Positions 1-45,104 of a stretch of 45,104 nucleotides of DNA are shown here, piece after piece; the first letter of the stretch is position 1; each line of letters opens with the position of its first letter. Made by a program: the position numbers and the translations under genes. The notes under the pieces are model-generated. The model saw nothing but the letters and a program-made list of their open reading frames with translations, was not told the origin of the DNA and did no database searches. This DNA is from Candidatus Diapherotrites archaeon ADurb.Bin253 (GTDB lineage Archaea; Nanobdellota; Nanobdellia; Pacearchaeales; GW2011-AR1). The stretch is taken from the NCBI GenBank assembly GCA_002069705.1, contig MWBV01000005.1:1-45104 (forward strand), read 5' to 3'.

Positions 1-1
1 A

Positions 2-643
2 ACTTGTAGTAATGGTGAAACTTGTGAATCATGTCCAACAGATTGTGGTGTATGTCCAGATAATATTAAACCAGTTGTAAATATAATTAATCCAATAAAT
101 ACAACTTATACTTCACACAGAACAAATTTAACTTTCAGCGTTTATGATGATAATTTAAAATCATGTACTTACAAATTAAATGATGTTCCTCAAGCTAATG
201 TTCTTTCTTTGAAGAATGGAGTAAACATAATTACAGGAATAACTTCTGTTATGGGAATAAATACATGGACTGTAACTTGTGTAGATTATTCAGGAAATGT
301 TGGAAGTGATTCAGTTACATTTACAGTTAAAAAAGGTTGCACATCTTGTTGTGGAGATGGAATATGTGATCCATCAGCAGGTGAAACATGTTCAACATGC
401 CCTTATGATTGTGGAGTTTGTCCAAAAGAGTGTACTACTTGTAAAGATTCTAAACCTTTAGATGATAGATATTATACACCTACAGGGAAAGTAACAATAG
501 TCCATGATGATTCAGATGATTTGCCAAATAAACAAGAAAAATCTTTAAAGGCAAATAAAACACCATTGATAGCTTTAATACTTATTGCAGGTATTTTAAT
601 TTTATTGATTTTGGTGATTATAATAAGACTTACTAGAAGATAA
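2..643 (+). CDS. Cys-rich surface protein with C-terminal membrane anchor (5' partial)
   Basis: The reading frame is open from base 2, so the start lies upstream of the window. The visible part begins and ends with the same Cys-rich module (GE-x-C-x2-C-P-x-D-C-G-x-C-P), at about residues 6-19 and 125-140 of the fragment. Between them is an Ig-like beta-rich stretch that ends in a SDSVTFTV-type strand. A spacer follows, then a strongly hydrophobic helix (LIALILIAGILILLILVIII) and a short basic RLTRR tail. This is the layout of an exported protein held by one C-terminal membrane segment, cytoplasmic end positive. The Cys modules probably form disulfides, which fits the thiol-redox genes elsewhere in the window. 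The function is unknown; adhesion or cell-envelope structure is inference. An internal ATG at 209 is not a real start, because the frame and the Cys module continue upstream. Confidence 0.8.
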   Translation, partial: TCSNGETCESCPTDCGVCPDNIKPVVNIINPINTTYTSHRTNLTFSVYDDNLKSCTYKLNDVPQANVLSLKNGVNIITGITSVMGINTWTVTCVDYSGNVGSDSVTFTVKKGCTSCCGDGICDPSAGETCSTCPYDCGVCPKECTTCKDSKPLDDRYYTPTGKVTIVHDDSDDLPNKQEKSLKANKTPLIALILIAGILILLILVIIIRLTRR

Positions 644-670
644 ATAATTATATATTAAGTGATATTATTA

Positions 671-679
671 TTTATATAC
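671..679 (+). promoter_or_regulatory. TATA-like box of the acyltransferase gene
   Basis: TTTATATAC lies 22 nt (centre) before the ATG at 697. That spacing matches leaderless transcription seen across this window and favours 697 over the in-frame TTG at 682. Confidence 0.5.
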
Positions 680-696
680 ATTTGAGGCAAATTAAT

Positions 697-1596
697 ATGA
701 TAATTCGCTCTTTAAAAGATATATACAATTTGGGTAAAGAATTTTCTTATTTTAAAAGAGAATATCCAAAGATAAAATCTGTTTTTGAGGATTTTGATAC
801 TTCTGAAAATCCAAGAGAATCTCTTGAAAAGATTATTAGTGCTGCTAAATTAAATCCTCTTACAGATGAGTTTCTTAAAATAAGCAAAACTTATGATATG
901 ATTTTAAGAGCAGAACAAAATGCTAAGTATAATGGGTGGGCTAATGCTTGTTTAAGTGCTGTAGATGAGATGAAGTTAAATGTTGAAGTTTTATCTAAGG
1001 ATAATATTCCTTTTGACTATTCTTCTTTGTATGTTTCAAATCACCCATATGGGCTTTTAGATAGTGCTTCACTTTTGGGAAAATTAGGAAGTGCCTTGAA
1101 TGAGAAGGGAAAGAATGTTAAGTTTATTGCTATGAATCAACTAAGAATTATAGAAGGTATAGAAGAGATATTGCATTTTGTTCATTGTACTACTTCTAGC
1201 TCTAATTTAAAGTCATTAAGAGATTCAATGTCTTATTTGAAGAATGGGGGGAATTTAGCTATTTGTCCTGCAGGAACAATGTCTGGTCCTGGACTTAGAG
1301 AGTATCCTTGGAAAAATGAAATGGCTCCTTTGATTTACCATTCAGAATATGTTGTTCCAATCTGGACTTCTGGACCAAATCATGAGGGATTGTATAATCT
1401 TCTTGCAAGATCTAAGAGAACAGAGAAATTAAGGAGAGTTTTATCTCTTAGGGAGGCCTGGAATAAAGAAGGTAAGGATTTAGTTATTAATATTGGAGAA
1501 CCAATCCCTTCAAAAGAACTTATGAAAATAAAAAACCCAAAAGAGAGAATACAATATTTAAGAAAGAAATCTGAAGCTTTGAAGGTTAAAGTTTAA
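697..1596 (+). CDS. Lysophospholipid acyltransferase-like protein (PlsC/hemolysin-type)
   Basis: A 299-aa soluble protein of the PlsC/LPLAT acyltransferase superfamily. Motif I is NHPYGLLD, with His116 and Asp122 spaced by five residues, as in the hemolysin-type acyltransferase branch (NHPxGGLD). The glycine/proline block CPAGTMSGPG near residues 190-199 takes the place of the substrate-binding FPEGTRS motif, and VVPIW with a conserved-looking INIGEPI follows. The family transfers acyl groups to lysolipids or other acceptors at the membrane face; the actual acceptor is unknown. For an archaeon with isoprenoid ether lipids this is odd, so the substrate may be a lipoprotein, a scavenged host or bacterial lipid, or a sugar. 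The start at 697 is chosen from the TATA-like box 22 nt upstream; a TTG at 682 would add five residues. Confidence 0.75.
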   Translation: MIIRSLKDIYNLGKEFSYFKREYPKIKSVFEDFDTSENPRESLEKIISAAKLNPLTDEFLKISKTYDMILRAEQNAKYNGWANACLSAVDEMKLNVEVLSKDNIPFDYSSLYVSNHPYGLLDSASLLGKLGSALNEKGKNVKFIAMNQLRIIEGIEEILHFVHCTTSSSNLKSLRDSMSYLKNGGNLAICPAGTMSGPGLREYPWKNEMAPLIYHSEYVVPIWTSGPNHEGLYNLLARSKRTEKLRRVLSLREAWNKEGKDLVINIGEPIPSKELMKIKNPKERIQYLRKKSEALKVKV

Positions 1597-1635
1597 TTTA
1601 TTTCTTCTTTAGTAAGCTTTAAAAATTAAAAGATG

Positions 1636-1672
1636 TATGATTTCTTGTAGTTTTAACTACAGATAAATCATA
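1636..1672. repeat. Hairpin/inverted repeat just upstream of tRNA-Asp
   Basis: The arms TATGATTT (1636-1643) and AAATCATA (1665-1672) are perfectly complementary. Inside them TGTAGT (1646-1651) pairs with ACTACA (1656-1661) around a four-base loop. The structure ends one base before the tRNA-Asp 5' end. It shares the TGTAG core with the repeats downstream of the tRNA. It has no T-run, so it is not an obvious terminator. Confidence 0.6.
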
Positions 1673-1673
1673 G

Positions 1674-1745
1674 GCCTCGATAGTTTAGTGGCTAAAACAC
1701 TTGCCTGTCGCGCAGGAGTCCCGGGTTCGATTCCCGGTCGGGGCG
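1674..1745 (+). tRNA. tRNA-Asp (GTC)
   Basis: This 72-nt cloverleaf has acceptor GCCTCGA pairing with TCGGGGC and a D-loop with AGTGGCTA. The anticodon stem CTTGC/GCAGG holds loop CTGTCGC, giving anticodon GTC. The T-arm is CCGGG-TTCGATT-CCCGG, and the discriminator is G73. CCA is not encoded. A TTTTT run follows directly and probably ends transcription. Confidence 0.96.
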
Positions 1746-2042
1746 TTTTTCTATAGAACAGGGTTTTTAGGTGACTACAAAAAATGCTATTTGTAGACAC
1801 CCAGAACAAAAGTTTTAAAAATGTAGTCACCCAAATTAGAAGTAAATATTTTTGTAACCAGTTTGTAGTCGGGTAATTTTAGAAACTCTAAATTTTTGGA
1901 CATAGTAAATTAAAGATTTAATTTTTATCTTAAATTAAGATTCTGACAAAAGTTTAAAAGGCTTATTTTACAATAGTATATTAGATTATGGATTATATTA
2001 TTTTTAAATTTCAAATATTGCCAATTTATTATAGTTAGAAAA
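1746..2042 (+). repeat. Gene-free stretch with a family of TGTAG(T/A)C-ACC arms
   Basis: This stretch of about 300 bases has no ORF. It contains one arm, GGTGACTACAAA (1770-1781), and three downstream complements. These are TTTGTAGACACC (1790-1801; 12 bp, one mismatch, 8-nt loop), TGTAGTCACC (1822-1831; perfect for the first 10 bases) and TTTGTAGTC (1862-1870; perfect for the last 9). The first hairpin extends outward through GTT/AAC across an internal loop. The three pairings are mutually exclusive. They could be decayed copies of a mobile repeat or a structured RNA with alternative folds; nothing in the sequence decides. Confidence 0.5.
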
Positions 2043-2330
2043 ATGGAAGAGAGGTTAATAGCAGCAGCATTTGGTTGTGTTGGAGGTTTGACAAGGAGTT
2101 TTATTGGAATATTCAAGGCAAAGGCACGACATGACAAGATAAAATTAGGATATGTTGTTAGAACAATGAAATTATCTTTTTTTTCAGGTGCTTTAATTGG
2201 TGCATTATTAGGTTTTAATTATCTTGTAAGTTTTATTGCAGGATATGTTGGTAGTGATGCAATGGAAGGAGCAGTAGATTCTATTAAAAGAACAAAATTT
2301 GGTAAAAAACATCTTAAAAATTTAAAATAA
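2043..2330 (+). CDS. Small membrane protein, holin-like pattern
   Basis: This is a 95-aa protein. The N-terminal part (residues 5-25, AAAFGCVGGLTRSFIGIF) is glycine-rich and amphipathic. A basic linker follows, then a hydrophobic Gly/Ala-rich helix pair (about 47-75) ending in AGYVGSDAMEGAV, and a Lys-rich tail. The small size, two helices, Gly-rich packing and the AGYxGSDxxEG stretch recall phage holins and similar small archaeal membrane proteins, but no family is firmly recognised. The upstream 300 bases hold only tRNA-Asp and the TGTAG repeats, so the gene could be a leftover of an element that entered next to the tRNA. That is inference. A TATA-like TTTTAAATTT lies about 37 nt before the ATG. 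Confidence 0.6.
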   Translation: MEERLIAAAFGCVGGLTRSFIGIFKAKARHDKIKLGYVVRTMKLSFFSGALIGALLGFNYLVSFIAGYVGSDAMEGAVDSIKRTKFGKKHLKNLK

Positions 2331-2400
2331 TTTTAAGTATGTTCATATTTATACATTTAACCCAGTTTTTCCTTTTGTTTTTAAAATTTATATTGTTTAG

Positions 2401-2410
2401 TTTTTTAAAC
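2401..2410 (+). promoter_or_regulatory. TATA-like box of the lipase gene
   Basis: TTTTTTAAAC is centred about 25 nt before the ATG at 2431, with no Shine-Dalgarno in between. This is the leaderless arrangement. Confidence 0.5.
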
Positions 2411-2430
2411 CCTAATATACTAGTATTTAT

Positions 2431-4611
2431 ATGAGAGTGATAGTTGGATTTATGGTGCTTTTTGGAGTTGTATTATTATTTTTAATGTCGAGATTTAATT
2501 TCTCAGATACAGTTGATTCAATTCTTTTAAGTTTGGTTGCAGGAATAATTGTATTTATATTTGTTTCAGGTTTAACTTACTCTAGTTTAAGTAATAGAAG
2601 CGATAAGTTAAATAATACTGAAAGTAAAATAAAGAAGAGGAAGAAAAAAGCTAATTTAGTTGGTTTAATTTTTATGGTTGTTTTTATGATTGTTTTCTTT
2701 AATTTTTATCTTCATATTAAAACAATGCTTGGAAATGATTTACTTGTTTCTTTGAATATAGAAGAAGAGAATTTTGTAATTAAGAATGGAGAAGAAGTAA
2801 ATATTGAAATAACAGCGAAGGTTTTAACAAATCCTTTCTGTAAAGCTAATTGTTCTCTTACATTAAGAGATTTAAGCAACGATGAATTAATATATGAGGA
2901 TAATATTTTTATTAAAGTATCAAGTCCTTTATCTAAAGAATATAAGATATCTTCTGCTTGGGAACAATCAGGTCAAAAGTTATACAAGGTCACTCTTCAT
3001 TGTAATAATGTGAAAGATAGATTTTGTTATTCTTATAACCCTTCTCCTGCCTTAAGAACAAGAATTATTTCTGTTGACCATGATTTAAATGAAATACAAG
3101 AATTAATAAAAAATAATTTAAAAAATAATATTAAAGATATGAATACAGAGGTTTATATTATAGATAATAATTTAGGAGATTTTAATTTTGATAAACCTTA
3201 CTTAAATTTATCAGATTTAAGAGAAAATAGCATTATTATTAATAACTCTTTGATTTCTATTAAAGAAAACATGAGTTCTTTAAGTTCATTGTATTTATCT
3301 CAGGATTATTTTAAACTTGGAACTGATGTTTATAATTTGAATCAAGAGATTGTAAAATTAAATTCTTCTTTTAATGAATTGAATTCTTCTTATTTTGGAA
3401 ATATTAGTTTGTATAATCTTGTTTTAGCCAATTTGTCCATTATGCATCAAGAGATTATTTATCTTGAGGATTATAATTTTAGTGAATATTCACTCGAACT
3501 TGCAAAATCTTTTATTAATGACTTTAATTCATTTATCTCAATAATGGAAGATAAGAATAGCGCTTCTTTTAAACTTGAGAAATTTAATGAACTTTCTTTA
3601 AAGAAAGAAAATCTTAGTTTTGTTTTACAAGATGAACTGATTAATAATATTTCTAGAGAAAATAAACTGAATATTTCTATTTATGATGTTAATTTACCTA
3701 AATTTAATATTGAATATAAAAATTATACTTTAGATTTTGTTTTGGGAGAGCCTTCTCCTATTTGTTGTTTACATAATGAATGTTATGATTGTATAGATGA
3801 TGCTTCTTTGAATTATCCTATTATTTTTGTCCATGGGCATAGTTTCAATGAAAAGATTTCTCCTGAATTAAGTATGGATTCTTTTGGAGGGATGGCAGGT
3901 CAATTAGAAAAAGATGGGGGATATTTAGATGCAGGTTATTTTTATAGAAGCCAGTATGATGAAGGTTCAAAAGGGTATCTTGGAAGAGTTAATAGCACCA
4001 TTGTTGTTGAGGCCACTTACTATATAGATACTGTTGTTACAGATGATGGTTCATTTATGCTTACTTCTAAATGGGAGAGTATTGATACTTATGCTTCTCG
4101 TTTAAATGATATTGTTTCTAATGTTAAATATATTACAGGTAAAGATAAAGTAATTATTGTTGCCCATAGTATGGGAGGGTTAGTTACAAGAAAATATATT
4201 CAACTTTATGGGGAGGATAGTTTAGAAAAAATAGTTCTTATAGGAATACCTAATCATGGAGTGGATGGTTTTGTTTTAAATTATTGTGCAGTTTTTGGTG
4301 CTGATTTGGAATGTAGTGAGATGAATAAAAGCAGCGAATTTATCTTAAATTTAAATAGTGTTCCATTGCCAGATATTCCTATTTATAATTTAGTTGGTGT
4401 TGGATGTTTTTGGGAGGGTTCTGATGGAGATGGAATAGTTAAGAGTTCAAGTGCATATTTAGATGGAGCTGAAAATATTTATGTTAATGGAACTTGTAAT
4501 CTTGTAGATTTTTTCCATGTTAGGATGGTTCATCCAAGTCTTCATCCAGAAATATATAATATTGTTAAAGAAAAAATAGAGATAAAAGAGGTTTATACCT
4601 CTGTTGCATAA
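2431..4611 (+). CDS. Membrane-anchored alpha/beta-hydrolase (lipase-like)
   Basis: A 726-aa protein. Three hydrophobic segments fill the first 100 residues (about 3-19, 28-50 and 75-95). A long Asn/Ser/Leu-rich region (100-430) follows, with beta-sandwich then coiled-coil character, and the C-terminal third is an alpha/beta-hydrolase. The hydrolase shows the oxyanion-type FVHGHSF (His468-Gly469) and the nucleophile elbow AHSMGG with Ser580. Asp665 or Asp667 lies in GSDGDGIV, and His696 or His701 is near the end; these are candidate Asp and His of the triad. The order matches triacylglycerol lipases and lipase-like esterases. The catalytic domain is probably outside the cell, on a long stalk. 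Possible substrates are lipids or other esters from neighbouring cells, which would suit a symbiotic archaeon; the substrate is not visible from sequence. Its 3' end overlaps the convergent gene by 19 nt. Confidence 0.8.
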   Translation: MRVIVGFMVLFGVVLLFLMSRFNFSDTVDSILLSLVAGIIVFIFVSGLTYSSLSNRSDKLNNTESKIKKRKKKANLVGLIFMVVFMIVFFNFYLHIKTMLGNDLLVSLNIEEENFVIKNGEEVNIEITAKVLTNPFCKANCSLTLRDLSNDELIYEDNIFIKVSSPLSKEYKISSAWEQSGQKLYKVTLHCNNVKDRFCYSYNPSPALRTRIISVDHDLNEIQELIKNNLKNNIKDMNTEVYIIDNNLGDFNFDKPYLNLSDLRENSIIINNSLISIKENMSSLSSLYLSQDYFKLGTDVYNLNQEIVKLNSSFNELNSSYFGNISLYNLVLANLSIMHQEIIYLEDYNFSEYSLELAKSFINDFNSFISIMEDKNSASFKLEKFNELSLKKENLSFVLQDELINNISRENKLNISIYDVNLPKFNIEYKNYTLDFVLGEPSPICCLHNECYDCIDDASLNYPIIFVHGHSFNEKISPELSMDSFGGMAGQLEKDGGYLDAGYFYRSQYDEGSKGYLGRVNSTIVVEATYYIDTVVTDDGSFMLTSKWESIDTYASRLNDIVSNVKYITGKDKVIIVAHSMGGLVTRKYIQLYGEDSLEKIVLIGIPNHGVDGFVLNYCAVFGADLECSEMNKSSEFILNLNSVPLPDIPIYNLVGVGCFWEGSDGDGIVKSSSAYLDGAENIYVNGTCNLVDFFHVRMVHPSLHPEIYNIVKEKIEIKEVYTSVA

Positions 4612-5108
4612 TAACACACACAATCTACTTTAGATGAATAAAGGCATTTTTGGTTTTCTGCTTCTCCAGTACATTCTAGTTTTGTAGGTGTAACACTTTC
4701 AATTAAACATTTTCTTACAGTATAAACATTATACCTATCAGGACCTATTCCTGCGGACTGATAGTAAACAGATACTGTGTAATTTTTCTTATCAAATTCT
4801 CTTTCACAATCTCCAGAGCTTGAAATAGTATAATTGAATAAATTATCTTGTTCTTTGTCTTGTCCAAACTTAGTATCTATTGTAAACCTTTTTTCTACAA
4901 TTCTATTTTTTGACCAAAATTTAATATCATTTTCATCTAGTATTGATTGGGGTGTTAAACTATAAAATAACCCTGGACCAATATTAGAATAAGGAACCTT
5001 CCCTCTATAATCTGAGTCAGAGTTTTTGGATTCTGTAAGAATCAATACTACAACCCCTGTGCTGAATAATGCAAAAATTAAAACTAGTGCAACTACTTCT
5101 TTTCCCAT
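4593..5108 (-). CDS. Single-pass anchored protein of unknown function
   Basis: A 171-aa protein with an N-terminal hydrophobic helix (residues 4-24, VVALVLIFALFSTGVVVLIL) that serves as a signal anchor, followed by an outside domain. The domain is beta-rich, and its five C-terminal-half cysteines end in CLYSSKVDCVCYY. No family is recognised. The ATG is supported by a TATA-like TTTAAA box centred near 5134, 26 nt upstream, on the minus strand. The gene runs convergently into the lipase gene and their ends overlap, so transcripts from both would be antisense there. The Cys content suggests disulfide bonds. Confidence 0.7.
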   Translation of the reverse strand: MGKEVVALVLIFALFSTGVVVLILTESKNSDSDYRGKVPYSNIGPGLFYSLTPQSILDENDIKFWSKNRIVEKRFTIDTKFGQDKEQDNLFNYTISSSGDCEREFDKKNYTVSVYYQSAGIGPDRYNVYTVRKCLIESVTPTKLECTGEAENQKCLYSSKVDCVCYYATEV

Positions 5109-5156
5109 ATATGTTTAATGTAAATAAGGTTTAAATTATTTACTTTTATATTCTTA

Positions 5157-5603
5157 TTAGAGTTCTTTGTTGTAGTATTTCATTATCATCTTTCTATAGA
5201 TGTTTATTGCAATTAAGAAAACTATAAATGCAATAATTTGGGGTATTGTTGTTATGTATGCTATTAATTTGTTCTTTTCTATAAGATATTTTGATACAAA
5301 GAAAAGCGTTGGATAATAGAATATTGCAGTTAGGATAAATGATCCTGGTGCAAAATAGGATATGTCTTCAATTATATTTTTTTCTGAATATTTCTGTTTT
5401 CTGGTTTTATCATATAATCTCATTGCAAACCAGAACAGAGAAGCTCCTATCATTGCTCCTAGAACTATTAAGTATGAAAGTAAATCTGCAGAAATATCTA
5501 ATTTATAAAATAAATTACCTGATATTTGTATCCCAACTATTGCCCCTAATTCTCCAAATAGTATCTCTTTGTTAAAATTTATTGTTTCTTTAGTTATCCT
5601 CAT
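5157..5603 (-). CDS. Four-helix membrane protein of unknown function
   Basis: A 148-aa protein with about four transmembrane helices (near residues 13-35, 42-60, 85-108 and 118-140) and basic loops (RLYDKTRKQKYSEKN). No family is recognised. The ATG lies inside the last codons of the upstream glycosyltransferase gene (14-nt overlap), so translation is coupled and the gene is the third of the nuclease-GT2-membrane protein operon. A role with the glycosyltransferase, such as handling a lipid-linked sugar, is plausible from the coupling but not shown by any motif. Confidence 0.75.
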   Translation of the reverse strand: MRITKETINFNKEILFGELGAIVGIQISGNLFYKLDISADLLSYLIVLGAMIGASLFWFAMRLYDKTRKQKYSEKNIIEDISYFAPGSFILTAIFYYPTLFFVSKYLIEKNKLIAYITTIPQIIAFIVFLIAINIYRKMIMKYYNKEL

Positions 5604-6366
5604 TTTTATTGAAATATTTTAATTTTCCTCCTATTTTAAATTTATGTCCTAATAATAGTTTTATATCAAGATAAATATACAGAAAAACCATCTTCCAAAA
5701 ACCGTGTTCTTCAAATCTTCTTGGAGAAGTAAATATTTTCTTAGGTTTTTTTAAAATACCAAATTTATATCCTTTTTTTACTATGTATTTTGCATATCTA
5801 GAATCTTCTCCAAATTCAATAGTTTCATCAAATCCCCCCACTTTTTTGTATATTTTTGTTTTAATGAATATTCCATTTCCCATCTTTGGATTTTTTGTAT
5901 TTTCAAATAATCTTAAAAAAAAGTTTGTTAAACTATATATTAAGATATATCCAAGGTGTTTTGATGGCTTGCAGGTTTTTATTGTATTTTTTAATTCTAT
6001 TTTTTTCTTTGTATCAAATGGTTTTTGCAATGTTCCTGCAAGGTCTAATCTTCTTTCTTTAAACTCTTTGAGGGATTGCTCAATAAAATATTTAGAAGGA
6101 AGTATAGCATCTGCATCTATTACCATACATAGTTTAAACCCTTGTTTTATTGCACTTTCAATTCCTTTATTTCTCCCTTTTCCAGGCTTCCCTCCTTCAA
6201 CGATTTCACATCCATACTTTTTTGCTATTTCTTTTGTTTTATCTTTGGAATTTGCATCTGATACAATTATTTTAATGTCTTGTATTGATTGCTCTTTTAT
6301 TGAAGACAACAAATAAGAAATGGTTTTTTCTTCATTTTTTGCAGGTATTATTATCGCTAGTCCCAT
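5590..6366 (-). CDS. Family 2 glycosyltransferase
   Basis: A 258-aa GT-A fold enzyme. The N-terminus IIIPAKNEEKTI is the typical GT2 nucleotide-sugar strand. Asp36 with VSDANSKDKT and the DxD motif at Asp84-Ala-Asp86 (MVIDADAIL) bind the nucleotide sugar and metal. GNGIFIKTKIYKKVGGFDE plus EDSRYAKYI near residues 165-195 form the acceptor-side block with the catalytic ED. A short hydrophobic stretch (FWKMVFLYIYLDIKLLL) near the C-terminus may sit on the membrane. It probably moves sugars onto a lipid or envelope glycan; the sugar is unknown. Start and stop both overlap neighbours (10 nt upstream, 14 nt downstream), so it is translationally coupled within the operon. Confidence 0.88.
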   Translation of the reverse strand: MGLAIIIPAKNEEKTISYLLSSIKEQSIQDIKIIVSDANSKDKTKEIAKKYGCEIVEGGKPGKGRNKGIESAIKQGFKLCMVIDADAILPSKYFIEQSLKEFKERRLDLAGTLQKPFDTKKKIELKNTIKTCKPSKHLGYILIYSLTNFFLRLFENTKNPKMGNGIFIKTKIYKKVGGFDETIEFGEDSRYAKYIVKKGYKFGILKKPKKIFTSPRRFEEHGFWKMVFLYIYLDIKLLLGHKFKIGGKLKYFNKNEDN

Positions 6367-7223
6367 ATATCCATTTTTTCTCTTTCTTTATCTTCTTTGA
6401 ATTCTGGAAATGGATTTATTCTTTTAGATAGAATTTTTTCTGATACTTTTTCTTGTATTTCAAAATTCCATTCAGGACAAATTGATTTATATTCACACCA
6501 TTCACAGAGTATTGATTTATTTGGTAGAAATACTTTTGTATTTTGGATATCTTTTATGAGATTTTTTGTTTCTTCTTTTAGATTCTCAAGTTGTTCTCTT
6601 GTTCTTTTAGAAATTATTTTATGGTTGTATGCAAGGTAGTGCCAGACTAAAAGAACTTCTTTGTCTTGCCCATATAGTTCTTTTATTGCTATTGAATATA
6701 ATGCAAGTTGCCTGTCTTGGTCCATTTTTTCTTGTGAAGGCAAAGTTCCTGCTGTTTTGTAATCATGTATTTCATAACGGTTATTTTCTAAGTCGTAAAC
6801 TAATCTATCAATGAATCCTTTTATTTGAGTGTTTTCATCTAATTTTATTGTTATTTCTTTTTCACATTCAATTGTTCCATCTTTGAATGGATAATATTCT
6901 TGATAATAATCTGCAAGAAATTGTATCCCTTTATTAAAATAATCTGCTTGAGTTAATTGTTTTTTGACTATTAAAATATTTTGTGTTAACTCTTTTTTCC
7001 AAATTTTAATGTAGTGATTTATTATTTCGTCTAGTGTAGGGGATTTTTCAGAATTTTCTTTAACTGAATTATAAATCCATTCAAGAGTATCATGTACTGA
7101 ACTTCCAAGATGAGCTTCTATTGTTTTTTCAATTTCAGGTTTTATCTTGTCAATATATCTTAATTTATATTTTAAGGGACATTGCTCAAATGTTGATAAT
7201 TTTGAATGCGAATAAACTATCAT
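6357..7223 (-). CDS. PD-(D/E)XK nuclease with Fe-S cluster (RecB/Cas4-like)
   Basis: A 288-aa stand-alone nuclease domain. The GxxxH motif is Gly40-Ser-Ser-Val-His44, and the metal-binding core is Asp139 plus Asp154-Tyr-Lys156 (the D/E-x-K motif). The QLALY helix (QxxxY, about 171-175) follows. One cysteine near the N-terminus (Cys15) and three at the C-terminus (Cys240, Cys243, Cys249; C-x2-C-x5-C) match the 4Fe-4S arrangement of Cas4 and AddB nucleases. It likely cuts or resects DNA ends. No cas genes or CRISPR array are in the window, so a repair role is more likely than adaptation. The gene opens an operon with a glycosyltransferase, an odd partner. A TATA-like box (near 7250) lies about 27 nt before the ATG. 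Confidence 0.87.
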   Translation of the reverse strand: MIVYSHSKLSTFEQCPLKYKLRYIDKIKPEIEKTIEAHLGSSVHDTLEWIYNSVKENSEKSPTLDEIINHYIKIWKKELTQNILIVKKQLTQADYFNKGIQFLADYYQEYYPFKDGTIECEKEITIKLDENTQIKGFIDRLVYDLENNRYEIHDYKTAGTLPSQEKMDQDRQLALYSIAIKELYGQDKEVLLVWHYLAYNHKIISKRTREQLENLKEETKNLIKDIQNTKVFLPNKSILCEWCEYKSICPEWNFEIQEKVSEKILSKRINPFPEFKEDKEREKMDIWD

Positions 7224-7264
7224 TAGTTGTAAAAAATAAAGAAGATTATAAAGTTTTAGGGTAT

Positions 7265-8254
7265 TTAATCTTCAATTTCTATGTCTTCTTTGATATCTTT
7301 TGCTAAAAATCCCCACCACGGATTTCTTATTTTAACTATCTCACCTGTTTCAGCATTAACTTCTGCACGTACATGTTCTCTTACAGGAACTAGTAAGAAT
7401 AATCTTGATTTCTTTTTCATTTCAACATGATAATATCCATTTTCATCTAATTCAATTGATTCATTATATAGATGAAGCCTTTTTTGTTTTCTTTCTTTTA
7501 ATTTTTTCATAACTTGATCTGGAAGAACTATTTCTTTTGTTTCATTGTCTTTGAATGTTCCATATACTTTTCCATTTTGTTTGTAGAGTGTAACATTTGT
7601 TGAAGCATTTATGTTTTTTATTTGTATTATTGTATTTCCAGAATTACCTGCGTGGACAGTCATTACTCTTGTTCCGTTTTCAAAAGAACATTTGACATTT
7701 GAACCAGAACAAACACATCCTTCTGGACATTCTATTTCATTTTGAGTAGAACCATCTTGTAATCTTATTCTCTCTCTTTTATTTTCTCTACTTTTTTCAC
7801 CAATGCATTTGAATTCCTGCTCATCCCATCCTTCATATCCTTTCCTTATGCAACATTGATTTTGATAGCCTGGAGTTACTGTTCCACATGATGCTCCTAT
7901 TAGTTCTCCATCATCTTCTAGAAATTTCAAGCATTCTTCTTTTGTTTCAAAAGTGTATAGCCCATAATACATAAATGCTCCACAGAATTGTTTTTGAGAA
8001 CATTCTTTATTTGTGTTGTCTATCCAATATAGGTCTTTACATGAAATTTTTTCTTTATTTTCTTCAGGGCATGGAGCAAATTCACAATCTGGAGCAATTC
8101 TTCCTACATAAGAACCATCAGGACACATTTTAACATCCATTGTACAGGCAATTAATTCATCTTTTACATTAGTACTTATTTCTTCTTTTGCAATAATAAA
8201 CCCCATTGATGCAATTAGAAAAACTGTTAATATTATTACAAATTTTTTTCTCAT
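7265..8254 (-). CDS. Secreted Cys-rich protein
   Basis: A 329-aa protein with a signal peptide (MRKKFVIILTVFLIASMGFIIA). The first mature module, CTMDVKMCPDGSYVG...CEFAPCP (about 37-63), is a pattern common in secreted proteins of DPANN genomes. A Cys-rich block follows (CKDLYW, CSQKQFCGAF, CGTVTPGYQNQCC), then a second short module CPEGCVCSGSNVKC. The C-terminal half is charged, has no cysteines and looks beta-rich. About 17 cysteines suggest extensive disulfides. There is no hydrophobic C-terminal anchor, so it is probably released or held by partners. Function unknown. A TATA-like box at about 8277-8285 lies 27 nt upstream of the ATG. Confidence 0.78.
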   Translation of the reverse strand: MRKKFVIILTVFLIASMGFIIAKEEISTNVKDELIACTMDVKMCPDGSYVGRIAPDCEFAPCPEENKEKISCKDLYWIDNTNKECSQKQFCGAFMYYGLYTFETKEECLKFLEDDGELIGASCGTVTPGYQNQCCIRKGYEGWDEQEFKCIGEKSRENKRERIRLQDGSTQNEIECPEGCVCSGSNVKCSFENGTRVMTVHAGNSGNTIIQIKNINASTNVTLYKQNGKVYGTFKDNETKEIVLPDQVMKKLKERKQKRLHLYNESIELDENGYYHVEMKKKSRLFLLVPVREHVRAEVNAETGEIVKIRNPWWGFLAKDIKEDIEIED

Positions 8255-8330
8255 ATTTAATATAATGAATTATTCTTTATAAATACTTTTATGGGTTCAA
8301 AACTTTTGGAACCTTAAAGCTTAAAGAAGA

Positions 8331-9524
8331 TTAAATAATTTCACCAAATCCAATTAATCTCCAGTGATTGTTTAAATTTCTTGCAATTCCTACATTGTCT
8401 TTTTTTAATGCAATTATTGGAATATTTAATGAAACATCTATTGTTTCTTTGGATATTTTTTCTATTATCCCAACAGTTATAGTTGTGTTAACAGAAAGCA
8501 TCAAAACTTCTTTGTTTTTCAAGGGTTCTACTTTTTCTCTTTGTTCTGTTCCAATAACTTCTTCGAATAATTTTGTTTTTATTGAGATTTTGTGAGTTAT
8601 TTCAGGAAGTGTTCCTTTTAGTGAGATTACACATCCATTTAAAGAATCTGCTTTTGTAAGTGAAGGGTCAAGAGAAGTTTCCAAAGCAATACTTGCTCCA
8701 GGAGAGACTTCTTTTATTGATTCTTTTCCTTTATATATTGAAAGTATTTTTGTTGTAAGAGTTTGATAAACTGTTTGATTGTTTTTCTTGAAATTTAATC
8801 CTGGTTTTATTTCTATTTCATCTCCTACTTTTAGTTTTCCTTTTTTTAATATTCCTCCTAATACTCCTCCTCTTAATTTTGATATTTCTGTTCCAGGTTT
8901 GTTGATATCAAAACTCCTGGCAACAAGTAAGATTGGCTTTGATTCTTCATCTCTTTTAGGAATTTCTAAATTGCAAAGTTCTTGAAGTATTTTATCAATG
9001 TTTATATTTTGTTGAGCAGATACAGGAATTATTGGAGAGTTTTCAGCTATTGTTCCCTTTACAAATTCTTTTATTTTTTTGTAATTTTCAATTGCTTTTT
9101 CTTTTGAAACTAAATCTATTTTATTTTGTATTATAATTATATTATTTATTCCTTTAGCTTGCAAAGCAGTAAAATGTTCTCTTGTTTGGGGTTTTATTCC
9201 TTCATTTGCAGCTATTATAAGTAATGCTGCATCCATTGTTGCTGCACCTGAAAGCATATTTGCCATGAGCATTTCATGTCCGGGAGCATCAATGAATGAA
9301 ATATATCTTTGAGGTGTTCCTTTTGTTGTATTGTACTTTCCTTCTGAATCTTTATAAATAGTCATTTCAGAATATCCTATTTTTATTGTAATACCTCTTT
9401 TAAGTTCTTCAGAATGTGTATCTGTGAATTTTCCTGTTATTCTACTTAGTAGAGTTGTTTTCCCATGGTCTATATGTCCAACTATACCTACATTTATTTC
9501 TGGAATATTTTCTGATTTTGCCAT
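8331..9524 (-). CDS. Translation initiation factor aIF2, gamma subunit
   Basis: A 397-aa GTPase that carries Met-tRNAi to the small ribosomal subunit with aIF2 alpha and beta. G1 is GHIDHGKTT, switch I contains the gamma-specific HSEELKRGITIKIGY, G3 is DAPGH, G4 is NKID and G5 is PVSAQ. The beta-barrel domains II and III carry RSFDINKPGTEISKLRGGVLGG and LDPSLTKAD, both diagnostic of the gamma subunit. Between the switch region and RYISFIDAPGH most archaeal and eukaryotic proteins have a zinc knuckle with four cysteines. Here that place holds a short Cys-free loop (SEGKYNTTKGTPQ). The ATG at 9524 is chosen over a TTG at 9533 because the TATA-like box (9546-9554) is 26 nt upstream. S6e lies just upstream, and this promoter reaches into the S6e 3' end. 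Confidence 0.95.
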   Translation of the reverse strand: MAKSENIPEINVGIVGHIDHGKTTLLSRITGKFTDTHSEELKRGITIKIGYSEMTIYKDSEGKYNTTKGTPQRYISFIDAPGHEMLMANMLSGAATMDAALLIIAANEGIKPQTREHFTALQAKGINNIIIIQNKIDLVSKEKAIENYKKIKEFVKGTIAENSPIIPVSAQQNINIDKILQELCNLEIPKRDEESKPILLVARSFDINKPGTEISKLRGGVLGGILKKGKLKVGDEIEIKPGLNFKKNNQTVYQTLTTKILSIYKGKESIKEVSPGASIALETSLDPSLTKADSLNGCVISLKGTLPEITHKISIKTKLFEEVIGTEQREKVEPLKNKEVLMLSVNTTITVGIIEKISKETIDVSLNIPIIALKKDNVGIARNLNNHWRLIGFGEII

Positions 9525-9545
9525 ATAATTCAATTGGAGAAAGAG

Positions 9546-9554
9546 TTTTTAAGA
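9546..9554 (-). promoter_or_regulatory. TATA-like box of aIF2 gamma gene
   Basis: CTTAAAAAC on the minus strand is centred 26 nt before the ATG at 9524, but only 17 nt before the TTG at 9533. It sits beside and partly beyond the S6e upstream gene's stop codon (9557-9559). Confidence 0.5.
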
Positions 9555-9556
9555 GT

Positions 9557-10000
9557 TTAGTTTTTTTCAACAGGAGCTTCAGATTTATTCTGTTCCTGGA
9601 AAATTTCAGAAAGCTTTTTTGGACCTTCTTTTGTTGGTTTCAAGTTTATTTGAACTATTGCATTTGAAATGATTTTTCCACGTACAGTTTTTCTTAATCT
9701 TAATCCCCTTGGTGTTGGATTTGATCTTTTTCTTTTTCCTTCTCTTTTTGGACGTTTGCGCATACCTTTTCCATATCCTAAGAGCATTTTTTTGAGTCCT
9801 ATACCTTCTACATCCTTCATTGAAGTAAACCCCGATTTATCACTTGTTCCTGTTATTTCAAATTCATAACCATCAAGAGAAGGGGAAATATCCTTACCTT
9901 TGATAATTTCTCCTAGGGCTTTTCCCACTAGTGCTTCTGATTCTGTTTCCAACTTGTAGGTTTTTCCTTGTTTTGTTCCAATATTTATTTTGAATGGCAT
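9557..10000 (-). CDS. 30S ribosomal protein S6e
   Basis: A 147-aa protein of the small ribosomal subunit. It starts MPFKINIGTKQGKTYKLE, followed by ALVGKALGEIIKG, ITGTSDKSGFTSMKDVEG and the basic KRPKREGKRKRSNPTPRGLRLRKTVRG segment. This is the order of strands and the RKTVRG signature of eS6. The last 25 residues (KKLSEIFQEQNKSEAPVEKN) are a charged extension beyond the usual archaeal core. A TATA-like GATTTAAAAACC box lies about 26 nt before the ATG. aIF2 gamma follows on the same strand, a small-subunit/initiation pairing that is common in archaea. Confidence 0.94.
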   Translation of the reverse strand: MPFKINIGTKQGKTYKLETESEALVGKALGEIIKGKDISPSLDGYEFEITGTSDKSGFTSMKDVEGIGLKKMLLGYGKGMRKRPKREGKRKRSNPTPRGLRLRKTVRGKIISNAIVQINLKPTKEGPKKLSEIFQEQNKSEAPVEKN

Positions 10001-10124
10001 GATATTTAGATTGCGAAATGGTTTTTAAATCATTCGTTTTATACTTATTTATATACCCAGAAGTTTTTTAAACAATCTATTATTAATTTCTTTTATTAAA
10101 GGTAATAAAAGGATTTAATTTATT

Positions 10125-11780
10125 ATGAGTAAGTCAAAAAAGAATATAAAACAGAATTATAAAAAACGATTACAAAATAACTTTAATTCTAGAACAAGAT
10201 TTGTTAGAAATAAAGTTTCTTCTGTTAAACCTGTTGAAAGGAGTATATCTGAGATAACTGGAGTTAAAGAAACAGTTTCTTTAACTGGATATGTTAACAA
10301 GATTGTGCAGACAGGGGGGCCTACTGTTTTTGTTATTTCAGATGGAACTGGAAATTTTTCTATTAAAGGATTTATTAAACCTGGAGTTAGAGCATATCCA
10401 GAGATAGTTGAGGGGATGATTGTAAGAGCTACGGTTGAGATAGGGGAGTTTCAGGGAGAAATAGAAGGGGAAATAAAATCTATTGGAATATTAGATGAAT
10501 TTAACAAAAAGATTTTTTTGGATAAAATGAGAGAGATTGAAAAAGAAAGGGCTAGAGTTACTCCTCCTGCTTTTATTGTTGAGAGTGCTATTCTTAACAA
10601 ACTTAAAAATAAATTTATTGAGGCTGCTACTCAAATAAGGCTTGCAATAATACAAGATAGGCCTATAATTGTAAGGCATCATAATGATACAGACGGATAT
10701 AGTTCAGGTTTTGCTCTTGAGAGAGCTATTTTACCTTTAATTGAGAAACAACATAGTTCTGAAAAAGCTGCATGGGAATTTTTTACAAGAGCTCCCTGTG
10801 CTGCTCCATTCTATGAAATAGATGATTCAATAAGAGATATGGCAAATTCTTTAAGAAATGTTGCAAAGCATTCTAATAAAATGCCCTTGATTATAATTGC
10901 AGATAATGGTTCTTCTCCTGAAGATTTAATGGCAATAAAACATGGAAAGGTTCATGGAGCAGATTTTATTGTTATAGACCATCATTATTTTAATCATGAT
11001 GCTATTTCAAGTGAAGTTTTAACTCATATAAATCCTTTTTTAGTTGGTGAAGAGGGTTCACATTTTTCTGCAGGAATGCTATGTGCAGAATTTGCTAGGT
11101 TTGTAAACCCAGAAGTTAAAAATATCGAACAGATACCTGCTTTGGCAGGTTTTGCAGACAGAATTGATATTGCAAATCCAGAATTAATGGAAGAATATAT
11201 GAAAATAGCTTCTTCTCAAGGGTATACAAAAAAATTGCTTTCAGATATTTCTCTTGTTATTGATTATGTTTCTTCTAAACTTAAGTTTATGGAAGCAAGA
11301 GAGTATATTGAAGTTTTATTTGGTGAGCCTAGAATTAAACAGAAACAATTAGTTGAATTAATGGCGCCATATATAAGAGAACTAGATGAAAAAGGATTTG
11401 AGATTGGGAAAGCAAATGTTAAATTAGATAAGTTTGGTAAATTACATCTTCAATTTTTACATTTTGAAGAATTTTTTCCAGGATTTGGATTTTTCCCTAA
11501 ACCAGGAAGGATTGTTGGAATGTTGCATGATTCTCTTCAGATTGAGAAAGGAATTTCAAATTTAATTACTGTTGGAATTATGGAATCTGCAATGACAATA
11601 AGGGCTACAAATGAATCTAATTTTTCAGTTCATGAATTTATTAAATATCTTAATCAGAAAATTCCTGAAGCATTTGTAGAGGGAGGGGGACATAATAATG
11701 CAGGTTCAATTAATTTCTTACCTAATAAACAAAAAGAAGTATTTCGTTTGCTTAAAGATTTTATAAAATCAAGACAGTGA
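10125..11780 (+). CDS. Archaeal RecJ-like DHH phosphoesterase with N-terminal OB fold
   Basis: A 551-aa protein. A basic N-terminus is followed by an OB-fold-like nucleic-acid-binding domain (about 40-125, SLTGYVNKIVQTGGPTVFVI...GFI). The DHH catalytic domain has Asp188-Thr-Asp190 in HHNDTDGYSSG, ADNGSSPEDL, and the signature Asp285-His286-His287. The C-terminal DHHA1 domain holds GGGH (Gly520-His523). These residues bind the metals of RecJ-type 5'-3' exonucleases. The OB plus DHH order matches the archaeal RecJ-like group whose members work in repair or with the replisome. It diverges from the S6e-aIF2 gamma unit across a 124-bp region rich in TATA-like motifs. The gene ends just before the convergent secreted coiled-coil gene. 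Confidence 0.88.
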   Translation: MSKSKKNIKQNYKKRLQNNFNSRTRFVRNKVSSVKPVERSISEITGVKETVSLTGYVNKIVQTGGPTVFVISDGTGNFSIKGFIKPGVRAYPEIVEGMIVRATVEIGEFQGEIEGEIKSIGILDEFNKKIFLDKMREIEKERARVTPPAFIVESAILNKLKNKFIEAATQIRLAIIQDRPIIVRHHNDTDGYSSGFALERAILPLIEKQHSSEKAAWEFFTRAPCAAPFYEIDDSIRDMANSLRNVAKHSNKMPLIIIADNGSSPEDLMAIKHGKVHGADFIVIDHHYFNHDAISSEVLTHINPFLVGEEGSHFSAGMLCAEFARFVNPEVKNIEQIPALAGFADRIDIANPELMEEYMKIASSQGYTKKLLSDISLVIDYVSSKLKFMEAREYIEVLFGEPRIKQKQLVELMAPYIRELDEKGFEIGKANVKLDKFGKLHLQFLHFEEFFPGFGFFPKPGRIVGMLHDSLQIEKGISNLITVGIMESAMTIRATNESNFSVHEFIKYLNQKIPEAFVEGGGHNNAGSINFLPNKQKEVFRLLKDFIKSRQ

Positions 11781-11791
11781 TTATTTTTCAA

Positions 11792-12127
11792 TTAATTTTT
11801 ATATTGGATTCTTCTTGAATAATATTCTTTTAATTCTTCATTTATTTTATTTAACCTTTTATTATATTCATTTTTCATACTATCTATAGTGTTTTTTTCA
11901 TTTAGTCGCATTAATATAAAATCCCTTTTTCTTTCAATTGATTCTATTGTTTCATTTATTTCAATTAAATCATATCTTTTTTTTGCAATTTCTTTTTTAG
12001 CTACTTCTTCTTTCTCTACATCTTCTAGTTTTCTTAATTTTGGAGAATAACTCTCATTTATACTTATTGGTTGTGGTATTGCCATTAGGGCTAAGAGAGT
12101 TATAATTTTGAGTGATTTTTTTGTCAT
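11792..12127 (-). CDS. Small exported coiled-coil protein
   Basis: A 111-aa protein. Residues 1-20 (KKSLKIITLLALMAIPQPI) look like a signal peptide. The rest is almost entirely charged helix with heptad spacing (KKRYDLIEINETIESIERKRDFILMRL), so a coiled coil is predicted. It has no cysteines. No family is recognised. A TATA-like GTTTATAAC about 27 nt upstream supports the ATG. It is divergent from the ABC transporter operon and could act with that exporter, as periplasmic-type adaptors do for MacB, but only position suggests this. Confidence 0.65.
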   Translation of the reverse strand: MTKKSLKIITLLALMAIPQPISINESYSPKLRKLEDVEKEEVAKKEIAKKRYDLIEINETIESIERKRDFILMRLNEKNTIDSMKNEYNKRLNKINEELKEYYSRRIQYKN

Positions 12128-12213
12128 ACAATTTTTGTACTTTTGCTTGTTATAAACTTTTTGGTTATTATTTGCTTGGTAAAGTTTATTAATGATATTT
12201 TTATTTTTTACTT

Positions 12214-12930
12214 ATGAAAAAAGAGATAGATTCTGATAAAGCCTTTATTCGCCTTAACAATGTTGCCAAATATTATGAAATGGGAGAGAGTGTTGTTAAA
12301 GCAGTGGATGGTGTAAGTATTGATATTAAGAGAGGTGATTTTGTTGCAGTTATGGGTCCTTCTGGTTCAGGCAAATCAACTGCTATGAATCTTGTTGGAA
12401 GTTTGGATATGCCAACAAAAGGGCATATTTTTCTTGATGGGGAAGATATTTCTTCTTTAAATGAATCTGAACTGGCCCAGGTAAGAGGAAAGAATATTGG
12501 GTTTATTTTTCAGCAATTTAATCTCATACCAACACTTACTGTTTTTGAGAATGTTGTGTTGCCTATGGCTTTGCAGGGAGTTCCGCAGTATGAGAGGGAA
12601 GAAAAAGCAGAAAAGATTTTACGCAGACTTGATTTATTAGACAGGAGAGAGCATTATCCTAATCAGATTTCAGGAGGACAGCAACAGAGAGTTGCAATTG
12701 CGAGAGCTTTAGCTAATGACCCTGAAGTTATTCTTGCAGATGAGCCTACAGGTAATTTAGACACTAAAACAGGATTGAAAGTGATGGATTTTCTTACTGA
12801 ATTGAATAAAGAAGGAAGAACAATTGTATTTGTAACACACTCTCCTGAATTAGCTAAAAAATATGCACATACTATTTACTGGCTTAAAGATGGAAAGATA
12901 GAAAGAGTTACTAAAGAAAGGAAGAAGTAA
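12214..12930 (+). CDS. ABC transporter ATP-binding protein, MacB/LolD type
   Basis: A 238-aa ATPase. Walker A is GPSGSGKST (48-56), the Q-loop is in [18 protein letters not shown], the signature is [14 protein letters not shown], Walker B is [12 protein letters not shown], and the H-loop is VTHSPEL. The [14 protein letters not shown] stretch and the GxSGSGKST/NLD forms are typical of the MacB/LolD/FtsE group. It is the first gene of a three-gene operon; the two permease genes follow with only one base between stop and start. It powers the mechanotransmission-type exporter formed with the next two proteins. A TATA-like GTTTATTAATG lies about 24 nt before the ATG. Confidence 0.93.
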
Positions 12931-12931
12931 A

Positions 12932-14140
12932 ATGAATTATTTTATTCTTGCATATAGAAATTTGAGAAAGAAGGGTATAAGGAGTTATCTTACTCTTTTA
13001 GGTATTTGTATAGGTATTTTTGCAGTTGTTTCTTTAATTACACTTAGTAATGGGCTTAAATTGGCTGTAGGTTCTCAGTTTGGAGTTTCATCAACTGAAT
13101 TAATAACTGTTGAAGGAGCCGGGAATGGTTTTGGACATCCTGGTTCAGGACAGGTTAATCCTCTTACTCAAAGGGATTTACAGGAAATAGAAAAACTTAG
13201 TAGTGTTAAAGCTGCGGTAGGAAGAGTTATAGTTGCAGGAAAAATTGAATTTAACAATAAAGTTGTTTTTGGATATGCAACAAATATTCCTTCTGGAAAA
13301 GATAGAGATATTCTTTATCAACAAATTGAAGCAAAAACTGCTGTAGGTAGATTATTAAAAGATTCAGATTCAGGAAAGATTTTATTAGGGTATAACTTTT
13401 ATGCAAATAAGGTTGGTTTAGGTAGAGAGATTGTTCCTGGAAATAAAGTTAATATTCAAGGAAGAGATTTTGAAGTTGTGGGGATTGTAGAGAAAAAAGG
13501 AAGTTTTATTTTTGATAATATTGTTTTTATGAATGAACGTGATATAGAGAGTTTATATGGTTCTATTGAAGAATGGGATTTTATTAATGTTCTCCCAAGA
13601 GATAAAAAAGAGATAGATAAAACTAAAGAAGATATTGAGAAATTACTTAGAAGATTGAGAGATGTTAAGGTTGGTGAAGAGGATTTTACTGTTTCTACTC
13701 CAGAAGCTTCTTTAGAACAAGTTAATAGTATTTTAAATGCAATTACTATATTCATTATTATTGTTGCTTCTATTTCTATTTTTGTTGGAGCTATTGGAAT
13801 AATCAATACTATGACTACATCTGTTCTTGAAAGAAGAAAAGAAATTGGAATAATGAAAGCTATTGGTGCAACAAATCGTCAGATATTCATGCAATTCTTT
13901 ATTGAGTCGGGTGTTTTAGGATTAATTGGGGGTGCAATAGGAGTTATTTTTGGAGTAGTCCTTGGATATTTTGGGATTATAGGAATAAATAATTTTATTG
14001 GGGCAGAAATTCAACCCCAGATAAGCATTTATCTTATATTTTTTGCTTTATTAGGGAGTTTTTTAATAGGAGCAATTGCAGGAATTCTTCCTGCTATGAG
14101 AGCAGCTAAACAAAATCCAGTTGAGGCATTGAGAGGATAA
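12932..14140 (+). CDS. ABC transporter permease, MacB/FtsX type (first subunit)
   Basis: A 402-aa protein with the MacB layout. TM1 (about 20-42) is preceded by RNLRKKGIRSYLTLLGICIGIF. A large outside MacB_PCD domain follows (about 45-265), then three C-terminal helices (about 270-300, 325-355 and 365-385) of the FtsX core, ending in the typical AAKQNPVEALRG. The signatures GAIGIINTMTTSVLERRKEIGIMKAIGA and LPAMRAAK are the coupling and FtsX motifs. It likely pairs with the next permease as a heterodimer. The junction with the ATPase is TAA-A-ATG. Exported substrates of this family range from lipoproteins to peptides; the substrate here is unknown. Confidence 0.9.
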   Translation: MNYFILAYRNLRKKGIRSYLTLLGICIGIFAVVSLITLSNGLKLAVGSQFGVSSTELITVEGAGNGFGHPGSGQVNPLTQRDLQEIEKLSSVKAAVGRVIVAGKIEFNNKVVFGYATNIPSGKDRDILYQQIEAKTAVGRLLKDSDSGKILLGYNFYANKVGLGREIVPGNKVNIQGRDFEVVGIVEKKGSFIFDNIVFMNERDIESLYGSIEEWDFINVLPRDKKEIDKTKEDIEKLLRRLRDVKVGEEDFTVSTPEASLEQVNSILNAITIFIIIVASISIFVGAIGIINTMTTSVLERRKEIGIMKAIGATNRQIFMQFFIESGVLGLIGGAIGVIFGVVLGYFGIIGINNFIGAEIQPQISIYLIFFALLGSFLIGAIAGILPAMRAAKQNPVEALRG

Positions 14141-14141
14141 A

Positions 14142-15344
14142 ATGATATCAAGAGAATTAATTAATTATTCTTTAAGAAATATAAAACAAAGAAAGACAAG
14201 AAGTGCATTTACAATAATTTCAATACTTGTAGGAATAACAACAATATTTATTTTTGTTAGTTTTGGTATGGGGTTGTTTAACTATATTGAAGAAATGTCA
14301 AGTGCTTCTTCTGCAAATAAAGTTTTAATTCAACCAAAAGGTTTTGGTGGAGGTATGGATGGTGCTTTTGCATTTTCAGAAGATGAGGTGCGTGTTGTTG
14401 AATCTACTTCTGGAGTTTATTCTGCAACTGGAGTTTATCTTAAAAATGCTGAAATTGAAAAAAGTGGAGTCAAAAAATATGTTTCTATACTAGGTTATGA
14501 CCCCAAAAAACCTTTGATGAGTGATGTTTTTACTTTGAATGTTTATACTGGTAGAGAATTGCAACCAGGAGATAGAGGAGTAGTTTTAGGTTATAATTAT
14601 CTTTTACCTAATAAAATATTCTCTAAACCTTATGAATTAAATGATAATATTATTTTGAATGGAAGAAAGGTTAAGGTTATTGGTTTTTATGCGTCTGTAG
14701 GAAATGCTCCAGATGATTCTCAGATTTATGTAACCAATGATTTTATGGAGGAATTATATTCTAATTCTAGTCTTTCATATAATTGGATTATAGCTAAAGT
14801 TGATACGAAGAATATTGATAGAGTTGTCAAAGATATTGAAAAAAATTTAAGAAAAGAAAGAGGACAAGATCAGGGTAAAGAAGATTTTTTTGTCCAATCT
14901 TTTGATGATATGATTGAATCTTATTCAACTGCTTTGGATATTGTTATTTGGTTTATAGTTTTGATTGCTTTGATTTCTGTTTTTGTTTCAGCTATTAATA
15001 CTGCAAATACTATGATAACTTCTGTTTTGGAGAGGGTTAAAGAAATAGGAGTAATGAAGTCAATAGGAGCTAAAGATTCTGAAATATTTGCTATATTTTT
15101 GTTTGAAAGTTCATTTTTAGGATTTATTGCAGGAGTTTTAGGAGTGATTTTTGGAGTAGCTTTAAGTTTCTTAGGAGGTAAGATAATTGAAAGTGTAGGG
15201 TATGGGTTTTTACAACCTGCTTTCCCAGCATGGTTGTTTATTGCATGTATTGTATTTGCAACACTAACAGGTGCTATTTCAGGAGCATTACCTTCAAGAA
15301 GTGCTTCAAAAGTTAATCCTGTTGATGCTTTACGTTACGAATAA
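14142..15344 (+). CDS. ABC transporter permease, MacB/FtsX type (second subunit)
   Basis: A 400-aa paralogue of the preceding permease with the same plan. The first helix is in IKQRKTRSAFTIISILVGITTIF, then an outside domain, then three helices ending SRSASKVNPVDALRYE. NTANTMITSVLERVKEIGVMKSIGA is the FtsX coupling motif. The outside domains of the two permeases differ in sequence (SSASSANKVLIQPKGFGGG here), so they probably form an asymmetric pair. The start follows the upstream stop as TAA-A-ATG. The downstream neighbour is a convergent gene for an anchored beta-sandwich surface protein. Confidence 0.9.
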   Translation: MISRELINYSLRNIKQRKTRSAFTIISILVGITTIFIFVSFGMGLFNYIEEMSSASSANKVLIQPKGFGGGMDGAFAFSEDEVRVVESTSGVYSATGVYLKNAEIEKSGVKKYVSILGYDPKKPLMSDVFTLNVYTGRELQPGDRGVVLGYNYLLPNKIFSKPYELNDNIILNGRKVKVIGFYASVGNAPDDSQIYVTNDFMEELYSNSSLSYNWIIAKVDTKNIDRVVKDIEKNLRKERGQDQGKEDFFVQSFDDMIESYSTALDIVIWFIVLIALISVFVSAINTANTMITSVLERVKEIGVMKSIGAKDSEIFAIFLFESSFLGFIAGVLGVIFGVALSFLGGKIIESVGYGFLQPAFPAWLFIACIVFATLTGAISGALPSRSASKVNPVDALRYE

Positions 15345-15455
15345 CTTCAGATAATTTGTAATGTTTAGCCAGATGTTAATTTGAGCTTGAGGTATGAATT
15401 ATGAATAAGACGAATATATTAATATATGAATAGAAACTATTGTCTAATACTTTGT

Positions 15456-16334
15456 TTAAGCCATTGCTCTTCTTTTTTTTCTTTCAGCTTCTCTTTTTCT
15501 TTTTTTGATTATTCTCCTAATAAATATTATTGCTATGAAGACAACTATTATTACACCAAACCAAGGGAATTTTTTCTTGTCTCCGTTTCTATCTACAAAA
15601 TATGAAGGGTCAAAATCAACTACTTTTTGTAATTCTCTTCTTGAGTTTATTGAGTCAGTGTAAATAACATTTAGATTTATTCTTGTTTCCTCGTTTGGGA
15701 GTATTGCTTCAAAATCTGCTGTAGTGTATTCATTTGAATCTAAGTCTCCAACAACTATTCTGTTTGCACCTTTTATTGTAATATCATCTTGTTTTGGTAT
15801 TTCTATTGTAAGTGCTTCAACATCTGATTTAGCTGTATTTAATATTTCAAAAGTTAGTTCTTTTGTTAGGTAATTGTAATCTTTAACATGTATTTCAAAA
15901 TCAGCTCTTACATCTTCAACAGTTATATCAAATTCTTTAACAATATTTGATGCTGTTTTTGTTGAATAATATACTTCAATAGGATTTTCTCCATCAAGAG
16001 CATTTGAATCTATTCTTAATTTATATGAAGCAAGATAGTATGACGCATAATTTTTTTGATATACTCCTGATTTTATTGTTATTGGATTTCCTACATTTGG
16101 GTCAAGAGAAATAGGATAGTCTTCTTTAATTCCAAATGTAACTGTTCCACATTCTGTGTTTCTAATCCCATCTATTTTAAATAAAACTTTAACATAATCT
16201 CCTTGAATTGCAGGATAAGGGTCTTGGTTTATCATAGAAATTTGTAAGTTACATGGCTCTGCTGAAGCTATAACTGAGAATGAATAAATCATAACCAATA
16301 TTGCAATTATAACCCCAATATTTGCTTTTCTCAT
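15456..16334 (-). CDS. Anchored beta-sandwich surface protein (S-layer/CARDB-like)
   Basis: A 292-aa protein with a signal peptide (MRKANIGVIIAILVMIYSFSVIASA), then two beta-rich domains. The second (about 130-235, FEIHVKDYNYLTKELTFEILNTAKSDVEALTIEIPKQD) resembles CARDB/NEW3-type Ig domains of archaeal S-layer-like proteins. One C-terminal helix (WFGVIIVVFIAIIFI) and a very basic tail (RRIIKKRKREAERKKRRAMA) fix it in the membrane with the tail inside. It faces the MacB-like transporter end to end, and such envelope proteins often accompany these exporters in DPANN genomes. Whether they work together is inference. Confidence 0.75.
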   Translation of the reverse strand: MRKANIGVIIAILVMIYSFSVIASAEPCNLQISMINQDPYPAIQGDYVKVLFKIDGIRNTECGTVTFGIKEDYPISLDPNVGNPITIKSGVYQKNYASYYLASYKLRIDSNALDGENPIEVYYSTKTASNIVKEFDITVEDVRADFEIHVKDYNYLTKELTFEILNTAKSDVEALTIEIPKQDDITIKGANRIVVGDLDSNEYTTADFEAILPNEETRINLNVIYTDSINSRRELQKVVDFDPSYFVDRNGDKKKFPWFGVIIVVFIAIIFIRRIIKKRKREAERKKRRAMA

Positions 16335-16379
16335 TATGTAAATTATATATTTTTGTTTTTAAAACTTTGTAATTCTAAA

Positions 16380-18146
16380 TCAAATTCCCCAATCAGCTTT
16401 TTCTTGTCTTTTTATCTCAGCTATTTCCTGAAGCATTTTCATTTCAGCACCAGAAAGTAAATCTTTATTTTTCTTAAGATTTCTGAATTGGGATTCTCCT
16501 AAATCAGAATACATAAAGTTTCTGTTTTTCATTGCTCTTTCAAAATTTATCCCAGGCATAGAAACAGCAACCTCCATTCCTTCCCCTGCTTCTGGAACTG
16601 ATTTTCTTTCAGATTCAATATTTTTTATTTTCCCTACTTTTTCTCCTTTTTCATCTATTAAGTGCATTTGTTGTTTTAATTTTCCTGCTTCAATTCTTAC
16701 ACCAAATATTGCAGGACTTGTATTTCTGAAAACATATTGGTGAAGGATTTTTACTTTGCATATTGGTACTAGTTCCATTAATCTCTTTTTTTCAATATCT
16801 TTTTGTTTTTGAGTTCTCCAGTCAACCAAATCTTCAAGGATTTTATATACAACTTCGTCTGTTATTACTTTTATTTTTTTACCTTGGTCTTTTATTAATT
16901 CATTAGCATCTTCATCTATTCCAACATTAAATCCAACTATTACTACATCCAATTCATTTATTTCCATATTTGCTTTAGCAGCTATTACATCTGATTTGTT
17001 GATATTTCCTATACCTGCTTTTAGAACAGGAATATTTTGATTTTCTAGAAGGAAAAGAAGTGCTTCAATACTTCCTAAAGAATCTGCCTTTGCTATTATT
17101 CCATTATTTTTTGTTTTTATTTTGTCTGATATTTCTTTATTGAATTTTTCTTTTAGTTCCTGAAGATTGTTTTTGTAAATCTCAAATGGCATACCTGGTA
17201 AAACTTCATCTTTTTCAATTAATTGTATTCTTATGCCTGTTGAAGCTGTTACACTTTCTTTTGGTTTGAATTTTGCACAGAGTGGTTCTATTTCTTCTAA
17301 TATCCTGATTTTAGTTACTATTGGTTCTTTTTCAGTGTTAAAGTTTGCAATTGCTATTTCATCTGTTTTTTTTAACTCTCCATCATATAATATGGCTTCA
17401 ATGTAATTATTTGATTTTTCTTTTTTAACTTCCAATAGAACTCCTTTTGGTTCTTTTCCCATCTTTAATTTATCTGTTAGATATTTTTGACTTAAACCAC
17501 AAAGCATCATTATTAATTCAGGTATTCCTTCATGGGTTTTTGCAGAACAAGGAACTAATGCTATTTTTTTTGTGAAATCTGAAATATTATAATATAAATC
17601 TGATTCAAAACCAAAGCTACTTAATGAGCCAATTAATGTCATGTATCTTTCATCAAAAATCTGACGGACATTGCTTCCTTGAGATTCAACACTTTCTTTT
17701 AATGGTTTATCTGTATTTGTTCTCCATCCTGAAATATTATCTATTTTATTTAAAGCAATTAAAAAAGGTGTTTTATGAAGTTTAAGTATTTGAATGACTT
17801 CAGCTGTTTGGGGTTTTATTCCTTCATTTATATCTACAACTAAAATTGCTAAATCTGCCAGAGAACCTCCTCTTTTTCTAAGATTAGTAAATGCCGCATG
17901 TCCGGGGGTATCAATAAGTAAAAATCCTGGTATATTTACTTTTATTCCTGACTTATCAATTAGAGGACAAGCTACTTTCATTTGAGCAATAGGATAAGAA
18001 GTGAAAGATATTTTTTGAGTTATGCCTCCGTGTTCTCCGGCTTGGACAGCGCTATTTCTAAGACAATCTAATATAGATGTTTTTCCATGGTCCACATGCC
18101 CACAGACTGTTACGATTGGTTGGCGGATTTTTACTTGATTTTCCAT
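16380..18146 (-). CDS. infB: Translation initiation factor aIF5B (IF2-like)
   Basis: A 588-aa translational GTPase that promotes subunit joining. G1 is GHVDHGKTS, switch I is GEHGGITQKI, G3 is DTPGH, G4 is NKID and G5 is PCSAKTHEGI. Domain II, the alpha/beta/alpha domain III (GIIAKADSLGSIEALLFLLE) and C-terminal domain IV follow in the archaeal order. The C-terminus includes SMPGINFERAMKN and the helices that contact aIF1A in the family. The length matches archaeal aIF5B. The ATG at 18146 is preferred over the TTG at 18152 because the TATA-like box (18168-18176) is 26 nt upstream. Confidence 0.95.
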   Translation of the reverse strand: MENQVKIRQPIVTVCGHVDHGKTSILDCLRNSAVQAGEHGGITQKISFTSYPIAQMKVACPLIDKSGIKVNIPGFLLIDTPGHAAFTNLRKRGGSLADLAILVVDINEGIKPQTAEVIQILKLHKTPFLIALNKIDNISGWRTNTDKPLKESVESQGSNVRQIFDERYMTLIGSLSSFGFESDLYYNISDFTKKIALVPCSAKTHEGIPELIMMLCGLSQKYLTDKLKMGKEPKGVLLEVKKEKSNNYIEAILYDGELKKTDEIAIANFNTEKEPIVTKIRILEEIEPLCAKFKPKESVTASTGIRIQLIEKDEVLPGMPFEIYKNNLQELKEKFNKEISDKIKTKNNGIIAKADSLGSIEALLFLLENQNIPVLKAGIGNINKSDVIAAKANMEINELDVVIVGFNVGIDEDANELIKDQGKKIKVITDEVVYKILEDLVDWRTQKQKDIEKKRLMELVPICKVKILHQYVFRNTSPAIFGVRIEAGKLKQQMHLIDEKGEKVGKIKNIESERKSVPEAGEGMEVAVSMPGINFERAMKNRNFMYSDLGESQFRNLKKNKDLLSGAEMKMLQEIAEIKRQEKADWGI

Positions 18147-18167
18147 ACTCAAGATATATAAGAAGTA

Positions 18168-18176
18168 GTTAAAAAT
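18168..18176 (-). promoter_or_regulatory. TATA-like box of the aIF5B gene
   Basis: ATTTTTAAC on the minus strand is centred 26 nt before the ATG at 18146 and supports that start. The 46 bases between aIF5B and the upstream zinc-ribbon gene hold nothing else. Confidence 0.5.
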
Positions 18177-18192
18177 GTTTTCAAATTTAATT

Positions 18193-18420
18193 TTACTCTT
18201 TCTTAGGCCATTCTATTTTTGAACCGCATTCAGGGCAGAATTTTACAGGGCTTTCAAAAATCATCCCACAATTACCAGGACATCTTACTTGAATAATCTT
18301 TTTTTCAATTACTGCTTTATAACCAGGTTTTCCAGAAAGAAGTTTACCCATTATATTAGAAAGCTCTTCGCTTTTTTGTATTTCTGCCATTTTTTCTTGA
18401 ATATAATTTGCTTCAACCAT
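18193..18420 (-). CDS. Small zinc-ribbon protein
   Basis: A 75-aa protein. The N-terminal helix (AEIQKSEELSNIMGKLLSG) is followed by a zinc ribbon with Cys pairs RCPGNCG (C-x3-C) and FCPECGSKI (C-x2-C). No named family is recognised. An unusually clear Shine-Dalgarno (GGAGGGAG, about 18429-18436) precedes the ATG, in contrast to the leaderless neighbours. It sits between lysine aminomutase and aIF5B on the same strand. RNA or ribosome binding is possible for such ribbons, but the sequence does not decide. Confidence 0.7.
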   Translation of the reverse strand: MVEANYIQEKMAEIQKSEELSNIMGKLLSGKPGYKAVIEKKIIQVRCPGNCGMIFESPVKFCPECGSKIEWPKKE

Positions 18421-18512
18421 CTTTGTATCTCCCTCCTTTATTTCTTTCTTTTAGTATATGAATAGAAAATTTATTTTTAAATTTTTTGATAATAGAAATT
18501 ATTTAATACTTT

Positions 18513-19637
18513 TCAATAATCTTCTTTGATTTGCGGGTATTCGTGAGTGTTTCCCTCATAGTTCTTAAGAACAACCTTGTCCTTGTCTATACTTTGAACA
18601 TATTCTGGTAATAAAGGTATTTTTCCTCCTCCTCCTGGAGCATCAATTACAAATTGTGGGACTGCGAGTCCTGAAGTATGTCCTCTTAATGATTTGTATA
18701 TTTCAAGTCCTTTTTCAACTCTTGTCCTGAAGTGATTTGCACCTTTAACTGTATCGCATTGATAAATGTAATAAGGTCTTACTCTAATACTCAATAAACC
18801 TAGCATTAGTTTTTTCATTGTTTCTGGATTATCATTTACTCCTTTAAGAAGAACTGTTTGATTTCCAACTGGGATTCCTGCATTAACAAGAAGTTCACAG
18901 GCTCTTTTGCTTTCTGGAGTTATTTCATTTGGGTGATTAAAATGAGTGTTTATGTAAATAGGGTGGTATTTTTTTAACATATCGCATAGTTCTTCTGTTA
19001 TTCTTTGAGGAAAAACACAAGGAATTCTTGTGCCTATTCTAATTATTCCATTTTCTCTTTTTGATATGATTGAGTGTACTGCTTTTATTATTTTTTCAAG
19101 TAGTTTATTAGGAAGCATTAAAGGGTCTCCTCCAGAAAGAATTACATCACGTATTTCAGGATGTTGTTTTATGTATAATATTGCTTTAGCCATTTCTTCC
19201 CATGTTGGATTTTTGGTTATATCTCCAACTTTTCTTTTTCTTGTACAAAATCTGCAATACATTGCACATGAATTTGAAATCCTGAAAAGAACTCTGTCTG
19301 GATACCTGTGAGTTAGAAGAGAAGGAACATTTTTTCTTTTTTGGTGTTCTGGTTCTTCATGAAGGGGGTCTTCTTCTCCACATAAGTCGTAAATTTCAGC
19401 AGAAGATGGAATACATTGTTTGTAAACCCCGTCCCCTTTTTCTTTTATTAAAGATAAATAGTAATCTGGAATTCTCATAGGATAATTACTACATATTTTC
19501 TTTAATTCGTCTTTATCCAAGTCAAATATCTTAGAAACCTCATCTATTGTCATGAATCTTTGGAATTTTTCTTGCACAGCTTTACATTTTACTTCTTCTT
19601 TTTTCTTCTCTGCTAATTGTAATCTGTTGCATTCCAC
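18513..19637 (-). CDS. kamA: Lysine 2,3-aminomutase
   Basis: A 374-aa radical SAM/PLP enzyme that turns L-alpha-lysine into L-beta-lysine. The 4Fe-4S/SAM motif is Cys124-x3-Cys128-x2-Cys131 (CAMYCRFC). GGDP lies in VILSGGDPLMLP. The PLP lysine is Lys339 in DAPGGGGK. The two acidic residues that hold the substrate epsilon-amino group in the clostridial enzyme correspond to Asp295 and Asp332, and both are present; this favours lysine over glutamate as substrate. The C-terminus is short compared with the roughly 416-aa bacterial enzyme. No beta-lysine acetyltransferase gene (ablB) is near. The start overlaps the preceding gene by 25 nt; a later ATG (MTIDEV, residue 29) is possible. beta-Lysine could serve as osmolyte or protein modification; neither is shown here. 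Confidence 0.9.
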   Translation of the reverse strand: MECNRLQLAEKKKEEVKCKAVQEKFQRFMTIDEVSKIFDLDKDELKKICSNYPMRIPDYYLSLIKEKGDGVYKQCIPSSAEIYDLCGEEDPLHEEPEHQKRKNVPSLLTHRYPDRVLFRISNSCAMYCRFCTRKRKVGDITKNPTWEEMAKAILYIKQHPEIRDVILSGGDPLMLPNKLLEKIIKAVHSIISKRENGIIRIGTRIPCVFPQRITEELCDMLKKYHPIYINTHFNHPNEITPESKRACELLVNAGIPVGNQTVLLKGVNDNPETMKKLMLGLLSIRVRPYYIYQCDTVKGANHFRTRVEKGLEIYKSLRGHTSGLAVPQFVIDAPGGGGKIPLLPEYVQSIDKDKVVLKNYEGNTHEYPQIKEDY

Positions 19638-20173
19638 TTTATTTCTCTCTCATCAGTTGTTTTCTCTTCATCAAAAGAGGACAAGGAATAGATTTTATCT
19701 TTTTCTTGTGTTTCTCTTAATTCCAAGTAATATTTTTTTTCTTTGTTATCATCTTTTATAAATGTTTGGAAAAAAATAAAGTTATATTCGGTGTTTTTAA
19801 AATAAAAATTTTGATTTTTGCGATTTTTTACTGAATTTTCTTTATTTATTTCCAGATAATCTGTATTTATTTGACTTAAACTCTCGTTGCTGGTGTTTAT
19901 CTCTGAGAATCTAATTTTCTTTTGAGAAGTTGTTGTGCTGTTTTTTGAGAATGATTTTTCAAGAGCAGAATAATCTTCTAAATATTGGTTGTTTACAGGG
20001 TTGTTTTTTATCCTATCTTCTAGTTTTTTATTATTTGAGTTGTTTAGAGTATTTCCATTATTTTCAATCTTTAAAGAAAACACCAATTGTGGAAGATTTT
20101 TACCCTTATTTTTCACTTCTTTTTTTCTTTGGAATTTGGGAGGTGGTTCGTTGTCTGACAATAATTGTATCAT
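19613..20173 (-). CDS. Predicted disordered Asn/Lys-rich protein
   Basis: This 186-aa frame precedes and overlaps kamA (25 nt). Composition is polar and repetitive (NNGNTLNNSNNKKLEDRIKNNP), with few hydrophobic residues, no cysteines and no clear domain, so it is likely to be largely unstructured. One more hydrophobic patch (YNFIFFQTFI) lies near residue 130. A TATA-like TTTTTAAATAAAG stands about 34 nt upstream of the ATG. No homologue is recognised. Support comes from the open frame over 560 bases, the promoter-like box and the overlap with kamA; it could still be a chance frame in an AT-rich leader of kamA. Confidence 0.45.
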   Translation of the reverse strand: MIQLLSDNEPPPKFQRKKEVKNKGKNLPQLVFSLKIENNGNTLNNSNNKKLEDRIKNNPVNNQYLEDYSALEKSFSKNSTTTSQKKIRFSEINTSNESLSQINTDYLEINKENSVKNRKNQNFYFKNTEYNFIFFQTFIKDDNKEKKYYLELRETQEKDKIYSLSSFDEEKTTDEREIKWNATDYN

Positions 20174-20228
20174 ATTTTACTGTTACTTTTTTATGTGAGC
20201 TTTATTTAAAAATCTTGTTATTTAAGAT

Positions 20229-20939
20229 TTATATCCAGCCAAGAATGATTCCTAATCCTACTAAGAAAAGCAAGATTCCTGCAGTTAAATGAAGTTTTCT
20301 GATGTTCTTTTCCTTCCATCCTGAAACATCTTCAACTCTCGCTAATCCAAGATATACAATTAAGGTTATAACTATCATTGGTAATATGAAAACAAGGTTA
20401 TAATACAGTAACCAAGGTATTGCTCCAATTGTTCCTAATTCAGAAAGTAAACCTGAAGCTACAATATATGGACCTATTGTGCAAGGTAACAGGAATAAGG
20501 TTACAATAAATCCTATTAAGAATGCAGATTTAGGAGAGGTTATATTTCCAATTATTTTTTTTACTTTTGGTCTCATAAAGATTGGCATTTCTGTCCCAAA
20601 ACTACCTGCTTTATAGAAAAAGAAGTCCTTTATGTTTAATGCTCCTATAATCATGGCTAATATTGCTAAGCCATTGTAAACATATTTAGAACCTTCTCTT
20701 AAAAATTCAGCAAAAACTTTGAAGAATTGTATAATTATGACCCCATATGCTAAATATCCGATAAATACTGCAAGTGAGAAAGCTAATCCAGCAAAAAGAA
20801 CCTTTTTTTTATTTCTTGGGTTTGCTAAAAGTATTGAGACTAGAACCATTGTAAGAACAGCTATTTCACAGGGATTAACTGAGTCTGCAAGTGCAAGAAG
20901 AGTTATTCTTCCTAAAGTGAATGTTTCAGATACAACCAT
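20229..20939 (-). CDS. CcdA/DsbD-like thiol-disulfide transporter
   Basis: A 236-aa polytopic protein with about six helices. The family cysteines sit in paired places: Cys24 in DSVNPCEIAV (start of TM1) and Cys153 in LFLLPCTIGPYIV (TM4). Both are in the NPC/LPC context of CcdA and DsbD transmembrane domains. Such proteins carry electrons from cytoplasmic thioredoxin to outside thiol proteins. The partner could be the anchored thioredoxin-like protein encoded at 21543-21896. It is the last gene of the DUF5320-DUF134 operon, 26 bp behind the regulator, so expression is probably tied to that regulator. No cytochrome c genes are in the window, so a role in reducing outside disulfides is more likely. 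Confidence 0.87.
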   Translation of the reverse strand: MVVSETFTLGRITLLALADSVNPCEIAVLTMVLVSILLANPRNKKKVLFAGLAFSLAVFIGYLAYGVIIIQFFKVFAEFLREGSKYVYNGLAILAMIIGALNIKDFFFYKAGSFGTEMPIFMRPKVKKIIGNITSPKSAFLIGFIVTLFLLPCTIGPYIVASGLLSELGTIGAIPWLLYYNLVFILPMIVITLIVYLGLARVEDVSGWKEKNIRKLHLTAGILLFLVGLGIILGWI

Positions 20940-20965
20940 TTTGTATTTTCTTATTTATTTAATTA

Positions 20966-21250
20966 CTAATTTAAATCTTTCGAAATTTTTATTGCTTTCC
21001 CATTAATTATAGAATCTGCTATTTTTTTTCTTGCAGAAGCAAGTGTTCTTGAGAGTGTAGGTTGAGAAATTTGCATTTGTTTTGCTGCTTCTTCTTGAGA
21101 GATTTCTTGAAAATCCACAAGTCTTATTGCTTCAAATTCAGAAATTTCTAATTCTGTTTCTTTTAATTCTCTTATTAGAATTCCTGCTGGTTTAAAATAA
21201 TTGGATTGGGGGTTGCCTCTAATCCTTCTCCTTTTACATGGACGAGGCAT
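20966..21250 (-). CDS. DUF134/UPF0251 helix-turn-helix regulator
   Basis: A 94-aa DNA-binding protein starting MPRPCKRRRIRGNP, the usual start of the UPF0251/DUF134 family. LEISEFEAIRLVD and a sigma-like HTH follow (ISQEEAAKQMQISQPTLSRTLASARKKIADSI, about 49-80). A GTG at 21331 would add 27 residues, but that extension is only the wrong frame of the upstream DUF5320-like gene. The true ATG is at 21250, five bases after that gene's stop, with AGGAG and AAGTGA Shine-Dalgarno-like bases upstream. The perfect palindrome in the operon promoter is a natural binding site for it; that link is inference. Confidence 0.85.
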   Translation of the reverse strand: MPRPCKRRRIRGNPQSNYFKPAGILIRELKETELEISEFEAIRLVDFQEISQEEAAKQMQISQPTLSRTLASARKKIADSIINGKAIKISKDLN

Positions 21251-21254
21251 TTTA

Positions 21255-21398
21255 TTATTCACTTCTCCTGTTAAATCTTCTGTTTCTACCCAATCCTCTT
21301 CTTTTTCCTCTTTGGGGTTCTGCTCCTTCACAGTTTCCCATTTGTCTTCCTGTTTTCGGTCCTTTTCCTTCTGGTCCTGTTTTGTCTTTATTTGGCAT
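21255..21398 (-). CDS. DUF5320-like small Gly/Arg-rich protein
   Basis: A 47-aa protein, easily missed for its size. It reads MPNKDKTGPEGKGPKTGRQM and then GNCEGAEPQ followed by an Arg-rich tail ending RRFNRRSE. The TGPxGxGPxTGR-x-GxC block is the signature of the small DUF5320 proteins. These often sit beside DUF134 regulators and iron-molybdenum-cofactor-like (NifX/NifB) genes in anaerobes. One cysteine (Cys23) is present. An AGGAG Shine-Dalgarno (21410-21414) precedes the ATG. It is the first gene of the operon DUF5320-DUF134-CcdA, behind the palindrome at 21423-21442. No NifX-like gene is present here; the function is unknown. Confidence 0.8.
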   Translation of the reverse strand: MPNKDKTGPEGKGPKTGRQMGNCEGAEPQRGKRRGLGRNRRFNRRSE

Positions 21399-21422
21399 TT
21401 TTGTATTTTCTCCTGTTTTTAG

Positions 21423-21442
21423 TTATGAATATATATTCATAA
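21423..21442. promoter_or_regulatory. Perfect 20-bp palindrome, probable operator
   Basis: TTATGAATATATATTCATAA reads the same on both strands without a mismatch. It begins about 25 bases before the DUF5320-like ATG and ends next to the TATA-like box at 21445-21455. It therefore covers the space between TATA and the predicted transcription start. A dimeric regulator bound here would block initiation. The DUF134 protein of the same operon is the obvious candidate. Confidence 0.65.
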
Positions 21443-21444
21443 TT

Positions 21445-21455
21445 ATATTTAAATG
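21445..21455 (-). promoter_or_regulatory. TATA-like box of the DUF5320-DUF134-CcdA operon
   Basis: CATTTAAATATA-type sequence on the minus strand. It predicts a start of transcription near 21424 and a leader of about 25 nt that holds the AGGAG ribosome site. Confidence 0.5.
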
Positions 21456-21542
21456 TTTTGGTTTTATAAGAAAATTACAAAATTATTTTTTATCTTTCAT
21501 TAAGATTTTAAATTTTATAATGATTTAGACATTTGTATTAAA

Positions 21543-21896
21543 TTAACATCCTGTTAATTCTTTTAATTTTTCAATTGTTTGAACACCAACAACTTTTTCT
21601 TGATTTATAATCCAGGTTGGAGTGTACTCTATTTCATTGCATTTATCTCTTTCATACCAACAATCAATTACATTAAGGTATTTGTAATTATTTCCAAATA
21701 ATTCTCTTTGACTTTCACAAGCATGGCATCCCAATTGAGTATATAGTGTTGTTTTAGATGCAATACATTTTATTTCTTTTTCATCTGTTTCAACTGGCTT
21801 TTTTGAGAGTGCAAGAATTGCTATAATTAAAATGATAATTATTATTGCAAGAGTTATTATATTACTTTTTATTTGTTTTTTTGTTGGTCTTTTCAT
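21543..21896 (-). CDS. Membrane-anchored thioredoxin/glutaredoxin-like protein
   Basis: A 117-aa protein. A Lys-rich N-terminus is followed by one transmembrane helix (about 12-31, a run of Ile/Ala/Leu). The C-terminal small thioredoxin-like domain has the active-site Cys57-His-Ala-Cys60 in LYTQLGCHACESQ. TPTWII near residue 95 contains the cis-proline expected of the fold, and three more cysteines (78, 85 and 117) are present. It should act outside the membrane on protein disulfides. It resembles the thioredoxin domains that partner VKOR or DsbD/CcdA. It lies upstream of the CcdA operon on the same strand but outside it (145-bp gap with its own promoter). Oxidase or reductase direction is not visible. 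Confidence 0.82.
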   Translation of the reverse strand: MKRPTKKQIKSNIITLAIIIIILIIAILALSKKPVETDEKEIKCIASKTTLYTQLGCHACESQRELFGNNYKYLNVIDCWYERDKCNEIEYTPTWIINQEKVVGVQTIEKLKELTGC

Positions 21897-21957
21897 AAAT
21901 TATATAATTTAAAATATGTTTTAAATTTTTTGGATAGTTAAAATTATTTAGAATTAA

Positions 21958-22251
21958 TTAATAATCAGGCAGTTCTTCTTGTGAAGCTGGTTTTTTTGGT
22001 TTTTTCTTTGTTTCTATTGGGGCAGATTCAGCTTCTGCAGCTAATTCTTCTTCTGAAACAGAATTAATCATTTCTTTGAATTTAGGAAAATCTGCTGAGC
22101 CTATTCTTATACCTGCTTTTGTGAATCCAGTATATCTGTCAGATGTAACATATTCTCTTATTGTAAGTCCTTTTCTTCCCCCAAAATCATCTATTCTTAT
22201 TATTATATCTGTTGAATCGTTTTTCTTTATTCTTCCTATGTCTTTTTCCAT
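21958..22251 (-). CDS. PC4-like ssDNA-binding transcription cofactor
   Basis: A 97-aa protein. Residues 1-65 fit the PC4/p15 fold: a beta-strand with IIIRIDDFGGRKGLTIREYVT, then GFTKAGIRIGSADFPKFKEMI. This is the strand-strand-helix order and the F-x-G-R-x-x-x-I-R core of PC4 (YdbC-type in bacteria). The family binds ssDNA or melted promoters as a dimer. The C-terminal 30 residues are charged and flexible (KKKPKKPASQEELPDY). A GGAG Shine-Dalgarno lies about 20 nt upstream, behind an AT-only palindromic promoter region (22293-22312). Confidence 0.78.
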   Translation of the reverse strand: MEKDIGRIKKNDSTDIIIRIDDFGGRKGLTIREYVTSDRYTGFTKAGIRIGSADFPKFKEMINSVSEEELAAEAESAPIETKKKPKKPASQEELPDY

Positions 22252-22292
22252 TTTATTATAGAGTTTTTCTCCTTTATATACTTATATATTTA

Positions 22293-22312
22293 TATATAAT
22301 ATATATTATATA
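22293..22312. repeat. Perfect AT-only palindrome between PC4 and a microprotein gene
   Basis: TATATAATATATATTATATA is a perfect 20-bp inverted repeat within about 50 bases of pure A/T, in the divergent region between the PC4 gene (minus) and the 47-aa zinc-finger gene (plus). Its low complexity makes it weak evidence for a specific site; it likely includes the TATA element for PC4. Confidence 0.35.
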
Positions 22313-22422
22313 TTATAGTATTTTATAAATGTTTTTACAGGAATTTTTAATTTTAAAGGGGGTTAGTTTTATGTATTTTTTAAAGTAAATAATTTTAAAT
22401 AATAGTTATGTTTTTATTTTAT

Positions 22423-22566
22423 ATGAAAGAAAATTGTCCAAAGTGCCATGGAACTGGGATAGTTAAAGAACCAGACGGAAGTATCCATACTTGCTGGGAT
22501 TGTTTAGCCAGTGGAGATATGAATGTTCATTCTGATAAGGTTCCAGATTCTAAGATAAAGATTTAA
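22423..22566 (+). CDS. 47-aa zinc-finger microprotein
   Basis: A very short gene whose product starts MKENCPKCHGTGIVKEPDG and continues SIHTCWDCLASGDMNVHSDK. Two Cys pairs, CPKC-HGTG and CWDC-LASG (both C-x2-C-x-x-G), match half of a DnaJ-type zinc finger and should bind one zinc. A TATA-like TTTTAAAT (22393-22400) lies about 26 nt before the ATG, the leaderless spacing, which favours 22423 over the in-frame ATG at 22408. The frame stops before the convergent cyclophilin gene. The function is unknown; small DnaJ-like fingers often contact RNA or unfolded proteins. Confidence 0.75.
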   Translation: MKENCPKCHGTGIVKEPDGSIHTCWDCLASGDMNVHSDKVPDSKIKI

Positions 22567-22578
22567 TTTCAAATTATT

Positions 22579-23148
22579 TTATTTTAGAATAGTAGCTCTT
22601 ATTATTCTTACTTCCTCTAATGGTCTGTCTTCTGAGTCAGTTTGAACAGAAGCTATTTTGTCTACAACATCCATTCCGTGAATTACTTCTCCAAATGCTG
22701 GATGTTTTGAATCCAAATAGTTGTTATCGACTAAATTTATAAAAAATTGTGAACCGCCTGTGTTTGGTCCTGCATTTGCCATTGAGATTGTTCCTCTATT
22801 ATTTTTGTTTCCACCCTTGTGTGTGAACTCATCCTTTATAGTGTATCCTGGTCCTCTTCTTCCTGTTCCTGTTGGATCTCCTCCTTGAATCATAAATCCT
22901 TCAATTACCCTGTGAAATATAACTCCATCGTAGAATCCTTCTGAAACTAGTTTTGCAAAATTTCCTGCAGTTACTGGCATATCGTCGTATAATTGTATGA
23001 CTATGTTTCCATGATTTGTTTCAAGTTTTACTTGAGTTCCTGAACTTATTACTTTACCTGTCATATTTCCTGTTATTTTTCCTATACCAATTAATCCTCC
23101 TATTACTAGGATTAGAATTAATATGTATCCCCAGATTTTTAAATGCAT
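22579..23148 (-). CDS. Membrane-anchored cyclophilin (peptidyl-prolyl isomerase)
   Basis: A 189-aa protein with one N-terminal helix (about 6-25, WGYILILILVIGGLIGIGKI), so the enzyme domain sits outside the membrane. The cyclophilin core has the catalytic FHRVIEGFMIQGGDPTGTG (FHR and Q-x-GD), FTHKGGNKNNRGTISMANAGPNTGGSQFFI and HPAFGEVIHGMDVVDKI. These are the active-site Arg, Phe, Gln and His of the family. It speeds cis-trans proline isomerisation in exported proteins and may help fold the Cys-rich surface proteins made in this region. A TATA-like CATTTAAAAG lies 26 nt upstream of the ATG. Confidence 0.92.
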   Translation of the reverse strand: MHLKIWGYILILILVIGGLIGIGKITGNMTGKVISSGTQVKLETNHGNIVIQLYDDMPVTAGNFAKLVSEGFYDGVIFHRVIEGFMIQGGDPTGTGRRGPGYTIKDEFTHKGGNKNNRGTISMANAGPNTGGSQFFINLVDNNYLDSKHPAFGEVIHGMDVVDKIASVQTDSEDRPLEEVRIIRATILK

Positions 23149-23218
23149 TGATTAATATATTGAATTTATCTTTTAAATGTTATTGTTTTTATGACTCGTT
23201 TAAATTATTCTTGGAAGA

Positions 23219-23527
23219 TTAATCTTTCATTTCAATTTTAACATTAACAGATTTAGGTATTTGCATTCTTACAATATGATGAAGTATTTTTTCATTAGCT
23301 GGAAGGTCAATTAATCTTTTATGGATTCTCATTTCATAATTGTCGAATGTAGCTGTTCCACTTCCACAAGGAGATTTTCTTGTTGTTATTTTAAGCTTTT
23401 TTGTTGGTAAAGGAACAGGTCCAACTATTGTTATTCCTGATTTTTTAGCTATTTCTCTTATAGATTCACAGATATTATTTAACATATTTATGTCTGTGCT
23501 GTTTAATTTTATCCTTACCTTTGCCAT
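23219..23527 (-). CDS. rpsJ: 30S ribosomal protein S10 (uS10)
   Basis: A 102-aa ribosomal protein. ARVRI-type start (MAKVRIKLNSTDINMLNNIC), GITIVGPVPLPTKKLKITTRKSPCGSGTATFDNYEMRIHKRLIDL and the C-terminal VNVKIEMKD strand are the archaeal/eukaryal S10 pattern (S20e in eukaryotes). It normally follows EF-1A in archaea; here it stands alone, with a membrane-protein gene upstream and cyclophilin downstream. A CTTTTTAAACC box 26 nt before the ATG gives it its own promoter. Confidence 0.95.
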   Translation of the reverse strand: MAKVRIKLNSTDINMLNNICESIREIAKKSGITIVGPVPLPTKKLKITTRKSPCGSGTATFDNYEMRIHKRLIDLPANEKILHHIVRMQIPKSVNVKIEMKD

Positions 23528-23598
23528 ATTACATTTATTATGGAGTGGTTTAAAAAGCTTTTTATATGATTGGCTTTGTTAGATTAATCAATTATCTT

Positions 23599-24276
23599 CT
23601 AATATTCTTCTCTTTTGGGTACTGGTAGCTCTTCTTCCTCGTCTTTGTCTTTTTTAAACAAGGATAATATAAAATCCACTAATCTTAGGATTATTTCAAC
23701 TGCAACTATTATTCCGATGTAAACTAAAATATTTTCAAAAAATAATGGGAGTTCTGCTGCTCTTGTAAAGATTGATTCAAAATTGAAGAATTCTTTTTCT
23801 GTTATTGCTACTGCTAATAGTGTAAATGGAAGTAATTTGGATATATCTCTTGAGAGAGCTTGCTTATAGTATGCTGTTGTTCTTATAACTATAATTATTA
23901 TTGTGGATATTGTTAGCACAGTTGAAAAATCAAGTTCCCTTGAAAGTAGCATTACAAATATTATAAATATAGAAAACCAGAATATAACAAAAAAAGGAAA
24001 TATGATTATATATTCTAAAAAGTAGAGTATTGTTCCTGTGATTTTTTTGAATCCGGGGTGTCTTGCTTTGTTGTATTGTTTTAGGTTAAGTTCAATTAGA
24101 TTTTTTTTAGATATAATATGATAAAGCTTCCATATAAAAATGAAAAATAATGTTACAAGAAGCGACATCAGTACTATATTTATGAACGTTTGAAGCCAAG
24201 GGTGTAAATTTCCAACAAATGCATGATATGCATCAGTAATACCTACATGAACTACACCTCCTTTTATTATTACCAT
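23599..24276 (-). CDS. Membrane protein of unknown function
   Basis: A 225-aa protein with about five hydrophobic segments (near 28-52, 85-112, 115-140, 145-160 and 178-205). Two are separated by a basic loop (KKNLIELNLKQYNKARHPGFKK). The tail is Asp/Glu/Lys-rich (KKDKDEEEELPVPKREEY). No motif or family is recognised. It could be a small scaffold or channel-like protein. It shares its strand with S10 downstream but each appears to have its own promoter. Confidence 0.72.
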   Translation of the reverse strand: MVIIKGGVVHVGITDAYHAFVGNLHPWLQTFINIVLMSLLVTLFFIFIWKLYHIISKKNLIELNLKQYNKARHPGFKKITGTILYFLEYIIIFPFFVIFWFSIFIIFVMLLSRELDFSTVLTISTIIIIVIRTTAYYKQALSRDISKLLPFTLLAVAITEKEFFNFESIFTRAAELPLFFENILVYIGIIVAVEIILRLVDFILSLFKKDKDEEEELPVPKREEY

Positions 24277-24353
24277 TATGAACTATTAAAGGAGTTTTAT
24301 TTTTTAAATGTTTTAGTTGAGTAGTTTTTATTAAAATAAATTAACTCAATAAA

Positions 24354-24362
24354 TTTAAATAT
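24354..24362 (+). promoter_or_regulatory. TATA-like box of serS
   Basis: TTTAAATAT is centred about 24 nt before the serS ATG at 24382; no Shine-Dalgarno lies between. Confidence 0.5.
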
Positions 24363-24381
24363 CTGTTTTCTATGTAGATTT

Positions 24382-25677
24382 ATGATTGATATAAAGATAT
24401 TGCGTGAAAATCCAGATATTGTAAAAGAGAATATCAGGAAAAAGTTTCAGGATGATAAACTGAAACTTGTAGATGAAGTTCTTGTTTTAGATGAAAAATG
24501 GAGAAAAGCTAAATATGAAGAGGATGGACTTAGAAGCGAGAGAAACAAGGTTTCTGAAGAGATAAATCAGGCCAAGAAGAAAAAAGATGAAAAGGCAGCT
24601 AAACAACTTCTTAAAAGAGCCAAGGAAATTCCAGATAAGATAGCTGAAATTCAAGAGAAGAGAAAGAAACTTGAAGAAGATATAAAGCAGATAATGTATA
24701 AAATTCCAAATATAATTCATGATTCAGTTCCAATAGGAAAAGATAGTTCTGAGAATGTTGAGATTAAAAGAGTTGGAAAACCTGAAATTCCAAATTATGA
24801 AATTTTTAATCATGCTGAATTAGCTGAGAAATTAAATGGAGTTGATTTTGATTCTGCAAGAGAAACTTCTGGAAATGGTTTTTATTTTTTAACTGGAGAT
24901 TTAGCTGTGCTACATTCTGCAATGATTGCTTATGCAAGAGATTATATGATAAAACAAGGATTTAGTTATGTTATACCTCCATTTATGATAAGAAAAAGAG
25001 TTGTTGAAGGAGTTATGAGTTTTACTGAGATGGAAAATATGATGTATAAAGTTGAAGGAGAGGATTTGTATTTGATTGGAACATCAGAACATTCAATGAT
25101 TGGAAGATTTATTGGAAAAACTTTAAACTCTACTAGTTTACCAATAACGCTTACGTCTTATAGTCCGTGTTTTAGAAAGGAGATTGGAGCTCATGGAATT
25201 GAAGAAAAGGGTTTCTATAGATTACATCAGTTTGAAAAACAAGAAATGATTGTTATATGTGAGCCAGAAGAGTCCTATAGATGGTATGAGAAAATGCTTC
25301 AATATACTGTTGATGTTTTCAAGAATTTAGATGTTCCAGTAAGAACCTTGGAATGTTGTTCAGGGGATTTAGCTGATTTGAAAGCAAAGTCTGCAGATGT
25401 TGAAGCTTGGAGTCCAAGACAGAAAAAATATTATGAAGTTGGTTCATGCTCAAATCTAACAGAAGCGCAAGCAAGAAGATTAGATATTAAAATAGAGAAT
25501 AAAGGAAAAAGGTATTTTGCACACACATTAAATAATACTGTTCTTGCAAGTCCTAGGGCTTTGATTGCTGTAATGGAAAACAATCAACAGAAAGACGGGA
25601 GCATAAAAATACCTAAAGTTCTTCAGCCATATATGGGCGGAAAGAAAATCATTGGGATAAAGAAAGAAAAGAAGTAA
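24382..25677 (+). CDS. serS: Serine--tRNA ligase
   Basis: A 431-aa class II aminoacyl-tRNA synthetase that charges tRNA-Ser. The N-terminal antiparallel coiled coil (about 25-100) is the tRNA-Ser binding arm. Motif 2 is CFRKEIGAHGIEEKGFYRLHQFEKQEM and motif 3 is LASPRALIAVMENNQQKDGSIKIPKVLQPYM. TSEHSM near residue 236 binds the serine, and the segment EVGSCSNLTEAQARRLDIK completes the active site. Length and motif order are those of the common (bacterial/eukaryal-type) enzyme, not the rare methanogen form. A TATA-like box 24 nt upstream marks a leaderless gene. Confidence 0.96.
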   Translation: MIDIKILRENPDIVKENIRKKFQDDKLKLVDEVLVLDEKWRKAKYEEDGLRSERNKVSEEINQAKKKKDEKAAKQLLKRAKEIPDKIAEIQEKRKKLEEDIKQIMYKIPNIIHDSVPIGKDSSENVEIKRVGKPEIPNYEIFNHAELAEKLNGVDFDSARETSGNGFYFLTGDLAVLHSAMIAYARDYMIKQGFSYVIPPFMIRKRVVEGVMSFTEMENMMYKVEGEDLYLIGTSEHSMIGRFIGKTLNSTSLPITLTSYSPCFRKEIGAHGIEEKGFYRLHQFEKQEMIVICEPEESYRWYEKMLQYTVDVFKNLDVPVRTLECCSGDLADLKAKSADVEAWSPRQKKYYEVGSCSNLTEAQARRLDIKIENKGKRYFAHTLNNTVLASPRALIAVMENNQQKDGSIKIPKVLQPYMGGKKIIGIKKEKK

Positions 25678-25735
25678 ATATTTTTTATTTTTGTAAAATT
25701 TTCATTTATCGAGAGTAATGAAAAAATCTAAACAA

Positions 25736-25746
25736 GTTTTATATAC
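25736..25746 (+). promoter_or_regulatory. TATA-like box of the anchored unknown
   Basis: GTTTTATATAC is centred 26 nt before the ATG at 25767. It sits too close (about 11 nt) to the in-frame TTG at 25752, which decides for the ATG. Confidence 0.5.
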
Positions 25747-25766
25747 CCTTTTTGTTTTTATTTTTT

Positions 25767-26516
25767 ATGGAAAAAGAAGAAAAAGGGAGAGTGAAAGAAA
25801 AAACTAAAGAAAATTCCAAGGAAGATTCTAAGAAAGAAAAAAAGAAATCTGTTTGGAGCTTTCAAGCAATCTCAATTCTTTTATTGATTGTGATTATAGC
25901 ACTCATTCTTATTGTTGTTCAAGTTCCTTATACAACAACTAATGCTATAAAAGAACAAATATCTGAAAAAAAATGTTCTCAAGAAGATATACCTTTTATT
26001 GCTAATTTCAGAACAGGATTTAAATACAAAACTGCTGTGAATGTTCCTTCTTCTGAAGGATTGGCGTTGTACAAATATTCAGATTTGGATTCATTTATTT
26101 ATGCTAATATAAGAAATACTGGTAAAGAAAGTGGAATTTATTGTATAAATGCTGCAGCTTATTTAATTGAGGGATTTGAAGATGAGGAAAATGCATTGGC
26201 TTCATTCCAAAAATTAATACTGACTGATTCAGATCAAGTCCAGGAATTACAAAATTGGGCTAGTGCAAGATATACTTATCCTGTTTGTACAGAGAATGCA
26301 ATAAGACCTATTGATACAGATATTGTTTCACTCTGGGGACCTTCTATGCTTTCTGATAATGCTAAAGAATCATATGACTTAGACAAGGTTTACATCTTGG
26401 TTAATGTTGTTGCTCCAACTGTAGAAAAATGTGCTGAAGAAGATATAGATAAAGAAACTGAAGAAGAAGTTACAAGGTATTGTAATGCTTGGAAGCATGT
26501 TGTTGGAAGGTGCTGA
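25767..26516 (+). CDS. Single-pass anchored protein of unknown function
   Basis: A 249-aa protein. The first 33 residues are an extreme Lys/Glu-rich cytoplasmic tail (KEEKGRVKEKTKENSKED). One transmembrane helix follows (about 36-60, WSFQAISILLLIVIIALILIVV), then an outside domain of about 190 residues with seven cysteines, ending CNAWKHVVGRC. The alternation of Tyr/Val strands and helices suggests a compact fold, but no family is recognised. It follows serS with its own promoter, so co-transcription is unlikely. The cysteines again point to outside disulfides. Confidence 0.72.
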   Translation: MEKEEKGRVKEKTKENSKEDSKKEKKKSVWSFQAISILLLIVIIALILIVVQVPYTTTNAIKEQISEKKCSQEDIPFIANFRTGFKYKTAVNVPSSEGLALYKYSDLDSFIYANIRNTGKESGIYCINAAAYLIEGFEDEENALASFQKLILTDSDQVQELQNWASARYTYPVCTENAIRPIDTDIVSLWGPSMLSDNAKESYDLDKVYILVNVVAPTVEKCAEEDIDKETEEEVTRYCNAWKHVVGRC

Positions 26517-26562
26517 ATTTTAATTTAGACATGTTTTTAAAATATATTTTATTTATTTTTTT

Positions 26563-27246
26563 ATGATTAAAGCAATCTTATTTGATGTTGACAACACTTT
26601 AATTGATTTTATGAAAATGAAAAGAAAGAGCTGCGAAGCAGCTGTTGAAGCAATGATTTCTGCTGGCTTGAAAATGAAAAAAGAAGATGCGATGAAAGAA
26701 ATATACATAATCTATGATAAAAAAGGAATGGAATATAAAGCTGTTTTTGAAAAGATAATCAAAAAATCTAATGGAAAAATTGATTATAGAATTATGGCTT
26801 CAGGTGTTCTTGCTTATAGGTCTGTTAAAGAAGAACAAGTTATACCTTATGAAGGAGTTATGCCCACATTGAAGGTTTTGAAAAAGAAATACAAGCTTGT
26901 TGTTGTGAGTGATGCTCCTGCAATGAAAGCTTGGACAAGATTAATTATGGCTAAATTGGATGGATATTTTGATTTGGTTTTAACAAAGAGTGATGTTAAA
27001 AAACAAAAGACTTCAACTGTCCCATTTAATTCAGCATTGAAATATCTTAAGATTAAGCCAGAAGAAGCACTTATGGTTGGAGATAGGATTGAACGAGATA
27101 TTCAAACACCAAAAAAACTTGGGATAAAAACTTGTTTTGCAAGATATGGAGTTGAAGATTCAAAAAAGCCAGCAATAGGAAAAAGCGGAGCTGATTTTGA
27201 GATAAATGAGTTTAAAGAGTTGATTGATGTTTTAAAGAAGATTTAG
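26563..27246 (+). CDS. HAD-superfamily hydrolase (subfamily IA)
   Basis: A 227-aa phosphatase. Motif I is Asp8-Val-Asp10-Asn-Thr12 (FDVDNTL); motif II is the serine in VVVSDAP (about 117); motif III Lys and motif IV are in MVGDRIERDIQTPKKLGIKT. The helical cap between motifs I and II (about 15-90) makes it subfamily IA, like phosphoglycolate or beta-phosphoglucomutase-type enzymes. The substrate is not visible. It converges on the radical SAM gene; about 80 bases separate them. Confidence 0.88.
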   Translation: MIKAILFDVDNTLIDFMKMKRKSCEAAVEAMISAGLKMKKEDAMKEIYIIYDKKGMEYKAVFEKIIKKSNGKIDYRIMASGVLAYRSVKEEQVIPYEGVMPTLKVLKKKYKLVVVSDAPAMKAWTRLIMAKLDGYFDLVLTKSDVKKQKTSTVPFNSALKYLKIKPEEALMVGDRIERDIQTPKKLGIKTCFARYGVEDSKKPAIGKSGADFEINEFKELIDVLKKI

Positions 27247-27328
27247 AAAGAATAAATTTTAAATATCTTTATTGAATTGTGAGCATGTTACCAATTTTTG
27301 TTGCAATATTTTCTTTTGCATAGTCTTT

Positions 27329-28315
27329 TTATGCCTTGCACTTACCTGCGCATCTTTCTTTTAAGGAACAATCATCTTGAGAACATACAAACTTGTTTCT
27401 GAAGTCTGAAGCATTTTTACTATTCCAAATATTTTTTAAGTTGTCTTTTTTTAGGTTTCCCATTAGTTCTCTGGAAAGATTACATGAGTATACGTCTCCT
27501 TCTGAAGAAATAAAAACCTGATTTCTCATACCTCCACATCCATACACTTGGGCATTATCTAATCCTAAGAGATAGCCAGCAGTATATAATTCACTTTTTT
27601 CTAGGTTTACTCCTATTTTTGAATTATCCATAATCCTTCTTCTTATTAAAGGGATTTCTTCCGGAATTATTTGCTCTAATTTTTTTCCTCTTCCACAATT
27701 TCTAAGTAAGTTAAACCTCAGTCCTTTTACCCCTAATTTTCTTGCTAGTAGAATAGTATTAATCACATCATCTTTGTTTTCTTTCATTACAGTATAATTT
27801 ATGATTGGATTTAGTCCATTATCCTGAAGATGTTTAATAGAATTGATTGTTTTATCATAACTTCTTGGTCTTCTTGTTATTGTTTCATGAGTTTTTTTAG
27901 TGCTTCCATGTAAGCTTATACTTATTTTATCAATATAATCTTTTAGTAAATTTGAAGTTTTTTTGTTAATTAAAGTTCCATTAGAAACTATTTCTACATA
28001 ATTTCCATTTTCTTTAGTTAATTCCAACAGAGGTTTAAATGAGTAATAGAGAAGAGGTTCTCCCCCTGTGAATTTAATCGAGAGATTTTTGTTGCCTTTT
28101 ATTTCTGATTTTATTAATTTAAATGCAATTTCCTTTATTTTTCCTGAAGAATTATTCCAACAATGGATACAATTGAGGTTGCACTGTCTTGTGAGTTCTA
28201 TTTCCAATCTTTTGGGGTATGCAAAGCCCCATTTCCCATCAATTATAGGGATTTCTTCATAACAATCTAATACATTCTTATTACAAGGTGTTCCTGGGTG
28301 ATGTTGGATTTTCAT
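27329..28315 (-). CDS. Radical SAM/SPASM enzyme paired with a metallopeptidase
   Basis: A 328-aa enzyme. The radical SAM cluster is Cys45-x3-Cys49-x2-Cys52 (CNLNCIHCW), followed by the SAM-binding KFTGGEPLLY. The C-terminal SPASM-type region has Cys260, Cys278, Cys311, Cys316, Cys322 and Cys326, enough for auxiliary Fe-S clusters. GDVYSCN and MGNLKKDNLKNIWNS are the usual SPASM spacers. SPASM enzymes typically modify peptides (PqqE, AlbA, sactipeptide enzymes), though heme and tungstopterin relatives exist. Two extra cysteines (11 and 18) sit before the core. The start overlaps the peptidase gene by 35 nt, so the two are translated together. This coupling suggests peptide maturation, but no precursor gene is evident. 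Confidence 0.88.
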   Translation of the reverse strand: MKIQHHPGTPCNKNVLDCYEEIPIIDGKWGFAYPKRLEIELTRQCNLNCIHCWNNSSGKIKEIAFKLIKSEIKGNKNLSIKFTGGEPLLYYSFKPLLELTKENGNYVEIVSNGTLINKKTSNLLKDYIDKISISLHGSTKKTHETITRRPRSYDKTINSIKHLQDNGLNPIINYTVMKENKDDVINTILLARKLGVKGLRFNLLRNCGRGKKLEQIIPEEIPLIRRRIMDNSKIGVNLEKSELYTAGYLLGLDNAQVYGCGGMRNQVFISSEGDVYSCNLSRELMGNLKKDNLKNIWNSKNASDFRNKFVCSQDDCSLKERCAGKCKA

Positions 28316-28958
28316 TTTCTGATTTTAAAGATTTAAGAAACTTTTCCTGCACCTCTTTAAAATCTCCAAATAATTCATTAAAAGCCTTATACTCTCCTTT
28401 TTGTTTTATTAATTTTATAAATTGTATAATTTTTTCAAATCCGTAATTTTCTGAGAGAAATTTGAAAAATGCAGCTGATTGTTGATAAGCTGGGAATTTT
28501 TTCCAATTTTCCTTGGTTTCTATTTTCCTGAAATCAATAAACTTGGATATTTTGAATTCCTTGTCTTTAAATGCTAGATATTGACAGAGTCCTTCTTGAA
28601 TCCACATAAAAGTGTATTTTGGGTCAAGAATTCTTCTTACAAATATGTGGCTTAATTCATGAACTATTACTTTTTCAAACTCTTCTGTTAGGTGACCTCT
28701 GTTTTCAAACAATTTTTTATTTAAAATAAATATTCTTCCATTACTTGCAGCAAAACCAACAACATATTCTGGAGGATTACTCTTATATTCTTTTTTGTAA
28801 ATTTCCAGAAATTCTTCCAATGAATCGATGATTGTAACTTCTATTTTATATGGGGGAATAGTATTTGGGTCAAAATCAAATAAATTTAATAATAAGTTAA
28901 ATTCTTTTTTAATTACTTTTTTGAAAGCATTGTCTGAAGTATATATCATTAAAGACAT
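28281..28958 (-). CDS. Gluzincin metallopeptidase-like protein
   Basis: A 225-aa protein with the zinc motif His100-Glu101-x2-His104 (VIVHELSHIF) and the third ligand Glu122 in MWIQEGLCQYLAF. This is the HExxH...E arrangement of gluzincins (peptidase MA-like). VGFAASNGRIFILNKKLF just before is the edge strand of the family. There is no signal peptide or transmembrane helix, so it acts in the cytoplasm. Its 3' end overlaps the radical SAM/SPASM gene by 35 nt. A leader peptidase for a modified peptide is one reading; a general peptidase is another. A later ATG at 28949 is also possible. Confidence 0.8.
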   Translation of the reverse strand: MSLMIYTSDNAFKKVIKKEFNLLLNLFDFDPNTIPPYKIEVTIIDSLEEFLEIYKKEYKSNPPEYVVGFAASNGRIFILNKKLFENRGHLTEEFEKVIVHELSHIFVRRILDPKYTFMWIQEGLCQYLAFKDKEFKISKFIDFRKIETKENWKKFPAYQQSAAFFKFLSENYGFEKIIQFIKLIKQKGEYKAFNELFGDFKEVQEKFLKSLKSENENPTSPRNTL

Positions 28959-29033
28959 TTTTTTATTTTAAGCCTTCTATTTTGTATATTAATCTTATAA
29001 TTTGGACTTTAAGTATTTATATTAGAAAGAATA

Positions 29034-29045
29034 AAATATATAAAA
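29034..29045 (+). promoter_or_regulatory. TATA-like box of the 139-aa gene
   Basis: AAATATATAAAA is centred about 27 nt before the ATG at 29066 and argues against a TTG start at 28982. Confidence 0.45.
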
Positions 29046-29065
29046 TTCAAATACTATTAAAAGAC

Positions 29066-29485
29066 ATGTTTAAGTGCACTAAAAAATACCAGCAAGTAAG
29101 GCATTTTATCTTGGAAAAACTAAGAAATCTTTTTTATAAAAATAAAAATAATCTAACAGAAGAACAAAGACAATATTTACTTTCTGGAATTAATCCTGAG
29201 ATATTGAAAGCTTACAATATAATTTATTCTTCGAATACTCTTTATTTTAAGGCAGATAAAAAAGGTACAGATATAAGTAAAGGTTTGGAGTATAAGGTTT
29301 CTTCTTCAGATTCAAGAAAAGCTTCTTTTGCTGAACGTATGAAAGCAATTGAATTGAATCATTTAAAAAAATTAAATGAAATTTATTCTTCAGTTGTTGA
29401 GAATTATAACAAGGGGATGGATAAACCAAGGGATATTTTAATATATAATGGATCAGATGGAAGTGTAAGAGTTAGTTTTTCTTAG
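29066..29485 (+). CDS. Hypothetical protein, divergent from the peptidase gene
   Basis: A 139-aa mostly helical, charged protein (KYQQVRHFILEKLRNLFYK, FAERMKAIELNHLKKLNEIYSSVVENYNKG). The short C-terminal strand pair DILIYNGSDGSVRVSFS stands out. No family is recognised, and it has no cysteines except Cys4, and no membrane helix. It is divergent from the metallopeptidase-radical SAM unit. Its Gly/Ser-rich C-terminus is the kind of tail that could be a modification target, but that is speculation. The frame could be opened from a TTG at 28982, but the promoter supports 29066. Confidence 0.6.
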   Translation: MFKCTKKYQQVRHFILEKLRNLFYKNKNNLTEEQRQYLLSGINPEILKAYNIIYSSNTLYFKADKKGTDISKGLEYKVSSSDSRKASFAERMKAIELNHLKKLNEIYSSVVENYNKGMDKPRDILIYNGSDGSVRVSFS

Positions 29486-29492
29486 AATATTT

Positions 29493-30602
29493 TTATTTGG
29501 GAACATACAAACCATTAATTATTACTAAGGGTGTTCCAGCATCAGAAGACCCGCTTACTAAATCTGCTAGGCTACCTGCAATGTCTTTTAATGGTCTTGG
29601 GGTTGTCCCTCCTGTTTTTATGCTGTTTGCTTCATGTAATTCTTTTGATTCAATTTTTATTTTCTCTTCAATTTCTTGTTTGTCAAGTCCTTGGGCAAGG
29701 TATTTGTCTGTAAGATATTTATATTTCACTCCATCTCTTTGTTTTTCTAAATTAGGAGTATATCCAAATGCAACAACAGGGTCAGCTAATTCATAAATAC
29801 CTGTGCTTGGATCTTTGTATGCTCCATCTCCATATACCATCACTTCTATATCTTTACCAAGGTTTTCTTTTACTCTGTTTTGAATATTAATTGCAAGAAC
29901 TTCTGAATCTCTTGGTGCAAGTTTTAATTTTCCTTCTGACAAATTACTTCCTAAAAGCCCCCATTCAGACCAGCCATCTCTTCCTGATACAGATTCATTG
30001 CAAATGTCTTGTAAAGTTATTGAGTTCCTGAAGTATTTTTTTATTTTTTTTAAATCTTCATTTCTAGTATGTATTGAGGAAACCAGCATTCCATCAAGAT
30101 ATTCTAAATACATTTCATTGTATCTATCACTTTCAATTATGAATGGTACTGCTCCTTCTTGTGTTATTATGTCTTTGTATAATTCAGAATAATTCATTTT
30201 TGTTATAGGATGGTTTTTGATTTCATTTCCTACTTCGTCTTTTCCTTTTGAAAATTGAACATATACCACTCCATTTGGAACAGCTTTTGCAATCCCACTT
30301 AAAATTGCTGAAAATCTGTTTCTGCTTGCAATTGGAAATAGAACTCCTATATGGGATTCATCCTTTAATTTTAATTTAGTTGATAAATCATTAGCAATAT
30401 CATCTAAATTTACATAATTATTTTGAGAGCGAGCAACAATAGACTCAGTTATACATACTATTGAATTATTATTTAATAGTTTGTCTTTTGCACATTTTTC
30501 AAGATGAGAATAAACAATGTTTTCTATATTATCTCCAGGCTGAATTACAGGAAGTTTAACTCCAAAAGCAGCAGGTCCAATGTAATCTGGTAAAAATGCC
30601 AT
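29493..30602 (-). CDS. CofE-like gamma-glutamyl ligase family protein
   Basis: A 369-aa protein of the F420-0:gamma-glutamyl ligase (CofE) fold. The N-terminus holds AFGVKLPVIQPGDNIENIV, and NNSIVCITESIVARSQ is the nucleotide-side block. The C-terminal GIYELADPVVAFGYTP and GTTPRPLKDIAGSLADLVSG, ending TPLVIINGL, are the CofE signatures. CofE adds glutamates to F420-0 using GTP. No other F420 gene lies in the window, and longer relatives of this type occur in organisms without F420. Another acceptor, such as a peptide or cofactor, is therefore possible. A TTTTTTTAAACC box lies about 28 nt before the ATG. Confidence 0.8.
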   Translation of the reverse strand: MAFLPDYIGPAAFGVKLPVIQPGDNIENIVYSHLEKCAKDKLLNNNSIVCITESIVARSQNNYVNLDDIANDLSTKLKLKDESHIGVLFPIASRNRFSAILSGIAKAVPNGVVYVQFSKGKDEVGNEIKNHPITKMNYSELYKDIITQEGAVPFIIESDRYNEMYLEYLDGMLVSSIHTRNEDLKKIKKYFRNSITLQDICNESVSGRDGWSEWGLLGSNLSEGKLKLAPRDSEVLAINIQNRVKENLGKDIEVMVYGDGAYKDPSTGIYELADPVVAFGYTPNLEKQRDGVKYKYLTDKYLAQGLDKQEIEEKIKIESKELHEANSIKTGGTTPRPLKDIAGSLADLVSGSSDAGTPLVIINGLYVPK

Positions 30603-30700
30603 ATATTGAAAAAAGTTGAGATGGTTTAAAAAAATTATTGTTATTGAAAGAAATAATTTAGTATAACAATCCTTAAAAAAGATATTTCTCTTTATTTTTT

Positions 30701-30898
30701 ATGTCAGTGAGTTACCTTGGAATACATCTTGGGACATTAGAATATGTTGCTATTCTTTTATTTGGATTAATTATATTTGTTATAATTATGATTGCTACAG
30801 AAAATCAAAGACAGAATAGACAAAGGGCTGAGAGGGCAAGAGAAAATAGAAGAATGAGTGAACTTAGAAATAGGATAGATGCTGAGAGTCTCATATAA
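30701..30898 (+). CDS. Small single-pass membrane protein
   Basis: A 65-aa protein with one transmembrane helix (about 14-33, YVAILLFGLIIFVIIMIA). A strongly charged cytoplasmic helix follows (NRQRAERARENRRMSELRNRID). No family is recognised. CCTTAAAAAAG is centred 25 nt before the ATG, so it is leaderless, and the next small gene follows 31 bases on with its own Shine-Dalgarno. The charged tail could bind nucleic acid or a partner. Confidence 0.65.
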   Translation: MSVSYLGIHLGTLEYVAILLFGLIIFVIIMIATENQRQNRQRAERARENRRMSELRNRIDAESLI

Positions 30899-30910
30899 GA
30901 TAAAGATAAA

Positions 30911-30918
30911 AGAGGAGG
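30911..30918 (+). promoter_or_regulatory. Shine-Dalgarno of the 69-aa gene
   Basis: AGAGGAGG lies 11 nt before the ATG at 30930. It marks the second gene of a two-gene unit, where a leaderless start is not available. Confidence 0.6.
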
Positions 30919-30929
30919 AATATAATTAA

Positions 30930-31139
30930 ATGGAAGATGATAAGAAAATATTGCGTTTTAGAATTGAGTTTATAACGTCTGAAGAGGATTCAGATGAAGT
31001 TACAGGAGTTATTGATAATCAAAAGAAAGTTGTGGAATTATATGAACTTGAAGGAGAAGATATGAAGTACAGAGGATTTATACCATTTAGTTCTATAAAA
31101 AAGTTAGAAATAATTGATAAGGAAACTGAAGAAGAATAA
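30930..31139 (+). CDS. Small acidic protein of unknown function
   Basis: A 69-aa acidic protein, predicted as a small beta-sheet (ILRFRIEFITSEEDSDEVTGVIDNQKKVVELYELEG...KYRGFIPFSSIKKLEII). No cysteines and no family recognised. A clear GAGGAGG ribosome site precedes it; it is probably co-transcribed with the 65-aa membrane protein. Its end lies 20 bp from the convergent end of gyrA. Confidence 0.62.
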   Translation: MEDDKKILRFRIEFITSEEDSDEVTGVIDNQKKVVELYELEGEDMKYRGFIPFSSIKKLEIIDKETEEE

Positions 31140-31159
31140 ATTGTAATTAAAAATATTTT

Positions 31160-33598
31160 TTAAATTTCTTCAACAACTTTTGTTAAATCTGTGACATAAT
31201 CTCCTTCTTGAAGTTTAACAATCCTTACACCTTGTGCAGCTCTTCCCATTACTCTTATGTTTGCAAGAGAAGTTCTTATTACTATTCCTTTAGCTGTTGT
31301 TACAATTATCCCGTCATTGTCATTAACTGAAACAGTTGTCACAACATTTCCTGTTTTGTCAGATATTTTAACATTTATAACACCTTTTCCAGCTCTTGCT
31401 GTTTTTCTGTAGTCCTGAACTTCTGTTCTTTTACCATATCCTTTTTCTGTTATTGTAAGAATTACAGGAGTCTCTAAAATTTCTAAACTTACAACTTCAT
31501 CTCCTTTATCTAGTTTTATTCCTGTAACTCCATAGCTAGACCTTCCCATTTGCCTTACATCATTGGAACTGAATCTTATTGCTTTACCATGTTTTGTTGC
31601 TAGAAGAACTTCTTGGTCTTTCTTTACAACCCCAACTCCAATTAAAAAGTCTGAATTATCATTTGGTAAGTTAAGGGCCTTTATTCCTGAAGCTCTTGGA
31701 TTAGAGAAATTATGCAAAGATGTTTTCTTTACAACTCCTAATTTAGTTGCCATAAATAAATCATCTTCAAAGTTCTTTACAGAAATTACATTTGTAACTT
31801 TTTCGTCTTTTAATCCAAGCATGTTTATCAATGCTTTACCCTTACTGTATCTTTCTGCTACAGGTATTTCATATGCCTTTAACCACAAAACTCTTCCTCT
31901 GCTTGTAAAGAACATTAAATAATCATGAGTAGAACAAGTAATTAATTGTTTGACAAAGTCCCCTGTTGCTAAATCACTTCCAATAACCCCTCTTCCTCCT
32001 CTATTTTGCTCTTTGTAAGATTGAACATCCATTCTCTTACAATATCCTTTATCAGTTATTGTTACTACAACTTCTTTTTCTTGTATTAGGTCTTTTTCTT
32101 TGATTTCTTTTATGCTCTTAAGAATCTGTGTTCTTCTGTTGTCCCCATATACTTTCTTTAATTCATTTACTTCTTTTGTTATTATTTTAAGAACTTCTTT
32201 TGTGTCTGCTAAGATTGCTTCATATTCTTTTATTTTTCCTTTTAATTCTTCTGCTTCTTTTTTTAGTTTTTCAACTTCCATAGAAGTTAATTGTTGTAAT
32301 TTTGTTTCAAGAATAGCCTGAGTTTGTTTTTTTGTTAAACTATATTTTTTCATAAGTGCTTCAGAAGCTTCTGCAGTAGTTTTGGATTTCTTTATTAAGT
32401 TTATAACACCATCAATATCTTTGAGTGCAATTAAAAGTCCTTCAACAATTTCTTGTCTTTCTTTTGCCTTCTTTAATTCAAATTTTGTTCTGTTGACGAT
32501 TATTTGTTTTCTGTAGTTAACATAAGAATCAAGAACTTCTTTGAGATTCATTACTTTTGGTTTTCCACCTTCAAGAGCAAGGAAATTAACATTAAAAGAA
32601 TCTTGAAGTCGAGTATATTTGTATAAAGCGTTTATTACAAATTTAGAGTTAGCTTCTTTTCTTAATTCCAAGACAATTCTTATTTTACCTTTAGAAGATT
32701 CATCTCTCAAATCCCAAACATCTTTTATCTTTTTATCTTGAACTAATTTAGCTATTTGTTCAACAAGAGTTGTTTTATTTAACATATAAGGTATTTCAGT
32801 TATAACAATTGCTTCTTTTTTATTTATTGTTTCAGTTGTTGTTTTACCACGCATTATCAGTTTTCCTCTTCCTGTTTGATATAAAGAAATCATATCTCCT
32901 TGGACACTTCCTCCTGTTGGAAAATCAGGTCCAAGCATAATTTCATTTAGTTCTTTAAAACTTATTTGAGGATTTTTAATGTAAGCATTTATAGCATCAC
33001 AAACTTCAGTTAGATTATGTGGTGGAATATTTGTTGCCATACCCACAGCAATACCTGAAGCTCCATTGAGGATTAATGTAGGGAGTTTTCCAGGGAGCAA
33101 TTCTGGTTCTTTTAAAGAATTGTCAAAATTAGGTAAATGGTTTACAGTGTCTTTTTCTAAATCTTGTAAAAGTTCTTGAGAGATTGGCATTAGTTTTGCT
33201 TCAGTATACCTATAAGCAGCTGGAGGGTCTCCATCAATTGAACCAAAATTTCCTTGACCATATACAAGAGGATATCTTAAGGAGAAATCTTGAGCCATTC
33301 TTACTAATGCATCATATGCAGCACTATCTCCATGAGGATGGTACTTACCAATAACATCTCCTACTATTCTTGCAGATTTTTTTGTTGCAGTATTTGGTTT
33401 TAAACCCATTTGGTGCATTGAGTATAATATTCTTCTTTGAACTGGTTTTAATCCGTCTTCAATTGCAGGAATAGCTCTTGATACTATAACACTCATAGCA
33501 TAATCAAGATAAGATTTTTTCATTTCTTCAGAAACTTCTCTAGGAAAAATTCCTTTTTTCAGATTTTCTTCAGCTTTTGGATCAATGTTTGGTGTCAT
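31160..33598 (-). CDS. gyrA: DNA gyrase subunit A
   Basis: An 812-aa bacterial-type topoisomerase IIA breakage subunit. [33 protein letters not shown] and the catalytic Tyr131 in AYRYTEAK form the cleavage core. A long coiled-coil arm follows (about 380-480), then a C-terminal beta-pinwheel. The gyrase-specific box [10 protein letters not shown] (a variant of QRRGGKG) shows it wraps DNA and introduces negative supercoils, rather than being topoisomerase IV. It is the last gene of gyrB-Nudix-zinc ribbon-gyrA; ATG at 33598 follows the previous stop as TAA-A-ATG. A TTG at 33607 would overlap the upstream gene and is less likely. Gyrase in archaea is generally taken as transferred from bacteria. 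Confidence 0.96.
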
Positions 33599-33599
33599 T

Positions 33600-33920
33600 T
33601 TATGCAACTTCTTCTCCTTTTTTATCTAAGAATTCCATAAGTTCATCTTCAGTTAATTGTTTTTCTTTTATATCTGTTCCAGTCCATTTACATTTTTTAC
33701 ATTCCCATTGTTTTCCTGTACTGCTCTCTTCTTCAAAGTCCATATTGCTTAGTGTTATTACAACATCATCACTTTTGCATTTAGGACAGATTTTTATTTT
33801 GAATGTTTTTCCTTGTTTTTTATCTGGAGCTGATTTTCCTTTGGCTTTAGCATATTCTTCAGGTGAATCATACCCTTCTAATATCCATGCAGGTGTTGTT
33901 AGTTTTCCTTTTTTTGCCAT
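33600..33920 (-). CDS. Zinc-ribbon protein inside the gyrase operon
   Basis: A 106-aa protein. The N-terminal motif [20 protein letters not shown] is followed by a basic stretch, then a zinc ribbon [14 protein letters not shown]...[13 protein letters not shown] (two C-x2-C pairs about 30 residues apart). The C-terminal tail is acidic. It looks like a TFIIS or RPB9 ribbon but lacks the acidic DE hairpin that TFIIS/TFS uses for cleavage, so it is not the transcript-cleavage factor. The same N-terminal motif seems to recur in small DPANN proteins (from memory, not checked). Position between Nudix and gyrA, with TAA-A-ATG junctions on both sides, links its expression tightly to gyrase. Confidence 0.78.
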
Positions 33921-33921
33921 T

Positions 33922-34311
33922 TTAAAACTCCTTGAAATATTTTATTAATATTTTTTTTGTTTCAGGATCTATTCTAAGTTGATTTAATTCTTTTTTTCCA
34001 AACAATGCAATTCCTACACCTTCCTTTATTTTTATTTTAGATAAATCATTTAATTTACCTAAGAATACATAAAATGTTGATTTGCCTCTTTTAGAAATTG
34101 TTTTTTCAGTAAACATAAATTTTACATTCATCTTAATTCCAAGTTCCTCTTTTATTTCTCTTAGCATTTCTTTGTGAAAATCTTCTGATTCAGCTTCTCC
34201 TCCAACAAAACACCAAACTCCAGGATAAACAGGGTAATCTAAACTTTTCTTTTGTAAAAGCAATTCTTTTTTGTTGTTCTCTATGATTGTTACTACTATT
34301 GTTTTTTCCAT
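33922..34311 (-). CDS. Nudix hydrolase in the gyrase operon
   Basis: A 129-aa enzyme with a complete Nudix box, GGEAESEDFHKEMLREIKEELGI (G-x5-E-x7-RE-U-x-EE-x-G-U), preceded by the PVYPGVWCFVGG lead-in. It hydrolyses a nucleoside diphosphate linked to another moiety. The nearest named types are MutT-like sanitising enzymes, but the substrate cannot be told from this. It follows gyrB (ATG at 34311, one A after the gyrB stop) and precedes the zinc ribbon. An ATG at 34320 would overlap gyrB. A role in cleaning nucleotides for DNA metabolism is inference. Confidence 0.88.
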   Translation of the reverse strand: MEKTIVVTIIENNKKELLLQKKSLDYPVYPGVWCFVGGEAESEDFHKEMLREIKEELGIKMNVKFMFTEKTISKRGKSTFYVFLGKLNDLSKIKIKEGVGIALFGKKELNQLRIDPETKKILIKYFKEF

Positions 34312-34312
34312 T

Positions 34313-36202
34313 TTATACATCTAGTTCTGCCTCATGTGCATTTTCTTGAATGAAATCTCTTCTTGCTTGTACATCATCTCCCATAAGCATTGTGAATACT
34401 CTGTCTGCTTCAATTGCATCTTTAATATATATTTTTTTTATCTTCCTTGTTTTAGGATTCATTGTTGTATCCCATAATTGTGTTGAGTTCATTTCCCCTA
34501 AACCCTTGAAACGTGTAACCCCTCCTTCATTTACTCCTAATTCTGCTGTTACTTTTTTGAGTTCCTCATCTGAGTAAACATAAATATCTTTTTGTCCTTT
34601 TCTTACTCTATATAATGGAGGCATTGCAGCGTAGATGTGTCCATGCTCAATTAATTGGGGCATGAATCTGAAAAAGAAAGTTAAAAGAAGAGTTTTTATG
34701 TGTTCTCCATCAACATCTGCATCTGTCATCATTATGATTTTTCCATATCTTATTTTTGCGGGGTCAAATTGTTCTCCTATTCCAGTTCCTATAACTGTAA
34801 TCATGTTTGTTATTTCTTCACTTGAAAGAGCTTTTGATGGATTTGCTTTTTCAACATTGAGTATTTTACCTCTAAGAGGAAGAATTGCTTGTATTTCTTT
34901 ATTTCTTGCCATTTTAGCAGAGCCTCCTGCAGATTCTCCTTCAACTAAATATAATTCAGTTTCTTCTGATTTTTTATCTGAACAATCTGCAAGCTTTCCA
35001 GGTAATCCTCCTAATGAGAATGCATTTTTTCTTCTGACCAAATCTTTGGCTTTTTTTGCAGCAAGTCTTGCTTTAGCAGCTTGAAGAGATTTATCTGCTA
35101 TTTTCTTTGCTACTTGTGGATTTTCTTCGAAGAATTCTGTTAGGGCAGAAGTAACTATTGAATCAACAATTCCTTTTACTTCAGAATTTCCTAATTTTGT
35201 CTTTGTCTGTCCTTCAAATTGTGGTTCTGAAATTTTAATACTTACTATTGCTGTTAATCCTTCTCTTACATCATCTCCTGAAAATGAATCATTCTTAAGT
35301 AAATCTTTTTTCTTTGCATAATCATTTATTACCCTTGTAAGGGCAGTCTTGAAACCAGAAATATGAGTTCCTCCTTCAACAGTATTTATTGTATTTACAA
35401 ATCCGAATATATTTTCCTGGTAAGTTGAATTGTATTGTATTGCAATTTCAACTGCACCATTAGTCATTTGTCTTTTAAAATAAATAGGTTTGTGTAATAT
35501 TTCTTTGGATTTGTTTATCCACCTTACAAATTCAACTAATCCTCCACTTGAGAAAAATTCTTGTGAAGTGTCTTTTATTTCATCTCTTAATTCTATTTTC
35601 AATCCAGCATTTAGGAAAGTTACTTCTCTAAATCTTGATTCTAAAACTTTGAAATCAAAAGTTGTTGTTGAAAATATTTGTTCATCTGGATAAAAGGTTA
35701 TTTTTGTTCCTGTTTCATTTGTATCTCCCACAACCTTCATTTTTGTTGTTGGATTTCCTCTGGAATATTCTTGTTGATGTATTTTACCATCACGTTTTAT
35801 CTCAAGGATTAATTTTTTTGAAAGAGCATTAACACAGGAAACTCCTACTCCATGTAATCCTCCTGAAATAGCATAAGATTTCTTATCAAATTTTCCTCCT
35901 GCATGGAGTTTTGTTAAAGCTATTTGTGCTGCAGGAACTTTGTAATCTGGATGAATGTCTACAGGTATACCTCTTCCATCATCATCAACAGTTACAGAAC
36001 CATCTTTGTTTAGAGTTACCTTTATTCTATCACAGAATCCAGCTAAAGCTTCATCTACAGAATTATCAACTACCTCATAAACTAAGTGATGTAATCCCTC
36101 TTTTCCTGTTGAACCAATGTACATAGCAGGTCTTTTTCTGATTCCTTCTAAACCTTCTAATACCTTGATATCATTAGCGGTATAATCTTTTTTTTCTGCC
36201 AT
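34313..36202 (-). CDS. gyrB: DNA gyrase subunit B
   Basis: A 629-aa ATPase subunit. The GHKL ATP-binding fold shows EVVDNSVDEALAG, DDDGRGIPVD and GGLHGVGVSCVNALS. The TOPRIM domain has LYLVEGESAGGSAKMARNKEIQAILPLRGKILNVEKA and the metal-binding MTDADVDGEHI. The C-terminal FKGLGEMNSTQLWDTTMNP block is also present. It is the first gene of the four-gene gyrase operon. The upstream region holds TATA-like elements and a near-perfect 21-bp palindrome at 36284-36304 that may act as a control site. Confidence 0.97.
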   Translation of the reverse strand: MAEKKDYTANDIKVLEGLEGIRKRPAMYIGSTGKEGLHHLVYEVVDNSVDEALAGFCDRIKVTLNKDGSVTVDDDGRGIPVDIHPDYKVPAAQIALTKLHAGGKFDKKSYAISGGLHGVGVSCVNALSKKLILEIKRDGKIHQQEYSRGNPTTKMKVVGDTNETGTKITFYPDEQIFSTTTFDFKVLESRFREVTFLNAGLKIELRDEIKDTSQEFFSSGGLVEFVRWINKSKEILHKPIYFKRQMTNGAVEIAIQYNSTYQENIFGFVNTINTVEGGTHISGFKTALTRVINDYAKKKDLLKNDSFSGDDVREGLTAIVSIKISEPQFEGQTKTKLGNSEVKGIVDSIVTSALTEFFEENPQVAKKIADKSLQAAKARLAAKKAKDLVRRKNAFSLGGLPGKLADCSDKKSEETELYLVEGESAGGSAKMARNKEIQAILPLRGKILNVEKANPSKALSSEEITNMITVIGTGIGEQFDPAKIRYGKIIMMTDADVDGEHIKTLLLTFFFRFMPQLIEHGHIYAAMPPLYRVRKGQKDIYVYSDEELKKVTAELGVNEGGVTRFKGLGEMNSTQLWDTTMNPKTRKIKKIYIKDAIEADRVFTMLMGDDVQARRDFIQENAHEAELDV

Positions 36203-36283
36203 CTTATAAAAAATCTGTATTTTTTATATTATTTCTCTTTATTATTCCGTAAAAAAGAAAACCCCTTTTATAAATCTTTCTGC

Positions 36284-36304
36284 TATTTTATCGTCGATAA
36301 AATA
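36284..36304. promoter_or_regulatory. 21-bp inverted repeat upstream of the gyrase operon
   Basis: The arms TATTTTATCG (36284-36293) and CGATAAAATA (36295-36304) are perfectly complementary around a single central T. The site lies about 80 bp before the gyrB ATG and about 70 bp after the CBS gene's end on the same strand. The one-base spacer leaves no loop for an RNA hairpin, so a protein-binding site for control of gyrase is the better reading. Confidence 0.5.
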
Positions 36305-36373
36305 AAAAAATGAGTAAAAATCAGTTAAAATATTTAAATTATTTTTAATTAATTTACTATAGAATAAAATTCT

Positions 36374-36940
36374 TTAAGCTTCCTTACAAGAGACACAAAT
36401 TAGCATTCCTTTATGTCTTTCTAATCGCCCATAATTTCCACATTCTTCACATATTCCTTCCCTAAAACCTGACATCTTTTTTTCTTTTGCTTTTTTTACA
36501 AGCTTTAATTTTCTTGCTTCTTCTCTTATTTCAGCAAATTCTTGTAATTCAGGATAAATTTCAGGATTAAAGCTTAAGATATCTTTTGTTGTAATTAATC
36601 CAACTAATTCATTGTTGTCTATGACTGGGAGTCTTTCAAATCTGGATTTTTTCATTTTCTTTAAAGCTTCTTCAAGTGTAGCACTTGGTTTTATTACAGC
36701 AATTTTTTTTGGAGAGATGTCTTTTGCTTGTATTGATGAAAGGTCTTTTTGGGACTTTTTTACAAGTGCCCAGAGAATATCCTGTGTTGAAATCAACCCT
36801 ATAAGCTTCTTTTTTTCAACAAGAAGAAGGCTTCCTGTCTTTTTTTTGACCATCTTTTTAGCACATTCTAGTAAATTAGCATTTGGACTAATAACAAGGG
36901 GTTCTCTTGTCATTATATCAGAAACCAGTATTTTGTACAT
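36374..36940 (-). CDS. Two-CBS-domain protein with C-terminal zinc ribbon
   Basis: A 188-aa protein. Two CBS domains (about 8-60 and 74-125) each show the pattern VSDIMTREPLVISPNANLLECAKKM...LIGLISTQDILWAL and ISPKKIAVIKPSATLEEALKKM...LVGLITTKDILSF. A linker helix follows, then a ribbon ICEECGNYGRLERHKGMLICVSCKEA with two C-x2-C pairs. CBS pairs sense adenine nucleotides; the ribbon could contact RNA, DNA or a protein. The ATG at 36940 is taken because a TTATAAATA box (36962-36970) is 26 nt upstream; the GTG at 36961 would overlap that box. Confidence 0.87.
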   Translation of the reverse strand: MYKILVSDIMTREPLVISPNANLLECAKKMVKKKTGSLLLVEKKKLIGLISTQDILWALVKKSQKDLSSIQAKDISPKKIAVIKPSATLEEALKKMKKSRFERLPVIDNNELVGLITTKDILSFNPEIYPELQEFAEIREEARKLKLVKKAKEKKMSGFREGICEECGNYGRLERHKGMLICVSCKEA

Positions 36941-36961
36941 ATTTTTACAGGGTTTTAGCAC

Positions 36962-36970
36962 TTATAAATA
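36962..36970 (-). promoter_or_regulatory. TATA-like box of the CBS gene
   Basis: TATTTATAA on the minus strand, centred 26 nt before the ATG at 36940; it covers the upstream GTG and so decides the start. Confidence 0.5.
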
Positions 36971-37072
36971 TTTTTTACCACTTCAAAAATATAAGTCTTG
37001 TTTAAAAAATGATAATATTGAATTTCAATACAATAATGCTTAAATAAATGATTTGAGAACATTTTTTATTAG

Positions 37073-37082
37073 GTGGAGGAAC
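37073..37082 (+). promoter_or_regulatory. Strong Shine-Dalgarno of the 80-aa/thermosome unit
   Basis: GGTGGAGGAA lies about 14 nt before the ATG at 37096, a longer spacing than usual. A TATA-like CTTAAATAAA (about 37039-37048) gives a leader of about 30 nt. Confidence 0.5.
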
Positions 37083-37095
37083 ATATTAAACTGAA

Positions 37096-37338
37096 ATGGA
37101 TAGACAATATAGAACTAAAATAAATCTTGAGGGAGAATATGCTTATGAAGATGTAAGTCTATTTTTAGAGAAGATTAGCTTGGAGTGTGATAAATATAAA
37201 CATGGAGGTGTTTATTTTCTTGATAAAGATAGATACCAAAGAACAAGGGTAGATTCAAAAAATAAAACAGTCGAATTAACAGATAAGGTTGAAGAATGGA
37301 TATTTAATAGCATAAATGAATTAAGTATAAAAAAGTGA
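37096..37338 (+). CDS. 80-aa protein coupled to the thermosome gene
   Basis: A small charged protein (MDRQYRTKINLEGEYAYEDVSLFLEKISLECDKY...). Helix-strand composition, one Cys and no family recognised. Its stop TGA is one base before the thermosome ATG, so translation is coupled and both share the strong ribosome site upstream. A chaperonin cofactor or a protein needed at the same level is possible; only the coupling supports it. Confidence 0.68.
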   Translation: MDRQYRTKINLEGEYAYEDVSLFLEKISLECDKYKHGGVYFLDKDRYQRTRVDSKNKTVELTDKVEEWIFNSINELSIKK

Positions 37339-37339
37339 T

Positions 37340-38968
37340 ATGACAAATAAACCAATAACCTTAATGCCTGAAGATATACAGAGAATTATTGGTAAAGATG
37401 CTCAAAGGAATAACATTGCTGCAGCTAAACTTGTTGCAGAGATTGTTAAAACGACTTTGGGGCCAAGAGGCATGGATAAGATGCTTGTTTCTCCTTTAGA
37501 TGATATAATTATAACTAATGATGGAGCAACTATTTTAAGTGAGATGCAAATTGAACATCCTGCTGCAAAAATGATGGTTGAGATTGCTAAAACTCAAGAA
37601 TCTGAAGTTGGAGATGGAACAACTTCTGCTGTGATGATTGCAGGAAAACTTTTAGAAAATGCAGAGAAGCTTTTAGATAAGAAAATACATCCTATTGTTA
37701 TTGTTAAAGGATATAGAATTGCTGCAGAAAAAGCTCAGGACATTTTGAAAGAATTGTCTCTGGAAGTTGATCATAAAGATGAATTTGTTTTGAAACAGAT
37801 TGCAATGACTGCAATGACTGGGAAAGGAGCAGAAGATTCTAAGGAAAATCTTTCAGATATTGTTGTTAAGGCAGTTAATCAGATTGAGGAAAATGGTTTT
37901 GTGGATTTAGATAATATAAAAATAGAGAAAGCAAGAGGAGAAGGTATTGGAGATAGTGAATTAATATCTGGGATTGTTATTGATAAAGGAAAAATAACCT
38001 TGGATATGCCTTCTTATGTTAAAAACGCAAGAATTGCTTTAATTGATATTCCTTTGGAACTTAAATCTCCTGAATTAAAAACAGAGGTTTCAATTTCTTC
38101 TCCTGAACAATTACAAAGATTTTTACTTCAGGAAGAAAATTCAATTAAAGAGATTGTTAATTTGGTGAGAGAATCAACTGCTAATGTTGTATTTTGTCAG
38201 AAAGGTGTTGATGATTTTGCAAGTTTTCTTTTAGCTAGAAATGGAATTTATGTTTGTAGAAGAGTTGCAAGAAGTGATATGCATAAGATAGCAAAAGCTA
38301 CAGGTGCTAAGATAATAAGTAACTTAAATGATTTAACACAACTTGAATTAGGTTCAGCAGAGAATGTTGAAAATGTTAAGAGGGGAAATGATTTTTATAC
38401 TTACATCCAAGGGTGCAAAAATCCTAAGGCTGTTACTATTTTAATTCACGGTGGAAGCGACCATGTTATGGATGAAATTGAGAGAGCAATAGATGATGGG
38501 TTAGGTGATGTTTCTTGTGTTTTAAAATCTGGATTAGTTGTTCCTGGTGGAGGGGCTATTGAGATGGAGGTTTCCAGAAGATTAAAACAATTTGGACAGA
38601 CTATTTCAGGAAGAGAAAGATTAGCTGTAGAAGAATTTGCAAATGCTTTGGAATTTATACCTCTTACTCTTGCTGAAAATGCTGGTTTAGATCCAATAGA
38701 CATTATCACTGAATTAAGGGCTAAACATGATTCAGGAGATAAGAATGCTGGACTGAATTTATTTGAGAATAAAGTTGCAAATGTTCTTGAAGCTAAAATA
38801 ATAGAACCTTATAATATAAAGAGTCAGGAAATTGATTCTGCAACAGAAGTTGCAAATATGATTTTAAGGATAGATGATGTTATTGCTTCTAAGCCAGATA
38901 AGAGAGGAAAAATGAGCTTTACAGGTGAGAGGGGAAGAGAAGCAGAATTTATGAGTGGATTAGAGTAG
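37340..38968 (+). CDS. Thermosome subunit (group II chaperonin)
   Basis: A 542-aa ATP-driven folding chaperonin that forms eight- or nine-fold double rings. Signatures: [57 protein letters not shown] in the equatorial ATP site, the catalytic Asp region [12 protein letters not shown], and [15 protein letters not shown] and [15 protein letters not shown] near the C-terminus. The C-terminus ends AEFMSGLE and lacks the Gly-Gly-Met repeat tail. The window carries a single copy. It is the second gene of a unit with the 80-aa protein. Confidence 0.97.
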
Positions 38969-39014
38969 AATTCTTCTCAATAATACTTAAAAACCAGTAT
39001 CTCTAGTATTTTTT

Positions 39015-40139
39015 ATGTATTATCATATTATACTTACAGAAAAATGCAATTCCAGATGCAAATATTGTTATCAAAAGTCAATGGAAGAATTTGATAATGG
39101 ACTTAAAGATAAATTTGAATTTGATTATAGTGCTCCGTGCGAATCAACAGTTAAAGGAGTTGATGTTGCACGATTCTTGAAAGATGGGGACTGTTTGATA
39201 TTTTATGGTGGAGAACCTTTAGTTAATTTTCAGAAAATGAAGGAAATAATAGATTCTGTTGAGAAATCTAAAAAGAAAATAAAATTCTATATACAAACTA
39301 ATGGAAAATTGCTTGATGAAATACCCTTGATTTACATCAACAAAATGTCTAAGATGCTTGTTTCAATAGATGGAGATATGAGAAGGACAGATTATAATAG
39401 AGGTTTTGGAACTTACAATAAGGTCCTTAATAATTTAATTGAATTAAGAGAAAAAGGATATAAGGGAGAGATTGTTGCAAGGATGACTTTGTCTTTTTCA
39501 GATGTTTTTGGACAAGTTAGACACATAGTTGGATTAATTGAGAAAGGTATATTTGATTCTGTTCATTGGCAGATTGATGCTGGATTTTACAAATCTGATT
39601 TTAATAAAAAACAGTTTAAACTTTTTGTAAAAGAATATAATAGGTCTATAGATAGATTGTTGGATTTTTGGGTTGATTATATGAAAGAAAATAAGAAAGT
39701 TTTGAAATTTTATCCTTTTTTAGGAATATTTGAGTGTTTACATTATAATAGAAAAACAAAACTTCATTGTGGTTCTGGATATGCAAATTACACTATTTTA
39801 ACTAATGGTAAAATTGTTGCTTGTCCTATTATGAGCGGTATAAAGAATTTTTATTGTGGGGATTTGGCTTCTCCTAATGAAACACTTAAAGAAATTTATG
39901 TTCAAGAACCTTGTAGTTCTTGTGAATATCTGGATATTTGTGGAGGAAGATGTTTGTATAGTAATTATGCTCAACTTTGGCCTGAAGAAGGACAAAAGTT
40001 AATCTGTGAAAGTGTAATCCATTTAATTCAAGGGGTTTATGATGTATTACCCAAGATAGAAGATTTAATTGAAAAGAAAATTATTTTGGAATATGATTTT
40101 GATTATGAGAAATATTTTGGTCCTGAGATTATACCGTAA
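39015..40139 (+). CDS. Radical SAM/SPASM protein, AF1577-like peptide-modifying type
   Basis: A 374-aa enzyme. Cys11-x3-Cys15-x2-Cys18 (CNSRCKYCYQ) binds the radical SAM cluster and LIFYGGEPLVNF the SAM. The C-terminal SPASM region has CGSGYANYTILTNGKIVACPIMSG and EPCSSCEYLDICGGRCLYSNYA. The opening MYYHIILTEKCNSRCKYC and the FYGGEPL block match the archaeal group annotated as putative peptide-modifying radical SAM enzymes of the AF1577 type. The target is unknown and no precursor gene is evident. A CTTAAAAAC box lies about 25 nt before the ATG. The gene is downstream of the thermosome but has its own promoter. Confidence 0.85.
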   Translation: MYYHIILTEKCNSRCKYCYQKSMEEFDNGLKDKFEFDYSAPCESTVKGVDVARFLKDGDCLIFYGGEPLVNFQKMKEIIDSVEKSKKKIKFYIQTNGKLLDEIPLIYINKMSKMLVSIDGDMRRTDYNRGFGTYNKVLNNLIELREKGYKGEIVARMTLSFSDVFGQVRHIVGLIEKGIFDSVHWQIDAGFYKSDFNKKQFKLFVKEYNRSIDRLLDFWVDYMKENKKVLKFYPFLGIFECLHYNRKTKLHCGSGYANYTILTNGKIVACPIMSGIKNFYCGDLASPNETLKEIYVQEPCSSCEYLDICGGRCLYSNYAQLWPEEGQKLICESVIHLIQGVYDVLPKIEDLIEKKIILEYDFDYEKYFGPEIIP

Positions 40140-40154
40140 ATTTTTTATTAGATA

Positions 40155-41006
40155 TTAAGCAAAACTCGCATAAATAATACAAGCCAGAATAACTATTGAA
40201 GCAATTATATTTTTTTTATTTATTTTTTCTTTAAGGAAAATTTTTGCAAATAAGTAGATTAGAGCTGCTCCTAACATAAGTATTAATGTTGTTGAAACAA
40301 TTCCTATTTTTAGGTATCCATAATATGCAACGACTCTATATAAAACCCAGATTATTCCAACTGTAACTAAATCTATTTTTAATTTCTTATCTACTCCTGA
40401 AAGTTTTGTTCTGAAGAGAATTAGGCTAAATACAAATATTCCAAAACATCTCAGAAAATAGAAAGTTACAGGGGAATAAAGTTCAAGTATTAAATTAGAT
40501 ATTATTATTTCAAGAGCAAAAAAGAAACTTCCTATTATTGCTGCAGTGAAATATTTGTTGAATCTTAATTGTTCTTTATTTATGTGTGTTAATATAAGCA
40601 CTAACCCCGCTACAAGAGATGCAACTAAAACTTTTGGATTGCTTTCATATGCTCCTTGAAAAAACAAACTAAATAATACTGCAAGCAGAATAGTAAACAA
40701 TGGTTCAAGCATTTTTGCTGGTTCTAAATTGCTTATTTTTTCACCTTTCATTGAATAAAATGTAAAAAGGTTTGCAACCATTGAACAGATTACAACTGCA
40801 ATTAAGATTAGTATGTTTTTTAATTGTAAAGCTTGAGGGTCTAATTTCCAGAAAAAATAAAGCATAGGAAGCAATATTAAAGAGATTGTTAAAAATCCTA
40901 ATGTTTGGTATCTTCTGATATCAATTTCTTTTCTTTTCAGAATATGTCTTTCAAGGACAGTTCCTCCTGCCAGTGCGATTGCAGCTATTATTGGAAAGTA
41001 TATCAT
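40155..41006 (-). CDS. EamA/DMT-type transporter
   Basis: A 283-aa protein with about ten transmembrane helices in two five-helix halves, the layout of the drug/metabolite transporter superfamily. The first half ends near LEPLFTILLAVLFSLFFQG, with NLEPAKMLEPLFT as the usual half-end motif; the second ends LIYLFAKIFLKEKINKKNIIASIVILACIIYASF. The substrate is unknown; this superfamily carries amino acids, sugars, nucleosides and others. It converges on the radical SAM gene with 15 bases between. Confidence 0.87.
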   Translation of the reverse strand: MIYFPIIAAIALAGGTVLERHILKRKEIDIRRYQTLGFLTISLILLPMLYFFWKLDPQALQLKNILILIAVVICSMVANLFTFYSMKGEKISNLEPAKMLEPLFTILLAVLFSLFFQGAYESNPKVLVASLVAGLVLILTHINKEQLRFNKYFTAAIIGSFFFALEIIISNLILELYSPVTFYFLRCFGIFVFSLILFRTKLSGVDKKLKIDLVTVGIIWVLYRVVAYYGYLKIGIVSTTLILMLGAALIYLFAKIFLKEKINKKNIIASIVILACIIYASFA

Positions 41007-41101
41007 CTCTTTTAGTTAATGCTAAGTTATTAGCTATTAAAAAACTTTTGAAAAATTTATAATGAAAAAGCTTAAAAGTGCTGAAAAGTTTTACTTTTTA
41101 A

Positions 41102-41205
41102 GGGCCTATAAGCTAGCGGTAAACTGACTCGTTTACATGTTTGGTCGATTAAGAATTAACAAACTAAAAGCCGAGTATTCAGCGGTTCGACTCCGCTTAG
41201 GCCCA
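41102..41205 (+). tRNA. tRNA-Val (TAC) with a 33-nt intron
   Basis: Acceptor GGGCCTA pairs fully with TAGGCCC; D-loop AGCGGTA; T-arm AGCGG-TTCGACT-CCGCT; discriminator A. The anticodon stem ACTCG (41127-41131) pairs with CGAGT (41172-41176), and the loop reads TTTACA before the insert, so the anticodon is TAC. The insert 41138-41170 (33 nt) sits at the canonical position 37/38. Its ends TGTTTG and CAAACTA can pair, as in a bulge-helix-bulge for the archaeal splicing endonuclease. One D-stem pair is a C-A mismatch. No CCA is encoded. A GCTTAAAAGTG box is 26 nt upstream. Confidence 0.9.
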
Positions 41206-41277
41206 TTTGTTATTTAATTCTTATTTGCATTTTCAAATCATTTATATACTCTAATTACTCTGTATTCTTAATTAAAT

Positions 41278-41285
41278 TGGAGGTG
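41278..41285 (+). promoter_or_regulatory. Strong Shine-Dalgarno of the 114-aa gene
   Basis: TTGGAGGTG core lies 4 nt before the ATG at 41289, with a TTTATATAC box at 41241-41249 giving a leader of about 20 nt. This is an unusually strong site for this window and suggests high expression. Confidence 0.6.
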
Positions 41286-41288
41286 TAA

Positions 41289-41633
41289 ATGAAAAAAGCA
41301 CTTGATAAAGTAGGTGGATGGGCATTTATAATTGGCTTAGTTTTAGCTATTTTAATTGCCATATTTGGTGCTGAAGCAACTTGGCCAATATACTTATTGC
41401 TTTTCCTTGGAATTGTAGTAGGTATTTTGAATATAGGCAAGAAAGAAGTTAGCTCGTTTTTACTAGCAGCAGTTGCATTTATGTTTACCTTTACTTCTCT
41501 AGGTAAAGTAGTAGAGATAATACCTGTTCTAGGAGAACCATTAGCTAGATTTTTTAGCTTAATGAATGCATTTGTTGCTCCTGCAGCTGCAGTTGTTGCA
41601 TTCAAAGCATTGTTTGCTCACAGTAAGCACTAA
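41289..41633 (+). CDS. Small membrane protein, probably highly expressed
   Basis: A 114-aa protein with about three hydrophobic helices (near 9-28, 32-50 and 56-75) and a fourth Ala-rich segment (93-108), ending HSKH. No cysteines, few charges and no family recognised. The strong Shine-Dalgarno and a long T-rich tract just after the stop suggest a self-contained, well-expressed gene. Similar small membrane proteins are common in DPANN genomes without known function. Confidence 0.7.
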   Translation: MKKALDKVGGWAFIIGLVLAILIAIFGAEATWPIYLLLFLGIVVGILNIGKKEVSSFLLAAVAFMFTFTSLGKVVEIIPVLGEPLARFFSLMNAFVAPAAAVVAFKALFAHSKH

Positions 41634-41638
41634 AAATA

Positions 41639-41665
41639 TTTTTTGTTTTTATTTTTTGTTTTTCT
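41639..41665 (+). terminator. T-rich terminator
   Basis: Successive tracts of 6, 5, 6 and 5 T residues, separated by single G or A bases, follow the 114-aa gene. No stem is present; this is the poly-T type of archaeal terminator. Confidence 0.5.
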
Positions 41666-41725
41666 AAATCTAAATGATATATTATTTATCAAAAATATTA
41701 TAAATAATAATTTATTATAATTCTT

Positions 41726-41959
41726 ATGAGAAAAGAGTGTGCATTAAAAATTATATTTATAATTTCAATAGCAGGATTGTTGTTTTCAGGTTATTTGAGT
41801 TATACTGAATTAATTGCTGGATATTGTGCAGTTAGTGATTCAGGAGCTGGAGGATGTACAAATATTGCTGGAATCCCTGTTTGTGTTTATGGTTTTGTCA
41901 TGTATCTTGTTATATTTGTTATTTCTTTACTCGGATTAAGAAGCAAGAGTAAAAGATGA
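41726..41959 (+). CDS. Half-length VKOR-like membrane protein
   Basis: A 77-aa protein with two helices (about 8-28 and 53-72). The loop between them carries Cys34 and Cys44, then AGIPVCVYGFVMYL with Cys53. This matches the first half of VKOR, where two loop cysteines precede the FGLPLSLFGFLAY-like helix. The second half of VKOR, with the quinone-side CxxC, is absent. It may be a reduced version that works with another subunit, or a remnant. A TATAAATAA box lies about 24 nt before the ATG. It fits the thiol-redox theme of the window. Confidence 0.65.
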   Translation: MRKECALKIIFIISIAGLLFSGYLSYTELIAGYCAVSDSGAGGCTNIAGIPVCVYGFVMYLVIFVISLLGLRSKSKR

Positions 41960-42002
41960 ACTATTAAGATACTTTTTTAAATTAGTGTTTATTTAATAAT
42001 AT

Positions 42003-42506
42003 ATGAATACCCGATTTATCTTTTTAGGTATTTTCTTAACAATATTTCTTATTATTGGTGTTATTTATATTTTGAAGAAAAGAAAAGGTTCAATTGAATT
42101 AATTCCAGAAAAATACAATTATAATTTGGGAGAGAAGTTAAGTGGTAAGCTTGTTTTGAAACTTAGGAAACCAGCAAATAACAGTAAATTAATTATAGGT
42201 TTAAAATGTCAAAGGTCAGAAACAACATATTCAAATAATGAAAAAAGCACTAGTCATTATACTTTGTTTGACTTTAACTTTCCATTAGAAAATAATAAAG
42301 ATTATACTCCTGGAGAATATTCTTATGATTTTTCAATAGATATTCCTAAAAATTATTCTAAAGATGTTGGACCTATAGCTGGAAATATAATAAAATCAAT
42401 TAATTTTCTTAGAGGTAGAAATTCTTTTTTGAATTGGTATTTGTATTCTGAATTAAATTGTTCAGGTGTTGATTTAAATAAAGAGATTAAGATTAATGTT
42501 TCTTGA
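42003..42506 (+). CDS. Anchored arrestin/Spo0M-like beta-sandwich protein
   Basis: A 167-aa protein with an N-terminal transmembrane helix (about 5-25, FIFLGIFLTIFLIIGVIYIL). A basic stretch follows, then a beta-sandwich reading GSIELIPEKYNYNLGEKLSGKLVLKL...LIIGLKC with a closing NWYLYSELNCSGVDLNKEIKINV. The GE-x-x-x-G-x-L-x-L strand and the C-terminal Y-x-L strand recall the arrestin-N/Spo0M fold that binds protein partners. The topology places the sandwich either inside or outside; the charge pattern (KKRK just after the helix) suggests inside. The gene ends inside the end of ppsA (14-nt convergent overlap). Confidence 0.6.
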   Translation: MNTRFIFLGIFLTIFLIIGVIYILKKRKGSIELIPEKYNYNLGEKLSGKLVLKLRKPANNSKLIIGLKCQRSETTYSNNEKSTSHYTLFDFNFPLENNKDYTPGEYSYDFSIDIPKNYSKDVGPIAGNIIKSINFLRGRNSFLNWYLYSELNCSGVDLNKEIKINVS

Positions 42507-44922
42507 AATTTTGTTTTCTAAGTTTCTTTTCTGTTTCTGCAATTGCTATCTTTGTTTTTATTACAGTGTCTGGATTCAATGAAATAGAATCAATTCCACA
42601 TTCAACTAAGAATTGTGCAAAATCAGGGAAATCTGAAGGAGCTTGTCCACATATTCCTATTTTTCTGTTATATTTTTTGCATTTTTTTATTACTTCTGCA
42701 ATAAATCTTTTTACAGCTTCATTTCTTTCATCATAAATATCTGAAACTATTGAAGAATCTCTGTCTAATCCTAAAACTAATTGAGTTAAATCATTACTTC
42801 CAATTGAGAACCCATCAAATATTTTTGAGAATTCATCACACAATATTACATTTGAAGGAATTTCACACATAACATATACTTCTAATCCGTCTTTTCCTCT
42901 TTTAAGTCCGTTTTCTTCCATTATCTTTAATACTTTTTTTCCTTCCTCAACCGTTCTACAAAAAGGAATCATTAACTTTACATTTTTTAATCCAAATTCT
43001 TCTCTTACTTTTTTGAAAGCTTTACATTCAAGGACAAATCCTTCTTTGTATTCTTTTTTATAATATCTTGAAGCTCCTCTCCATCCAATCATTGGATTTT
43101 CTTCTTTTGGTTCATATTCTTTTCCTCCAATTAGATTTGCATATTCATTTGTTTTGAAGTCACTTGTTCTTACAATAACTTCTTTTGGATAAAATGCAGC
43201 TGCAATCATTCCTATACCTTCAGCAAGTTTATCAATAAAGAATTGTTCTTTGTTTTTGTATCCTTGAGTTAATTCATCTATTTCTTCTTTTACTTTTCCT
43301 TCAGGTAATTTTTTGTAATTTACTAAGGCCATAGGATGTATTTTTATGTTTGAGTTTATAATGAATTCTTCTCTTGCAAGTCCAACCCCATCATTAGGTG
43401 TAAAGCTTTGTTCAAATGCTTGATCTGGAGATCCAATATTCATCATTATCTTTGTTTTTGTTTTACCAATTTCTTTTAAGTTGTGTTTTTGAACAACAAA
43501 CTTGAGAATCCCTTCATATACACGTCCTCTTTCTCCTTCAGAACAACTTACAGTTACATGTTGTCCTTTTTTTATTTTTTCAGTTCCTTTATTTGTACCT
43601 ACAACACATGGGATTCCTAATTCTCTTGAAATAATTGCAGCATGACAAGTTCTTCCTCCTCTATTTGTTACAATTGCTGAAGCTATTTTCATTATAGGTT
43701 CCCAATCAGGGTCAGTCATATCTGTAACTAAAACCTCTCCTTTTTTGAAATTGTAAATTCCAGAAACATCTTTTATAACATTTGCTTTTCCAACTCCAAT
43801 CTTAGAGCCCACACTTCCTCCCTCAACAATTAGCTTTCCTTTTTGTTTTAAAATATATTCTTCTAAAACATTATGGTCTTTTTGACTTATAACTGTTTCA
43901 GGTCTTGCCTGAACAATGAATAATTTTTTTGTTTGTCCATCTTTTGCCCATTCAATATCCATTGGTCTGAATTTTTTTGATTTTTCAGAATAATAATCTT
44001 CAATTATGCAAGCCCATTTTGCTAACTGCAACACTTCTTCATCTGTCAAAGAGAATTTTTTTCTATCATCAGGGTCAACTGAAACATTCTTTGTTGGCTT
44101 TGTTCCCTCATTTGAATAAACTAATTTAATTAGTTTATCCCCTATTTTTCTTGAGATGATTGGTTTGAATCCTTTTTTCAGTGTTGGTTTATGAACATAA
44201 TATTCATCTGGATTTACTGCTCCTAAAACAATATTCTCTCCTAATCCATAAGAAGAAGTTATAAAAACAGCATCTTTAAATCCAGATTCTGTATCAATAG
44301 AGAACATTACTCCTGAACATGCTAAATCGCTTCTTACCATTTTTTGTACTCCAATTGAAAGAGCTATATTGAAATGGTCAAATCCTTTATCTACTCTGTA
44401 AGAGATTGCTCTGTTTGTGAAAAGAGAAGCAAAACACTTTTTACAAGATTCTATTAATGCTCTGCGTCCTTTTATATTAAGGAAAGTTTCTTGTTGGCCT
44501 GCAAAACTTGCATCAGGTAAATCCTCGGCAGTTGCAGAGCTTCTTACTGCAACATCAACATTATTTGTTTTATAGTATTTACATAATAATTCATAATTTT
44601 TTATTATCTCTTCTTCTAAATCTTTTGGAAGTTCACCAGATAAGATAGTGTCTCTTACTTTCTCTCCTCTTTCAGAAAGATTTCTTATATTGTGGGTGTC
44701 TAAATCAGAAAGAATTTTTTTTATTTTATCTTTTATTCCTGCTGATTCAAGAAAATATCTGTAAGCATTCGCAGTTATTGCAAAACCATTTGGAATTCTA
44801 ACTCCTTTTTTTGTTAATTCCCTATACATTTCACCAAGAGAAGCATTTTTTCCTCCAACCAAAGGAACATCTTCAATTGTTAAATCTTTAAACCATATAA
44901 CTCTTTCTTTTTTCTTGTCCAT
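42493..44922 (-). CDS. ppsA: Phosphoenolpyruvate synthase
   Basis: An 809-aa enzyme that makes PEP from pyruvate, ATP and water. The N-terminal ATP-grasp domain holds VGGKNASLGEM, VAVRSSATAEDLPDASFAGQQETFLN and the QARPET end. The central phosphohistidine domain has GGRTCHAAIISRELGIPCVVG with His427. The C-terminal pyruvate barrel has REEFIINS, IGWRGASRYY, GSNDLTQLVLGLDRDS and the catalytic Cys758 in GICGQAPSD. All key residues are present, so the enzyme should be active. It could feed gluconeogenesis. A short leader holds GGTGA just before the ATG and a TTTAAAAAC box farther up. Confidence 0.95.
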   Translation of the reverse strand: MDKKKERVIWFKDLTIEDVPLVGGKNASLGEMYRELTKKGVRIPNGFAITANAYRYFLESAGIKDKIKKILSDLDTHNIRNLSERGEKVRDTILSGELPKDLEEEIIKNYELLCKYYKTNNVDVAVRSSATAEDLPDASFAGQQETFLNIKGRRALIESCKKCFASLFTNRAISYRVDKGFDHFNIALSIGVQKMVRSDLACSGVMFSIDTESGFKDAVFITSSYGLGENIVLGAVNPDEYYVHKPTLKKGFKPIISRKIGDKLIKLVYSNEGTKPTKNVSVDPDDRKKFSLTDEEVLQLAKWACIIEDYYSEKSKKFRPMDIEWAKDGQTKKLFIVQARPETVISQKDHNVLEEYILKQKGKLIVEGGSVGSKIGVGKANVIKDVSGIYNFKKGEVLVTDMTDPDWEPIMKIASAIVTNRGGRTCHAAIISRELGIPCVVGTNKGTEKIKKGQHVTVSCSEGERGRVYEGILKFVVQKHNLKEIGKTKTKIMMNIGSPDQAFEQSFTPNDGVGLAREEFIINSNIKIHPMALVNYKKLPEGKVKEEIDELTQGYKNKEQFFIDKLAEGIGMIAAAFYPKEVIVRTSDFKTNEYANLIGGKEYEPKEENPMIGWRGASRYYKKEYKEGFVLECKAFKKVREEFGLKNVKLMIPFCRTVEEGKKVLKIMEENGLKRGKDGLEVYVMCEIPSNVILCDEFSKIFDGFSIGSNDLTQLVLGLDRDSSIVSDIYDERNEAVKRFIAEVIKKCKKYNRKIGICGQAPSDFPDFAQFLVECGIDSISLNPDTVIKTKIAIAETEKKLRKQNFKKH

Positions 44923-44992
44923 TTTTCACCACTTTTTATTAATATATTATTAATATAATAAAACTAGTTTTTAAACATTTCTTAATATAAAA

Positions 44993-45063
44993 TGCGCTCC
45001 CCGGGAATCGGACCCGGGCCACCTCGTTGGCAACGAGATATTCTACCATTAAACTAGGAACGC
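44993..45063 (-). tRNA. tRNA-Gly (GCC)
   Basis: A 71-nt cloverleaf on the minus strand. Acceptor GCGTTCC pairs with GGAGCGC (one T-G pair); D-loop AATGGTA; anticodon stem TCTCG/CGAGG with loop TTGCCAA gives anticodon GCC. T-arm CCGGG-TCCGATT-CCCGG, discriminator A. No CCA is encoded. A TTTAAATAATC box at about 45089-45101 is about 30 nt upstream. Confidence 0.95.
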
Positions 45064-45104
45064 ATCCAGTTTATTTTATACAAGAAGAGGATTATTTAAA
45101 GATT

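Follow-up and report, generated by a model that had tools for sequence, protein, structure and literature searches.

The analysed window, a stretch of 45,104 nucleotides with a GC content of ~29%, belongs to an archaeal genome of 878 kb (95 contigs, 88.5% complete), the nearest DUF134 relatives of which are found in Pacearchaeota and other Nanoarchaeota. Read along its minus strand, the locus comprises a gene for a membrane-anchored CxxC thioredoxin-like protein (21543-21896), a TATA box TTTAAATA (21446-21453), the 20-bp palindrome TTATGAATATATATTCATAA (21423-21442), a Shine-Dalgarno sequence AGGAG (21410-21414), and three genes encoding a 47-aa DUF5320 protein (21255-21398), a 94-aa DUF134 protein (20966-21250) and a 236-aa CcdA-like membrane protein (20229-20939), with a gap of 4 nt between the first two and 26 nt between the last two. 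The three-gene layout, the gaps, the TATA-like box and the position of the palindrome were described in the original prediction, and every coordinate holds on re-analysis; the thioredoxin-like gene directly upstream on the same strand had been overlooked, and calling the 47-aa gene new went too far, because Pfam already lists DUF5320 as a family. Two further features were observed in the vicinity. At 18513-20173 (minus strand), a gene for a KamA-family radical SAM aminomutase (extending to 19637) overlaps a lysine/asparagine-rich 186-aa frame (19613-20173) in a different reading frame; the latter could encode the N-terminal part of the aminomutase, cut off by a frameshift or by faulty assembly. 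A PC4-like gene with a score under the Pfam cut-off (21958-22251, minus strand) adjoins the thioredoxin-like gene, and a gene similar to it is located at 3728-4030 of locus L160, also upstream of an operator.

The DUF134 protein, encoded by a single-copy gene in the source genome, matches PF02001 over the whole domain (88.1 bits against a cut-off of 27, E=5.9e-25). Its AF2 model (pLDDT 88) has a recognition helix formed by residues 63-83, with Q63 and R68. The top Foldseek matches of this model include sigma region 4 domains, superimposed at an rmsd of 0.6-1.0 A over 40-50 residues, and the DNA-binding domain of DeoR; the E-values are weak (at least 0.09) because the match spans only ~45 residues. 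Our search found no solved structure of DUF134 itself, the nearest one by sequence being the B. subtilis DeoR DNA-binding domain 7bhy (E 0.0016). The score against the sigma region 4 profile is 25.4 bits, below the cut-off of 25.7, and no other sigma region was matched; DUF134 appears to work like region 4 but, showing no match to region 2 (core and -10 binding), is not classed among the sigma factors. The family is present in ~28-30% of the sampled genomes from both the archaeal phylum of the source and the bacterial phylum of genome G136. Nothing functional was found in the open-licence PMC literature for DUF134, UPF0251, DUF5320 or the core operator, many literature matches to the term 'DUF134' being longer DUF numbers.

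The products of the neighboring genes were assigned with different degrees of certainty. DUF5320 is a clear member of PF17253 (43.9 bits against a cut-off of 27, E=5.6e-11). The CcdA-like protein passes the threshold of PF13386 (DsbD_2) marginally (25.5 against 24.9 bits, E=1.4e-5) and also matches PF11139 (SfLAP) with E=3e-7, below the cut-off of that family; its Cys24 (in NPC) and Cys153 (in LPCT) are invariant in five aligned sequences, and no close solved structure was found for it. The upstream protein has a CHAC motif (C57/C60) and a TPTW motif with the cis-proline P93, both kept in loci L005 and L008, and scores 16 bits against PF13462 (cut-off 23.2); as no profile match lies above the cut-off, we name it 'thioredoxin-like' only. 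In the source genome the thioredoxin-like gene is located before the operator. In L005 and L008 it sits between DUF134 and CcdA, and in three other loci (L213, L029 and L232) the thioredoxin and CcdA matches fall in one frame, so that the upstream thioredoxin very likely shares the function of CcdA and is a probable partner of the CcdA-like protein.

The palindrome TTATGAATATATATTCATAA is free of mismatches over its 20 bp and lies 3 nt downstream of the TATA box, and this CATTTAAATAGTA-operator arrangement is common to most archaeal relatives. The 878-kb genome contains one exact copy of the sequence and two more places that match it with three mismatches each. A sigma70 promoter scan of the window gave no excess, as is to be expected of an archaeal genome. 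We searched the upstream regions of DUF134 relatives from public genomes for the palindrome, and identified it in identical form (20/20) upstream of DUF134 in five archaeal loci (L013, L015, L022, L028, L043) and in three loci of Deltaproteobacteria (L038, L040, L041), while many other relatives have an upstream palindrome with one to four changes. Variant operators occur in Bacillota (TTATTGACATATGTCAATAA), Bacteroidota (TTATGAGCATATGCTCATAA), Chloroflexota and Patescibacteria, including Saccharibacteria (TTATGGGTATATACTCATAA), as well as in L046 and L050 (TTATGCATATATATGCATAA), and those of distant relatives keep the frame TTAT....ATAT....ATAA. Conservation of the palindrome upstream of DUF134 orthologues, on which the original prediction hinged, is therefore strong in both archaea and bacteria.

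Relative to the promoter, the site of archaea lies 2-3 nt past the TATA box and that of bacteria covers the -35/-10 region, a placement that fits repression of the downstream genes. In 10 of 44 archaeal promoters (L013, L086, L097 and L131 among others), a second, weaker copy is present 38-39 bp upstream or nearby, which places one site on either side of the TATA box. A different pattern was observed in genome G007 (L143-L149), which has about eight dispersed DUF134-type sites, most of them a tandem pair with 25-bp spacing and some located between convergent genes, away from promoters. These sites may belong to a larger regulon or else to a repeat scattered through the genome, and they do not agree with simple autorepression.

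The occurrence of the palindrome, scored as present at up to two mismatches, was compared with the occurrence of DUF134 across genomes. The sample from the same order comprises 132 genomes: 34 of the 40 that encode DUF134 also have the palindrome, whereas all 92 that lack DUF134 are without it (Fisher test, 9.6e-26). At the level of the phylum (279 genomes) the respective numbers are 49 of 78 and 10 of 201 (p=2.7e-24), whereas the reversed-sequence control gave no association in this sample (14 of 78 versus 36 of 201, p=1.0). The 29 DUF134-containing genomes of the phylum sample that have no site at this threshold may have divergent sites, remote sites, or no autoregulation. Inspection of four of the ten DUF134-negative genomes with a site showed that two of them (L250 in G394 and L251 in G360) have an operator and a DUF5320 operon running off the contig end, which probably explains why the assembly shows no DUF134, and that the remaining two are chance matches within genes. 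In 18 further genomes the site is present once in 17 cases and twice in one; these genomes were picked for having a DUF134 locus with a known site, and the single copy is therefore the site at the DUF134 promoter.

Analysis of mutual information between every residue and every base in 94 distinct DUF134 proteins with a clear site (188 half-sites), selected by a score that was blind to bases 5-8 except for pairing, allowed us to identify two residue-base pairs that stand at the top of the ranking. Residue 63 and base 8 rank first, with Gln accompanied by T in 112 of 112 half-sites and Arg by C in 76 of 76 (MI/H=1.0). The second-ranked pair is formed by residue 68 and base 5, where Arg is accompanied by G in 145 of 150 half-sites and other residues by T in 36 of 38 (181 of 188 overall). 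One Arg63 protein (L031), for which the best 20-mer does not match and no convincing palindrome was seen, was excluded from this count; with it included, Arg is accompanied by A in 2 of 78 half-sites. On the best tree the two pairs changed ~6 and ~5 times, respectively, always concordantly; only two concordant switches of each pair fall on well-supported branches, and the tree-independent count alone is for this reason not significant. Genomes G136 and G145 each encode two DUF134 paralogues, a Gln63 copy with a T8 operator and an Arg63 copy with a C8 operator. In the predicted structure, residue 63 opens the recognition helix and residue 68 is its sixth residue; in helices of this kind it is usually positions 1 and 6 that read the bases. 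As the palindrome recurs upstream of related operons in many archaea and bacteria and varies together with the recognition helix, it is very probably the control switch of DUF134 itself.

To describe the genes that accompany DUF134, we counted its same-strand neighbors, with DUF134 itself masked, in 87 archaeal and 75 bacterial loci; as many flanks are short, all counts are minimum numbers. The archaeal neighbors are DUF5320 (66 loci), NifX-type Nitro_FeMo-Co proteins (36), cation efflux proteins of the CDF type (31), CcdA (25), ArsP-like permease halves (22), thioredoxin (9) and ZIP (6), and the bacterial ones are NifX (29), DUF5320 (11), CDF (10) and CcdA (3). The 47-aa frame, whose absence from relatives would have spoken against the original prediction, is thus a regular companion of DUF134 in archaea; moreover, the two are fused in L046 and, by reading of the sequence, in L050. 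The proposal that a transporter takes the place of NifX at this locus stands in one part, as no NifX (PF02579) was found in the 88.5%-complete source genome, which leaves the CcdA-thioredoxin pair alone as cargo here. The pairing with CcdA is, however, not exceptional, since CcdA is a recurrent neighbor in DUF134 operons (28 of 162 loci). Several bacterial DUF134 proteins carry a fused NifX domain, and these fusions together with the neighbors point to sensing of a metal or a metal cofactor. DUF134 is fused to NifX (Nitro_FeMo-Co) in L041, L064, L079 and similar loci, in some of them with a His/Cys-rich tail, and such a fusion is possibly a metal-sensing form. Sensing of metal or redox state by DUF134 is only suggested by the cargo and by the NifX fusions with His/Cys-rich tails.

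Taken together, conservation, presence/absence and residue-base covariation strongly support the proposal that DUF134 binds the palindrome, and the protein has the features of an autoregulator, namely a conserved site at its own promoter that covaries with its helix-turn-helix. We consider it quite likely that DUF134 is a sigma4-like, dimeric autorepressor of a single operon that binds the 20-bp palindrome at the promoter of this operon. In the proposed mechanism, DUF134 would be a one-component transcription factor with a sigma region 4-like helix-turn-helix, and two copies of it would bind the adjoining half-sites TTATNNN[T/C]AT and AT[A/G]NNNATAA and repress their own operon. Residue 63 would read base pair 8 of the half-site, with Gln for T:A and Arg for C:G, and residue 68 would read base pair 5, with Arg for G. 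The circuit would be local, given that there is one site only in the source genome. An inducing signal, most likely metal or thiol-redox, would release the operon, yielding DUF5320, DUF134 and the CcdA-like electron transporter, from which reducing power would reach the membrane-anchored CxxC thioredoxin of the adjacent upstream gene. A parallel with sigma factors is suggested by the operators of Bacillota, in which the half-site TTA-TTGACA-T holds the hexamer TTGACA, base 8 being its C. Arg584 of sigma70 contacts the template base at -31, in the C:G pair of TTGACA, and the R584A mutant prefers A:T at this position (PMC2613000). We infer that Arg584 aligns with the helix position of DUF134 residue 63, and since base 8 in Bacillota corresponds to the C contacted by Arg584, DUF134 seems to use the same reading register on DNA as sigma does at the -35 box.

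Several other explanations of the palindrome were weighed against autorepression by DUF134. Activation by DUF134 bound to the same site, for example through recruitment of the polymerase, would agree with the resemblance of its fold to the -35-binding domain of sigma factors; we regard it as unlikely, because the archaeal site is placed past the TATA box but ahead of the expected start, a typical repressor position, the bacterial site inside the -35/-10 region is likewise repressor-like, and the second copy seen in 10 of 44 archaeal promoters places operators on both sides of the TATA box. The palindrome may instead belong to another regulator, with DUF134 as a mere passenger. ArsR/SmtB-type operators are likewise AT-rich palindromes, with TGAA half-sites (TGAA...TTCA), and metal transporters are among the cargo of DUF134 operons, which would suit a regulator of this type. 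This explanation is quite improbable given that residues 63 and 68 of the recognition helix predict operator bases 8 and 5, that the sites track DUF134 across genomes, and that paralogues within one genome have differing operators, each matching its own helix.

The two remaining explanations were rejected. The strand does fold into a hairpin at -4.5 kcal/mol (z=-3.9), as any DNA palindrome would, but a role as an RNA element in the 5' leader is highly improbable: with an expected start ~25 nt past the TATA box, transcription would begin no earlier than the distal end of the palindrome and leave most of it out, the palindrome of Bacillota contains the -35 box TTGACA, and an RNA element would not be expected to covary with protein residues. 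A chance origin, for which the ~29% GC content of the window could speak, is refuted by the 0.04 matches expected in the window at up to three mismatches, by the conservation across phyla and by the genome counts (34 of 40 versus none of 92), and its probability is negligible.

This work provides a predicted operator for a widespread family without a described function or binding site in the open-licence PMC literature, and a specificity code of two residues that single mutations can put to the test. The operator and the code for the DUF134 family are of more interest than the single operon analysed here. The cargo catalogue of DUF134 operons points to metal or thiol homeostasis, and the work opens a route to the little-known regulation of genes in uncultured DPANN archaea and provides a case of a sigma4-type reading head outside sigma factors in both archaea and bacteria. 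As a tentative generalization, in which our confidence is limited, the family could consist, in archaea as well as bacteria, of sigma4-like single-operon autorepressors whose residue-to-base code can be read, with -35 mimicry competing with sigma in Bacillota, with metal or redox sensing via fused or neighboring NifX or DUF5320, and with interchangeable metal-efflux or thiol-reduction cargo, represented here by CcdA and thioredoxin.

Comparison with known systems places the regulator within DUF134/UPF0251 (PF02001), with which it shares a full-length match, the N-terminal MPRP[C/R] and the helix-turn-helix, although it is a short form, with neither the NifX domain nor the Cys-rich tail that other members have. 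It resembles sigma70 region 4 in its fold and, as predicted, in the use of recognition-helix position 1, which would read the fifth base of a TTGACA-like hexamer; unlike sigma70, it is a stand-alone protein without other sigma regions, and its predicted site is a pair of inverted hexamers. The DNA-binding domain of B. subtilis DeoR (SorC family, 7bhy), an operator-binding regulator, is the nearest by sequence and among the top structural matches, whereas the large effector-binding domain of full-length DeoR is absent from DUF134. Finally, the cargo, a putative transporter, is similar to CcdA/DsbD in its DsbD_2 match, two conserved membrane cysteines and a CxxC thioredoxin-like partner, and it differs from these proteins in the marginal profile match, the additional match to SfLAP and the motifs NPC and LPCT.
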